The translations under genes and the position numbers were made by a program. A model generated the notes under the pieces. It was given only the letters and a program-made list of their open reading frames with translations. It had not been told where the DNA came from and searched no databases. Positions 1 through 48,646 of a stretch of 48,646 nucleotides of DNA are shown piece by piece. The first letter of the stretch is position 1; each line of letters starts with the position of its first letter. Source of the stretch: Opitutia bacterium (GTDB lineage: Bacteria; Verrucomicrobiota; Verrucomicrobiia; Opitutales; T3Sed10-336); the NCBI GenBank assembly GCA_003558065.1, contig PWMU01000175.1, positions 1-48,646 of the forward strand, in the 5' to 3' direction.

Positions 1-884
1 AGCCCCGCCAGATGGGAGTCCTTCGTTTCGCCGGAAGTCACGGTGTAGTCCGGAAACTGATACCCGAGATCGTTCAGGGAAAACTCCAGGCGCTCCGCCA
101 GCCGCAGGGTATTGGCAAGCGCATCGGGCCGGTCGGCGAAGAGGATCTCCATCTGTGCGGGCGATTTGATGTAACGCTCGTGGTTGGACGCCAGCAACCG
201 CCCGGCGGTATCGAGCGTGCGTCCGTGACGCAGACAGGTGAAAACGTCGTGCACCCGGCGTTCCTGCGGCGTGGCATGGACCACGCCGTTGGTCGCCAGC
301 AGCGGGTGCTTCCCGGAATCGGCCAGATCGCACAGGAAACGATCCCAGGCACGGTCCTCGCGCCGCAAGTGACGCTGGATTTCAATGAACACGTTGTTTT
401 TCCCGAAAATCCGGCACAGACGGGCGAGACAGGCGCGCACGGCCCGGGAGCCTTCCGGGCTCCGCCAGGCCGCGTGCAGCGGCCCTTCGCGATCCCCGGT
501 CAGCGCCACAAGCCCGCCTGCATACGGCCCGAGCTCCTCCCAGCCCGCCCTTCCCTCCCCCTTGGGGGCCCGCAATTTGACGGTGGTGAGCAGGCGGCAG
601 AGATTTCGGTAGCCCTCCCGCCGGGCCACCAGCACGGGAAGCACGCTCTCGTCCTCGAGAGTCAGTTCGCATCCAACAATCGGATACACTCCGTGCTCGC
701 GGGCACTCGAGGAAAACTGCGGAATCCCGTAAACCCCGTCGCGATCGCACAGGGCCATCGCCGGCATACCACGGTCCGCCGCGGTCGCCGCCAGGTGCTC
801 CGGCAGCGAGGCGCCCCGCAGAAAACTGAAGGCGCTGCGGGCATGAAGCTCGGCATAGACCGGTTTCCTGACGGGAGAGGACAT
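1..884 (-). CDS. dnaE2: Error-prone DNA polymerase DnaE2 (ImuC), N-terminal part, cut by window edge
   Basis: C-family translesion polymerase, the catalytic member of the ImuA-ImuB-DnaE2 mutagenesis cassette. The frame from an ATG at 884 stays open to the left edge, giving about 294 residues of a protein usually over 1000 long. The N-terminus reads MSSPVRKPVYAELHARSAFS and continues with FLRGASLPEHL, the degenerate PHP domain of DnaE2. Residues near 290 (YQFPDYTVTSGETKDSHLAG) match the family segment where the PHP domain leads into the palm. The second histidine of the usual H-x-H metal motif is arginine (ELHARS), in line with an inactive PHP exonuclease. The start lies 31 bases after the imuB stop, so the genes are probably co-transcribed. 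The family call is secure; the rest of the gene is outside the window. Confidence 0.93.
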   Translation of the reverse strand, partial: MSSPVRKPVYAELHARSAFSFLRGASLPEHLAATAADRGMPAMALCDRDGVYGIPQFSSSAREHGVYPIVGCELTLEDESVLPVLVARREGYRNLCRLLTTVKLRAPKGEGRAGWEELGPYAGGLVALTGDREGPLHAAWRSPEGSRAVRACLARLCRIFGKNNVFIEIQRHLRREDRAWDRFLCDLADSGKHPLLATNGVVHATPQERRVHDVFTCLRHGRTLDTAGRLLASNHERYIKSPAQMEILFADRPDALANTLRLAERLEFSLNDLGYQFPDYTVTSGETKDSHLAG

Positions 885-915
885 GGCGGATGACGGGTAT
901 TCCGGCCCTGCCGGG

Positions 916-2370
916 TCACCGGTAGACCCCGGCAAGACTCCACTTCCGGCCCGAGCGGACCAGGCGAAGAAGGCTCCCGTTCTCGAGCTGGACATCCCAT
1001 TCGACTTCGCTCCAGTAACGGGTTCGCTCCCACCACTCGCCGCTCCCATACCAGGGTCCGCGAACGGCAACGACCCGGCCGCTGCAAACGGGGGATTCGA
1101 CGAAATCCGGTTGGCCGGCCTGAACCCCGACCGATGCCCGCCGGGGGGGGCGGAAGCGATCGAGCGGGAAGCCTCGGCATTCGCACTCCGGAGAACCTTC
1201 CCCGGACGTATCAACGGACGCCCGGCTCGAACTCAGCGGCTGCATCGCGACCGCATCGGGCCGGTGAGTATCGCGGAACACCGGGGTGCCCGCCGACTGC
1301 GGCCCGACCAGAGCCGCCAGGCAGGCGAGGGTTTCACTGAAACGGTGGGGGTCCCGCAGTTCCGCGGTAAAAAGATCCTGCTGGCGGCGGTGTTCGGGCA
1401 CGGGATCGACGCGAAGAGCGACACCGGCCACGGGATGCTCCAACCGGAGGTTATCGAGAACGGTGTGGACGGTGCGCAGCAGGATCCCGGGCTTGCGGGT
1501 CGGTTCGGGCAGACGAAAGACGCGAGTGTAGGGTGGCTGATCGTTTTCCGCCTGGAGCCGCAGATGAATCACCGAAGCGACCTTGACCGCCGCTTCCAGC
1601 GTCAGCGACAGCTCCCCGAACAAGCGCCCGAGAATGAAGAGCAGCGGCTCCAGGGTCTCGATTGCATACTCCAGTTCCAGGCTCGCCTCAAAGCGCTTCG
1701 GCGGCGAAGCAATCCGCAAAGGCCGCGAGTAATGCCCGGCAAGCCGGTCCCAGGCCGCGGCCGCCGGCAAACCGAGCCTCCCGGCCACCTGCTCCCGGGA
1801 CAAGCGGCGGAACGAACCGCAATCCCGCAGTCCCCACGACTCCAGGATGCCTTCGGTTTCCCGGGAAAGCCCCAGATGTCCGAGAGCGAGACTATCCAGA
1901 TCCTCCGGCCCCGAAACCCGGACCTCCGGCTCGCGGCGGCTGCTCAAAGCAGTCGCCATCGCGGCAAGATCCGGCGTCGGCCCGCCTCCCCGCCGCAGGT
2001 CGATACCGCGCGGCAGGGACACCGCCTCCGGCATAAAAGGTACGGGATCCTTCAAAGTGACGGTTCCCGGCCCGGTCACTTCGACATAAGGGGAGTGCCG
2101 CCAGGCCACGGCTCGCAACCAGGTGTCGAGACGTTCCTCGGCCGACGGAGAACGGCTGACCAACCGCAGCCGGGGACAACGGGCGAGCGCCCGGGACACG
2201 CTCATCCCCGGTTCCGCTCCTTCGATCCGGGCGGTCTCGTTGCAGGTGTCAAGAAGGGGTTGCCGCCCCTGTTCCACCGTCAGCGCCATCGGACCGGTCT
2301 CCGACCGGGGATTCGTATAGCAGAGAGCCTGCAGACCGAAATCAGGAAGCCGCCAGACGAAATAAGCCAT
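916..2370 (-). CDS. imuB: ImuB, inactive Y-family polymerase-like protein
   Basis: Y-family (UmuC/DinB-like) accessory protein that links the sliding clamp, ImuA and DnaE2 during mutagenic translesion synthesis; family members lack the catalytic acidic residues. The start MAYFVWRLPDFGLQAL is typical of ImuB. A QQDLF motif in the C-terminal half resembles a beta-clamp-binding site. The C-terminus (YWSEVEWDVQLENGSLLRLV, then GRKWSLAGVYR) matches the small tail domain of ImuB proteins (DUF6504-like). The ATG at 2370 was chosen over an upstream in-frame start at 2460 because AAGGAGG sits 5 bases before it and homologues begin there. The product is 484 residues. The start overlaps the end of imuA by 29 bases, and dnaE2 follows after 31 bases, so this is one operon. 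Confidence 0.92.
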   Translation of the reverse strand: MAYFVWRLPDFGLQALCYTNPRSETGPMALTVEQGRQPLLDTCNETARIEGAEPGMSVSRALARCPRLRLVSRSPSAEERLDTWLRAVAWRHSPYVEVTGPGTVTLKDPVPFMPEAVSLPRGIDLRRGGGPTPDLAAMATALSSRREPEVRVSGPEDLDSLALGHLGLSRETEGILESWGLRDCGSFRRLSREQVAGRLGLPAAAAWDRLAGHYSRPLRIASPPKRFEASLELEYAIETLEPLLFILGRLFGELSLTLEAAVKVASVIHLRLQAENDQPPYTRVFRLPEPTRKPGILLRTVHTVLDNLRLEHPVAGVALRVDPVPEHRRQQDLFTAELRDPHRFSETLACLAALVGPQSAGTPVFRDTHRPDAVAMQPLSSSRASVDTSGEGSPECECRGFPLDRFRPPRRASVGVQAGQPDFVESPVCSGRVVAVRGPWYGSGEWWERTRYWSEVEWDVQLENGSLLRLVRSGRKWSLAGVYR

Positions 2371-3061
2371 CTTCCCCTCCTTCCGCCGCTCCGCGACCCT
2401 GAGCAGGCCCCCGATGGTCGCGGATGATTTCAACCCGCAGCCCCGCGGCCAGTTGCTCACGCGGCCAATCCAACTGCTCCAGCCCCTCCCCCGGGAGGCA
2501 CGACAACCGCAACCGGGCGCTGGGAATCACACCAACCGGTGAAAAGCAGACCACCACCGCCCCCTCCTGTCTGGCCAGGCGTTGAAACCGGTACCAGACG
2601 CGCCCCGGCACCCGTCTCAATCGCCCGGAATCGTGATGGCTCAGATCGACCACATGAAACCGGAAATTGCTGTCGCGCAGGAGGAGGTCCGCCGCCTCCA
2701 CCGCCTGCTCCAGCCGGGAGCACCGCACCCAGAAGAGATGCTCCAACCGCTCGAAACCCATCGTCTCCGGATCAAAGCCGTCGCCCCCGTCGACCAGCGC
2801 GAGATAAGCGTTTTCACGACGGGCGAGCCCGATCAACGCCCCCAGCACAAGCCCGCTCCCGGCGGAGGCCGGCGGGACCACGACCTCGGTCAAAGCCCCG
2901 GCGGGAATCCCCCCGCACCCCCCGTCTATTCCGGGTACTCCCAGCTTGAAGCGCTTCTCCTCCCGCAGACAGCTCGAGGGAAACTCCGCCTTCATACGCT
3001 CGCGAAGCGCGTCAAAGGCCGCCGCCCGCTCGCTCTCCTCCGCTGGATGATGGGTCGTCAT
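2342..3061 (-). CDS. imuA: ImuA, RecA/SulA-like mutagenesis protein
   Basis: First gene of the mutagenesis cassette; ImuA proteins are RecA-fold partners of ImuB and DnaE2. The ATG at 3061 (MTTHHPAEESERAAAFDALR) gives 239 residues. A TTG at 3079 would add six residues but lies inside the operator-like palindrome, so it was not used. Seen in the protein: the RecA-like opening GVPGIDGGCGGIPAGALTEV, a modified P-loop region (PPASAGSGLVLGALIGLARR) without a proper GKT, and the strand YLALVDGGDGFDP. The absence of a canonical Walker A is usual for ImuA. It shares 29 bases with imuB. Family assignment rests on both the fold-like motifs and the gene order. Confidence 0.87.
   Translation of the reverse strand: MTTHHPAEESERAAAFDALRERMKAEFPSSCLREEKRFKLGVPGIDGGCGGIPAGALTEVVVPPASAGSGLVLGALIGLARRENAYLALVDGGDGFDPETMGFERLEHLFWVRCSRLEQAVEAADLLLRDSNFRFHVVDLSHHDSGRLRRVPGRVWYRFQRLARQEGAVVVCFSPVGVIPSARLRLSCLPGEGLEQLDWPREQLAAGLRVEIIRDHRGPAQGRGAAEGGEDGLFRLAAS
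2376..2382 (-). promoter_or_regulatory. Strong Shine-Dalgarno of imuB
   Basis: AAGGAGG on the minus strand, 5 bases before the ATG at 2370. It decides the start of imuB and lies inside the 3' end of imuA. It stands out because many other genes in this window have no clear Shine-Dalgarno. Confidence 0.75.
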
Positions 3062-3067
3062 AATAAA

Positions 3068-3096
3068 CAAGGTGATCAAATGATCACTTGTGTCAA
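3068..3096 (-). promoter_or_regulatory. imuA promoter/operator: LexA-like dyad next to a TTGACA box
   Basis: TGATC-AAAT-GATCA at 3073-3086 is a perfect palindrome, part of GTGATCA-AA-TGATCAC, with outer ACAAG/CTTGT arms offset by one base. It sits 12 bases before the imuA ATG. On the minus strand it directly follows TTGACA (3096-3091), a consensus -35 box. No convincing -10 is visible at standard spacing. The spacing 5-N4-5 equals that of the LexA motif I recall for Verrucomicrobia (TGTTC-N4-GAACA), with one base changed per half-site. SOS control is inference. Confidence 0.6.
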
Positions 3097-3301
3097 GAGC
3101 CTTTCGCCTTGCCGGTTATCCCGGGGCCCTCTTATGGAACCTCCGTGTTCAAGCGGATTCCGGTCGGTCGGGAGCAGCCTGGGACCGCGGGAATCGCGTA
3201 CCCGGGAAGAAAGTTTCACTCCCTGTCGTTCACCCCGGGACGCGCCCGGGATGTTTGCTTCTATGAAACATTCGTTGTTCGAGGCAAAGACGGCACCGGA
3301 C

Positions 3302-4540
3302 TCACTCGTACCGCAACGCCTCGATCACGTTCATGCGGGCTGCCCGCATCGCCGGATAGACGCCCGAGGCGAGCCCAATTGCGGCCGAAAACAGGAATCC
3401 CACCACCATCGCCGGGGATGAGAGCACGATTCGAAACTGTTCGGCCTCCACGAGTTCCTGCATCATCACAACCAGTCCCACGCTGGCCATCACTCCGATC
3501 ATTCCGCCGACCACGCTGATCACCACCGCTTCGGCGAGAAACTGGATAAATATGTCGGTTCCCCGTGCTCCGACCGCCTTGCGCACCCCGATCTCGCGTA
3601 TCCGTTCGTTGATGACAGCGAGCATGACGTTCATGATGCCGATTCCGCCCACCAGGAGCGAAATTCCCGCCACCCCGCCGAGAGCAAACGTAAAGGAGCG
3701 CTCCATCCTGCGGAACTCCGCCAATTGCTCTTCCATTGTCGCGACCTCGAAATCGCGGATTCCGCGCCGGGTCTGCATGAGGATGTTGCTCACCTGCTCA
3801 ATCGCGTCTTCAAGGTAGGCAACGTCGGCCACCTGCACGGAAAGACTGTTCAACCGGTCGTTTCCACTGAACCGTTTCATGCCGGTGGTCACCGGAATCA
3901 GCCCGACCCGGTTCTGCCGCGAAAACCATCCGCCCTGATCGGGCCCACCCATGGGTTCGAGGACGCCGATGATCCGGAAGTTTGTGCCGTGAATATTGAT
4001 CCGTTTGCCGACGGCATTCCCTTCGGGAAAGAGGTGGTCGCCGATCCAGGAACCCAGGACCACCACGGGCGAGGCATCCGCAATGTCAAGATCGCCGATA
4101 AACCGTCCCTCCCGCAGTTCCAGTCGCAGGACCTCCCGACGGTCGGGAAGGACCGCGCGCAAGGGAGCATTCACCCTTTCCCCGTCGTGTGAGAAACGCC
4201 GCCACCCCAGGGAAACCTCCGGATCGATCCACCTGACCAGCGGACTTCCCCCGCGGATCGCCTCGACATCGCGAAACGTCATCCCCGGCGATAAATGCGC
4301 GATATGCGCCTGTTCGTCGGGCGGCTCGCGGGTTTCGACCGTCAAACGGGTGATGCCGCCGGTTCGCTCGAAGTACTCGCGCATCTCGCCAAGCATCCCC
4401 TGGACCACCCCCACCATCGCGACCAGTGCCGCCACCCCGAGAATGATTCCGGCCATTGACAACAGCGACCGGAACTTATGGGCCCAAACCTCGCCCAGGC
4501 CATTCACCAGTCCCCCGTAGAATGTAAGCATCCAGTTCAT
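3302..4540 (-). CDS. MacB-like ABC transporter permease
   Basis: Inner-membrane permease of a MacB/LolC-type ABC transporter, 412 residues from the ATG at 4540. One membrane helix lies near the N-terminus (FRSLLSMAGIILGVAALVAM), followed by a large periplasmic domain (roughly residues 50-290) and three helices at the C-terminal end (FALGGVAGISLLVGGIGIMN; AVVISVVGGMIGVMASVGLV; MVVGFLFSAAIGLASGVYPA). NERIREIGVRKAVGA is the conserved cytoplasmic loop of FtsX/MacB permeases. The ATG overlaps the stop of the ATPase gene (ATGA), so I preferred it to an upstream frame start at 4579 inside that gene. Unlike classical MacB, the ATPase is a separate protein. With the adaptor upstream this forms a tripartite efflux set; the outer-membrane channel is not in the window. 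The substrate is unknown. Confidence 0.88.
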   Translation of the reverse strand: MNWMLTFYGGLVNGLGEVWAHKFRSLLSMAGIILGVAALVAMVGVVQGMLGEMREYFERTGGITRLTVETREPPDEQAHIAHLSPGMTFRDVEAIRGGSPLVRWIDPEVSLGWRRFSHDGERVNAPLRAVLPDRREVLRLELREGRFIGDLDIADASPVVVLGSWIGDHLFPEGNAVGKRINIHGTNFRIIGVLEPMGGPDQGGWFSRQNRVGLIPVTTGMKRFSGNDRLNSLSVQVADVAYLEDAIEQVSNILMQTRRGIRDFEVATMEEQLAEFRRMERSFTFALGGVAGISLLVGGIGIMNVMLAVINERIREIGVRKAVGARGTDIFIQFLAEAVVISVVGGMIGVMASVGLVVMMQELVEAEQFRIVLSSPAMVVGFLFSAAIGLASGVYPAMRAARMNVIEALRYE

Positions 4541-5223
4541 ACAGGTCTCGACGTGTCTTCGGAAATCCTCCCGTCGCACATTCGGATCGTCCGCCGGGCG
4601 AAACCGGCGACATGTTCGTCGTGGGTCACAACGACAATGGTCTGGCCTTCCGCGGACAACCCTGTAAAAAGCTCCATGATCCGGTCGACATTGCGGCTGT
4701 CCAGATTGCCGGTCGGCTCGTCGGCCAGGATCAGCGAGGGAGTATTGACGATGGCCCGCGCGATGGCGGCCCGTTGACGTTCCCCCCCGGAAAGCTGGCT
4801 GGGAATGTGCGTCGCGCGGTGGGTCATGCCGACGCGCTCCAGAGCCGTGGCGGCCCGGGCGTTACGGTCCCTGATGCCGGAGCGGCTGTAAACAATGGGT
4901 AGCACGACGTTATCGGCAACGGTCAGGCGAGGGAGCAGGTTGAACGCCTGAAAAACAAACCCGATGCGATTGGCCCGGTACCAGGAGCGATGCGCGCGGC
5001 TGATCCGCCCCACTTCGTTTCCCTCGAACTGCAGGCGGCCGCCGCTGGGACTGTCCATGAATCCAAGAATATGCATCAGGGTCGACTTTCCCGAACCGGA
5101 AGGCCCGAGAATCGCCACAAATTCGCCGGGATCGATCCTGAGCCCGACTCCGTCGAGCGCGCGGACCGTCTCGTCCCCCATCCTGTAGATTTTGCTGAGA
5201 TTCTCGAATTCGACCAGAGGCAT
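4537..5223 (-). CDS. ABC transporter ATP-binding protein (MacB/LolD type)
   Basis: Cytoplasmic ATPase that powers the neighbouring permease, 228 residues. Visible motifs in order: Walker A GPSGSGKSTL (about residues 40-49), Q-loop FVFQAFNLLPRLTV, signature LSGGERQRAAIARAI, Walker B LILADEPTGNLD, and the switch histidine in VVVTHDEHVAG. The LLPRLTVADNV segment and short length are typical of the LolD/MacB/FtsE family of mechanotransmission ABC proteins. It is translated between the adaptor (36 bases upstream) and the permease (ATGA overlap). The start is consistent with MPLVEFENLSKIYRMG at the N-terminus of related proteins. Confidence 0.92.
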   Translation of the reverse strand: MPLVEFENLSKIYRMGDETVRALDGVGLRIDPGEFVAILGPSGSGKSTLMHILGFMDSPSGGRLQFEGNEVGRISRAHRSWYRANRIGFVFQAFNLLPRLTVADNVVLPIVYSRSGIRDRNARAATALERVGMTHRATHIPSQLSGGERQRAAIARAIVNTPSLILADEPTGNLDSRNVDRIMELFTGLSAEGQTIVVVTHDEHVAGFARRTIRMCDGRISEDTSRPV

Positions 5224-5259
5224 GCGGTTCCTTGCATGAACGTCGTTAAAGCCGGCGGC

Positions 5260-6342
5260 TCAGGCCCCGCCGGCTGCAGCGGGACGAACCAGGCTGATCG
5301 TCTCCCCCGCTTCCAGCCCCGAAACAATTTCCACCCAACGACTGTCGTTGATCCCTACCTCGACCGCGCGCCGCTCCCTTTCCCCATTCCTGCCCACCAC
5401 GTAAACATAGCGTTCCTGGCTCTCGACAAAAACGGCGGACAGGTTCACCGCAACCACGTCCTCCGCACGCCGGGCGACAATCCGGACGTTGGCACTGATC
5501 CCCGGCCTGACCATTCGCTCTGCGGGCTCAAAGGCGACATCGACCCGGAAAACCCGGATGTTGTCCTGATTGTAGGCAAAGGGATGAATCCGGCTCACAT
5601 TCCCGGGAACCGAAGTCCCCGCGACAGCGTCAAACGAAACCTCCGTCGAACTGTCCGGATCGATTTTGTCGATATCCAGTTCGTTCACCTCCAACCGGAC
5701 GTAGAGCTCGGAGAGATCGTGGACGCTCATCAGGCGCGTGCCCTCATTAACGGCCCCCGCCCCGACGATGACCTGCCCCTCGTTGACGTCGAGATCCGCC
5801 ACGAGGCCACTTTGCGGCGCGCGAATCGTGGTCCGATTCAAGTCTTCCCGCACACGCTCCACCCGAGCCTGCTGGACCTCGACCTGAATTTCGGCCAGCC
5901 CTCTCTCGATCTCAAGGTCGTAATACTCGCGCTGTTCGACAATGCCCCGCCGGTTCAATCGGTCAATGCGCTCGAAATTCCGCCGTGCCCGCTCCAAGCG
6001 AAGCTCCTCGGCGTTCAGGGTCCGCTGGGCTTCGATGAGTTCCTGCATGAGGGCCGCCCGGTCCAATTCCACCAGGATCTGCCCGCGTTCCACCGTTTCC
6101 CCCGGCTCAACCATTATCTCGATAATCCTTCCGCTGACCTCGGAACGGACATCCGTGGAGTGTTTCGGATGAACGAAGCCATTAGCTTCAATCACATCCT
6201 CGACGGTCCGGACCTCGGCTTTCACTGTGGTCTGGGGTTGGCGATCGGCGGACGACCCTTCCTCGGCCACCTTCTTGAAGGCGACATAACCGCCGAACAA
6301 CAAGAGGAACACAAACGCGGCAGCTAGAATTTTTCCTTTCAT
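5260..6342 (-). CDS. MacA-like periplasmic adaptor (HlyD/RND-type membrane fusion protein)
   Basis: Adaptor that bridges an inner-membrane ABC permease and an outer-membrane channel, 360 residues. The N-terminus (MKGKILAAAFVFLLLFGGYV) is a membrane anchor or uncleaved signal. The barrel-sandwich half-motif GRIIEIMVEPGETVERGQIL is followed by an alpha-helical hairpin rich in Glu/Arg (about residues 95-165), then the second half RAPQSGLVADLDVNEGQVIV and beta-barrel domains. The final segment (ERRAVEVGINDSRWVEIVSG) is typical of MacA-like adaptors. First gene of the adaptor-ATPase-permease operon. The 288 bases before it (to the end of the tamA-like gene) should hold the promoter, but I see no clear box there. 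Confidence 0.9.
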   Translation of the reverse strand: MKGKILAAAFVFLLLFGGYVAFKKVAEEGSSADRQPQTTVKAEVRTVEDVIEANGFVHPKHSTDVRSEVSGRIIEIMVEPGETVERGQILVELDRAALMQELIEAQRTLNAEELRLERARRNFERIDRLNRRGIVEQREYYDLEIERGLAEIQVEVQQARVERVREDLNRTTIRAPQSGLVADLDVNEGQVIVGAGAVNEGTRLMSVHDLSELYVRLEVNELDIDKIDPDSSTEVSFDAVAGTSVPGNVSRIHPFAYNQDNIRVFRVDVAFEPAERMVRPGISANVRIVARRAEDVVAVNLSAVFVESQERYVYVVGRNGERERRAVEVGINDSRWVEIVSGLEAGETISLVRPAAAGGA

Positions 6343-6630
6343 CAGTTACGACGCGCTACCCGTACCACACGCCCGCGCGACCTGGCAAGCTCGACACAGC
6401 GGATAATACTGCGGCCGGCACGGCATTCACCCGAACCACCTTTGAAAGGCACCGGACTGGAACGAATGGCACTGGGTTAAGACGCCTTGTCGGTTTAAAG
6501 ATCCGCAATCACGGTTGTGCCGTTGGTGTCGCACCTGCCGTTGCGACGGTTTATCCCCGGCGTCGGTGCGCCGAACCTCCCTCCATTGCGAAATCCCAGG
6601 TTGACCGATAAGGCCTCCTCCGCAGCTTCG

Positions 6631-8781
6631 CTAAAACGGAAACCCGATGGAAAGGTGGAGGGTTCCGGAGGGGTCCCTTTCCCGGGGATTGAGATTGTGG
6701 CCGTATTCGAGGCGGATCGGCCCGATAAAGGTTTTATAGCGGATACCGCCGCCGACCGAATAAAGTTCCTCGTCCGCGGGATAGCTGTCAAAGCGTCTGG
6801 CGATCGCCAGGGAGTCGGAAAACAGCACCACGGACCAACTGGGGGTGACGACCTGCTCGAACTCGAGATTCAGCAGGGAGTAGGTTTCCGAACCGGCGAG
6901 CCTTCCGGCCTCATTGCGCGAACCCGCCTGGCCGAACTGGTAGCCGCGGATGGAGCTGTCGCCCCCGGGGAAGAAGCGTTTATTGAACGGGAGGTTCCGC
7001 CCCACCTCCCCCTCGGCATGAACCAACCCGTGGGTGAACCCCACATTGATGTAAGCGCCTCGCCCGATCCCCTTGTGCCAGGAAGCGCCGATTTCCAGCC
7101 GCTGGTAGTTGGCTTCGCCCAGGAAATATTCGGAAGCGGCCTCGGTTATGCCGAAAAGGTTGTATCCGTCGCGTGGATATATCGGGTTGTCCCTTTCGTC
7201 ATGCCGGATATCAAAACCGACGGACCCTACCTGCGCCCGACCGATTCCGTCTTCTTCGATGGCGTCGAAACGGGTGGACTGGAGCAACTGGTAGCTGTAC
7301 CTCAACGTCAGATCGCTGTTGATCTTCGAGTAAAACGTCTGCAACCCGGCGGTGCCCCCGTACTCCGTGCGCATAAAATCGATCTCCTCCCGTCGCAAGG
7401 CGGTAGCCTGGCCGAAGGCATTGATGTTCTCACCGAATACTTCGGGCATGGTGTAACGGTAGTCGAGGCTGGACGACTTGAAGGATTGGATGGCCATAAG
7501 ACGGGAACGGTGGGCGCGCCCGAATATGTTGTACTGCTCGATCTCCAACCCTCCCCGCAGCAACTCATAACTGCCGTAGCCCAGGAGAAGACTGATGTCG
7601 ACTTCCTTGCCCTCCACCAGGCGAAACACCACGTTGCGGGTTTCCTCGTCGACCTCTTCGTATTCGACCTCCACCGAATCAAACACTCCGAGCCGGGCGA
7701 GCCGATAGCGGGCCTGATCCATCTCCAAACGGTCAAGCTCGTCGCCGGATCCCGCCATCACCCGCCGGCGAAGTACGGATTCCCGCGTCTTTTCACTGCC
7801 GTCGAACACCACGTCCCCCAGATAAACCTTGTTGCCCGTACGGACCCTGAAAAGCAGATCGATTTCGATACGGTCCTCGAGTTCCTCCCGCTCGAGGGTT
7901 TGCACTTCAACCCTCGCGTCCGGATACCCCTGACGGTAAAAACTGTTCCTCAGGTCGAGGCTGCTGTCCTGAACCCACATTCTCGAATACGGCCTGCCGG
8001 GTTCGCGCTCGACCGTCTGCGAGGGCTCCTCCTCACCTTCGACGTAGACTTCCTCACGAGACGATCGAATGATCGACTGCTTCCCCTCCCGCACCCGGAT
8101 ACGAACCGAGACCGCCCCGGTTTCATCGTCGCGGTCCGTCTCGTCCAGGACCACCCGGGCCTGCTCGTACCCCTTGCCCTCCAGAACCTCCCGCAGGTTC
8201 TCGATGCTGGTGTCCAGTTTCCTGGGAGTGAACACCCGGGTCCGCTTGAGGCGGATCAGGATATCGGTCGCCACAAAGTACGGCAGGGCCTCATTTTCAT
8301 CGATCACGGTCAGCCCCTCGAACTCGACATTCTCATAGTAAAAAAGGATCCCCTCGTCGATCTGGAAGCGGACCGCCGTGGCCCGCATCGGGCGCGGCAG
8401 GAGAACGTCCAGGCGTTCGTCCCAGGTGAAGCGCTCTTCCGTCCCGTCCTCCAGGATCACCCGGGCCGTGATCTTTGGGCGCAGGTAACCATCCTGCTGC
8501 AGCCGCGAGTTGAGAATGAACACGGCATCCTCGATAAAATTGGCGTCGTAATGGGTACGATCCTCCTCGGTATCGAGGAGCTCGATGGTTCGCCGGAGAT
8601 CCCGGTTCCCCCAGATGCCGTACCCGCGCACCTTCAGGTCCGGCGGATCCACCTCCTCTTCGGCCGGCAGGGGCGCCGGAATGAACAGCAATACCCCGAA
8701 GACCATTGCGAAAAGCCTTGTCAGACGGCGTTTCCAGGTGGTTCTCTCCCGGATTTCATATTGGCTGCGTGCGTGGTTCAT
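6631..8781 (-). CDS. tamA: TamA/BamA-like outer-membrane protein (Omp85 family)
   Basis: Outer-membrane assembly factor, 716 residues from the ATG at 8781; an in-frame ATG at 8823 would add 14 residues and cannot be excluded, as neither has a good ribosome site. A signal peptide (RRLTRLFAMVFGVLLFIPAP, then LPAEEE) is followed by POTRA-like repeats in the first half, with the typical GNKVYLGDVVFDGSEKTRES. The C-terminal half is a surface-antigen barrel: RHDERDNPIYPRDGYNL, the lid-lock-like segment FFPGGDSSIRGYQFG, and a final phenylalanine (LHLSIGFPF), the usual Omp85 terminal signal. It lies 64 bases after the tamB-like gene on the same strand, which favours TamA over BamA. The gene order, tamB first, is reversed relative to Proteobacteria. 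Confidence 0.85.
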   Translation of the reverse strand: MNHARSQYEIRERTTWKRRLTRLFAMVFGVLLFIPAPLPAEEEVDPPDLKVRGYGIWGNRDLRRTIELLDTEEDRTHYDANFIEDAVFILNSRLQQDGYLRPKITARVILEDGTEERFTWDERLDVLLPRPMRATAVRFQIDEGILFYYENVEFEGLTVIDENEALPYFVATDILIRLKRTRVFTPRKLDTSIENLREVLEGKGYEQARVVLDETDRDDETGAVSVRIRVREGKQSIIRSSREEVYVEGEEEPSQTVEREPGRPYSRMWVQDSSLDLRNSFYRQGYPDARVEVQTLEREELEDRIEIDLLFRVRTGNKVYLGDVVFDGSEKTRESVLRRRVMAGSGDELDRLEMDQARYRLARLGVFDSVEVEYEEVDEETRNVVFRLVEGKEVDISLLLGYGSYELLRGGLEIEQYNIFGRAHRSRLMAIQSFKSSSLDYRYTMPEVFGENINAFGQATALRREEIDFMRTEYGGTAGLQTFYSKINSDLTLRYSYQLLQSTRFDAIEEDGIGRAQVGSVGFDIRHDERDNPIYPRDGYNLFGITEAASEYFLGEANYQRLEIGASWHKGIGRGAYINVGFTHGLVHAEGEVGRNLPFNKRFFPGGDSSIRGYQFGQAGSRNEAGRLAGSETYSLLNLEFEQVVTPSWSVVLFSDSLAIARRFDSYPADEELYSVGGGIRYKTFIGPIRLEYGHNLNPRERDPSGTLHLSIGFPF

Positions 8782-8845
8782 TAACAAATGCTCATTGATC
8801 GACAGGACCGCGACCCGCGCCATCGGCGCACGGGATGTGCTTTCC

Positions 8846-11800
8846 TTAACGGCTGAAAAACCTCCATTTCACTCCCGCGTTCACGGCGTCAAAGCGATCG
8901 TACTCCCCGACCAGCCCCCACCTCGGGTGAAACATGTATTCGATATAAAACGTCTCCCGCCCCTGGTCGGAAATGTTTTCCCCCGAGCGGATTGTCAAGC
9001 GCTCGGCCCCGTCGTCGTCGCCGCCGAACTCCAGAAACAGATTCTGAGCGATGTAGAGGGCGAGTTTGGTGGCCTTTTGCTGTCCGGTAAACGTCAGTTC
9101 CCCGCGGGGCAACTCGCCCGCGGTGATCATCAGGAGGATGGCCTCGGAACTGAGCGGCGGGTGGGAGGTGAATTCGAGCGAGGGATCGTCCGCCGTTCCG
9201 CTGAGCTCCATCTGCAGGTCGTATCCAAAAATCCTGGACGAGGCGGTGATAAACAATTGGGGGCGGTAGGGATTGTCCTGGCTTAAGGAAATGGTCCCCT
9301 GCTGGATCCTCATGGTGGCGAACGGAAACCGGATTGCCCCGGCGTCGATCCGCACCTCTCCGATCGACTGGGGTTCCAGGAGCGTGCCGCGCAGATTGAA
9401 ATTCGCCGACAGGCGCCCGCGGAACCCAGGTGCGCGGACGGCCAGGAACTGATCGCCCCGGATATCGATATCGAGAGTCCACTCGGAAAACGGTTCCTGG
9501 TCGACGCTGAAGAACGGCGGCCGCCGTTCCGGAGTCGCCACCGAAACCGGCGCCATCGCGCGGACATCGGTAATCACCAGACTTTCCCGCATGGTGATGC
9601 CCCCGGTGATCGAGGGCGTTTCATCACCGCTTCCGCGCAAGAGAAGGTCCAGGTCGCCGCGAATGACCAGTCCCGGCTGCCGGGTCAGCGGCAGGTTGTT
9701 GCCGGTGATCGTGAACTCGAAATCGGGCTCCATGGTGTCCGGCACCTCGACCCGCCCGCTGACCAGCAATTGCTGACCGCCCAACCGGGCGGAAAACTCC
9801 TCAAGCACCGCCTCCCGGCCTTCAAACAGGATCCGTGCGCGCATATCATGGATCGAACCAAATGGCATGATCGGGCGGGTTGCGGCACCCGCCAGAACGA
9901 TCTCCCCCCGCTCAAATTGATCGCCTCTGACCGCCAGATCGACGCTGAGGCTGCCCTGGGGAGCGAGGAGTTCGGGAGCGAATCGCGCGAAGGGCGCCAG
10001 TTGCGCTTCGTCGATCAGAAGCCGCCCCTCCACCTGCCCCCAGTCGGGCAGGGTTCGTTCCTGGATCAGGGCGAGCCAGACCTCTTCCCCGAGCGGCCAG
10101 CGGCCATCCGCGCGGACCTCCTGCCCTTCGAGCAGGAAGCGAAGGATCTCCAGACGGGCTTCCTCGATATCGAACACCGTCCGCAACTCGACCTCCTCCA
10201 TCCTCGGCAGATTGATCTCCCCCGCCCCCACGTATTCGACACGCTCGGTTCGAAAACCGATGCTTCCCTCGGGTCTGGCCAGGGTCCCCGAGAAATCCGC
10301 GTTCAATTCCGGCACCTCCAGTACGATGCCGGCCAATTCATCCAGTTTTGCCCAGAACGTCGCTTCCGGGTCGGAGAACGCGGCAAACGTGAATTCCCGC
10401 TCGAAATCGATTTCCAGAAACCCCTGCACCCGACCCGGATACAGGGCGACCGGCACGAGCCCCTCGGCGGTCAAAATCACCCCGCTCACATCGCGGAGCT
10501 CGAGCGTTTCGATGCTGACCCCGTTCCCGTCACCGTGGATTTGAACCAGCGCCTCGAAGTGCTCGCCTTCGTCGACTTCCATACTGAGCTGATTTTCCAG
10601 TGTGAACCGCAGGACGTCCTCATCCTCCCAGGATGAATCGAACACCAGGCGGTCAATAGTGATCTCGGGGATTTCGGGTTCCAGGTAATGGGTTAAAAAC
10701 AACGGACTGAACTGATCGGCTTCCAGAGTAAGCCAGCCCCCCCGCGGCCAATCGATCAGGCCTTCCAGGAAAACGCGCTGGTCCATTCCTTCCATCGAGA
10801 GCCGGTCCAAAACCACTCTCCAGCCCTCCAGAGGCATGCCGGTATCGGGCTCCCCGTCGCTCTCACCGACCTCGAGACGCGCCGGAGATTCCAATTCGAG
10901 AAAGACATCCCCGCCCTGTGAAAACACGAGGCTCCCGAGGTCGAGAACCGCCCGCTCGGCCGGCCATCCGGCTTCGAGCGCGCCGTCCGCAGCAATGACG
11001 GCCCCGACATCGTTGGTCCAATTCAGACGCCACTCGTCGAAATCCAGAAACTCCCCGCTCCAGGCCAAACTGAAATCGCCCTGCCTGACCTCCGGCACTT
11101 TCAGGGAATTGAGGGCAAGCTCCACCTCGTGGCTCACACTTTCCAGCGGACCGGATACGCGGGCTCTCAATTGGGCGGACCGGAACCCGACTCCCTCGGG
11201 CAGGTAATCGCGCACGACAGCTTCGCGCAGATCGAGGGCGAACTCGCCGCGCCCGATTCGATTTTCCCGAACGTCATAATCGATGAATCCTCCAAGTGCC
11301 GTTCCGTCAGCGAGCAGCGCCTCCAGGCCCTCAAGATCGAGCACGGGCGGCACAAAGCTGGCCTCGGCTGAAAGACTCTTCAGGACCTGGTCAAACGCGA
11401 CGATTTCCGCGGCCCCGATTTCGAGGAAGGCGTTCGGCCAGGGAAACTCCCCGGGCTCGCTTTCGTCGAGCGATTCCCCGGTCCAGAAAACCCGTCCCGC
11501 CGCGGATAGTGACTCGCCGGATACATCGTAAGCGGCCAACCCTTCGCCATTTAACCGAAAATCCACTTCCGGCATATCGGCGGCACCTGGTGAAATTCCG
11601 ATTCGCCCGCTGAACACCCCCTGACCCTCGAAGAACCGCTGCTCACTCAGGTCGGCATCCACCGTCAACACCGACTCCTCACTCAGAATGCGGCCGGTAT
11701 AGTCCGCTTCCAGAGGCTCCGACAGTTCCGCCCGCAACCAAGGCGACCCGATAATCGCGGATTCCAGCCGGACGCTGTCCAGGTTCCCCTCGGCACGGAG

Positions 11801-12712
11801 ATCGATTTCGACCGGCAGGTGAACCGAATCCGGCAGCCGGGGTGCGGCCTCCGCACGCAAATCGACCTCGAAGCCCCCGTTCTCCCATCTCCCCATAAGG
11901 GTTCCCGTAACGGCTTCATACTCATCAAGCTTCAGAAGCTCGGCCGGGATCTCGATCGACTCGGAATGGACTTCGACCAGGGACGGCAGTTCGTCCTCTC
12001 TCCCGAAGGCAGCGGAGAGCACCAGATGATTCTTTTCCCAAACAGCGTCGCCCCGGATCCGCAGCGCCTCCTCATCCCGGCTCAAGGCGAGCGTCAAACC
12101 GGCCCGGTACGGCGCCAGTTCCGCCTCGAGCAGAATAGCCGCGGGATCGCGTACATCGCCCGTGAGCACCAACTCGTAATGCTCCCCCCCGAAATCGGCC
12201 GCGACGACTACCTCGGCCTCGCCTTGGCTCCAGAGAACGCGATCCACCGCGATCTCCACGGGATCCACCGCCACCACCCCGTCGCGCACCGAAACCCGGG
12301 GAACCCAGCGGCTGACGTGGGGAAGGATGCCCTCGACCCTTTCGTAAATCTCGTACGCGAAGACGTCCTCCGGCTCCTCGACCTCCACTTCCTCCGGCAG
12401 GTCGAGTTCCAGCCGCCAGTTTTCGACCGAAAGAAAATCCCGGTCGCCGGCGGTCCCGGTCAGGACGCGCCGCACCCAGGACAACGGCAGATACCCCTCA
12501 ATCCGCTCTCCCGTGAACGAGGCAACCTCCTCGTCGAACCGCACGTCGTTGAGGGCGAAACGTGCGTACCCAATTCTTTCATACTCGGAATACTCCAGCC
12601 CCGCTTTCGCGGCAACCGGCTTGAGCGCCCAGGGCAGCCAAAGCGGCAGTGCGCCCGCCACCAGGATTGCAGCCAGGAACAAGCCCCCGAGTATGTACCA
12701 AACTTTTCTCAT
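8846..12712 (-). CDS. tamB: TamB-like translocation/assembly protein (DUF490)
   Basis: Very large periplasm-spanning protein of the AsmA/TamB group, 1288 residues, thought to form a hydrophobic groove that carries phospholipid or helps outer-membrane protein insertion with its Omp85 partner. One N-terminal anchor (VWYILGGLFLAAILVAGALP) is followed by a long, beta-rich, acidic region without cysteines that I noticed. The last 350 or so residues are the DUF490 domain; the ending GRETFYIEYMFHPRWGLVGE is characteristic, as is SSEAILLMITAGELPRGELT before it. The tamA-like gene follows after 22-64 bases depending on its start. The call rests on architecture plus the C-terminal motif. Confidence 0.88.
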   Translation of the reverse strand: MRKVWYILGGLFLAAILVAGALPLWLPWALKPVAAKAGLEYSEYERIGYARFALNDVRFDEEVASFTGERIEGYLPLSWVRRVLTGTAGDRDFLSVENWRLELDLPEEVEVEEPEDVFAYEIYERVEGILPHVSRWVPRVSVRDGVVAVDPVEIAVDRVLWSQGEAEVVVAADFGGEHYELVLTGDVRDPAAILLEAELAPYRAGLTLALSRDEEALRIRGDAVWEKNHLVLSAAFGREDELPSLVEVHSESIEIPAELLKLDEYEAVTGTLMGRWENGGFEVDLRAEAAPRLPDSVHLPVEIDLRAEGNLDSVRLESAIIGSPWLRAELSEPLEADYTGRILSEESVLTVDADLSEQRFFEGQGVFSGRIGISPGAADMPEVDFRLNGEGLAAYDVSGESLSAAGRVFWTGESLDESEPGEFPWPNAFLEIGAAEIVAFDQVLKSLSAEASFVPPVLDLEGLEALLADGTALGGFIDYDVRENRIGRGEFALDLREAVVRDYLPEGVGFRSAQLRARVSGPLESVSHEVELALNSLKVPEVRQGDFSLAWSGEFLDFDEWRLNWTNDVGAVIAADGALEAGWPAERAVLDLGSLVFSQGGDVFLELESPARLEVGESDGEPDTGMPLEGWRVVLDRLSMEGMDQRVFLEGLIDWPRGGWLTLEADQFSPLFLTHYLEPEIPEITIDRLVFDSSWEDEDVLRFTLENQLSMEVDEGEHFEALVQIHGDGNGVSIETLELRDVSGVILTAEGLVPVALYPGRVQGFLEIDFEREFTFAAFSDPEATFWAKLDELAGIVLEVPELNADFSGTLARPEGSIGFRTERVEYVGAGEINLPRMEEVELRTVFDIEEARLEILRFLLEGQEVRADGRWPLGEEVWLALIQERTLPDWGQVEGRLLIDEAQLAPFARFAPELLAPQGSLSVDLAVRGDQFERGEIVLAGAATRPIMPFGSIHDMRARILFEGREAVLEEFSARLGGQQLLVSGRVEVPDTMEPDFEFTITGNNLPLTRQPGLVIRGDLDLLLRGSGDETPSITGGITMRESLVITDVRAMAPVSVATPERRPPFFSVDQEPFSEWTLDIDIRGDQFLAVRAPGFRGRLSANFNLRGTLLEPQSIGEVRIDAGAIRFPFATMRIQQGTISLSQDNPYRPQLFITASSRIFGYDLQMELSGTADDPSLEFTSHPPLSSEAILLMITAGELPRGELTFTGQQKATKLALYIAQNLFLEFGGDDDGAERLTIRSGENISDQGRETFYIEYMFHPRWGLVGEYDRFDAVNAGVKWRFFSR

Positions 12713-12832
12713 TCATTCACGCGTCGCCGGGCCAAAGGAGGGCAACCTAGCCAATCATCCCATGCTGACAAGCCGCCCCGGGTGAATTTCCGGCAGGAAC
12801 CCTCCAAAGCGCGCTGAACCGGCAGGAACGCT

Positions 12833-14938
12833 TCATTCCCCGACCAGTCCGCTTCGCTTGAGCAACGCCAGAAGGTCCGGTTCCCGGCCCATGAAATCAA
12901 CATACAGCTTCAACGGATCCTCGGCGTTGCCGCGGCTGAGGATCTTTTCCGCGAATTCCCGGCCCACTTTCGGATTGAGCACCCCTTCCGTCTGGAAGCG
13001 GGTGAACGCGTCGGCATCCAGCACTTCCGCCCATTTGTAGGAGTAGTAGCCGGCCGCGTAACCGGTGGGACTGGAAAACAGGTGACTGAAACGCCGCATG
13101 ACAGTCGGGAGCGGCGTGCGGGTGGACGGCACATAGTCCTTCAACACCTCCCGCATGGCGCCTTCGAGGTCGCTTCCGGCATAGTCCGGATAACGGGCGT
13201 GAAGCTCCAGGTCCAGCCGGCCCAAACTCAGCTGCCGCATCATGGCATTGGCCGAGCGGTAATTGCGCGCCGCCATCATCTTCCGGAAAAGCGCCTCCGG
13301 GATCGGTTCGCCGGTCTCGTAATGCCGGGCGAAGAAGTTGAGGCTTTCCCGGTCCCAGCACCAGTTCTCCATGATCTGCGACGGCAGCTCGACGAAATCC
13401 CAGGCGACGTTGACCCCGTTGAGCGACTTGATCTCCAGCTCCCCGAACAGGTGGTGCAGCAGGTGCCCGAACTCGTGGAAGATGGTTTCGACTTCCCGGT
13501 GAGTCAGCAGTGCCGGCTTTTCCCCGACCGACGGAGTGAGGTTGCCGCAGATCAACCCCAGGTGGGGCAGCCGCTCGCCTTCCGGTGTCGTCCCTCCTGT
13601 GTGCAGGGCGTTGAACCAGGCGCCTCCCCGTTTCGGCTCGCGTGGATGCCAGTCCGCGTAGAACGACCCGAGATGCCGTCCGGCCTGGTCCCGCATCTCG
13701 TAGAATTTCACCTCCGGATGCCAGACCTCCACCGCGATGTCCTCCCCGCCGGCATCCTTTCCGGGCTCCCGAAAGCCGGTATCCTTCCGCTCCTCGATGC
13801 GGACCCCGAACACGCGCCCGGCAATGTCGAACAGGCCCTGGATAACCCGGTCTATGGGGAAGTAAGGCCTCAGATCCTCTTCATCGAAGTCAAACTTCGC
13901 CCGGCGCTGTTTTTCAGACCAGTAGAGCAGCTCCCAGGGCTCCAAAGGCAGACTCGCCTCGCCCAGAGCCTGACCCTTGAAATCCTCCAGTTCCCGGTTC
14001 TCCTTCTCGAAGGCCTCGCGCGAGCGGCGGTGGAGGTCGTCTATGAATCCGAAAACCCGCTCGTCCGATCTCGCCATGCGTCGCTCCAGCACCAGCCCGG
14101 CAAAGCTATTCCGCCCGAGCAGACGGGCCTTTTCCTCGCGCAGGTCCAGGATCTTACCTATCAACCCGGTATTGTCGTGCGGCTCCCCGGCTCCGACTCC
14201 AGCCGTCGCCTCCCACATTTGCCGCCGCAGATCGTCGTCCTCGAGATAGGTCATGAACGGCTCGAGCGAAGGCATGTGCAGGGTGAACCGCCATTTGGGA
14301 CTGTCATCGCTGCCGTAACCCTTGGCAAGCGCATTGAGGCGCGCCGCCTCGCGCGCGCTCCCGGGAAGCCCCTTGAGACGGGACCCGTCGTCGATCACCA
14401 GCTCCCACGCGTTGGTCGCGTCGAGCACGTTTTCCGAAAACTTCTGCGTGGCGGCGGACAGCTCGCTCTCGATCCGCTCAAGGCGCTTCTTCTTTTCCGG
14501 GGGCAGATCCGCCCCGGCCTGACGGAAATCCGCCACTGTTTCCTCCAGAAAACGGCGGCGCACGCCCGTCAGCCGCTTCGCTTCATCCGTCGACTCATAC
14601 GTCTTGAGGGCATTCCACAAGTTTTCGTCCAGGGGAATTCTGGCGAAAAATTCCGAAACCTTCGGCAGCATCTCGTTGTAGGCGTCGCGGAGTGACGGAC
14701 TATCGCAGACCGAAGTCAGGTGGGAAACCTTCCCCCAGGCCTCCCCGAGGGCCTCGGTGGCTTCGTCGATTGCCAGCAACGTGTTCTCGAATGTCGGCGC
14801 GCCGGCGTTTTCCCCCACGGCGCCCAGGCGCTCACGCGCGTCATTGAGCGCCTTCTCGATATCCGGCTTCACCCGCTCCGGAGTGAGGCGGGACCAGCGG
14901 ATCAAAAACGAATCTTCCAAATACGGGTGTTCAGGCAT
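12833..14938 (-). CDS. prlC: M3 family oligopeptidase (oligopeptidase A-like)
   Basis: Cytoplasmic zinc metallopeptidase that degrades short peptides, including signal peptides in characterised relatives. The zinc motif is intact: FHEFGHLLHHLF supplies H-E-x-x-H and the later glutamate lies in WDFVELPSQIMENW. The N-terminus MPEHPYLEDSFLIRWSRLTP is the family start, so I used the ATG at 14938 rather than a TTG at 14980. The length, 701 residues, fits oligopeptidase A (about 680). FSSPTGYAAGYYSYKWAEVL near the end is the conserved substrate-loop segment with tyrosines. Stands alone between tamB and the divergent helicase. The symbol follows the E. coli gene; opdA is an equally used name. Confidence 0.92.
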   Translation of the reverse strand: MPEHPYLEDSFLIRWSRLTPERVKPDIEKALNDARERLGAVGENAGAPTFENTLLAIDEATEALGEAWGKVSHLTSVCDSPSLRDAYNEMLPKVSEFFARIPLDENLWNALKTYESTDEAKRLTGVRRRFLEETVADFRQAGADLPPEKKKRLERIESELSAATQKFSENVLDATNAWELVIDDGSRLKGLPGSAREAARLNALAKGYGSDDSPKWRFTLHMPSLEPFMTYLEDDDLRRQMWEATAGVGAGEPHDNTGLIGKILDLREEKARLLGRNSFAGLVLERRMARSDERVFGFIDDLHRRSREAFEKENRELEDFKGQALGEASLPLEPWELLYWSEKQRRAKFDFDEEDLRPYFPIDRVIQGLFDIAGRVFGVRIEERKDTGFREPGKDAGGEDIAVEVWHPEVKFYEMRDQAGRHLGSFYADWHPREPKRGGAWFNALHTGGTTPEGERLPHLGLICGNLTPSVGEKPALLTHREVETIFHEFGHLLHHLFGELEIKSLNGVNVAWDFVELPSQIMENWCWDRESLNFFARHYETGEPIPEALFRKMMAARNYRSANAMMRQLSLGRLDLELHARYPDYAGSDLEGAMREVLKDYVPSTRTPLPTVMRRFSHLFSSPTGYAAGYYSYKWAEVLDADAFTRFQTEGVLNPKVGREFAEKILSRGNAEDPLKLYVDFMGREPDLLALLKRSGLVGE

Positions 14939-15198
14939 AGTCGAGGAGAAAACCAAATCCGCCTCGAACTCAAACCTCAAACGCCTTCAGCCGGATTGTC
15001 GCCCTTATTGGCAAATTGTTTCCATTTTATCCTTTCCAACCGCGGTTTTTTGGTGTTTAGTGCTTGGAAACATATCCGAACAGCGCTTCCATCCAGTGAA
15101 AGCTTCTGCTCGGAGAGGGTTACTTTTCCCGTTCAAATGATGCACCTTTAACGCAATCGGGAAATCTCCCATGTATTCCATGGGGAAATTGCAGACAC

Positions 15199-17829
15199 AT
15201 GCCGCAATCCACCGAGGAAATAATATCTCTCCAATCACTGACCCTGTCCGAAACACAGGGTATGCCCATCAGGCTCCTCGTCCACCTCCCGCCGAATCTT
15301 GAGGAGGCGGCCGAAAGGAATGCCATTCCGGTCCGGTTGGAGATCGAATTCGCCGACGGTTCCCTCAGCTCTCCCGAGAAGATGGACGGGGACCGTCCCT
15401 ATAACCTGGCCCCCCCTCACCTGCAGGCCGGCAAGCTGGTGGAAAACTGGTGCGGCGACAAACTGGCCGGGTTCCTTCAGCTGCGACGTGCCCAGTTGAA
15501 GAAACTGCTCGAAGCGCTTCGGGGCGAACCGGTGTTTTTTATCGCGGGTCACGGAAAAGATCCCGCCGAATGGCACGGAACACTCCTTGCCGGCGTCAGC
15601 GAACACCTGGAAACCGATGCCGACGAGGAGGAAACCGGGGAAGAGGGCGACGACTGGGAGGAGGACGAGGAGGATTTCGAAGGGAAGACCGAACACCCGC
15701 CCAAACCCCAGGCGCCCGACATCAACGCCGGGCACACGCCGATGGAAGTGGACGGCTCCGGGGATTACCTGGCAATCAGCCTTCCCTCCCGCGAACATCC
15801 CTACTACGAGGACGCCCTCAACCTCCTTAAGGGAAACGAATTTCTCCTCGATCCTTCGTCGCGCAAATGGTGGCTGCGGGACAGGCACAAGGTCCTGAAC
15901 TTCCTGGCCGAGAAACAAAGCATGCTGGAGAACAAATTCCAGGCGCGTTTCACGGACAACTTCATCAAGAATACCGAACGAATCACCGACGCGAAGATCA
16001 CCTGTATCGCGAGGGAAGAAGCCGGGCAATTTGTCGTGCAAACGTCTCTCAAGGCCGGTAAATTCAAGTTCCGCGAGATTCAGAACAACATCAACTCCGG
16101 GAAGAATTACGTCGAAACCCCCACTCGCGTCTTCCTGATCTCCGAAAAGAAACTCAGGGGACTGGAGCACCTGCAACGATCGCTCGCCGGCAACCACAAC
16201 CAGGCCCTTGTGCCGCGCACGAATCATCGTATTGAAACGCGTGATATGCCGGACACCGAGCATCTGATGGAGACCATTGCCGACCACTATCAGACGCCCG
16301 GGACCTGGAAGAAGCGCAGTGTCGCGATCCGGGACCTGTCCCGGCTGGAGCGTCCGCCCATCCCCCGGGACCTCGACAATGCGCTCCGCGCCTACCAGCG
16401 ACTCGGAGTCGCCTGGATGTACCATCTTTACCGGAACCAACTCGGGGGAATCCTGGCCGACGAGATGGGACTGGGAAAAACCATCCAGGCCCTCGCCCAC
16501 CTCGCCGCGATCCGCAAGGCACAGATCCGGAAGCGCAAATTCAAGCAACGAAGCAAGAAGAAGGGCAATCGCGGGCGCAATGCCAAACCGGCCTCCTCCC
16601 CGTTCCTGGTCGTCTGTCCGGCCGGTCTCCTCACCAACTGGAAACGCGAGACCCAGCGTTTCGTGCCAATGTTCAAATTCTTTGTCCACCACGGCAACGA
16701 GCGGCTTTCGACTCCGGAGGAATTTGAGCAGTACGATCTGGTCATGACCTCGTACACCACGCTGATCCGGGACGCCGAGCTCTTTCAGAGCCTGGTCTTC
16801 GACTGTCTCATCGCGGACGAGGCTCAGCACATCAAGAATCCGCAAACCCGCAATTTTCGCTCCATTTGCTCGCTGTACAGCCGCGGGCATTTCCTCCTGA
16901 CCGGCACGCCGCTCGAAAACAGCCTGGACGACCTGGTCGCGCTGTTTGACTTCATCCTTCCCGGCTACCTGCACAAACCGCCGGCCAACCCGAAAGCCGA
17001 AGAGCGCGCCTGGTACGACAACCGTATCCAGCAGAAGGCGGCACCGTACATTCTGCGGCGCACCAAACAGCACGTGGCGCCGGAACTCCCGGACAAAATC
17101 GAACAGGTCATCTACTGCGAAATGGGCGCCGCCCAGCGGCAGCAGTACCAGGAGCTCAAGGAATCGACCCAGAAAGCCATCTTCGAACTGGAGATGGGCG
17201 GAGCTTCCGAAGGACGCCTGCGGGTCGCCGCTTTCACGCAGTTGCTGCGGCTTCGCCAATTCTGTTGCGATCCGCGACTCCTGCGGAAAGACAAGGAAAC
17301 CGCGCCGGACGAGTCGATCGAATCCGCCAAAAAGGACTCCTTTATCGAACTGGTCCAGGAGTCGATCGACGGGGACCACCGCATGCTCGTCTTTTCGCAG
17401 TTCGTCTCCCTGCTCCACATTCTCCGGGAGGAACTCGACCAGGCCGGTCTCTCGTATTGTTACCTTGACGGAAAGACCAGGGACCGGATGAAGGAGGTCG
17501 ACCGCTTCAACAATTCCCCGGACATTCCCGTTTTCCTTATCTCACTCAAAGCCGGAGGCACCGGCCTCAATCTGACCGGCGCCGACACAGTCATCCATTA
17601 CGACCCGTGGTGGAACCCGGCGGTCGAAGCCCAGGCAACCGACCGGGCGCACCGAATCGGCCAGAGCAAGGTCGTCACCAGCATCAAGCTGATCGCAGCG
17701 GATACCATCGAGGAAAAGGTTCTCGAGCTCCAACGCTCGAAATCGAATCTCCTCAAAGACCTATTCGCGGCCAGCGAAAGCGCCAACGCCAAAATCACGA
17801 TCGACGATATCAAGGAGCTCCTGGAGTAG
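15199..17829 (+). CDS. SNF2-family DNA helicase/translocase
   Basis: Superfamily 2 DNA translocase of the SWI2/SNF2 (RapA/HepA-like) type, 876 residues. Motifs: I ILADEMGLGKTIQ (around residue 420), II DEAQHIKN (about 540), III LLTGTPLENSLDDLVALFDF, V LISLKAGGTGLNLTGADTVI and VI RAHRIGQSKVVTSIK (about 817). The N-terminal 370 residues are unlike the motor and include a highly acidic stretch (DADEEETGEEGDDWEEDEED, residues about 136-155). No SWIM zinc finger was recognised. The motor is interrupted after motif I by a Lys/Arg-rich insertion (RKAQIRKRKFKQRSKKKGNR). No ribosome site is obvious. The exact role (repair, transcription recycling) cannot be told from sequence. Confidence 0.93.
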   Translation: MPQSTEEIISLQSLTLSETQGMPIRLLVHLPPNLEEAAERNAIPVRLEIEFADGSLSSPEKMDGDRPYNLAPPHLQAGKLVENWCGDKLAGFLQLRRAQLKKLLEALRGEPVFFIAGHGKDPAEWHGTLLAGVSEHLETDADEEETGEEGDDWEEDEEDFEGKTEHPPKPQAPDINAGHTPMEVDGSGDYLAISLPSREHPYYEDALNLLKGNEFLLDPSSRKWWLRDRHKVLNFLAEKQSMLENKFQARFTDNFIKNTERITDAKITCIAREEAGQFVVQTSLKAGKFKFREIQNNINSGKNYVETPTRVFLISEKKLRGLEHLQRSLAGNHNQALVPRTNHRIETRDMPDTEHLMETIADHYQTPGTWKKRSVAIRDLSRLERPPIPRDLDNALRAYQRLGVAWMYHLYRNQLGGILADEMGLGKTIQALAHLAAIRKAQIRKRKFKQRSKKKGNRGRNAKPASSPFLVVCPAGLLTNWKRETQRFVPMFKFFVHHGNERLSTPEEFEQYDLVMTSYTTLIRDAELFQSLVFDCLIADEAQHIKNPQTRNFRSICSLYSRGHFLLTGTPLENSLDDLVALFDFILPGYLHKPPANPKAEERAWYDNRIQQKAAPYILRRTKQHVAPELPDKIEQVIYCEMGAAQRQQYQELKESTQKAIFELEMGGASEGRLRVAAFTQLLRLRQFCCDPRLLRKDKETAPDESIESAKKDSFIELVQESIDGDHRMLVFSQFVSLLHILREELDQAGLSYCYLDGKTRDRMKEVDRFNNSPDIPVFLISLKAGGTGLNLTGADTVIHYDPWWNPAVEAQATDRAHRIGQSKVVTSIKLIAADTIEEKVLELQRSKSNLLKDLFAASESANAKITIDDIKELLE

Positions 17830-18098
17830 AAGCGGTCCACCCGGTGCCCGCGTTTCAAAGACAAGGCGTCGTTAGCGAAAACGCTCATTCGGGATAAGTT
17901 TCACTCATATGAGCAACAGTAGTTGCTTGTTCGTTTATCTTCGGCAAGTGAAGCGGGCGCGAGGCTTTCCCGTTCCGGCCGTTTGCTTCTGGAGCACCCC
18001 GCGGCAAACAGATGCGAACTTGGAGAACAGGTCCGTAGGGTAATCCCCTATGGGTGCATGCGGACTTCTCTCGATGCTCAATAGTAGACTCACCCCGA

Positions 18099-18126
18099 TT
18101 GTGGATGAGCAGGCAATTGTTATAAA
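18099..18126 (+). promoter_or_regulatory. Promoter candidate of the lasso-like peptide operon
   Basis: TTGTGG (18099-18104), 16-base spacer, TATAAA (18121-18126). It lies about 120 bases before the peptide ATG, leaving a long leader. Spacing is near the sigma-70 optimum, but only four of six bases match in the -35 box. Confidence 0.4.
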
Positions 18127-18235
18127 GTGGGACCCGTGAGAGTGAAGTTCACCGCCTATCGGATTCTTCTGATCACACACACAAACACACATGTTGAGTC
18201 GCGAACCATTCCGGATCGCGAAATAATCAAAGCAC

Positions 18236-18241
18236 AGAAGG
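18236..18241 (+). promoter_or_regulatory. Ribosome binding site of the lasso-like peptide
   Basis: AGAAGG, 7 bases before the ATG at 18249. It supports real translation of a gene otherwise easy to overlook. Confidence 0.6.
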
Positions 18242-18248
18242 TAAGCCA

Positions 18249-18383
18249 ATGAAAAACACCAAACAACAGTCCTTGCGTCCCTACACGCCTCCGAAGCTCT
18301 CCAGCTACGGAAACGTATCCAAGCTGACTCTTGAGCTCCGGTACAAAATGGCCGGTAATGGGAATAACGGTTCGGTTTCTTAA
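18249..18383 (+). CDS. Lasso-type leader peptide, probable RiPP precursor (44 aa)
   Basis: A 44-residue peptide. Residues 12-27 read YTPPKLSSYGNVSKLT, an exact match to the lasso-precursor leader signature Y-x2-P-x-L-x3-G-x5-T, which in known systems is bound by an RRE (B1/PqqD-like) protein, with the Thr at position -2 of the cleavage site. Cleavage by that rule would leave ELRYKMAGNGNNGSVS. This tail does not begin with Gly and has no Asp/Glu at positions 7-9, so the usual lasso macrolactam cannot form. It ends in serine, the residue phosphorylated in paeninodin-type lasso peptides, and the next gene, 49 bases on, is an HPr-kinase-like protein. Start supported by AGAAGG 7 bases upstream. 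The gene is real with good probability; what it becomes is open. Confidence 0.78.
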   Translation: MKNTKQQSLRPYTPPKLSSYGNVSKLTLELRYKMAGNGNNGSVS

Positions 18384-18432
18384 TATTCCTGCGGTTTCCG
18401 GGTGATTGACCAATCACTCATGTGAATCGGTT

Positions 18433-19359
18433 ATGTATGAATATTATTTAGCCGGACTCGGTATTCGCTCAGACATTGAACTTCCGCTCTCGAAAGCGGA
18501 GCTTCCAGGTACGGGAGCGGAAGTTTCTCTTTCGCACGGCCCTCCTTTGCCCGAGGGAAACTGCCCGCCCAAGGCCGAATGGAATTGGCCGTCGCCGGAC
18601 GAGGCCAGCCTGAGTTATCCCCGGCTGGGGATGGCATCGATCTCGGAAGGGAAACGAATCCTGCTGCGACCGTATGCCGGCAACACTTCGACGACTGAGT
18701 GGCGGGGATTGTTGATACCCTGTTTTGCCGCGCTCTTTCATCAACGCGGGGCCCTGTCCCTTCATGCGAGTGCGGTGTACACCAACGGACAGGCCGTCGG
18801 ATTCATGGGATACCCAGGAGCGGGCAAATCGACTTTGGTCGCTCAACTGGTTGGATCGAGCTTCAGCTTTTTGTGCGACGATCTTCTTCTGACCAGCGCG
18901 ACCGGCGACAACCGCGGCTTTCTGGCACACCCCGGCTTTAGAATCATCAAGCTCTGGGAGGACGCCGTGCGGGCCGCCGGCGCCGGTAATTCGCGCATCG
19001 GACGTCTCTATCCGGATGCCGACAAGGACGGATTCACCCCTCCCTCCCTGAAGTCGAGGTTCTCCCCCGCCCCGCTCAAGTGCCTCTTTGTTCTCGAAGA
19101 AGGCGATCGCGTGAAAGTCGAAACGCTGTCGAGGCCGGACGCGCTTGCCGAACTGCTCCGTCAGACTTACGGCGTGCTGTCATTCAAGCAGAAACCGCTG
19201 CCGGTCCATTTCCGCCAATGCGGCGAACTGGCCGCTAGAATCCCTGTCAAGCGCCTGATCCGGCCAAAAACCTTCGCCGGCTCGGCCGGGGTCGAACAGG
19301 CGATCACCGAGGCGCTGGACGAGGACCGCCGCACCCAACTTGGAAAAATGCCGGTTTGA
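18433..19359 (+). CDS. HPr-kinase-like protein, candidate peptide serine kinase
   Basis: 308-residue P-loop protein of the HPr kinase-related family found in lasso-peptide clusters; characterised members phosphorylate the C-terminal serine of the precursor. Seen here: N-terminal strand MYEYYLAGLGIRSDIELPL typical of the group, then GALSLHASAVYTNGQAVGFM leading into Walker A GYPGAGKSTL (about residues 125-134) and the acidic motif FLCDDLLLTS (about 151-160). It lacks the full bifunctional HprK/P architecture and no HPr/PTS gene is nearby. The ATG at 18433 was preferred to a TTG at 18406, as homologues begin with this strand. It follows the lasso-like peptide directly and is probably co-transcribed. 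The peptide as substrate is inference from position and family. Confidence 0.82.
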   Translation: MYEYYLAGLGIRSDIELPLSKAELPGTGAEVSLSHGPPLPEGNCPPKAEWNWPSPDEASLSYPRLGMASISEGKRILLRPYAGNTSTTEWRGLLIPCFAALFHQRGALSLHASAVYTNGQAVGFMGYPGAGKSTLVAQLVGSSFSFLCDDLLLTSATGDNRGFLAHPGFRIIKLWEDAVRAAGAGNSRIGRLYPDADKDGFTPPSLKSRFSPAPLKCLFVLEEGDRVKVETLSRPDALAELLRQTYGVLSFKQKPLPVHFRQCGELAARIPVKRLIRPKTFAGSAGVEQAITEALDEDRRTQLGKMPV

Positions 19360-19458
19360 TTGGCTGAGGGCTCGTTACCCTGGACTAAGTAATATTTTTA
19401 TCTTGCAAACGCCCTCCCGGCCCGTTTAAAAAACCTCCATCCCTTAAACGCTCTCAAA

Positions 19459-20286
19459 ATGAAATACCTAAGTACCACCGTCGCTTTCTTGATCGCTTCG
19501 GCTGTAGCCGGAACGAGCCAGGAAACCCTGCTGGAGTTTGACATCGGTAATCTGGAGTTCGATCCGCCGGGCTCGCTCGCCCCGTCGTTCACTGCTCCGA
19601 ATGTGTCCGGCGGCGACCTTTCCCGGCAGGGAGTCGACCATGATCCTTTCTTCGGCGACGGGGAGGAAAACGTGGCGGCAGACTCCGACGGGCTTTATGG
19701 CGCCGGTGAATGGCCGGCCGATTCCAGTGCCGACGCCGAAAAGTATTTCGAATTCTCGTTAACTCCTGATGAAAACTTCAGCCTGACCGTTGATTCCCTC
19801 CAGCTTGGGCTTTTCACGGAGAACACCCAGGACGTTGACCCCGACGACGGGTCAATCAACGAGTTCCTTGGGCCGAGGCTTTGGGATGTTTCCTACAGCC
19901 TGGACGGTTTTACTACCGTGGGTACCGTGCTGGATACCCTGGAAACGCCTCTCCCTGAGGATGTGCCGGCGGGAGAAAGCCGCTGGGCCCAATACACCTT
20001 CACTCTTACGGATCTCGCTATTGTCGGGACGCTGGGGCAAACGATCACCTTTCGTGTGGCCGGCTACGATCGACCGGAGGGCTCCGACTCACGTTCCTAC
20101 GGTGGCTTCAGTAACGCCACAGGAGACGCTCCGTCGCTGGGTTTTCCGAGTTCCTGGGAAGGACAGGGCGCCAATATCACAGCGTCGGGAACCGTAATTC
20201 CCGAACCTTCTCAGGTGGCCGCGTCGATCGCGGGATTGGCGTTCCTGGTCACCGTGCTGGTTCGCCGCCTCCGCCGAAAGGCTTGA
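19459..20286 (+). CDS. PEP-CTERM sorting-signal exported protein
   Basis: 275-residue secreted protein of unknown function. The signal peptide is about residues 1-20 (MKYLSTTVAFLIASAVAGTS). The middle is an acidic beta-rich domain without cysteine (DFDIGNLEFDPPG-like start, many Asp/Ser/Gly). The C-terminus is a complete PEP-CTERM tripartite signal: VIPEPSQ, a hydrophobic stretch VAASIAGLAFLVTVLV and a basic end RRLRRKA. Such proteins are sorted by an exosortase, which is not in the window. The gene follows the kinase by 99 bases on the same strand with no obvious terminator between, so it may belong to the same transcript, and it is closed by the terminator at 20314. No Shine-Dalgarno is seen before its ATG. 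Confidence 0.85.
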   Translation: MKYLSTTVAFLIASAVAGTSQETLLEFDIGNLEFDPPGSLAPSFTAPNVSGGDLSRQGVDHDPFFGDGEENVAADSDGLYGAGEWPADSSADAEKYFEFSLTPDENFSLTVDSLQLGLFTENTQDVDPDDGSINEFLGPRLWDVSYSLDGFTTVGTVLDTLETPLPEDVPAGESRWAQYTFTLTDLAIVGTLGQTITFRVAGYDRPEGSDSRSYGGFSNATGDAPSLGFPSSWEGQGANITASGTVIPEPSQVAASIAGLAFLVTVLVRRLRRKA

Positions 20287-20313
20287 GCCACTCTGCGAAA
20301 GAATCCTTTTCCG

Positions 20314-20345
20314 AAAAGGTCCCGGTTCTACCGGGACCTTTTTTT
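20314..20345 (+). terminator. Strong intrinsic terminator after the PEP-CTERM gene
   Basis: Perfect 12-bp stem AAAAGGTCCCGG / CCGGGACCTTTT with loop TTCTA, followed by further T's (seven T's in all). It ends the plus-strand transcript that includes the PEP-CTERM gene, and perhaps the peptide and kinase. Because the stem begins with A's it could also act on minus-strand transcripts from the phosphofructokinase gene. Confidence 0.9.
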
Positions 20346-20388
20346 GGGACCAAGTCAGGTGGATGAGGAGGCTCCCGTGGCCCAGGTC

Positions 20389-21543
20389 TCAGGTGCGCCG
20401 CACACGGTTGCCCATGCAGGTCTCCACCAACTCGGCGGCATGGATCCACGGGTGATCAGCCGGCACTGTACGGTGGCCGCGTGAAACCTCCTCCAGAGGA
20501 ACCGGGACCGTTTCGGATCCGCTTACGGCCACCATCACGTTGTACTCTCCATCCGCAAGCAACTCCCCCGCGCGGGTTCCCAGGAGGGTGCACAAATGCC
20601 GGTCCTGCGGAGACGGCGACCCGCCGCGCTGAACGTGCCCGAGCGAGGTGGTTCGCGCCTCCAGTCCGGTAAGCTGCTGAAGCTGCCTGGCGATTCGACT
20701 GTCGAGGGATTCCTGAACGAGGTGCGGCCCTTCGTGCAGCGCATCCGCCTTCTTTCTGGTGTCTTCCACGTCATTTGAATTCTCCGCTCCGGAGGGAGTC
20801 GCGGCTTTCCCGTCACGCGCCTCCTTGACGGAACGGGCTCCTTCGGCCACGACAACGATGGAAAAGCGCTTACTGTGCTTGCGCCGCTCGAGGAGGTGCT
20901 CGACAACCACCTCGCGATCATAAGGGATCTCCGGAATGAGGATCACATCGGCCCCGCCCGCAATGCCGGCCCCGAGAGCCAGCCAGCCGGCTTTATGCCC
21001 CATGACTTCACACACGATCACACGGTGGTGACTGGTGGCAGTCGTATGCAGGCGATCGATCGCTTCGGTCGCGATGTTCATGGCGGTATTGAAACCGAAG
21101 GTGACATCGGTTCCGATGACATCGTTGTCGATGGTTTTCGGAAGGGTGATCACATTCATTCCCGCCTCCCGAATACGCTGGGCGTTCTTCTGGGTACCGT
21201 TCCCGCCCAGGCACACAAGGCAGTCGATCTCGCGGGCGCGGGCATTCGCAACGGCAACGCCCGTCATGTCGAGGATCTGGTTCCCCATCGGCATCTTGTG
21301 GGGTTTGTCGCGGCTGGTGCCAAGAATGGTTCCGCCGAGGGTGAGGATGCCCGAGACATCGGGATCCTCGAGCAGCTGAAACCGGTTCTCCACAAGTCCG
21401 CGGAACCCGTCAGGAATCCCCAGGACCCGAATACCGTAGTGCATCGCCGACTTCGCGACAGCTCGAATCGCCGCATTCAAGCCAGGGCAATCTCCGCCTG
21501 AGGTGAGAATTCCGATGCGTTTGGTCTTGGATAAACGGCCCAT
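20389..21543 (-). CDS. pfkA: 6-phosphofructokinase family protein
   Basis: Phosphorylates fructose 6-phosphate in glycolysis, 384 residues. The opening ILTSGGDCPGLNAAIR and the substrate motif PKTIDNDVIGTDVTFGF (with the catalytic Asp in TIDND) are clear, as is HVQRGGSPSPQDR near the C-terminus. The phosphate-donor site reads GGNGT rather than GGDGS/T: the Asp that usually binds magnesium is Asn, while the small residue after it fits ATP use. PK at the second donor position (PKTIDND) is the form seen in PPi-dependent and some actinobacterial ATP enzymes. A poorly conserved insertion of about 30 residues (GKAATPSGAENSNDVEDTRK) precedes the last domain. ATG at 21543 chosen (MGRLSKTKRIGILTSGG). 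Donor specificity cannot be settled here. Confidence 0.88.
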   Translation of the reverse strand: MGRLSKTKRIGILTSGGDCPGLNAAIRAVAKSAMHYGIRVLGIPDGFRGLVENRFQLLEDPDVSGILTLGGTILGTSRDKPHKMPMGNQILDMTGVAVANARAREIDCLVCLGGNGTQKNAQRIREAGMNVITLPKTIDNDVIGTDVTFGFNTAMNIATEAIDRLHTTATSHHRVIVCEVMGHKAGWLALGAGIAGGADVILIPEIPYDREVVVEHLLERRKHSKRFSIVVVAEGARSVKEARDGKAATPSGAENSNDVEDTRKKADALHEGPHLVQESLDSRIARQLQQLTGLEARTTSLGHVQRGGSPSPQDRHLCTLLGTRAGELLADGEYNVMVAVSGSETVPVPLEEVSRGHRTVPADHPWIHAAELVETCMGNRVRRT

Positions 21544-21636
21544 AGACGATCTACCTACAACCAATCAACCCGCCTCGGCAATGCCGATTTTCGATGAGGC
21601 TTGACCTGCGCCGGGCATCCGCTACGAAAAGACCCC

Positions 21637-21741
21637 ATGGGACAACAATACAACAAGGTGATCAAACGTATCCGCCGCAAGCGCTACCTCGCCCGTCGCA
21701 AAGAACGGGCCCAAGCTGCGTCGGGCAGGAAAAAGAAGTGA
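21637..21741 (+). CDS. Small basic protein (34 aa), unknown
   Basis: MGQQYNKVIKRIRRKRY followed by a Lys/Arg/Ala tail ending GRKKK. More than 40% of residues are Lys or Arg, suggesting nucleic-acid or ribosome association. Its stop overlaps the GTG start of the DUF1294 gene (GTGA), so the two are translationally coupled. I believe similar tiny proteins occur in other Verrucomicrobiota, but this is recollection, not a search result. Divergent from the phosphofructokinase gene. Confidence 0.6.
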   Translation: MGQQYNKVIKRIRRKRYLARRKERAQAASGRKKK

Positions 21742-22016
21742 CCGCCATTTGGGTCGGGACGGTTTACGGAACCGTCAGCCTGATAACCTTCATCGCCTAT
21801 GCGTGGGATAAACGCAGGGCACAAAAGGGCGGCCGAAGGATTCCGGAATCCACCCTGCATTCTTTCGCCCTGCTGGGAGGCTGGCCGGGCGCATTCCTCG
21901 GGCGCCGGGTCTTGCGGCATAAGACACGGAAATTTTTGTTCCGGGCGGTCTTCTGGCTTATCGGCGCCGTCCATGTCTGTGCCTGGGCCGGATTCATTTT
22001 TTATTGGAACGATTGA
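21738..22016 (+). CDS. DUF1294 family small membrane protein
   Basis: 92-residue inner-membrane protein. The GTG at 21738 follows AGGA and overlaps the stop of the small basic protein; the longer open frame to 21594 runs through that gene and is not used. Two to three membrane segments are seen (WVGTVYGTVSLITFIAYAWD; FWLIGAVHVCAWAGFIFYW). Between them lie the family motifs AYAWDKRRAQKGGRRIPEST and LLGGWPGAFLGRRVLRHKTR, the latter ending in RKFLFRAVFW. Some members are fused to a cold-shock domain; this one is not. Function is unknown. Confidence 0.85.
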   Translation: MTAIWVGTVYGTVSLITFIAYAWDKRRAQKGGRRIPESTLHSFALLGGWPGAFLGRRVLRHKTRKFLFRAVFWLIGAVHVCAWAGFIFYWND

Positions 22017-22156
22017 TCCGGCCGAGGGCCATCGGCTTGCCAATAGCCTCAGAAGGGTACGAAGCCGACCCCAACGGATGGAAAGCACCCCGTCTCCTCC
22101 CGGCCCGCCGCACGAACGGCTTCACCCTGCGATTCCCCGCAGGAGCGGGTTCACAC

Positions 22157-22205
22157 CGCAATCCGAACGAAACGGCGACACCGCCGGCGTTCGTTCGGTA
22201 TTGCG
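22157..22205. terminator. Long hairpin between convergent genes
   Basis: CGCAATCCGAACGAA pairs with CGTTCGTTCGGTATTGCG (one bulge), enclosing an inner CGGCG/CGCCG pairing. It lies in the 193-base gap where the DUF1294 gene and argG converge, just past the argG stop. No T-run is present, so a Rho-independent function is uncertain. Confidence 0.5.
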
Positions 22206-22209
22206 ACGG

Positions 22210-23451
22210 CTAGTAAGTCGAATCGGAGCGGATGAAGTCCTTCTGCGCCGCGTGGCGCGCCCGCAGCCGCAGGCCCTGAAGGCGAATAAAGCCGGTGGCG
22301 TCGTTCTGATTGTAGCTGCTCGCCACTCCTTCCATTGAAGCGACTTCCGGGTCGTACAGGGAATACGGCGATTTGCGCCCGCAGGTGATCACATTGCCCT
22401 TGTAGAGCTTAAGCCTGACCGTTCCCGTGACGGGCTTCTGGCTTTCGTCGATCAACGCCTGCAGGGCCTCCCGCTCGGGCGCGTACCAGAATCCGTAATA
22501 GATCAATTCGGCATAACGCGGCATCAGACCGTCCCGCAGGTGCATGAGTTCCCGGTCGAGGGTCAGGCTTTCCACCTGGCGGTGGGCGTGCATCAGGATG
22601 GTTCCCCCTGGGGTTTCGTAAACGCCCCGGCTCTTCATGCCGACAAACCGGTTTTCGACCAGGTCCACCCTTCCCACTCCGTGCTTTCCTCCAAGCCGGT
22701 TGAGCTTTTTGAGCACCGCCGCCGGACTCAGCCGTTCTCCGTTCACGGCCACGCAGTCTCCCGCCTCGAAATCGAGCTCAACGTATTCCGCCTCGTCCGG
22801 AGCCTCTTCCGGGGATACCGAGAGTTTGAACATTTTCCGGTTCTCCACCGTCGTCGGATCAAACCACGGATCCTCCAGAATCCCGGCTTCATAGGATATG
22901 TGCAGGAGATTCCGGTCCATCGAATACGGCTTTTCCGCACTCGCTTCCACGTCGATGCCGTTTTTCCGGCAATACTCGATCATTTCGCTACGTCCGGGAA
23001 AGGTTTCCCGAAACTCATCCAGCCGCCAGGGTGCGATGATTTCGAGATCCGGGGCCAGCGCTGTGTAGGTCAACTCGAACCGGCACTGGTCGTTACCCTT
23101 GCCCGTGGCCCCGTGGGAAACGGCCGTCGCCCCGGACTTGCGGGCCAACTCAACCTGCGCCTTGGCGATTAGCGGCCGGGCGATCGAGGTCCCCAGGTAG
23201 TACTGGCCTTCGTAGATCGCGTTGGCCCGGATCATGGGGTAAATGAAATCGGTCGCAAACTCGTCCACCAGGTCCAGGGTGTGGTGCTCGATCGCGCCGG
23301 TCGCGCGCGCCTTCTCCGGCAGCCCGCCCAGCTCCTCCTCCTGGCCGATGTCAGCCGCAAAAGTCACGACTTCGGCGGAATACCGTTCCTGTATCCATTT
23401 AACGATGACTGAGGTGTCCAGCCCGCCGGAATATGCGAGAACCACTTTCAT
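22210..23451 (-). CDS. argG: Argininosuccinate synthase
   Basis: Joins citrulline and aspartate with ATP in arginine biosynthesis. The protein is 413 residues, near the usual 400. The N-terminus [20 protein letters not shown] carries the PP-loop ATP motif SGGLDTS; further family motifs are [17 protein letters not shown] and [17 protein letters not shown]. The ATG at 23451 was used; the frame remains open for 157 codons upstream but homologues begin at [10 protein letters not shown]. No argH or other arginine gene is adjacent. Its C-terminus reads [20 protein letters not shown], as in other ArgG proteins. Very secure. Confidence 0.97.
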
Positions 23452-23770
23452 AGACGGTCTATCATCAACGGGAAATCCGGACGGAGCAAAGCAAAACTGT
23501 CCTTCAATATCAATCGACCGGGAAGCCGGGTTCCCTCTCAGAATTCCGTCACCGCAGGCGGGGTCCCCCGAGATCCGGAATACCCGGAGCGACCGGGTCT
23601 CCCCGGGCGCCGGAAGAACGATTCGACCCGGACAGCCGTTCGAATGGAGCCACCGCGGTCGCTTGCCATGGTTACCCGATTGTTCCTGCGCACTTGACGA
23701 ACGTTGCCGAATTTCAAACAATCCCCCTGCTTCTCGATCGCCAACCCGCGTTTTCAACCACCTCGCACTC
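23452..23770. other. 319-base divergent intergenic region
   Basis: Lies between argG (minus) and the Gfo/Idh gene (plus), so it must hold two promoters. I see no clear -35/-10 pair or operator dyad. The argG frame stays open through it, but without a family match or a start signal. Confidence 0.4.
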
Positions 23771-25132
23771 ATGAAAAGCCCTGTCGCCTCCGCTAACCGC
23801 CACCCCCGACTCACCCGGCGCGAAATGCTGAAAATGACCGCTCTCGGGCTGGCCATACCCCTGTTCGCACCGGCTTGCGCCACGTCTTCCCGCCGCAACG
23901 CCCGACGCTCGAACGCCGACACGCTTCACATCGGCTGTATCGCGACCGGTCGCATGGGCCGGGGCGACATGAGAGCGGCGCTGCAGCAGGGCCTCGATCC
24001 GGAAATCAACGCACGGGTGGTGGCGGTGTGCGACGTCGACGCCAACCGGGCAGCGCTGGCCAGGGCGATGGTCGAAACGTTTTACAAGGAGAACCTGCCG
24101 GATGAGACGCACCCGGAAATCGCGGTTTACCGGGATTACCGGGACTTATTGGGACGCCGGGACATCGAAGGTGTCACCATTTCCACCCCCGACCACTGGC
24201 ACGCGCTCAACGCCATCGACGCCGCGAACGCCGGCAAAGACATGTACATTCAAAAGCCCCTGACGTGGTCCATCGGCGAGGGCAAGGAACTGGTCAAAGC
24301 CGTCCGCCGGAACAACGTCGTCCTGCAAACCGGGTCCCAGCAGCGCTCGAACGCCCGTTGGCGCAGGGCCTGCGAACTGGTCCGCAACGGTCGCATCGGG
24401 AAAGTGGAAAGCGTTCTGGTCACCCTCCCCTCCGACAGCGGCACCGGGAATCCGGAACCGATGCCCGTGCCTGAGAATCTCGACTACGACATGTGGCTGG
24501 GCCCGGCACCCGAAGCCCCGTACACCGAGGACCGGGTCCACCCGCAGGACGGCTTCGGACGCCCCGGCTACCTCCAGATTGAACGGCACTGCCTGGGAAT
24601 GATCACCGGATGGGGAAGCCACATGTTCGACATCGCCCAGTGGGGCCTCGGCACCGACGACACCGGCCCCCTCGAAATGCGGGCTAAGGGCGAGTTTCCG
24701 GACCGGGGGCTGTTCGATGTTCACACGAATTTCGAGGCCGAGGGGCGTTACGCCGACGGCGTCAAACTGCTCGCCAAAACCGGTTCGGCCGGAGTTCGTT
24801 TCAACGGCGAGGACGGATGGCTTTTCGTCAGCCGGGGCGGCATCGAGGCCAGCGATCCCGCGATTCTCGAGGATGAAATCGGCGACGACGAAATCAGGCT
24901 TTATCACAGCGAAAACCACATGCGCGACTTCCTCGAATGCATGAGAACCCGCAAGGATCCGATCTGCCCGGTGGAAGTGGGCCACCGTTCCAACAGTGTA
25001 TGCGTGATGACCCACATCGCCATGAAGCTCGGTCGCGAAGTAAATTGGGACCCCGGGCGGGAACGGTTCATTGATGACGACCAAGCAAACGCGATGCTCT
25101 CGCCCAGCTACCGTGCTCCCTGGAAGGTTTGA
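23771..25132 (+). CDS. Gfo/Idh/MocA family NAD(P)-dependent oxidoreductase, exported
   Basis: 453-residue sugar or inositol dehydrogenase-like protein. Residues about 15-38 form a twin-arginine signal ([20 protein letters not shown], then ACA), so it is predicted to leave the cytoplasm folded with its cofactor; the Cys could be lipid-modified, though the box is not canonical. A Rossmann segment follows ([16 protein letters not shown], with [12 protein letters not shown] after it). [20 protein letters not shown] and the EKP-like motif [16 protein letters not shown] are diagnostic; the usual Glu before Lys-Pro is Gln here. The C-terminal domain includes [20 protein letters not shown]. The ATG at 23771 was chosen over the long upstream frame because the signal peptide begins there. 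The PmoA-like gene starts six bases after the stop, so the two form an operon. Confidence 0.9.
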
Positions 25133-25138
25133 TCATCT

Positions 25139-26089
25139 ATGAAACCCTTAATGAATTCACCCGTACCCGTCAGCGTTCTGGCCGGTTTTTTTCTGGTTGC
25201 CTGTGTTATGCACGGCGACTTTGCCTTCGAAGAATCCGACGGGCGTTTGCTGCTTACTGAAGGCGGTGCGCCGGTTCTGGTCTTCAATTACAAAGACATT
25301 GAACCGCCCGGGGACCGCGAAGGTGTCGCGCGCAACGGTTACATTCATCCTCTTTACGACCCCGACGGCATTCCGCTGACGGATGACTTTCCTCCGGACC
25401 ACCCCCACCACCGCGGGGTCTTTCTCGCCTGGCCCCGGATAGCCGTTCTGGGAAACCAGGTCGACGTGTGGCACCTGCGGGGAATCCAACCTGCCTTTGA
25501 AGAATGGGGGCCCAGGGAAACCGCGGGTGGATCCGCCTATTTCGAGGCCGGTCAGATCTGGAGGCTGGACGACGGCCGCGATGCGGCCCGGGCCCGCTTG
25601 CGCTATACGGTTCACGCGTTCGACGGAATCGGCCGTGCGATCGACATTCACGCGACGGTCACCAACCTCACGGAGGAACCGCTGACCCTGCGCGGATCCG
25701 GCGCCGCCTATGGCGGATTGAATATTCGTATGGACGGCGAACGCCCGGACGTCGTCATCACCACCGCTGAGGGAATACTCGAAGGCAACTCGAACGAAAT
25801 CGACCCCCCGAGCCCCTGGGCGGACCATTCCAGCCGGCCCGCCGACGACCGGCCGCATTCGGGCGTCGCCATTTTCCAGCACCCGGATAACCCGGATTTT
25901 CCCGCGCGCAACTGGACACTGCGGCCCTACGGCTTCCTCGGCGCCGCCTGGCCGGGAGAGAACAGCCACGAATTGGCGCCCGATGAATCCCTGGACCTCC
26001 GCTACCGCCTGTTCATCCACAACGGCACCGCAGACGACGCCAATGTGCCGGAACGGTTCGAGGCCTACTTACGCGAGGCGACGGAGTAA
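25139..26089 (+). CDS. PmoA-like (DUF6807) exported protein
   Basis: 316-residue protein of the family annotated 'PmoA family' (DUF6807); the link with methane monooxygenase is historical and does not indicate that activity. It has an N-terminal signal (SVLAGFFLVACVMHG) and the family motif DHPHHRGVFLAW, with YIHPLYDPDGIPLTDDFPPD before it. These histidines may bind metal or substrate. The C-terminal motif NWTLRPYGFLGAAWPGENSH is also conserved. It lies six bases after the Gfo/Idh gene, a pairing common in sugar-degrading Planctomycetota and Verrucomicrobiota, so a periplasmic role on an oxidised sugar is plausible but unproven. Confidence 0.85.
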   Translation: MKPLMNSPVPVSVLAGFFLVACVMHGDFAFEESDGRLLLTEGGAPVLVFNYKDIEPPGDREGVARNGYIHPLYDPDGIPLTDDFPPDHPHHRGVFLAWPRIAVLGNQVDVWHLRGIQPAFEEWGPRETAGGSAYFEAGQIWRLDDGRDAARARLRYTVHAFDGIGRAIDIHATVTNLTEEPLTLRGSGAAYGGLNIRMDGERPDVVITTAEGILEGNSNEIDPPSPWADHSSRPADDRPHSGVAIFQHPDNPDFPARNWTLRPYGFLGAAWPGENSHELAPDESLDLRYRLFIHNGTADDANVPERFEAYLREATE

Positions 26090-26238
26090 TCCCGTCGGGG
26101 ACAGTGGTCGAATTGATGAATCGCGGCACCGGCCAAGCGTTGCCGGATAGCTCTGGAACCTAACCCCGCATCCCGGATTGATTGAAACCCGTCCGTCAAA
26201 CGGACAAACCCAAACCAACACCTGACCCCTGTCCCTTC

Positions 26239-28086
26239 ATGACTCAGCAACCCGACCCCGACTCTCAGGAACAGCCCGGCGGAACGCCTTCCGAAAAACA
26301 CATTTTACGTGAAGCGGATGCCGCGGGCGGATGGAAAAAATACCGCACCTACCTCGCCCTCTCCGGCCCGGGTTTTCTGCAGAGCGCGATTACGCTCGGA
26401 GGAGGAACGCTTGCCGGCAGCCTTTACCTGGGCGTGCTGGCGGGAACGAGCATGCTGTGGGTCCAGCCCATGGCGATGATGATCGGCATCATCATGCTCT
26501 GCGCCATCGCCTACGTCACGCTGTCCACGGGACGCCGGCCCTTCGAGGCGATCAACACCGAAGTGAATCCGGTATTCGGCTGGGGCTGGGCACTGGCGGC
26601 GTTTGTGGCAAACATGGTCTGGGTCATGCCTCAGTATACGCTGGCCGTGGGGGTATTTGAGCAGAATCTTCTTCCCGGGGTGTTCGGTGAAAACGGGGCC
26701 CTGCCCCAAACTACCGGCAGGCTCATCCTGGTGTTTCTCATCTTTGGCATCGCCCTGGCGGTGACCTGGAGCTACGGCCGCGCCGGGATCGGTGTGAAGC
26801 TGTTCGAGCTCCTCATCAAACTGATGGTTGCCTTTATCGTACTGGCCTTCATTGGAGTGGTGATACGCCTGGCATTCGAGCCCGGAGTTTTTAATTGGGG
26901 CGAGATTCTTCGCGGCTTTATCCCCAACCCGGCAATGATTCAGCGCCCCGCCGAAGGGTTCCAGGCCCTCCTCGGCCATATCCCGCCGCAATTCTCCGAA
27001 TACTGGGTGGAGATCATTGTCGGCGATCAACGTAACGTCATTGTAGCCACGGCGGCCACGGCGGTTGGCATCAATATGACATTCCTCTTTGGGTACTCGC
27101 TCCTCCGGCGGCGCTGGGGAAGGGAGTTTCGCGGATTTGTGAAATTCGACCTCGCGACCGGGATGCTGATTCCCTTCCTGATCGCCACGAGTTGCGTGAT
27201 TCTCGCCGCCGCCAGCCAGTTTCACCGGGTCCCCCAGCACGGCTTGATGGACCCGGAAGAGATCGCCATGGTCCAGGAGGAACTCGGCGAGGAAGCCCGG
27301 GAGGTTCCCGAGGCCCTTCGCGCCTCCGAAGGCCAGCGAGACGCCTACCGCAAGCTTCTGCTGGAGCGGGCGCTGCTCGCCATGGACGAGGAAGAGGCCG
27401 AGAGTGTTCGTTCGGAGCTCGGAACCCTCCAGGACGATCCTGACCGGGAGAACGATTATAACAGTCGGCTGGACGAGCTGACCGCCGTCACCACCCCTTA
27501 CGACCGCTACCTCGCCGCGACCCTTGTCCGGCGGGACAACTTCGATCTGGCCACCGCGCTGGAACCCTTGCTGGGCCGGTTCTTCGCGCAGGTCATCTTC
27601 GGTCTCGGGGTTTTGGGAATGACGTTTTCAAGCATCACCCTTCTGATGGTGATATCCGGTATTGGTTTTTGCGAGTTTCTGAACAAGCCGCACGAAGGAT
27701 GGTGGTTCCGCTTCGGCGCACTCTTTCCGGTAACCGGCGTTATCGCCCCGTTTTTCTGGACGGCGGCAGCTCCGTGGTTGGTCGTTCCCGTATCGGTCTT
27801 CGCCTTCCTCCTGATTCCTCTCGCCTACATTTCCTTCTTCGCCCTGATGAACCAGAAAACCCTCCTGGGAGACGACATGCCCAGGGGCGGCCGGCGGATC
27901 GCCTGGAACGTGTTCATGGGCGGCGCGCTCCTGATTATCGTGCCGTCGAGCCTGTACATGCTTTACAACCGTTTCGGCCTGGGCGGTCTGACAGCGGCTG
28001 CACTCGTCCTGCTTCTGGCCGCTGCCGTCCACATCTATCGCAAAAACCAGGTCCGCCCGGAACAGCCCCATCGACCCGATTTCTGA
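26239..28086 (+). CDS. Divergent Nramp-like transporter
   Basis: 615-residue inner-membrane protein with about eleven hydrophobic segments, opening with the Nramp phrase YLALSGPGFLQSAITLGGGT. In true Mn/Fe transporters helix 1 continues with D-P-G-N and helix 6 has a Met-Pro-His metal site; here these are LGGGT and VGINMTFLFGYSLLRRRW, so the metal ligands are missing. Another oddity is a hydrophilic, Glu-rich insertion of about 100 residues (PEEIAMVQEELGEEAREVPE and onward, roughly residues 337-440) between two helices. ATG at 26239 (MTQQPDPDSQEQPGG) preferred to a TTG at 26182; there is no Shine-Dalgarno. It may move another ion, or none of the classical metals. It follows the PmoA-like gene by 149 bases. 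Confidence 0.8.
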   Translation: MTQQPDPDSQEQPGGTPSEKHILREADAAGGWKKYRTYLALSGPGFLQSAITLGGGTLAGSLYLGVLAGTSMLWVQPMAMMIGIIMLCAIAYVTLSTGRRPFEAINTEVNPVFGWGWALAAFVANMVWVMPQYTLAVGVFEQNLLPGVFGENGALPQTTGRLILVFLIFGIALAVTWSYGRAGIGVKLFELLIKLMVAFIVLAFIGVVIRLAFEPGVFNWGEILRGFIPNPAMIQRPAEGFQALLGHIPPQFSEYWVEIIVGDQRNVIVATAATAVGINMTFLFGYSLLRRRWGREFRGFVKFDLATGMLIPFLIATSCVILAAASQFHRVPQHGLMDPEEIAMVQEELGEEAREVPEALRASEGQRDAYRKLLLERALLAMDEEEAESVRSELGTLQDDPDRENDYNSRLDELTAVTTPYDRYLAATLVRRDNFDLATALEPLLGRFFAQVIFGLGVLGMTFSSITLLMVISGIGFCEFLNKPHEGWWFRFGALFPVTGVIAPFFWTAAAPWLVVPVSVFAFLLIPLAYISFFALMNQKTLLGDDMPRGGRRIAWNVFMGGALLIIVPSSLYMLYNRFGLGGLTAAALVLLLAAAVHIYRKNQVRPEQPHRPDF

Positions 28087-28331
28087 ATTCCACGACCGCC
28101 CTTCCTTCTTCCCGGCAATCGACGAGACTCCCCGACCCTTTTCAAAACCCGGCTTGACGGCATCCCTCCCATCACTACCGTTTAATAGTCAATTACGGGA
28201 TCCTTGCCGTCCCAAGCAGCGTAGGCCAAAGACCTAAGTTGATGCCCGGTCGGCAGATACCAGCAAACCCGCCCTTCTGAATCGCAGGGCCCAACCAACA
28301 CCTACTCGGCTGAATTGCCATTACCAAATAC

Positions 28332-28850
28332 ATGATGATATCCAAGAAAATTCTACCATTCCTAACAATCGCCGCTTTGGCCGCGGGACTTTCGCTCTCC
28401 GCATCCGGACAGGCTCCGGGCGGTCAGCCTCCGGGCGCCCAGGAACAGCCGGACCAAGTCGATCAACTCGCCCAAATGGTCGGACTCAGCGACGAACAGC
28501 AAAGCGAGATTCGCGGCTTGATCGATGAAATCAGCCCGCAGATCGAGGAATTGCAGGGGAATATTCAGGTCCTCCAGGAAGCGCTTCAGGAACAGTCCGG
28601 AGCCGATTTTGATGAAGCCGAGATTCGCGAAACCGCCGGAGAACTCGGCGAGTTAACCGGCGAAATCACCGCTCTCTCCGTGATTCTGCAGTCGAAAGTC
28701 GACGGCATCTTCACCGACGAGCAACGCCAGACACTCGAAGACCTCGAGCGGCAGCAACAGGAAATGCAGCAACAGCAGATGCAGCAGCAGATGCAACAAC
28801 AGATGCAGCAGCAAATGCAGCAGCAGGAACAGCCTCCCCAGCAACCCTGA
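28332..28850 (+). CDS. Spy/CpxP-like periplasmic protein with Gln/Met repeat tail
   Basis: 172 residues with a signal peptide (KILPFLTIAALAAGLSLSAS). The mature part is predicted all-helical and very rich in Gln and Glu. Two LTxxQ-like motifs (GLSDEQQSEIRGLIDEI and IFTDEQRQTLEDLERQ) place it near the Spy/CpxP/LTXXQ family of periplasmic chaperones or stress sensors. The last 35 residues are low-complexity QQQM repeats ending in QEQPPQQP, encoded by a 12-base repeat. An acidic Glu/Leu helix between the motifs could form a coiled coil. Alone between the transporter and a terminator pair. The 245 bases before it hold no gene and no element I could identify. No Shine-Dalgarno before the double ATG. 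Confidence 0.75.
   Translation: MMISKKILPFLTIAALAAGLSLSASGQAPGGQPPGAQEQPDQVDQLAQMVGLSDEQQSEIRGLIDEISPQIEELQGNIQVLQEALQEQSGADFDEAEIRETAGELGELTGEITALSVILQSKVDGIFTDEQRQTLEDLERQQQEMQQQQMQQQMQQQMQQQMQQQEQPPQQP
28764..28826 (+). repeat. In-frame 12-base tandem repeat (Met-Gln-Gln-Gln)
   Basis: Five units of ATGCAGCAGCAG with small variation (first unit 15 bases; one unit uses CAACAACAG, another ends CAA). It encodes the MQQQ tail of the Spy-like protein. Because it is a multiple of three, slippage would change tail length without breaking the frame. Confidence 0.85.
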
Positions 28851-28863
28851 CCCGAGCCGGTCG

Positions 28864-28880
28864 CCCGCATTTTTTGCGGG
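28864..28880 (+). terminator. Short hairpin after the Spy-like gene
   Basis: CCCGCA-TTTTT-TGCGGG, 14 bases past the stop. The stem is only 6 bp and there is no T-run after it, so it is a weak terminator at best. Confidence 0.4.
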
Positions 28881-28911
28881 AAGCGGAATCTCTCAGGGAT
28901 TTCTTTTCAAG

Positions 28912-28948
28912 CAGCCCGGACCCTGATCGGTCCGGGCTGTCTTATTTT
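28912..28948 (+). terminator. Intrinsic terminator before the DEAD-box gene
   Basis: Perfect 11-bp stem CAGCCCGGACC / GGTCCGGGCTG with loop CTGATC, followed by TCTTATTTT. It ends the Spy-like transcript and separates it from the helicase gene. Confidence 0.85.
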
Positions 28949-29091
28949 CCACAAGGATCCAGCGTTGAACCGATTGAAGCCGGGGCCGGACCGGTGAACG
29001 GACAGGCCCGGGCCTGGGCAGCAAAAGACAGGCTCCGCGCTTTGCTCCTTGACCTTATTACGCGCCGGACCCGTAGTGGGGTGTTCCGCTT

Positions 29092-30651
29092 ATGACCACC
29101 GCATCCTTTTCTTCGCTCGGTCTCAAACAGCCGCTCCTCGACAGCATCGACCAGCTCGGCTACGAGCAGGCCACGCCCATCCAGACTGAAACCATTCCGG
29201 TTGCCCTGCGCGGTGTCGATCTCATCGGCCTTTCCCAGACCGGCTCTGGAAAGACCGCCGCTTTTGCCCTGCCCGGACTCAACGGGCTCGACCTCGACCG
29301 CGCCGCCACCCAGGTTCTGGTGCTCTGCCCAACCCGCGAACTGGCGGTGCAGGTCTGCGAGGAGGTCCGCCGTCTGTCCGCCCGCATGCCTGGCGTGAAG
29401 GCGATACCCGTCTACGGCGGCGCACCGATGCACCGACAGACCAAGGGGTTACAGGCCGGAGCGCACATCGTGGTCGGCACTCCCGGCCGCATCCTCGACC
29501 ACCTCGAGCGGAAGAACCTCCAGACCGAACACATCCGAATGGTCGTTCTCGACGAAGCCGACCGTATGCTCGATATGGGGTTCAAGGAGGACATGGAGCA
29601 AATCCTTTCCCAGACACCGAAAGAACGACAGACTCTCTTCTTCTCCGCCACCATGAACAAGGCCGTGGAGAGATTGATCGCCGGCTTCTCCCGGAATCCC
29701 GAAACCGTTGCCATAGAGCGCAAGGCCATGACCGTCGACTCCGTCGAACAGGTCTACTACGAGGTGAGGAACCGCTCAAAAATTGAGGTTCTGTCCCGGC
29801 TCCTCGATATGCAACCGCCCAAGCGCGGCATCGTGTTCTGCAATACCAAGCAAATGGTCGATGACTGCTGCGAAGCGCTGCTCGCCCGCGGGTATGCCGC
29901 CGACCGTATTCATGGCGACATCACCCAGCAGGGACGGGAACGGGTCATCGCCCGCTTCCGCGAAGGCTCGGTCGAGCTGCTTGTCGCCACCGATGTCGCG
30001 GCCCGCGGCCTGGACATCGAGCACGTTGAAGCGGTCTTCAACTACGATCTCCCCTACGACCCTGAAGATTATATCCATCGCATCGGACGGACCGGACGGG
30101 CCGGCCGGTCCGGACGCGCGATCACCTTCGTCTTCGGGCGGGACATCTATCGACTGCAGGCAATCGAGCGCTTCATTCGCCAGCCTCTCAAACGAACTCA
30201 AATTCCCAGCCAGGAGGAGGTACAGGGACACCGCACCGACCGCATATTCAACGAAGTCCGGGAGCGGCTCGAGAACGGGGATTTCAAGAACCACGAAACG
30301 CTCGTCGACCGGCTCCTCGATCAGGGCTTCACCCCAACCGATATCGCCGGAGCCCTCTTCACGATGTTGCGAACAGACGACGGGCGGCCCCTGGAATCCA
30401 TACAGGAGGATACGAAACCGTTTTCCCCGGAAGCGTCCCGGCCCAAAAATAAACCTTCCAAAGCGAAGGCGAAGGGCGGTTTCAAGAAACGTCCCTTCGA
30501 TCGGGGCAAAAGCGGGCACGGCAAACCCTTTCCTTCGAAAGGGAAGCCCTCCAAGGCCAAAGGCAAAGCGGAAAAGCCCGCCTGGGCGGAACGAAAAAGC
30601 CGGCCGCCGAAAAAAGGCGGCGCACCCGGCTCACCCAAGCGCCCGAAGTGA
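29092..30651 (+). CDS. DEAD-box ATP-dependent RNA helicase (RhlE-like)
   Basis: 519 residues. Motifs in order: Q motif [20 protein letters not shown] with [10 protein letters not shown], motif I SQTGSGKT (48-55), Ia PTRELAVQV, Ib [24 protein letters not shown] (DEAD at 154-157), [18 protein letters not shown] and [18 protein letters not shown]. The C-terminal 80 or so residues are a Lys/Arg/Pro/Gly-rich tail ([20 protein letters not shown] and onward) that probably gives non-specific RNA binding. The RhlE/CsdA/DeaD class acts in ribosome assembly, RNA decay and cold adaptation; which subtype cannot be fixed from motifs. Preceded by a strong terminator, so transcribed on its own; the convergent ArsR gene ends 41 bases away. 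Confidence 0.95.
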
Positions 30652-30692
30652 CCCGGCCGAGCCATGCGGCCCGCCCGGATCGTCCCGCCCTT

Positions 30693-31040
30693 TCAGCCCT
30701 GGAAAAGGCCGGAGGCCTGTTTGTGCTGCTCGCGCAAACTGTTGCAGACGAGATCGCACAGGTCGAAGACTGTCGCATCCTCGATCCGATAATAAACAAA
30801 ATTACCGTCCTTGCGCCGCGCGACAATTCCAGCCTGGACGAGATTATGTAAATGGCGCGAGGCGTTCGCCTGATTCAATCCCGTCTCCTCAACCAGGACC
30901 CCGACCGATTTTTCCCCCGCCATCAACGCGTGCACCAGTTTGAGGCGCGTCGGCTCCCCAAGTGCCTTGAAACGATGCGCCACCTTGTCGAGATAGTTTT
31001 CGGACAGCGCCAAACCTGACCTTTTTATTTGGGTTTTCAT
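30693..31040 (-). CDS. ArsR-family transcriptional regulator
   Basis: 115-residue winged-helix repressor. The helix-turn-helix region reads FKALGEPTRLKLVHALMAGE with VGVLVEETGLNQANASRHLH as the recognition part, then the wing RRKDGNFVYYRI. No ELCVCDL metal motif is present (the equivalent segment is EKSVGVLVEE); two cysteines occur near the C-terminus (DLCDLVCNSL), where some ArsR proteins bind metal or sense oxidation. A good ribosome site (AGGGG) lies before the ATG at 31040, and the palindrome at 31060-31073 is a likely autoregulatory operator. No obvious target gene is beside it; ftsY lies upstream on the same strand. Confidence 0.88.
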   Translation of the reverse strand: MKTQIKRSGLALSENYLDKVAHRFKALGEPTRLKLVHALMAGEKSVGVLVEETGLNQANASRHLHNLVQAGIVARRKDGNFVYYRIEDATVFDLCDLVCNSLREQHKQASGLFQG

Positions 31041-31059
31041 CTGTAATTCCCCTCAAACT

Positions 31060-31073
31060 ATCAACTAGTTGAT
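31060..31073 (-). promoter_or_regulatory. Palindromic operator candidate of the ArsR gene
   Basis: ATCAACTAGTTGAT, a perfect 14-base palindrome 19 bases before the ArsR start, with a further partial half-site (TTGATTAG) beside it. Typical AT-rich ArsR-type dyad; binding is inference. Confidence 0.6.
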
Positions 31074-31137
31074 TGATTAGTCATCTATTGGTGGCAATAA
31101 GTTCCGGGCGGGTCAAGTTATCCTGCTGTTTATCGAA

Positions 31138-32073
31138 TCAGGACTCCGCCCTGACCGGTTCGGCTGGAAAGATGGCGTCGACGTAGTGATCGACCGAATA
31201 GGGTTGCAGATCCTCGGCCTTTTCCCCGAGACCCAGGAAGTAGACCGGCAGCTGAAGCTCGCGGTAGATGCCGACCAGCGCTCCTCCCCGGCTGGTGCCG
31301 TCGAGCTTGGTAACGGCCAGGCCGCTCAGGCCGAACTCTTTGTTAAAAACACGGGCCTGTTCGATCGAGTTGGAGCCAAGGCTTCCGTCGGCCACCAGGA
31401 TCGAGTGATGGGGGGCCGAGGGATCCTGCTTACGGAGGACCCGGCGTATCTTTGCCAACTCCTGCATCAGGTTGGCCTTGTTGTGCAAACGCCCGGCGGT
31501 ATCGATAATCAGGTAATCCTTGCCGCGACTTCTGGCAGCCTGCCAGGCATCGAAGGCCACGGCCGCCGCGTCCGCCCCACGCTGGCTCGAAATGATTTCC
31601 AGCCCGAGTCGGTCACACCATGTCTTGAGCTGTTCGTTGGCCGCGGCACGAAAGGTGTCGCAGGCAGCGACCAGGACTTCCTTGCCGTCTTCCTTGAGCT
31701 TGTATCCGATCTTGGCTGCCGTTGTGGTTTTGCCGCTGCCGTTGACCCCGAGCAAAATGACTACCGTGGGGGAGCATTCCGCTTCGGACAGCCCCTTTTC
31801 GGACCCTGCGAGCACCCGGCGCAAAACCGCGCCGCCGATAGCTGAGGCCTCCTGGCCTCGCAGTTCCTTTTCTTTCTTAAACGCCTCCTGAATCTCCGAA
31901 ATGATTTCCTCGGTGGTCTCGACCCCGAAATCGGCCCCGTAAAGGGCCTCCTCCAGGTTCTCGATCGAGCTCGCATCGAGTTTTCGCCCGCCGAGCAAGC
32001 CGCCGATCGAACCGAACAGTTGCTTCGTGGTCCGGGAAAGCCCCTCTGTGAATTTCCTGTATAAACCGAACAT
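31138..32073 (-). CDS. ftsY: Signal recognition particle receptor FtsY
   Basis: SRP-family GTPase that docks ribosome-SRP complexes at the inner membrane, 311 residues. It has no long acidic A domain, only a short N-terminal segment (MFGLYRKFTEGLSRTTKQLF), as in many non-enteric bacteria. NG-domain motifs: G1 GVNGSGKTTTAAKIG (109-123), DTFRAAANEQLKTW, G3 DTAGRLHNKANLM and G4 TKLDGTSRGG. The segment that is usually LDATTGQNA reads VADGSLGSNSIEQARVFNKE, an unusual variant. It is the third gene of ribH-nusB-ftsY, 38 bases after nusB. Identity is secure; the altered GQNA-type motif is worth checking. Confidence 0.95.
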   Translation of the reverse strand: MFGLYRKFTEGLSRTTKQLFGSIGGLLGGRKLDASSIENLEEALYGADFGVETTEEIISEIQEAFKKEKELRGQEASAIGGAVLRRVLAGSEKGLSEAECSPTVVILLGVNGSGKTTTAAKIGYKLKEDGKEVLVAACDTFRAAANEQLKTWCDRLGLEIISSQRGADAAAVAFDAWQAARSRGKDYLIIDTAGRLHNKANLMQELAKIRRVLRKQDPSAPHHSILVADGSLGSNSIEQARVFNKEFGLSGLAVTKLDGTSRGGALVGIYRELQLPVYFLGLGEKAEDLQPYSVDHYVDAIFPAEPVRAES

Positions 32074-32111
32074 GATTCGCCTGCGCGCTCTTCGTTTAAG
32101 TAAAGTGCGCC

Positions 32112-32564
32112 CTAATCCAGTGCTGCGTGCCGCAGCGGGCGGTTAATCTTCTCCTTGATTTTGTCGAGAATCCCGTTGATGAAGCGCTTGGAATCTTCGT
32201 TGGAAAAAAGTTTACTCAGCTCAATCGCTTCGTTGATGGACACCACGGGCGGAATATCGCGCCGAAAAAGGAGTTCGTAAATCGCGAGTCGGAGGATCGC
32301 AAGATCGATTTTGGCGATGCGCTTGAAATCCCAGTTCCTCGCCAGCAGCCGGATCTCGGAATCGACTTCGTCAATATGTTCCAGCGTCCCGTAAATCAAC
32401 TCCTCTCCGAAGCTGAAATAGTCGCGCTCCTCTTCCTTCACCTCGAAAAAACGCCGGACACTGTCGTTAAGATGGTCCGGCCGGTTCATATCCCAACCGT
32501 ACAGGTATTGGACGGCCGCAATGCGGTTTTCGCGCCTGCGCGAACGATTACTCATTCGACTCAT
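32112..32564 (-). CDS. nusB: Transcription antitermination factor NusB
   Basis: 150-residue all-helical protein that binds boxA RNA with NusE (S10) in rRNA antitermination. Family segments are visible: RRRENRIAAVQYLYGWDMNR at the N-terminus (Arg-rich RNA-binding helix), WDFKRIAKIDLAILRLAIYE, then FRRDIPPVVSINEAIELSK and FINGILDKI. Its start overlaps the end of ribH by 17 bases; an alternative ATG lies three codons later. The ribH-nusB order is a widely conserved pair. Very secure. Confidence 0.96.
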   Translation of the reverse strand: MSRMSNRSRRRENRIAAVQYLYGWDMNRPDHLNDSVRRFFEVKEEERDYFSFGEELIYGTLEHIDEVDSEIRLLARNWDFKRIAKIDLAILRLAIYELLFRRDIPPVVSINEAIELSKLFSNEDSKRFINGILDKIKEKINRPLRHAALD

Positions 32565-33033
32565 CCTCTCCGCGCTTCTTCAGCGCGGCCATTTCCAGGG
32601 CAGCCTGACCGAACTCCGCACCCCGGTCCAATCCCCCGCGAACGCGTTCTTCGGCCTGGGCGCGGCTCTCCGCCACGACAACGCCATTGATCACGGGAAC
32701 GCCGGTGTTGAGCGCCACCATCTGCAGGGCGTCGCTCACACTCTGGGCGACGATGTGATGGTGGGCGGTTGCCCCTTTGAGCAATACCCCCAAAGCAATG
32801 CAGCAGTCGAAACGTCCGGACTCCGCCTGAAGCTGAACTCCGTAAGGGACCTCGTTCGACCCCGGGACGCGTATCAGTTCGACCCCCGACTCCGGCACGC
32901 CCGCCTTGCGCAGAGTGGTTGCGGCACTACCAAGGAGATCATCGACCAGATCCTGGTTATAACGCGCCGCCACAACGGCAAAACGCAACAGGCGGCCGTC
33001 CACCGCTAACGGTTCTGGAAAAGAAACACTCAT
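32548..33033 (-). CDS. ribH: 6,7-dimethyl-8-ribityllumazine synthase
   Basis: Penultimate enzyme of riboflavin synthesis, 161 residues. ARYNQDLVDDLL corresponds to the substrate-ring binding segment, VPGSNEVPYG to the usual VPGAFEIP loop, and GATAHHHIVAQSVSDALQMV carries the catalytic histidine after KGAT. GVPVINGVVVAESRAQAEER is the family C-terminal part. The S-N in place of A-F in the VPGAFE loop is a noticeable deviation near the phosphate site. First gene of ribH-nusB-ftsY. Other riboflavin genes are not in the window and I find no FMN riboswitch upstream. Confidence 0.93.
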   Translation of the reverse strand: MSVSFPEPLAVDGRLLRFAVVAARYNQDLVDDLLGSAATTLRKAGVPESGVELIRVPGSNEVPYGVQLQAESGRFDCCIALGVLLKGATAHHHIVAQSVSDALQMVALNTGVPVINGVVVAESRAQAEERVRGGLDRGAEFGQAALEMAALKKRGEDESNE

Positions 33034-33409
33034 GTAGACAAAGATCGGAAGGTATGAGGAAAACGCAATTCCCCCGGTGCTTCAACCGTTAAGTCTACAC
33101 CTTTTTCCGAAAACCGCGAACTTCGCCGAACTCAAGGCGCGGCCAGCACCGGCCGAAAGCCTGTCGCGGGATCCCTGAAATCGGAACAGTTGAGTAAACC
33201 GGCGGCAATCCAGCGGTATTCGCGGCGGAAAGAATCCGCGAATCGCCCACGGAATGCCCGCCTCGGCGACGGGTCGGCGGAAACCGCCCCGCCGCCAACA
33301 CGCCGGCTATCGCAACCAGCAGTTCACCCAGCGACCAGCGGCCCTCCCACGGTCTCGGCCATTTTCCTCTTTTCTGCCGCTTCCGGGTCTCGTAGAGTCG
33401 CTATCCGGA
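33034..33409. other. 376-base divergent intergenic region
   Basis: Between ribH (minus) and galK (plus). One stem-loop is clear: ATTCGCGG / CCGCGAAT with a 10-base loop at 33218-33243. No FMN riboswitch core, no promoter box I would trust, and no convincing small gene. The galK frame stays open leftward to 33254, without family similarity. Confidence 0.45.
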
Positions 33410-34588
33410 ATGAACTCCACCGCCACCGCCAGCACGAGCGCCGCACACTTCAGGTCCATCCACGGAACCGAGAATGAGGTTCTCGCCCGTGCTCCCGGCC
33501 GGATCGAATTCATCGGCAACCACACCGATTACAACGGCGGCCTCGTGGCCGGCGCGGCCATCGACCGATATGTGTTCGCCGCTGCGGGAAAGCGAACCGA
33601 CCGACGGCTCGTTTTTGCCTCCGAATTTTCGTCCGGGACTGCGACCTGCGAACTCGATGCACGTGAAAAATTCGAGGGGCCGAACTCCTGGGCGAATTAT
33701 CCGCTCGGGGTTTTCTCATCGATGCGGAAACTGGGGCTTCGTGCCGACGCCGGCTTTAATCTCGGGATCGTGTCAGACCTGCCCTCCGGAGCGGGGCTGA
33801 GCAGCAGCGCGGCCCTGGAGCTGGCTTCCGCGCTTGCGATCGGGACCCTTTTCGGCGAAAAACCGTCGCCTGAAGAGCTGGTCGCAATCGGCCGGGCGGC
33901 GGAAAACGAATTCCTGTCTCTTCCCAGCGGACCGCTCGACCAATCGGTTTGCGCCCACGGACGCGAGAACCGGCTCGTTTTTGTCGACTGCCGCAACCTC
34001 AATGTTTATCTGGCTCCCCTGCCCCCGGAATCCCGTATTCTTATCTTCAATACAGGCGTCACTCATTCACTGGTGGACTCCCTCTATTCAACGCGTCATG
34101 GGGAATGCGCCGAAATCCTTCGCCTCCTCCGGGCAGAGATTCCGGAGCTCGAGTATCTGGTCGATGCGCCGGAATTCGCGCTGACAAAGCTGCCCGCAGG
34201 AACCCCGGAGCCGCTCGTCAACCGCGCCCGCCACGTCATACGGGAGAATACGCGGGTGATTGCGGCGAGGACGGCCCTGGAACAGGGAGACCCGGCGCGC
34301 GTCGGCTCACTCCTTGCCGAGTCCCATGAGAGTTCGCGAACCCTCTTCGAAAACAGTTGCCCCGAACTCGATCTTATCGCCGGCCTTTTGAATGACCACC
34401 CGCACGTCTACGGCGCCCGCCTCAGCGGCGGCGGCTTCGGCGGAGCGGTTACGGCTCTGGTTTCCGAAAACTTCGGCGACAAGGACGCGCGGTCGCTCGG
34501 CAACAGGTACAGGATGGCACACGGGAGAGAACCCGAAATCCTCGCCTGCAATGTCGCCAACGGAGCTGAGCTGGTCGCCGGGATTTAG
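33410..34588 (+). CDS. galK: Galactokinase (GHMP family)
   Basis: Phosphorylates galactose at C1 in the Leloir pathway, 392 residues. The N-terminal signature reads GRIEFIGNHTDYNGG (residues 30-44), the family's GRxNxIGEHxDYN with Asn for the usual Glu. The GHMP phosphate loop is PSGAGLSSSAALE (about 123-135) and the C-terminal motif is GARLSGGGFGGAV. PLDQSVCAHG corresponds to the D-Q catalytic region. ATG at 33410 chosen, as the upstream extension has no similarity to galactokinases. The gene stands alone; no galT or galE is adjacent. A related GHMP sugar kinase is possible because of the E-to-N change. Confidence 0.88.
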   Translation: MNSTATASTSAAHFRSIHGTENEVLARAPGRIEFIGNHTDYNGGLVAGAAIDRYVFAAAGKRTDRRLVFASEFSSGTATCELDAREKFEGPNSWANYPLGVFSSMRKLGLRADAGFNLGIVSDLPSGAGLSSSAALELASALAIGTLFGEKPSPEELVAIGRAAENEFLSLPSGPLDQSVCAHGRENRLVFVDCRNLNVYLAPLPPESRILIFNTGVTHSLVDSLYSTRHGECAEILRLLRAEIPELEYLVDAPEFALTKLPAGTPEPLVNRARHVIRENTRVIAARTALEQGDPARVGSLLAESHESSRTLFENSCPELDLIAGLLNDHPHVYGARLSGGGFGGAVTALVSENFGDKDARSLGNRYRMAHGREPEILACNVANGAELVAGI

Positions 34589-34663
34589 GGATGCCAACGC
34601 CCAGGCTTCCCCGGCCGCACGGCGACGGGTATTGAGGTTTCGGCGACGATCCCAACCCGTTTC

Positions 34664-35692
34664 CTACAGCCCCAGGTACAGGTCGCGTCCTTTGGCCAGA
34701 GCTTCGATTTTGCGGTCGGCGACGGATCGTTTCAGCATCCAGAAGCCGCAATCCGGGTGAATCCAGCGAACCCGGCCTTCGCCCGCCTTCTTCTCCGCGG
34801 TTTCAATGCCGCGGGCGATCTCTTCGGGTGTTTCGATGTGATTGACTTTGACATCGACCATACCGACCCCGAGAGAAATGGACGGGTCGACCTGAGCCAG
34901 GGCATCGAGGTCATCCGCCGGGCGATGGGCAAGCTCCAGGACAAGATGATCGACATGAAGGCCGTTGAGGAAATCGACCAGGGGCTTCCAGGACCCGGCC
35001 TGGATCGATTGCCCCCCGTAGTTGCCGAAACAGAAATGAACGGCCCGTTCTCCTTTGATTTTGTCGAGCACCCGGTTCATCGCCTCCGCCGCAAGGGGTC
35101 CGTCCTCCGGATTACCCGGAATGTTGGCTTCGTCCACCTGCACGCAGGTGCAGGGAAGATCGATCACCTGTTCGGCAAGAACGTCGGCAATGGCCAGCAG
35201 CATTTCACGAAAATCCCCGTAATGATTGTCCAACAGCGTGCGGGCGAGCATGTAGGGACTGGTCACCGTAAACTTGAAAGGACCACCGGCGACGGATCCC
35301 GCGCGCAGGCAATCCTCCAGGAGGTTGAGGCTGCCCTCCCCAATCGGACCGTTTACGACGCCGGCGGGTTTACGCCGGAAACCCATGCTTTCCTTCTTCC
35401 GGAACGCCTCGCTCTGCGATCGCCCGACCTCGTTATCGATCCCCGCCATCGGCCGAATAAAGTACTCGATCATCCCGTTGGTGTCGGGATGGTTGACGTC
35501 GAACCGGTAAAGCTCCCCGTCGGTCGGCAGGTCGATGCCGGCCTGGCGCTGCTGGTCGAAAATGACCCGCGTCGCATCGATTACCGCCTGCTCGCTCGGC
35601 AGCGCCGCAAGCCAGTCGGGAATGGGATACGAGCCAACCGTCGTGGTCAGGATGCGGGGAGAGCCGGGAAGTTTTCGGATGGAATCGGTCAT
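34664..35692 (-). CDS. MetE-like cobalamin-independent methyltransferase (C-terminal-domain only)
   Basis: 342-residue zinc methyltransferase homologous to the catalytic half of MetE; true MetE is about twice as long. The four zinc ligands can be placed: H219-x-C221 (VHFCFGNYGG), E253 (LVLELAHR) and C315 (WIHPDCGFWML). The N-terminus reads ILTTTVGSYPIPDWLAALPS, as in stand-alone MetE-type proteins, and CVQVDEANIP is the substrate loop. The ATG at 35692 has GAAGAAAA before it. Such single-domain proteins may use other methyl donors or thiols than methyltetrahydropteroyl-glutamate and homocysteine. It follows the lyase-like gene by 176 bases on the same strand. Confidence 0.85.
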   Translation of the reverse strand: MTDSIRKLPGSPRILTTTVGSYPIPDWLAALPSEQAVIDATRVIFDQQRQAGIDLPTDGELYRFDVNHPDTNGMIEYFIRPMAGIDNEVGRSQSEAFRKKESMGFRRKPAGVVNGPIGEGSLNLLEDCLRAGSVAGGPFKFTVTSPYMLARTLLDNHYGDFREMLLAIADVLAEQVIDLPCTCVQVDEANIPGNPEDGPLAAEAMNRVLDKIKGERAVHFCFGNYGGQSIQAGSWKPLVDFLNGLHVDHLVLELAHRPADDLDALAQVDPSISLGVGMVDVKVNHIETPEEIARGIETAEKKAGEGRVRWIHPDCGFWMLKRSVADRKIEALAKGRDLYLGL

Positions 35693-35868
35693 GGATTTTC
35701 TTCGGGTTGAAGTGAAGGTTGGACCACCGGAAGGGTCTTGCCCCTGGTCATTTGAAGCCGCTGATACATCAGAGCAAGGAACCTTTATTCCTGGCAATTC
35801 GAAAAACTCGCCAGCCCTTATCGACGCCCCGGCAAGGGCGAAGCACCCGAAAGAATGGCTCCCGGGAT

Positions 35869-37602
35869 TCAATTCTCCCTGGTAACGGACCAAATCGCAC
35901 GACTGCAGTAAGTTCGCCCATAGCCGTCGTAACGACCGTGAATATAACCGCGTCCGCCGCTGTAAACGGGCACAAGCTCGGGCGTTTCCCTCAGGACGGC
36001 CGCCAGCGCGAGGAGGGCCAGCGGCTCGACCGCGTTGAAGTTGGCGTTTATTCGAGCGCGGGAACCCAGGAAAAATCCGTCATGAAAACGCCGTTCGATC
36101 ATATTGTCAGCCACCCGCCGCGCCAGGAGCAGGTACGGTTCAGAATCATCGACCGTACGCGCGATCTCGAGCAAGGCGAATACAGCGTCCGTACCGAAAA
36201 CGGTCGTGTCCAAATCCGGTTCGACACCGCTCCCCGGCTCAGCCCCGAAATCACCCAGGCCGATCCCGTTTCCCATCGAACGAAGCGCGTTCCACAGGGA
36301 TGCGTCCCGGCTCAATCGATACGCACGGGCATAGGAAAACAAAAACCGGGTGTCCGCAGGCAGCGCCTGAAACTCGTCGCCATTTTCACCGTAATATCCC
36401 GTGCGGGAAATCTTTTCGCCGGTCAGATCGGTTCCATCCGCCCATAAAGGCCGAAAGTGATTGCTCTCCGGATCGTAGGCGTGACGAAAATAAGCCTTCA
36501 TCCCTTCCACGGTCCATTCGAGCAGTTCCTCACCGTCGTCCCCAAGCCGCTCGGCCAATTCGAGTTGAACGAGCGCGTTGCTCACATAGATCGTCCGGGC
36601 ACGCCCGCCCCAAAGGACCCACCCTTCCCTCGCCACATCCCCGAACTCCCTTCCGAATTGATTCTCCGCCCGGTCCCCATAGGTGGACCAAGTGAGCCGC
36701 CCGTCCAACGGCCCCTCCTGCGGCGGCTCCTCCCGGCGTTCCGGACGGCTGTACTGGTAGACCCCCAGGCCGGTTTCCGGATGGCGGGCACGAACATACT
36801 GCTCCGCCAGGCGCCGGGTCCAGGTCAGAGCGCCTTCGTCACCCCCGAGGGCATGCAGCATGCCGCCGGCATGAATCAGGTCGGTGCCGGTATTGATAAA
36901 GGTCAACCCGCGCCCTTCGAAAAACGGTTCCGGGCGGTCAAAATCATGATCCCAGAGGCGCCCCGTTTCGAGGCCGAACTCCCCGTGCCGGTTCATGTCG
37001 AGCACCTCCCAGTCGAGAATGTGCGCATTCCAGATCGCCTCCAGCATCCGTCGGGTCGCCTCAGGATCAACCTCCCAGAGGAATGAGTAGTACGGAAGGT
37101 TGACTTTCAGTTCGTGACAGTCGGCGTCGAAATGGCCGATATTCTCCTGGGTCCTCAGGTCGACGATCTGATGGCCGCCCCAATACAGAAGCCCGCACTC
37201 GCTGCTCTGGTAGTCGAACATGTGCCGGGCCGCCGCTTCGGCCGCTCCCCGGTAGCGATCATCGCCGGAAAGGTTGGTCAAACCGACGAGCGTCCGCATC
37301 AGGTTCTGCTGACTCGCAAAATTCGAAATGATCCACTCTTCCCCGTCAAACCGCCAGACCACCGGCTCGCCGGTATCCACGTTCAGACCGTCGGCAAACA
37401 ATGGAGTCGGTTTCTCCCCGTACACGTCTCGTCCCCGCTCCAAGACGTTGTCGGCGAATGTTCGTACGACTTCGAGGTACCGTTCCGGATCCCCCGGTTG
37501 ATCGGGGTTCGCACCAATCGCCGGCAACAGGCTTGCCCACAAAACCAATGCCGATCGTGCCAAGTGAAAACCGTACCGTCTGGAAGGTGGAGATTCAGCC
37601 AT
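35869..37602 (-). CDS. Exported alpha/alpha-barrel protein, pectate-lyase-like
   Basis: 577 residues with a signal peptide (HLARSALVLWASLLPAIGAN). The conserved N-terminal block is FADNVLERGRDVYGEKPTPL followed by FADGLNVDTGEPVVWRFDGE, seen in proteins annotated as pectate lyase (PL2-like or related alpha/alpha-toroid families). Many repeated helix-like segments with aromatic residues (AARHMFDYQ, WGGHQIVDL, HELKVNLPYY) fit an (alpha/alpha) barrel. The C-terminus has YGRTYCSRAIWSV. The start at 37602 is supported by the signal peptide. The wider region has GH4, galactokinase and uronate-isomerase-like genes, which suits plant or algal polysaccharide breakdown. Fold class is fairly sure; the substrate is not. 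Confidence 0.65.
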   Translation of the reverse strand: MAESPPSRRYGFHLARSALVLWASLLPAIGANPDQPGDPERYLEVVRTFADNVLERGRDVYGEKPTPLFADGLNVDTGEPVVWRFDGEEWIISNFASQQNLMRTLVGLTNLSGDDRYRGAAEAAARHMFDYQSSECGLLYWGGHQIVDLRTQENIGHFDADCHELKVNLPYYSFLWEVDPEATRRMLEAIWNAHILDWEVLDMNRHGEFGLETGRLWDHDFDRPEPFFEGRGLTFINTGTDLIHAGGMLHALGGDEGALTWTRRLAEQYVRARHPETGLGVYQYSRPERREEPPQEGPLDGRLTWSTYGDRAENQFGREFGDVAREGWVLWGGRARTIYVSNALVQLELAERLGDDGEELLEWTVEGMKAYFRHAYDPESNHFRPLWADGTDLTGEKISRTGYYGENGDEFQALPADTRFLFSYARAYRLSRDASLWNALRSMGNGIGLGDFGAEPGSGVEPDLDTTVFGTDAVFALLEIARTVDDSEPYLLLARRVADNMIERRFHDGFFLGSRARINANFNAVEPLALLALAAVLRETPELVPVYSGGRGYIHGRYDGYGRTYCSRAIWSVTREN

Positions 37603-37668
37603 GGGTAGATTGCTCCTTCACCCGATCACATGAAGATTCAACTCTTTATCCGGCCGGAGCGCCGCGGA

Positions 37669-37806
37669 TCACTTCTTCTTGCCCGGCGAGGCCGCGCCGG
37701 CTTTCTTGCTGTCGATGATTCGCTGTTTCTCGTTTGCTGAAGCAGTCGCTTTGCCCTGTTTCTGAGCCTGGTTCTTCTGCTTGGATTTTGGAGATTTATC
37801 GCCCAT
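37669..37806 (-). CDS. Small lysine-rich protein (45 aa), unknown
   Basis: Begins MGDKSPKSKQKNQAQKQG and ends SPGKKK; about 30% Lys, no hydrophobic core, so probably disordered. AAGGAAA lies before the ATG, which supports translation. I recall short proteins starting MGDKSPKS in many bacterial phyla, always unannotated. Not part of an evident operon: the lyase-like gene starts 66 bases downstream on the same strand, and the GH4 gene ends 257 bases upstream. Confidence 0.7.
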   Translation of the reverse strand: MGDKSPKSKQKNQAQKQGKATASANEKQRIIDSKKAGAASPGKKK

Positions 37807-38063
37807 CGCTTTTTTCCTTTTCTGAGTCGTTTGAACGGTGCTCCCGGGAACCGTTTTTTACAATCGGTCGCTGTCGTTTCGAGAGGGACAGGCGGGATTC
37901 GCTTGCAGCGCCGAGGCACTGCCAGCCCCGCCGTCCGCAAGCAAGCCGACAACACGGAATTCTAATGCCGGAAGGGCTGATGTCGACCCTATTCGAAGGC
38001 CGTTTAAAACAAAATCTCCCGATCGACATTTCCGTTCCCGCCTGAGCCGGCGTCTCCAGGAAC

Positions 38064-39401
38064 TCACCGGTAGCCGGGAAGATAGTCCGCCTCCGCCGCG
38101 AAAAGCTCCTCGGTCATCTTTTTGATCTCGGCGGGCGAACAGGCCGCCGCCGTGAGAGGGTCGAGGTAAAGCGCCTGAATCGCGAGCTCCTTGCTTCGAT
38201 GAATCGCGGCTTCCGCGCCCAGGTCGAACATCCGCATGTTCGAAGCGCATAAAGCCGCCATCTGCGGGGGAAGGCGGCCCGGGCGGGTGGCGTTGACGCC
38301 GTTTCGGTCAACCATGCAGGCGACCTCGACGCAGCCGTCGGCCGGCAGGTTCCCGATCAGGGGTCCGCCGTATTCGTCGCGGTTCATCACGTTGCCGTGT
38401 ATGCGAAAAGGGGCGTCGTTTTCGCACGCTTCGATAATCCAACTCGCGTATTCATAACTCCGCAACGACTCGAGACTCTCCCGTCCCTCCACCATCGCAC
38501 GCCGCCGCTCGTCCGCCCGCTCGCGCCAGGTGGGCCAATTGTTGGCGTAAAAGCCCGACTCCCCTTCGTAGCCCGGACGGCAATACCGGTCACGCAAATC
38601 GCCGCGCTTCCGGTAGTACGGCAGGTATTCCGACAGATGGCCGCTGCTTTCGGTGATGAAAGCGCCGAAGTGTACCATCATGTCCTTGCGGACCAGGTCG
38701 CCCGCATCCCCGGGATCCGGCGGCTTTCCGGCGAGATCCGCATGGGCTTTCTTCTTCAGTAACGGGTAAAGGTCGTGGCCGTCGTGCTCGAAGCGCGTAA
38801 ACCACGCCAAGTGGTTGATTCCGGCACACTCCCAGGTTGTCTGTTCGTACGGAACCCCGGCACGCTGCGCAAGGAGGCGGCTGGTGCCCTGCACGGAATG
38901 ACAGAGCCCCACGACCCGCATCGAGCTGGTCCGGCCGGCTGCCAGGCACAACATGTTCATCGGGTTGGTGTAATTGAGAACCAGCGCGCCCGGACAAAGC
39001 TCCCCGGCGTCCTTGAGGATATCCAGCCAAACCGGAATCGTGCGCAACGCCTTGAAAAGGCCGCCCGGACCTATGGTGTCGCCGATACATTGGTCGACAC
39101 CGTAGCGAGCCGGAATGTCGTTATCGAACCGCACGCAGGACAGCCCGCTCACCTCGATGCAGTTGATCAGGTAGTCGGTCCCCTTGAGCAGTTTTCGCCG
39201 GTCAGCCGAGGCGACCACCTTCCAATTGTCTTTCCCCAAGTGCACCAGGAGCTTCTCAATGACCCGCCGCATGGTCAGCAGACGTGCATGGTCGATGTCC
39301 ACCAGGCCAATCACCCCGCCCGTGTCCCCGGGGATACGCAGGATATCGTTCACCAGGCGAGCGGTGAAATTACTGCCGGCACCAATAATCGTGATTTTCA
39401 A
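38064..39401 (-). CDS. melA: GH4 family glycosidase (alpha-galactosidase MelA-like)
   Basis: NAD- and divalent-metal-dependent glycosidase, 445 residues. The Rossmann start is KITIIGAGSNFTARLVNDIL. Metal ligands are in GLCHSVQGT (Cys, about residue 165) and AGINHLAWFTRF (His, about 196), as in MelA-type alpha-galactosidases. PGALVLNYTNPMNMLC is also diagnostic. The best start is a TTG at 39401: it sits exactly where homologues begin and follows GGAAGGA; the frame extends to an ATG at 39476 but that runs into the lipoprotein gene. It starts five bases after that gene's stop, so the two are coupled. Alpha-glucosidase or glucuronidase activity within GH4 is an alternative. Confidence 0.88.
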   Translation of the reverse strand: MKITIIGAGSNFTARLVNDILRIPGDTGGVIGLVDIDHARLLTMRRVIEKLLVHLGKDNWKVVASADRRKLLKGTDYLINCIEVSGLSCVRFDNDIPARYGVDQCIGDTIGPGGLFKALRTIPVWLDILKDAGELCPGALVLNYTNPMNMLCLAAGRTSSMRVVGLCHSVQGTSRLLAQRAGVPYEQTTWECAGINHLAWFTRFEHDGHDLYPLLKKKAHADLAGKPPDPGDAGDLVRKDMMVHFGAFITESSGHLSEYLPYYRKRGDLRDRYCRPGYEGESGFYANNWPTWRERADERRRAMVEGRESLESLRSYEYASWIIEACENDAPFRIHGNVMNRDEYGGPLIGNLPADGCVEVACMVDRNGVNATRPGRLPPQMAALCASNMRMFDLGAEAAIHRSKELAIQALYLDPLTAAACSPAEIKKMTEELFAAEADYLPGYR

Positions 39402-39405
39402 CCCA

Positions 39406-39810
39406 CTATCCTTCCGTAGCGGCGATCCTTGACAGGACCCTGCGCATGTCGCTTTCGAGGTTTCGGATCCATACATTGAAGTTCGGGTGAATCTCTCCGT
39501 TCGTCTGATGCAGGTTCTCGGTACTGACGAGTACGGGTTTCAACCGGTTATCCTCAAAGTAAACGTCAACCTCCGCGACATGGGTTCGAATCTCCAGGCG
39601 CAGGCTGACACGATCGTCGTGCCTCTCGGTCAGATACCAGCCCCGTCCTGTAATGATCGGGTCGTTGACCACTTCGACTGCCAGTTCCTTTGAATCCCTC
39701 TCATTCAACGCCGAAGGAATCGGCACACCCTCGGATTCGTGGATTGGAACGGTACTCTGGCACCCGGCAAACAAAGCCATTACGGCAACGGCAATCAGGT
39801 GTTTTTTCAT
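39406..39810 (-). CDS. Small lipoprotein, function unknown
   Basis: 134 residues. MKKHLIAVAVMALFAGCQST is a lipoprotein signal with lipobox LFAGC, so it is anchored in the membrane through the Cys at 17. The mature part is mixed and includes ITGRGWYLTERHDDRVSLRL with EIRTHVAEVDVYFEDNRL, which looks beta-rich. I do not recognise the family. AAGAAAGAGTC precedes the ATG at 39810; an open frame to 39951 was discarded. The GH4 gene follows five bases later, but nothing in the sequence links the function to the glycosidase. Confidence 0.7.
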   Translation of the reverse strand: MKKHLIAVAVMALFAGCQSTVPIHESEGVPIPSALNERDSKELAVEVVNDPIITGRGWYLTERHDDRVSLRLEIRTHVAEVDVYFEDNRLKPVLVSTENLHQTNGEIHPNFNVWIRNLESDMRRVLSRIAATEG

Positions 39811-40073
39811 GACTCTTTCTTTTGTTTGTTGGCAATACCGCCTCAATCCCGGGCGGTCGAATCGAAACCGGACTGTGGGGAAACGACCCGGCAATGGCAA
39901 GAAAACAGATTCGGCAGGAAGGGCCGATATTGCCCAAACGCTACGGCCCAATCAGGATCTCCGGGGGCGGATTAATTCGCGGGTCATCCCGAAGGTCGCC
40001 ACGACAATTCTGCCCGGCAGCCTTTTTTTATCGCAGCCTTGCGAAAACACGAGCAACTGTTAATCATGGTCCC

Positions 40074-41279
40074 ATGACGAAGATCCTGAAAACCTTATCG
40101 GCAATTATGACTCAGAGGGGTCCGTGGGCGGTTTTTCTCCCGGCCGTGGCGGGCGTCGCCGCCGCTTTCGCGGAAACTCCCGCCCATCCCGAGGAGGATC
40201 CGATTCACACGCTCAAGGTGGCAGCGGTTTACAATCACGAGGAGATTCAGCTCCGCTTTATTTATCCGACCGATACGCCCTCCTGGTATCACCAGTACTG
40301 GGTTTACGAAGACGGGGAGTGGGCGCGTTACGGAAGCAGTGCGGACGGTCCGGATCCCGACGGGCTTTACGAGGACCGTATTTCGGTGATAATCGACGAC
40401 GGCTCGGTGGGAACCTTCGCGGAGGCCGGAGGGCACGTTACGGTTCATCCGGGAATGCGGGCGACCCGCTCCGCGGTGCCGCGCGAAGAGGTGGAGAAGC
40501 ACCCCCACCTGGGCGAACGCCTGGGGCGCACCGATGTTCGCAAGTTCATCATGGAATCGCGCGACGGATCACAGGGCCCTGATTCCTGGAAAAACGTCCG
40601 TCCCCCCGAAGAACTCGACCGCCTGCGCGACGAGGGAGTCTTTCTGGATCTCTGGCAATGGCGCGCCCACCGTTCCAATCCGATCGGATATGCGGATAAT
40701 GGATACATTCTCGAGTACCGTCACGGCTCGGAAGGCCGATCGATGTACACCACCAACCAGGATGGCGACACCGGTCTGCCGCTGAAGATGTTTGATCCGG
40801 ACAGGACCGGATCCCCTTCTCTGCGCCTTGAGGCTCTGCGGGCGCGGGAGTACGGGCGGGATGACCCCTACTTCCTCGCCGAAGAAACCGCGATTTCGTT
40901 CGACCCCGATCACGAGTGGAAGGAAGGCGACGCGATTCCCCAGCGCTTGCTGCGGAAACCCGACGGAAGCCGGGGCGCTATTCGCGCGCACGGCGAATAC
41001 CGCGACGGCGCCTGGCACGTGAGCCTCACCCGTTCACTCGACGCGCCCAATCCCCGGGACAGCAAGACGCTGGTTCCCGGCGAATCCTATGATATCGCCT
41101 TCGCCGTGCATTCCGGGGCCGGCGCCCTGTTTCACCGGGTTTCCTCTCCATTGACTCTCGGTCTGAACACCGATGCCGAGCTGGTAGCTCAACCTGTCAA
41201 CGGACACCTCGACGACGCCAAAGCGGAATGGACCGAGATCGAAATCTTTTATCCCGGAGATCCCACCACAGAGAGATGA
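40074..41279 (+). CDS. Ethylbenzene-dehydrogenase-related (haem-binding-domain-like) exported protein
   Basis: 401 residues with an N-terminal export signal (WAVFLPAVAGVAAAFAETPA). The mature start (HTLKVAAVYNHEEIQLRFIY with WYHQYWVYEDGEW) and VFLDLWQWRAHRSNPIGYAD resemble the EB_dh haem-b binding domain of periplasmic electron carriers, which usually have a G-C-x3-C-H-like segment after the first strands. Here the matching segment reads AGGHVTVHPGMRATRS, without cysteines. The typical W-R-x-H of the second half is present (WQWRAHRS). ATG at 40074; the long upstream frame lacks a signal peptide start. Divergent from the lipoprotein gene, alone in its transcript. The exact domain match should be confirmed by profile search. 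Confidence 0.65.
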   Translation: MTKILKTLSAIMTQRGPWAVFLPAVAGVAAAFAETPAHPEEDPIHTLKVAAVYNHEEIQLRFIYPTDTPSWYHQYWVYEDGEWARYGSSADGPDPDGLYEDRISVIIDDGSVGTFAEAGGHVTVHPGMRATRSAVPREEVEKHPHLGERLGRTDVRKFIMESRDGSQGPDSWKNVRPPEELDRLRDEGVFLDLWQWRAHRSNPIGYADNGYILEYRHGSEGRSMYTTNQDGDTGLPLKMFDPDRTGSPSLRLEALRAREYGRDDPYFLAEETAISFDPDHEWKEGDAIPQRLLRKPDGSRGAIRAHGEYRDGAWHVSLTRSLDAPNPRDSKTLVPGESYDIAFAVHSGAGALFHRVSSPLTLGLNTDAELVAQPVNGHLDDAKAEWTEIEIFYPGDPTTER

Positions 41280-41383
41280 ACGCCGCGGCCGCCGGAATTC
41301 GAGTTCTTTGGAGGGCAACGTTCCGTCAGTGCCTTTTCCGGAACGTTCCGGGTTACGGCGACTGGCACGGTTAAGCCCAAAGC

Positions 41384-41422
41384 ACAACACGCTTCCAGCG
41401 TGTTGTCTCAGGCTGGAAGCCT
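41384..41422. repeat. REP-like palindrome pair
   Basis: ACAACACGCT-TCC-AGCGTGTTGT (41384-41406, perfect 10-bp stem) followed by AGGCT-GGA-AGCCT (41410-41422). The first contains GCTTCCAGC and the second its exact reverse complement GCTGGAAGC, a BIME-like layout. It lies in the 248-base gap between the EB_dh-like gene and the convergent Spy-like gene. This and the hairpin at 41494 are the only features I see in that gap. Confidence 0.65.
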
Positions 41423-41493
41423 AAGCTACTTCGAGCGAGCGCTTCAACGACAGCCAGGACTGTTCCCTCAGAAAATCAACCGACCCCCATTCT

Positions 41494-41519
41494 CGGACTT
41501 AGCCGGTAGGCTGAGTCCG
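41494..41519. terminator. Stem-loop after the envelope-stress operon
   Basis: CGGACTTAGCC-GGTA-GGCTGAGTCCG: 11-bp stem with one G-T pair, 9 bases beyond the stop of the minus-strand gene at 41528. No T-run on the minus strand, so it is either a stabilising hairpin, a weak terminator or another member of the REP-like elements beside it. Confidence 0.5.
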
Positions 41520-41527
41520 ACAGGCTG

Positions 41528-42127
41528 CTAGCGCCCCTCGCGTCCCTCACCCTGGTCCCTCGCCTCTGCGCGCAATTCCCGCAGGACACGCAGGCGTTCC
41601 TCTGGGGGCAGCCTCCGGTAATACTCGCTGAATCGTCTCTCGACAGCTTCGTCGACCCGGTCGTGATCGCCGTCACCGACCTCCCGCCGGTCCCACCTTT
41701 CGCGAAACTTGCGGCGATGCTCCTCTTTTTCTTCAGGCGACATTTTTCGCCACTGTTGACGCTGTTTACGGATCTCCTCGGGTGACTGGCGGTGGAATTC
41801 GCGGACCCGCTTTTTGAGGTCCTCCCGTTCCTCATCATCCATTTTCTCGAGCCGCTCGATCAGCGCCCGGGTACGGGCGAGCCGTTCCGGGGACATATCC
41901 AGCAGCCGTTCCAGCATTTCCCCGTGCTGTCTGCGGGCCTCCCCATCCGGTGCGCGCTCGCGGGTTTCCTCCTTCGCCATCCTGTCGCCGTCCTCAACTG
42001 TGGAAGCGACGGTCCAGGCACACGGAAAAACAACCGCCGCCATGACGGACAAACCCATGCAATACCCGATTCTCCTGCTTATTCTCATCCTTGCGGCAAC
42101 TCCTCCCTTATCCCGATTAAAAATCAT
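41528..42127 (-). CDS. Exported Glu/Arg-rich helical protein (DUF3106/Spy-like)
   Basis: 199 residues from the ATG at 42127 (GAGGA about 10 bases before); a start at 42088 would put the signal peptide (RRIGYCMGLSVMAAVVFPCA) closer to the N-terminus and is equally possible. The mature protein is highly charged and helical, with repeated 'SPEE/DDEE-x-R' units: MSPERLARTRALIERLEKMD, QSPEEIRKQRQQWRKMSPEE and LPPEERLRVLRELRAEARDQ. This resembles DUF3106 or Spy-like periplasmic proteins that often sit with ECF sigma/anti-sigma pairs. It is the third gene of the sigma-anti-sigma operon and may be the periplasmic sensor arm, as CpxP/ZraP-type proteins are; this is inference. Confidence 0.7.
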   Translation of the reverse strand: MIFNRDKGGVAARMRISRRIGYCMGLSVMAAVVFPCAWTVASTVEDGDRMAKEETRERAPDGEARRQHGEMLERLLDMSPERLARTRALIERLEKMDDEEREDLKKRVREFHRQSPEEIRKQRQQWRKMSPEEKEEHRRKFRERWDRREVGDGDHDRVDEAVERRFSEYYRRLPPEERLRVLRELRAEARDQGEGREGR

Positions 42128-42149
42128 TTCCAACTCTTCCTCACTTCAC

Positions 42150-42521
42150 TCAACCGCCCAGCAGGAAGTCCAGGGTCTCGAGCGCTTCTTCATCTGCGAG
42201 TGCTTCCGCACCGTCAAGCAGCTCTTCCATAAGATGAACCTCCACGTAGGGATCCGCTCCCGCCGTTCCCGTTTCAGCCGTATTCTCCCGGTCGACCACG
42301 CCGAACCAAACCGCCGCACATACGGCAATCGCCGCGGCGACGCAGGATCCCGCGCGATATACCCGATCCTGACGCTGTTTTTCGGCCTTCACCCGACGAC
42401 AGATTGCAGCGGCATATCCCGGTGGTGTCTCCAACGGAGACGTGCCCAGGAATCCGCCCAATTCATCCTCGAACGACGAATCCGACGAACCTTCATTCTG
42501 ATCATGCCTAGGTTTTCTCAT
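42150..42521 (-). CDS. Putative anti-sigma factor, single-pass membrane protein
   Basis: 123 residues. The cytoplasmic part (about 1-55) is acidic then basic (GYAAAICRRVKAEKQRQDRV), followed by one membrane helix (AGSCVAAAIAVCAAVWFGVV) and a short acidic periplasmic tail (VHLMEELLDGAEALADEEAL). No zinc-finger H-x3-C-x2-C motif is seen. The call is based on position: its ATG overlaps the end of the ECF sigma gene by 14 bases, the standard arrangement for a sigma/anti-sigma pair. The sequence family is not recognised. Confidence 0.68.
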   Translation of the reverse strand: MRKPRHDQNEGSSDSSFEDELGGFLGTSPLETPPGYAAAICRRVKAEKQRQDRVYRAGSCVAAAIAVCAAVWFGVVDRENTAETGTAGADPYVEVHLMEELLDGAEALADEEALETLDFLLGG

Positions 42522-43047
42522 ATACTTCCTTCAGTTTCCGTCGGGCCCGGAAAACCCAGCTCTTGACCCGGGCCTCATTGGTTTTCATGGCTTCGGCGAT
42601 CTCACTGTAGCTCATCCCCTGCTGCTTCAGAAGGAGAATGGCCGTCCGCTGACGCTCCGGCAGCTCTTTCAGGGCACTTTGAAAGAATTCCTCGATTTCC
42701 CGCACCCGCGTGTTATCCGAGTCGGCCAAAAGGGTTTCCGGCACCTTTTCCGCGGCCACCAACACGAGCATCTTGCGATGAAAAAAACGACGGTGATTCT
42801 GCAGCACGCGCCGCGCGATAAAGAAAAGGAACGTCGAAAAGCGCGCCTGATGGCGGTAGCGCGGAGCCGCCCGGTACAGCTTCACCATAACGCTTTGCGT
42901 CATGTCCTCGGCATCTTCCCGGGATCCGGTTGAGCGGTAAAAGAAATTCAGGAGGGGCGTGTGCCACCTCGTGACGATCTCGGCCAGGGCGGAATCATCC
43001 CCTGCCGCCAACCGCTTCATGCAGGCCACGTCTTCACAATCCACCAT
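42508..43047 (-). CDS. ECF-type RNA polymerase sigma factor
   Basis: 179 residues from the ATG at 43047; the frame is open to 43137 but ECF proteins begin around here. Region 2: LAEIVTRWHTPLLNFFYRST with SREDAEDMTQSVMVKLYRAA (core-binding and -10 recognition). Region 4: LPERQRTAILLLKQQGMSYS with EIAEAMKTNEARVKSWVFRA as the -35 recognition helix-turn-helix. Followed by an overlapping membrane anti-sigma gene and a Spy-like gene, and divergent from an RND pump operon that is a natural target candidate. No autoregulatory -35 AAC motif could be placed with confidence in the 260 bases between the two operons. Confidence 0.92.
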   Translation of the reverse strand: MVDCEDVACMKRLAAGDDSALAEIVTRWHTPLLNFFYRSTGSREDAEDMTQSVMVKLYRAAPRYRHQARFSTFLFFIARRVLQNHRRFFHRKMLVLVAAEKVPETLLADSDNTRVREIEEFFQSALKELPERQRTAILLLKQQGMSYSEIAEAMKTNEARVKSWVFRARRKLKEVYEKT

Positions 43048-43307
43048 TCCTTTATTGGTCCTGCTCGCTTCCGCCAAATGTCCGAGGACACAAACCCAGG
43101 ACCTACCCAGCGCTTGTACGGTCATTAACACGTTCAATCACCGAAAACCACAAAAAGTTGCACTTACTTTGAACTTTATCCGGAAGCGGCGGAAGTGAAT
43201 TCCGCTGCATCGATTAATCAAGGAATTCGGAGCGAACCGGAAGCGCCCGCCCCTGGCTCCGGGAAATTCATTTGCGAAAGCAAAAAATCCGGTGTACCGG
43301 GTTTTCC

Positions 43308-44366
43308 ATGAAAGGTTGGTTGAAACGAGGCGCGTGGATTCTGGGACTTCTGGTCCTGCTGGTGATACTCGCGATCCCCAGGATCCCCGGCTTCGAGACA
43401 CCTGATACGGAAACGGAGAGAACCGCCGCCCCGGTCCGGGTCTTCGAGGCCGAAAGCTCCTCGCTGGAGAGAAGTCTCCGTCTCACGGGTACCCTCAGAG
43501 CGGACGAGTCGGCCGAGATCCGCGCGGAGATCACTGCAAAAGTGAAAGAAATCCTCTTGGCCGAAGGTGAACCGGTTCGAAAAGGCGACCTGCTGGTTAA
43601 GCTTGAGGACGAAGACGTCAGGGCGGATCTCGAACAGGTGGAGGCCAACCTCGAATTCGCCCTGCGTGAAGAGGAACGCCAGCGGCGCCTGATTGTAACC
43701 GGAAGCACCACCGAGCGGCTGTTCGAAGAGGCGGCCAACCGGCGCCGCGTGCTCGAAGCCAATAAGCGATCGATCGAAACCCGCCTCGCCAAAACCGAGC
43801 TGCGCGCCCCCTTCGACGGGGTCATCGGCTTGCGCGACGTCAGCCCCGGATCTCTGGTCCAGCCCGACACCCGGGTGGCTTCCCTCCGGAAGATCGACCC
43901 GCTCAAGATCGATTTTTCCGCCCCGGAACGTTACCTGGCCGACCTTCGAGTCGGTTTGCCGTTCGAGGTCACGCTAGCCGGCAGTGACGCGACCTATTCA
44001 GGGTCCGTGTACGCCCGGGAACCCGCGATCGACTCCGACACGCGTACTGTGCGGTTGCGCGGCCGGGTGGAAAACCCGGAGGGCCGGCTTCTTCCCGGCG
44101 CGTTCGCCCAGGTCCACCTAACGCTCGGGCATGACGATGAAGCCATTTTGATACCCTCCGTCGCCATCATTCCCGGGCAGGAATCATCGGTGTTCGTGAT
44201 CGACAACGGACGCGCCCAAAGACGCACGGTCGATCTCGGGCGGCGGACGCGGGACAAGGTGCAGATTCTCAACGGGATCGAAGCCGGGGACACAGTCGTC
44301 ATCGCCGGTGTTCAGAGCCTGCGCGACGGTGAAGAGGTCACGATACTGGGGCCCGACGAGACCTGA
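43308..44366 (+). CDS. RND efflux periplasmic adaptor (MdtA/AcrA-like)
   Basis: 352 residues from the ATG at 43308. Membrane anchor GAWILGLLVLLVILAIPRIP, then the lipoyl half-motif KVKEILLAEGEPVRKGDLLV, an alpha-hairpin (residues about 115-170; ANLEFALREEERQRRLIVTG), the second half-motif LRAPFDGVIGLRDVSPGSLV, the beta-barrel and a membrane-proximal domain ending VVIAGVQSLRDGEEVTILG. No lipobox. The pump gene follows 20 bases later, so both are co-transcribed; no outer-membrane channel gene is present in this window. Probably assembles with the pump and a TolC-type channel encoded elsewhere. Substrates cannot be inferred. Confidence 0.93.
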   Translation: MKGWLKRGAWILGLLVLLVILAIPRIPGFETPDTETERTAAPVRVFEAESSSLERSLRLTGTLRADESAEIRAEITAKVKEILLAEGEPVRKGDLLVKLEDEDVRADLEQVEANLEFALREEERQRRLIVTGSTTERLFEEAANRRRVLEANKRSIETRLAKTELRAPFDGVIGLRDVSPGSLVQPDTRVASLRKIDPLKIDFSAPERYLADLRVGLPFEVTLAGSDATYSGSVYAREPAIDSDTRTVRLRGRVENPEGRLLPGAFAQVHLTLGHDDEAILIPSVAIIPGQESSVFVIDNGRAQRRTVDLGRRTRDKVQILNGIEAGDTVVIAGVQSLRDGEEVTILGPDET

Positions 44367-44386
44367 GAGCCTACCCGAGTTCGACC

Positions 44387-47300
44387 ATGAGTCTTTCCCA
44401 GATGAGCATTCGGCGGCCGGTTCTGGCCACGGTCTTCGCCATAGCCATTGTCATCTTCGGCATCGCCGGCTTCCAGTTCCTCGGCGTTCGAGAGTATCCG
44501 GCGGCGGAGGGACCCGTCATCACCGTCCGCGCCGAATATCCCGGCGCCAGTTCCTCGGTAATCGAAAGCCAGATCACCGAGCCGCTGGAGAACGAGGTCA
44601 ACACCGTTTCCGGGATCCGCACCCTCACGTCGGTCAGCAGGGAGGGCCGCAGCACGCTCACGATCGAGTTCGCCCTCGGCGACGACCTCGACCGCGCGGC
44701 CAATGATGTCCGGGACCGGGTATCCGCCGCGATGCGACGTCTCCCGTCGGACGCCGAACCCCCGGTCGTTGAAAAGGCCGACGCCGACGGCAATCCCATC
44801 ATCTTTATCAATGTCCACAGCGACCAGCGCGACCTGCTCGAACTCACGGATATCGCCGACAACATTTTCCGGTCGCGCCTGCAGACCATCGACTCAGTGG
44901 CGCGGGTCGACATCTGGGGCTCCAAGGAGTACGCGATGCGCCTGTGGATGGACCCCGACAAACTATCCGCCTACGCGCTTACTCCGATTGATGTCCGTAA
45001 CGCCCTCGCGCGCTCCAACGTCGAACTGCCATCCGGGCGGGTCGAGGGTGACGCCATCGAACTGAGCGTCCGGACTCTCAGCCGGCTGGACGACGATCCC
45101 GAAGTATTTGAGAATCTGATACTGAAGCAGAACGGCGATCGGACGGTCCGCTTCCGCGACATCGGCCACGCCGAAGTCGGTCCGCTGAACGAACGAACCA
45201 TTCTGAAGCGCGACGGGGTCCCGATGGTCGGGGTCGTGATCCGGCCCCAGACAGGGGCGAACGAAATCGCCATCGCGGACGAATTCTACCGTCGGCTGGA
45301 CCAGATCAAGACCGACCTTCCGGATGACATACAGGTGGAAATGGGCTTCGACACCACGGAGTTCATCCGCGATTCGATCACCGAAGTCAAGCAGACCATC
45401 TTTATCGCCCTGGTACTGGTCTGCCTGGTGATCTTCTTTTTTCTCCGGGAAATCCGCTCGACGATAATCCCGTTGATCACGATCCCGATCGCGCTGACCG
45501 GAGCCTTTTTCATCATGTACATCTCCGGATTCACGATCAACGTCCTCACGCTGCTGGCCCTGGTGCTGGCGATCGGGCTGGTGGTGGACGATGCGGTGGT
45601 GGTGCTGGAAAACATCTACTCAAAGATCGAGCAGGGTCTCGCCCCGATTCAGGCGGGCGATACGGGCATACGGGAAATCTTCACCGCGGTCATTGCGACC
45701 ACCCTGGCGCTCACGGCGGTCTTCACTCCCATCATTTTCATGGAGGGGCTGACCGGCATGCTCTTCCGGGAGTTCGGTGTGACCCTGGCCGGCGCGGTGA
45801 TTATATCGTCGTTCATCGCCCTGACACTGACCCCGATGCTGGCGACGCGCGTGCTCAAGAAGCACGATACCCCGCCGCGATTCCACGCGGCGACCGAGCC
45901 ATTCTTCAGCGGCCTCGCCGACTCCTACCGGAACGCCCTGCGCGCCTTTCTCGATCACCGGTGGCTCGCCCTGGTGCTCATGGCGGTCTGCCTGGGGAGC
46001 ATCGGTTATTTCTGGACGGTCCTTCCGCGCGAGCTGGCTCCGCTGGAGGACCGCAGTCTGATGGTCCTGCGTATCACCGGCCCCGAAGGTGCCAACTACG
46101 ACTACATGGAATCGGTCATGGACCGGCTCGACCGGGTGCTGATGGAAGAGGTGCCGGAGCGGGAGGCGGCGATCTCGGTCACTTCGCCCGGTTTCGGCGC
46201 GGCCACAACGGTCAATTCGGGATTTTCCCGCCTCGCATTGAAACCGCCCGACAGGCGCGAGCGATCCCAGGCCGAAATCGCCCGGGATCTTGGCGGAAAG
46301 GTTCAAGGGATTCCCGAGGCGGAAATCTTTGTCAGCCAGCCCGCGACGATCCGCACGGGCGGACGCGGCCTGCCCGTGCAGTTCGTGGTCCAGCACCCCA
46401 ATTTCGACCGGCTGACCGACATGCTTCCCGGGTTCCTGGAAATGGCGCGGGATCGTCCGGAACTGGGATTCGTCGACGTGGACCTAGAGTTCACCAACCC
46501 GGAAGTTCAGGTTCACATCGACCGCGACCGGGCGGAAGCACTCGGGGTTTCCGTACGCGATGTTTCCGAAACGCTTCAGGCTGCACTGAGCCAGCAACGC
46601 TTCGGCTTCTTCCTGCGGGAAGGGCAGCAGTATGAGATTGTCGGCCAGGTGCTCCGCGAGAACCGTCTCACACCCGATCAGCTCAACCTCCTGAGCGTCC
46701 GAGGGAACAACCGGTCCGTCGTCACCCTTGACAACCTGATCGACCTGCGGGAAACGGTGGCGCCGGCCGTCCTTTACCGCTTCAACCGCTTTCCCTCGAC
46801 CACGTTTTCCGCGAACCTGGCGGACGGGTACACTTTGGAGGACGGCATCCGGGCCATGCGGGAGGTAGCCGCCGAAATGCTCGACGAAGGCTATTCGACC
46901 GACCTGGCGGGGGAGTCGCGTGAATTCGAAGAAACCGGCGCGACCATGCTTTACGTTTTCGCGTTCGCGCTCGTTCTGGTGTTCCTGGTTCTGGCCGCGC
47001 AATTCGAAAGCTTCCGCGATCCGGCCACCATTATGCTGACCGTTCCGCTCGCGCTGGCCGGCGGTATGCTGGCCCTGTGGTATTTCGGAGAGGGCCTTAA
47101 CCTCTTCTCCCAGATCGGACTGATCATGCTCATCGGCCTGGTCACCAAGAACGGCATCCTCCTGGTGGAATTCGCCAATCAACGCAAGGAAGCCGGCCGC
47201 ACCCTTCGACAGGCGGTCGAAGAAGCGGCCGCGCGACGTTTCCGTCCGATCCTCATGACCACCATTTCCACGATTTTCGGCGTGATGCCCATCGCCCTCG

Positions 47301-47461
47301 CCGTCGGCGCGGGATCCCAGAGCCGCATCCCTCTCGGTGTCGCCGTCATCGGCGGCCTGATCGTCGGCAGCCTGCTCACCCTGTTCGTCATCCCCGCCGC
47401 CTACCTGACGATCTCCTCGGAGAAGTCCGGCCGCGCGATCGCGCCGCCGCCGCAGCCCTGA
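44387..47461 (+). CDS. RND efflux pump, HAE1 type (AcrB/MexF-like)
   Basis: Proton-driven inner-membrane exporter, 1024 residues, the usual length. MSLSQMSIRRPVLATVFAIA is the standard first helix. The proton-relay residues are present: the Asp pair in GLVVDDAVVVLENI (helix 4) and Lys in GLVTKNGILLVEFANQ (helix 10), with RFRPILMTTISTIFGVMPIA in helix 11. Two porter domains (residues about 40-330 and 560-860) include PGASSSVIESQITEPLENEV. Downstream of its adaptor by 20 bases; convergent with the amidohydrolase gene whose stop lies seven bases away. HAE1 rather than heavy-metal type because of the helix-4 DD motif and length. Confidence 0.95.
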   Translation: MSLSQMSIRRPVLATVFAIAIVIFGIAGFQFLGVREYPAAEGPVITVRAEYPGASSSVIESQITEPLENEVNTVSGIRTLTSVSREGRSTLTIEFALGDDLDRAANDVRDRVSAAMRRLPSDAEPPVVEKADADGNPIIFINVHSDQRDLLELTDIADNIFRSRLQTIDSVARVDIWGSKEYAMRLWMDPDKLSAYALTPIDVRNALARSNVELPSGRVEGDAIELSVRTLSRLDDDPEVFENLILKQNGDRTVRFRDIGHAEVGPLNERTILKRDGVPMVGVVIRPQTGANEIAIADEFYRRLDQIKTDLPDDIQVEMGFDTTEFIRDSITEVKQTIFIALVLVCLVIFFFLREIRSTIIPLITIPIALTGAFFIMYISGFTINVLTLLALVLAIGLVVDDAVVVLENIYSKIEQGLAPIQAGDTGIREIFTAVIATTLALTAVFTPIIFMEGLTGMLFREFGVTLAGAVIISSFIALTLTPMLATRVLKKHDTPPRFHAATEPFFSGLADSYRNALRAFLDHRWLALVLMAVCLGSIGYFWTVLPRELAPLEDRSLMVLRITGPEGANYDYMESVMDRLDRVLMEEVPEREAAISVTSPGFGAATTVNSGFSRLALKPPDRRERSQAEIARDLGGKVQGIPEAEIFVSQPATIRTGGRGLPVQFVVQHPNFDRLTDMLPGFLEMARDRPELGFVDVDLEFTNPEVQVHIDRDRAEALGVSVRDVSETLQAALSQQRFGFFLREGQQYEIVGQVLRENRLTPDQLNLLSVRGNNRSVVTLDNLIDLRETVAPAVLYRFNRFPSTTFSANLADGYTLEDGIRAMREVAAEMLDEGYSTDLAGESREFEETGATMLYVFAFALVLVFLVLAAQFESFRDPATIMLTVPLALAGGMLALWYFGEGLNLFSQIGLIMLIGLVTKNGILLVEFANQRKEAGRTLRQAVEEAAARRFRPILMTTISTIFGVMPIALAVGAGSQSRIPLGVAVIGGLIVGSLLTLFVIPAAYLTISSEKSGRAIAPPPQP

Positions 47462-47467
47462 TCCGCT

Positions 47468-48646
47468 CTATTTCAGGTAAAGCCGAGCGGCCGCGTCGTG
47501 AAGCCATTCCCGGGCGCAACGGAGCGCCTCCTCTTCGTCCACCCAGCCGTTTTGCACCTGTGCGAACAGAAACTCGGCCATCAGCTTCCGGATCAGGAGG
47601 ATCTTCCCGTAACACCATTCGACGCACCGCGCGTCGGAGACAACGAAGCTGCTTTTGGCCGGCGGGAGGGCTTCGAATCGTTTCTGCATGCAGTCGCGGT
47701 AACTGCTTACCCGGAAATTGTACCACCACAGGCCCCCCACCCTCACATGGGGAAAGATCCGCGCGGCCTGGACCGCGTCGAGATTGTTGATCTCGGACCC
47801 GAGCACCAACTCGAAGGGGCACGCGTACGCCTCGAAAAGCCCGTACAGATTGAGGATACGCTCAGGATCGTTTACGGGCGCCGGCCTCCCGCCCGCCCGG
47901 TTGCGTTCGATCCCGAGAAAAAACTGCACGAACAGACCGTTGCGCTCCGCACGCGCGCACATTCGGTGGAGCAGAAAGTCCAGGATCTCCCCGGCACTAT
48001 TGTCTTCGGGACGCAGTGAAACGCTCTCCCGCCCGATCCGCCGGTCCAGGCGGGGAAGCGTGGTCATGATTCCCGGCGCGCCCTTGCGGGCGGCCTCGTC
48101 CACCAACTCGGAGAGCTCCTCCGCGGCCGCCTCCACCCGGCCGGCGCGGGCGCCGCCTCCGGCGAATTCCTCCATCCGGGCCGTCAACACGTCATCGAGC
48201 CGCGGAAGCCACACGCCGCCCTCCGGCAACTCCGGAAACGGGGCGTGCTCCTCGCGGTTGACCGCGATCCGCCGGATGTTGAGCCGCCCGGTCACTTCCG
48301 CCGCCCATCCTTCCCGCTCCGCCGTACCGCCCACCGCCTCGTTCGCTTTCCGCACGCTGGCGGCATCGGTGATCTCGAGCCCGTAAAGGTCGCCCATGAT
48401 CCGTCTCACCACCCAATTCATCGAGGTGTTACGGGTGGCCGCAAAGGCGCGGGCGTAGGCCTCGCACCGGTCCGCCTCGCCAAGGGAGTCCGGATCCGCC
48501 GGATACCCGGCCCCGATCATCTCCTCCCGCAGCCAGAAGTACTCGCCGATCTCCCAAAAGTCCCGCGCGGCCAGGCGCCCGCCGATCAGGTGACTGTGGG
48601 TATCGAAAACATCGATATTGGAAACAGCACGCTCGAATGAGGCGAA
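47468..48646 (-). CDS. Glucuronate-isomerase-like amidohydrolase (UxaC family), N-terminus cut by window edge
   Basis: Frame open from the right edge (48646) to 47468, at least 392 residues. Near the edge it reads VFDTHSHLIGGRLAARDFWE, the amidohydrolase D-T-H-x-H metal motif in the form seen in uronate isomerase, which interconverts uronic aldoses and ketoses. The next segment EYFWLREEMIGAGYPADPDS also fits UxaC. Further along are LGSEINNLDAVQAARIFPHV and VRVGGLWWYNFRVSSYRDCM, the latter near the C-terminal active-site W/Y region. UxaC of E. coli is 470 residues, so 50-80 residues may be missing or the protein is a shorter relative. The start lies outside the window. It suits uronic-acid catabolism after pectin or alginate cleavage. 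Confidence 0.75.
   Translation of the reverse strand, partial: FASFERAVSNIDVFDTHSHLIGGRLAARDFWEIGEYFWLREEMIGAGYPADPDSLGEADRCEAYARAFAATRNTSMNWVVRRIMGDLYGLEITDAASVRKANEAVGGTAEREGWAAEVTGRLNIRRIAVNREEHAPFPELPEGGVWLPRLDDVLTARMEEFAGGGARAGRVEAAAEELSELVDEAARKGAPGIMTTLPRLDRRIGRESVSLRPEDNSAGEILDFLLHRMCARAERNGLFVQFFLGIERNRAGGRPAPVNDPERILNLYGLFEAYACPFELVLGSEINNLDAVQAARIFPHVRVGGLWWYNFRVSSYRDCMQKRFEALPPAKSSFVVSDARCVEWCYGKILLIRKLMAEFLFAQVQNGWVDEEEALRCAREWLHDAAARLYLK

Follow-up and report, generated by a model that had tools for sequence, protein, structure and literature searches.

The closest described relatives of the locus analysed here are the phosphorylated lasso peptides (paeninodin PadeA/PadeK, ThcoK, SyanK, pseudomycoidin PsmK, and BsfA/BsfK), whose precursors carry a leader of the YxxPxL type and are modified by HprK-like kinases, in paeninodin-type precursors at the C-terminal Ser. 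The known lasso cyclases close the ring by activating the side chain of an Asp or Glu at core position 7-9, and kinases of the paeninodin type act on the linear precursor before the leader is removed (PMC9266682). In the case of BsfK the leader is required, and the RRE assists the reaction (PMC10368454). Related to the lasso peptides are the linear polyphosphorylated peptides (LPPs) of the Bacillota, which are linear, kinase-modified RiPPs and demonstrate that a peptide with a lasso-like leader that is modified only by a kinase can be a real product (PMC13381572). Each LPP cluster comes with a dedicated RRE and a signal peptidase of the SipW type, the leaders have the pattern YxxPxVLxHQxIxFETxxS, and they have been described as restricted to the Bacillota (PMC13381572).

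The DNA stretch analysed (48,646 nucleotides, called the window below) is contig C162 of a 4.13-Mb draft genome, which is 97% complete. It encodes a precursor-like peptide followed by the gene of an HprK-like kinase. The locus shares with the phosphorylated lasso peptides the YxxPxL-type leader, a kinase with the same catalytic residues in the same spacing, and the C-terminal Ser as in paeninodin, but it is devoid of cyclase, RRE, and B2, and its core contains no Asp or Glu as ring acceptor. With the LPPs it has in common the expected linear core, the HprK-like kinase as primary modification, the YxxP leader, and a lasso system in the same genome. However, the leader is of the lasso type and does not follow the LPP pattern, no RRE was found in the genome outside the lasso cluster on contig C122, and the inserted segment at the locus comprises only the peptide, the kinase, and a PEP-CTERM-like protein. 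Because the locus lacks the RRE, the signal peptidase, and the leader by which LPPs are defined, we do not file it as an LPP. Judged by these comparisons it is a variant around the phosphorylated lasso systems, and the resemblance to LPPs lies in the predicted outcome. The best explanation, to which we assign a probability of about 0.4, is that the locus represents a satellite that has become detached from the genome's lasso system, a precursor without ring acid and a lasso-type kinase inserted at a new site, and that the peptide is perhaps phosphorylated to a linear product with the help of the RRE protein and the protease from C122 in trans.

The peptide (MKNTKQQSLRPYTPPKLSSYGNVSKLTLELRYKMAGNGNNGSVS) comprises 44 residues with Ser as last residue and is encoded at 18249-18383 on the forward strand, with a ribosome-site-like AGAAGG in front of the ATG. 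In its leader, YTPPKLSSYGNVSKLT, residues 12-27 (18282-18329, forward strand) match the lasso signature Y12-x2-P15-x-L17-x3-G21-x5-T27 exactly. The strict motif is expected in short ORFs only 0.013 times per simulated window compared to the one occurrence seen. With the lasso precursor models of NCBIfam the peptide obtains 18.3 (NF033528) and 17.8 bits (NF033521), both below the curated cut-offs, and the canonical precursor from C122 scores on par with it (18.6 and 18.0 bits, respectively). The leader is thus a lasso-type leader by sequence, and would be the putative recognition signal for B1. The codon of Ser44 (18378-18380, forward strand) corresponds to the position that is phosphorylated in paeninodin-type precursors (PMC9266682).

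Contig C122 of the same genome contains a complete lasso cluster. On the reverse strand it encodes the RRE protein B1 (26320-26625), the protease B2 (25914-26336, 89 bits), an ABC transporter (24076-25896), two lasso cyclases in tandem (21599-23536 and 19650-21545), the precursor with an Asp at core position 9 (19252-19404), a 399-residue protein with a second RRE domain at its end (17942-19141; same coordinates in L004), and an HprK-like kinase (16793-17734), which are followed by a nucleotidyltransferase on the forward strand (15486-16763). Apart from the two RRE domains in this cluster, no PqqD/RRE domain was found in the genome, and the only peptides with a lasso leader detected there are the C122 precursor and the window peptide. 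The C122 precursor answers the call of the original prediction for further peptides with the same leader, and the cluster itself supplies the B1, B2, cyclase, and PqqD-like genes for which a search of the genome had been suggested. The absence of cyclase, RRE, and B2 from the 48.6 kb of the window was confirmed by a homology search with the cluster proteins, whose sole match there is an unrelated ABC ATPase (4531-5226). A third Asn_synthase gene, on C26, probably encodes a housekeeping asparagine synthetase; its match is far stronger than those of the cyclases, and five further genomes of the family contain strong counterparts.

An alignment of the window peptide with the precursors from C122 and from the related genomes G004 and G005 needs no gaps in leader or core. 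All four have the leader residues Y, P, L, G, V, L, and T as well as a G-S-V in the tail in common. Core shuffling gives p=0.0016 for GSV in the same register and p=0.011 for the whole core. This support is modest and post hoc, and GSV is a short match. In the column of the ring Asp all three canonical precursors have Asp, whereas the window peptide has Asn37 (codon AAT, 18357-18359, forward strand) at core position 9, if Thr27 is counted as -2. The core, ELRYKMAGNGNNGSVS, contains no Asp or Glu other than the first residue, and thus none at core positions 7-9, so that the peptide cannot form a canonical lasso ring. According to this alignment the window peptide is a diverged, acceptor-less paralogue of the C122 precursor. 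Compared with the C122 cluster and its counterparts in G004 (C67) and G005 (C36), the locus has a precursor homologous in leader and core tail and also an HprK-like kinase, but it differs in the missing Asp at core position 9 and in the type of kinase. For the proposal of a lasso system served in trans this means that the machinery is available in the genome and that leader and kinase have the expected lasso affinity, but that the proposal fails for the product.

The kinase has 308 residues and is encoded at 18433-19359 on the forward strand. The assignment is based on the match to TIGR04352 (38.8 bits), the alignment with kinases of lasso clusters, and the PEPCK/HprK fold of the model. The originally assumed TTG start at 18406 has been replaced by the ATG at 18433, which is favoured by the alignment with the nearest relative that begins there too. 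The ORF is intact, and the complete Walker A motif that had been noted before is present (G126-Y-P-G-A-G-K-S-T134, 18808-18834, forward strand). Together with His111 upstream and Asp149-Asp150 (18877-18882, forward strand) it forms the His-(Walker A Lys/Ser)-Asp-Asp catalytic set of the lasso-type HprK-like peptide kinases, and H111, G126, G129, G131, K132, S133, D149, and D150 are all found in the exact spacing of BsfK (PMC10368454). In the AlphaFold2 model (pLDDT 85) the kinase adopts the PEPCK/HprK fold with PEPCK chains as best structure matches (Z about 18) and HprK/P chains at a Foldseek E-value of about 1e-5, and a profile search also finds HprK structures by sequence. The P-loop fold and the H/Walker A/DD motif are shared with HPr kinase/phosphorylase and the PEPCK fold, but the scores against the curated full-length HprK models are far below the cut-offs (TIGR00679, 14.7 bits versus 240; PF07475, 12.2 versus 33.3), and a role linked to HPr is not indicated. 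The lasso affinity of the kinase has thus held up, and we regard it as a putative lasso-type HprK-like peptide kinase. With the kinase from C122 it shares only about 25% identity. In the tree it forms a supported clade with the kinase of G003, a genome of the same genus, separate from the C122 type, which is conserved in G004 and G005.

Peptide and kinase are part of an insertion of about 2.5 kb (2.56 kb, 17830-20388) between the genes of an SNF2-type helicase (15199-17829) and a phosphofructokinase (20389-21564). The insertion also contains a PEP-CTERM-like exported protein (19459-20286, forward strand; TIGR02595 with 12.8 bits, below the cut-off of 16). The flanking genes are adjacent in G003 (about 174 bp in between), G005, and G006, and the site is accordingly empty in these three relatives. 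An assembly join is an unlikely source of the insertion because both flanks are in one contig and the gene order is conserved on each side. The borders revealed nothing convincing in terms of transposon ends or repeats, tandem repeats were not found, and neither a sigma-70 promoter nor an RNA family was matched at the locus. A palindrome, GTAGGGTAATCCCCTA (18036-18051), precedes the peptide by about 200 bp and occurs as a single copy in the window. It is absent from the C122 stretch that was read and from the other loci, and the idea of a shared regulatory site was dropped for this reason. The 10 exact matches in viral contigs look, by our estimate, like chance for a 16-mer given the size of the collection, and the stability of the hairpin does not exceed that of shuffled sequences. 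The palindrome may be the site of a regulator or chance.

The combination of peptide and kinase was found in no other genome in searches that covered 273 and 373 members of the order. Conserved peptide-kinase synteny, whose absence had been named as a refuting outcome, was thus not seen. Within the reach of these searches the proposal of a separate family of phosphorylated peptides with a lasso leader fails, given the single genome with the pair and a kinase-bearing relative without the peptide. Weak matches to the peptide elsewhere in the order (E-values 0.01-0.04) were not precursor-like where the loci were read. Homologues of the kinase are present in 10 of the 273 genomes and, apart from the window, G003, and G157, are all accompanied by B1, cyclase, ABC, or nucleotidyltransferase genes. 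From the reading of its ORFs, the distant match in G157 is located beside radical-SAM-like and PqqD-like genes. The nearest relative and sole close one is the kinase of G003 (54% identity), which was also the only one outside the window that turned up when one genome per species was scanned. It is not encoded at the SNF2/phosphofructokinase site, and its start overlaps the end of a truncated B1/RRE gene (L023:5209-5457; G003:C157), of which 55 residues are 73% identical to the C122 B1 before the homology ends. There is no other lasso gene nearby, and a relaxed leader pattern and the reading of small ORFs did not reveal a precursor. In the whole G003 genome neither B2 nor a lasso cyclase or precursor was found, although the compared genomes are drafts, some of them incomplete, and with G003 being 82% complete an absence there is weak evidence. 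Because the flanks adjoin in the relatives, and because the G003 kinase is located elsewhere beside a truncated B1 and without a precursor, the pair looks like pieces of a moved lasso cluster and not like a conserved two-gene system.

If the locus is a detached satellite, the B1 protein from C122 would bind the window leader in trans, the linked kinase would phosphorylate the linear precursor at its C-terminal Ser44 (or at Ser42), and the B2 protease from C122 would take off the leader. The product would stay linear because the cyclases would find no Asp or Glu to activate. For FusB1, a lasso RRE from an actinobacterium, binding of foreign YxxP leaders has been reported, and lasso RREs outside the Bacillota are described as relaxed in specificity (PMC13381572); therefore, B1 from C122 could bind the window leader as well. 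That an acceptor-less lasso precursor has in this way turned into a linear phosphopeptide borrowing the RRE and the protease of an intact cluster, as a lasso-to-linear step outside the Bacillota and independent of the LPPs, is somewhat unlikely. Against the satellite count the restriction of the pair to one genome and the possibility that the kinase does without the peptide, because the G003 kinase exists without peptide, B2, or lasso cyclase in a genome 82% complete. If functional, the locus would make this a split RiPP system, with a single lasso cluster also working for an additional precursor that is not linked to it and is not cyclisable. Linear phosphopeptides could then arise from lasso peptides through the loss of one residue, and genome mining that demands a cyclase beside the precursor would overlook such products.

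Nearly as likely is that precursor and kinase are a functionless fragment of a dismantled lasso cluster, copied to or left at the new site and heading for loss. The single genome, the lost ring acceptor, the truncated B1 beside the G003 kinase, and the empty site in three relatives would all be in agreement with such a relic. However, both ORFs are intact, the leader motif and all catalytic residues have been retained, and the dN/dS between the window and G003 kinases is about 0.24 at 54% identity, which points to a kinase evolving under constraint, although dS is near saturation. A relic would document how lasso clusters break up, and in both cases the genome provides a natural experiment on RRE promiscuity with one B1 and two precursors, with and without ring acid. 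Clearly less probable is that the kinase has another substrate, either a different protein or the C122 precursor, and that the adjacent peptide is incidental. The G003 kinase without detectable precursor, B2, or lasso cyclase, the low identity to the C122 kinase, and the clade with G003 alone would fit, but nearly all related kinases of the order are located in RiPP clusters, a lasso leader directly upstream of the kinase is improbable by chance, and the C122 precursor is linked to another kinase and has a last residue other than Ser. It is very unlikely that a true lasso with an unusual ring, e.g. through Asn37 in the Asp column of the paralogues or another linkage, is made in trans by the two C122 cyclases available for one precursor, because known cyclases use an Asp or Glu at core position 7-9 (PMC9266682), which the peptide does not have, and because G004 has two cyclases and one precursor and no orphan peptide.

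For the latter reason the window peptide does not explain the second C122 cyclase, and a dedicated service of this cyclase for the peptide has been set aside. Two species of the genus have retained a tandem of two cyclases with a single precursor (C122:19650-23536; G004:C67 = L032:4830-8938). The 399-residue protein of the C122 cluster combines the C-terminal RRE (PF05402) with an N-terminal part containing a VVVVDDCALSG motif, and has relatives at L032:1234-2412 and L031:4769-5962. Among known structures, its model, which is of low confidence (pLDDT 58), matches those of lasso B1 and more weakly those of phosphoribosyltransferases, and a literature search for a similar enzyme alongside lasso peptides found nothing. 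Between the ABC transporter and cyclase genes there is a spacer of low-complexity repeats (C122:23517-23900; RYSLFVIRYSLFVI when translated). A large exported LamG-like protein is encoded beside the lasso cluster (C122:11530-14838), and a 42% identical counterpart is found beside the G003 kinase (L023:1504-4608).
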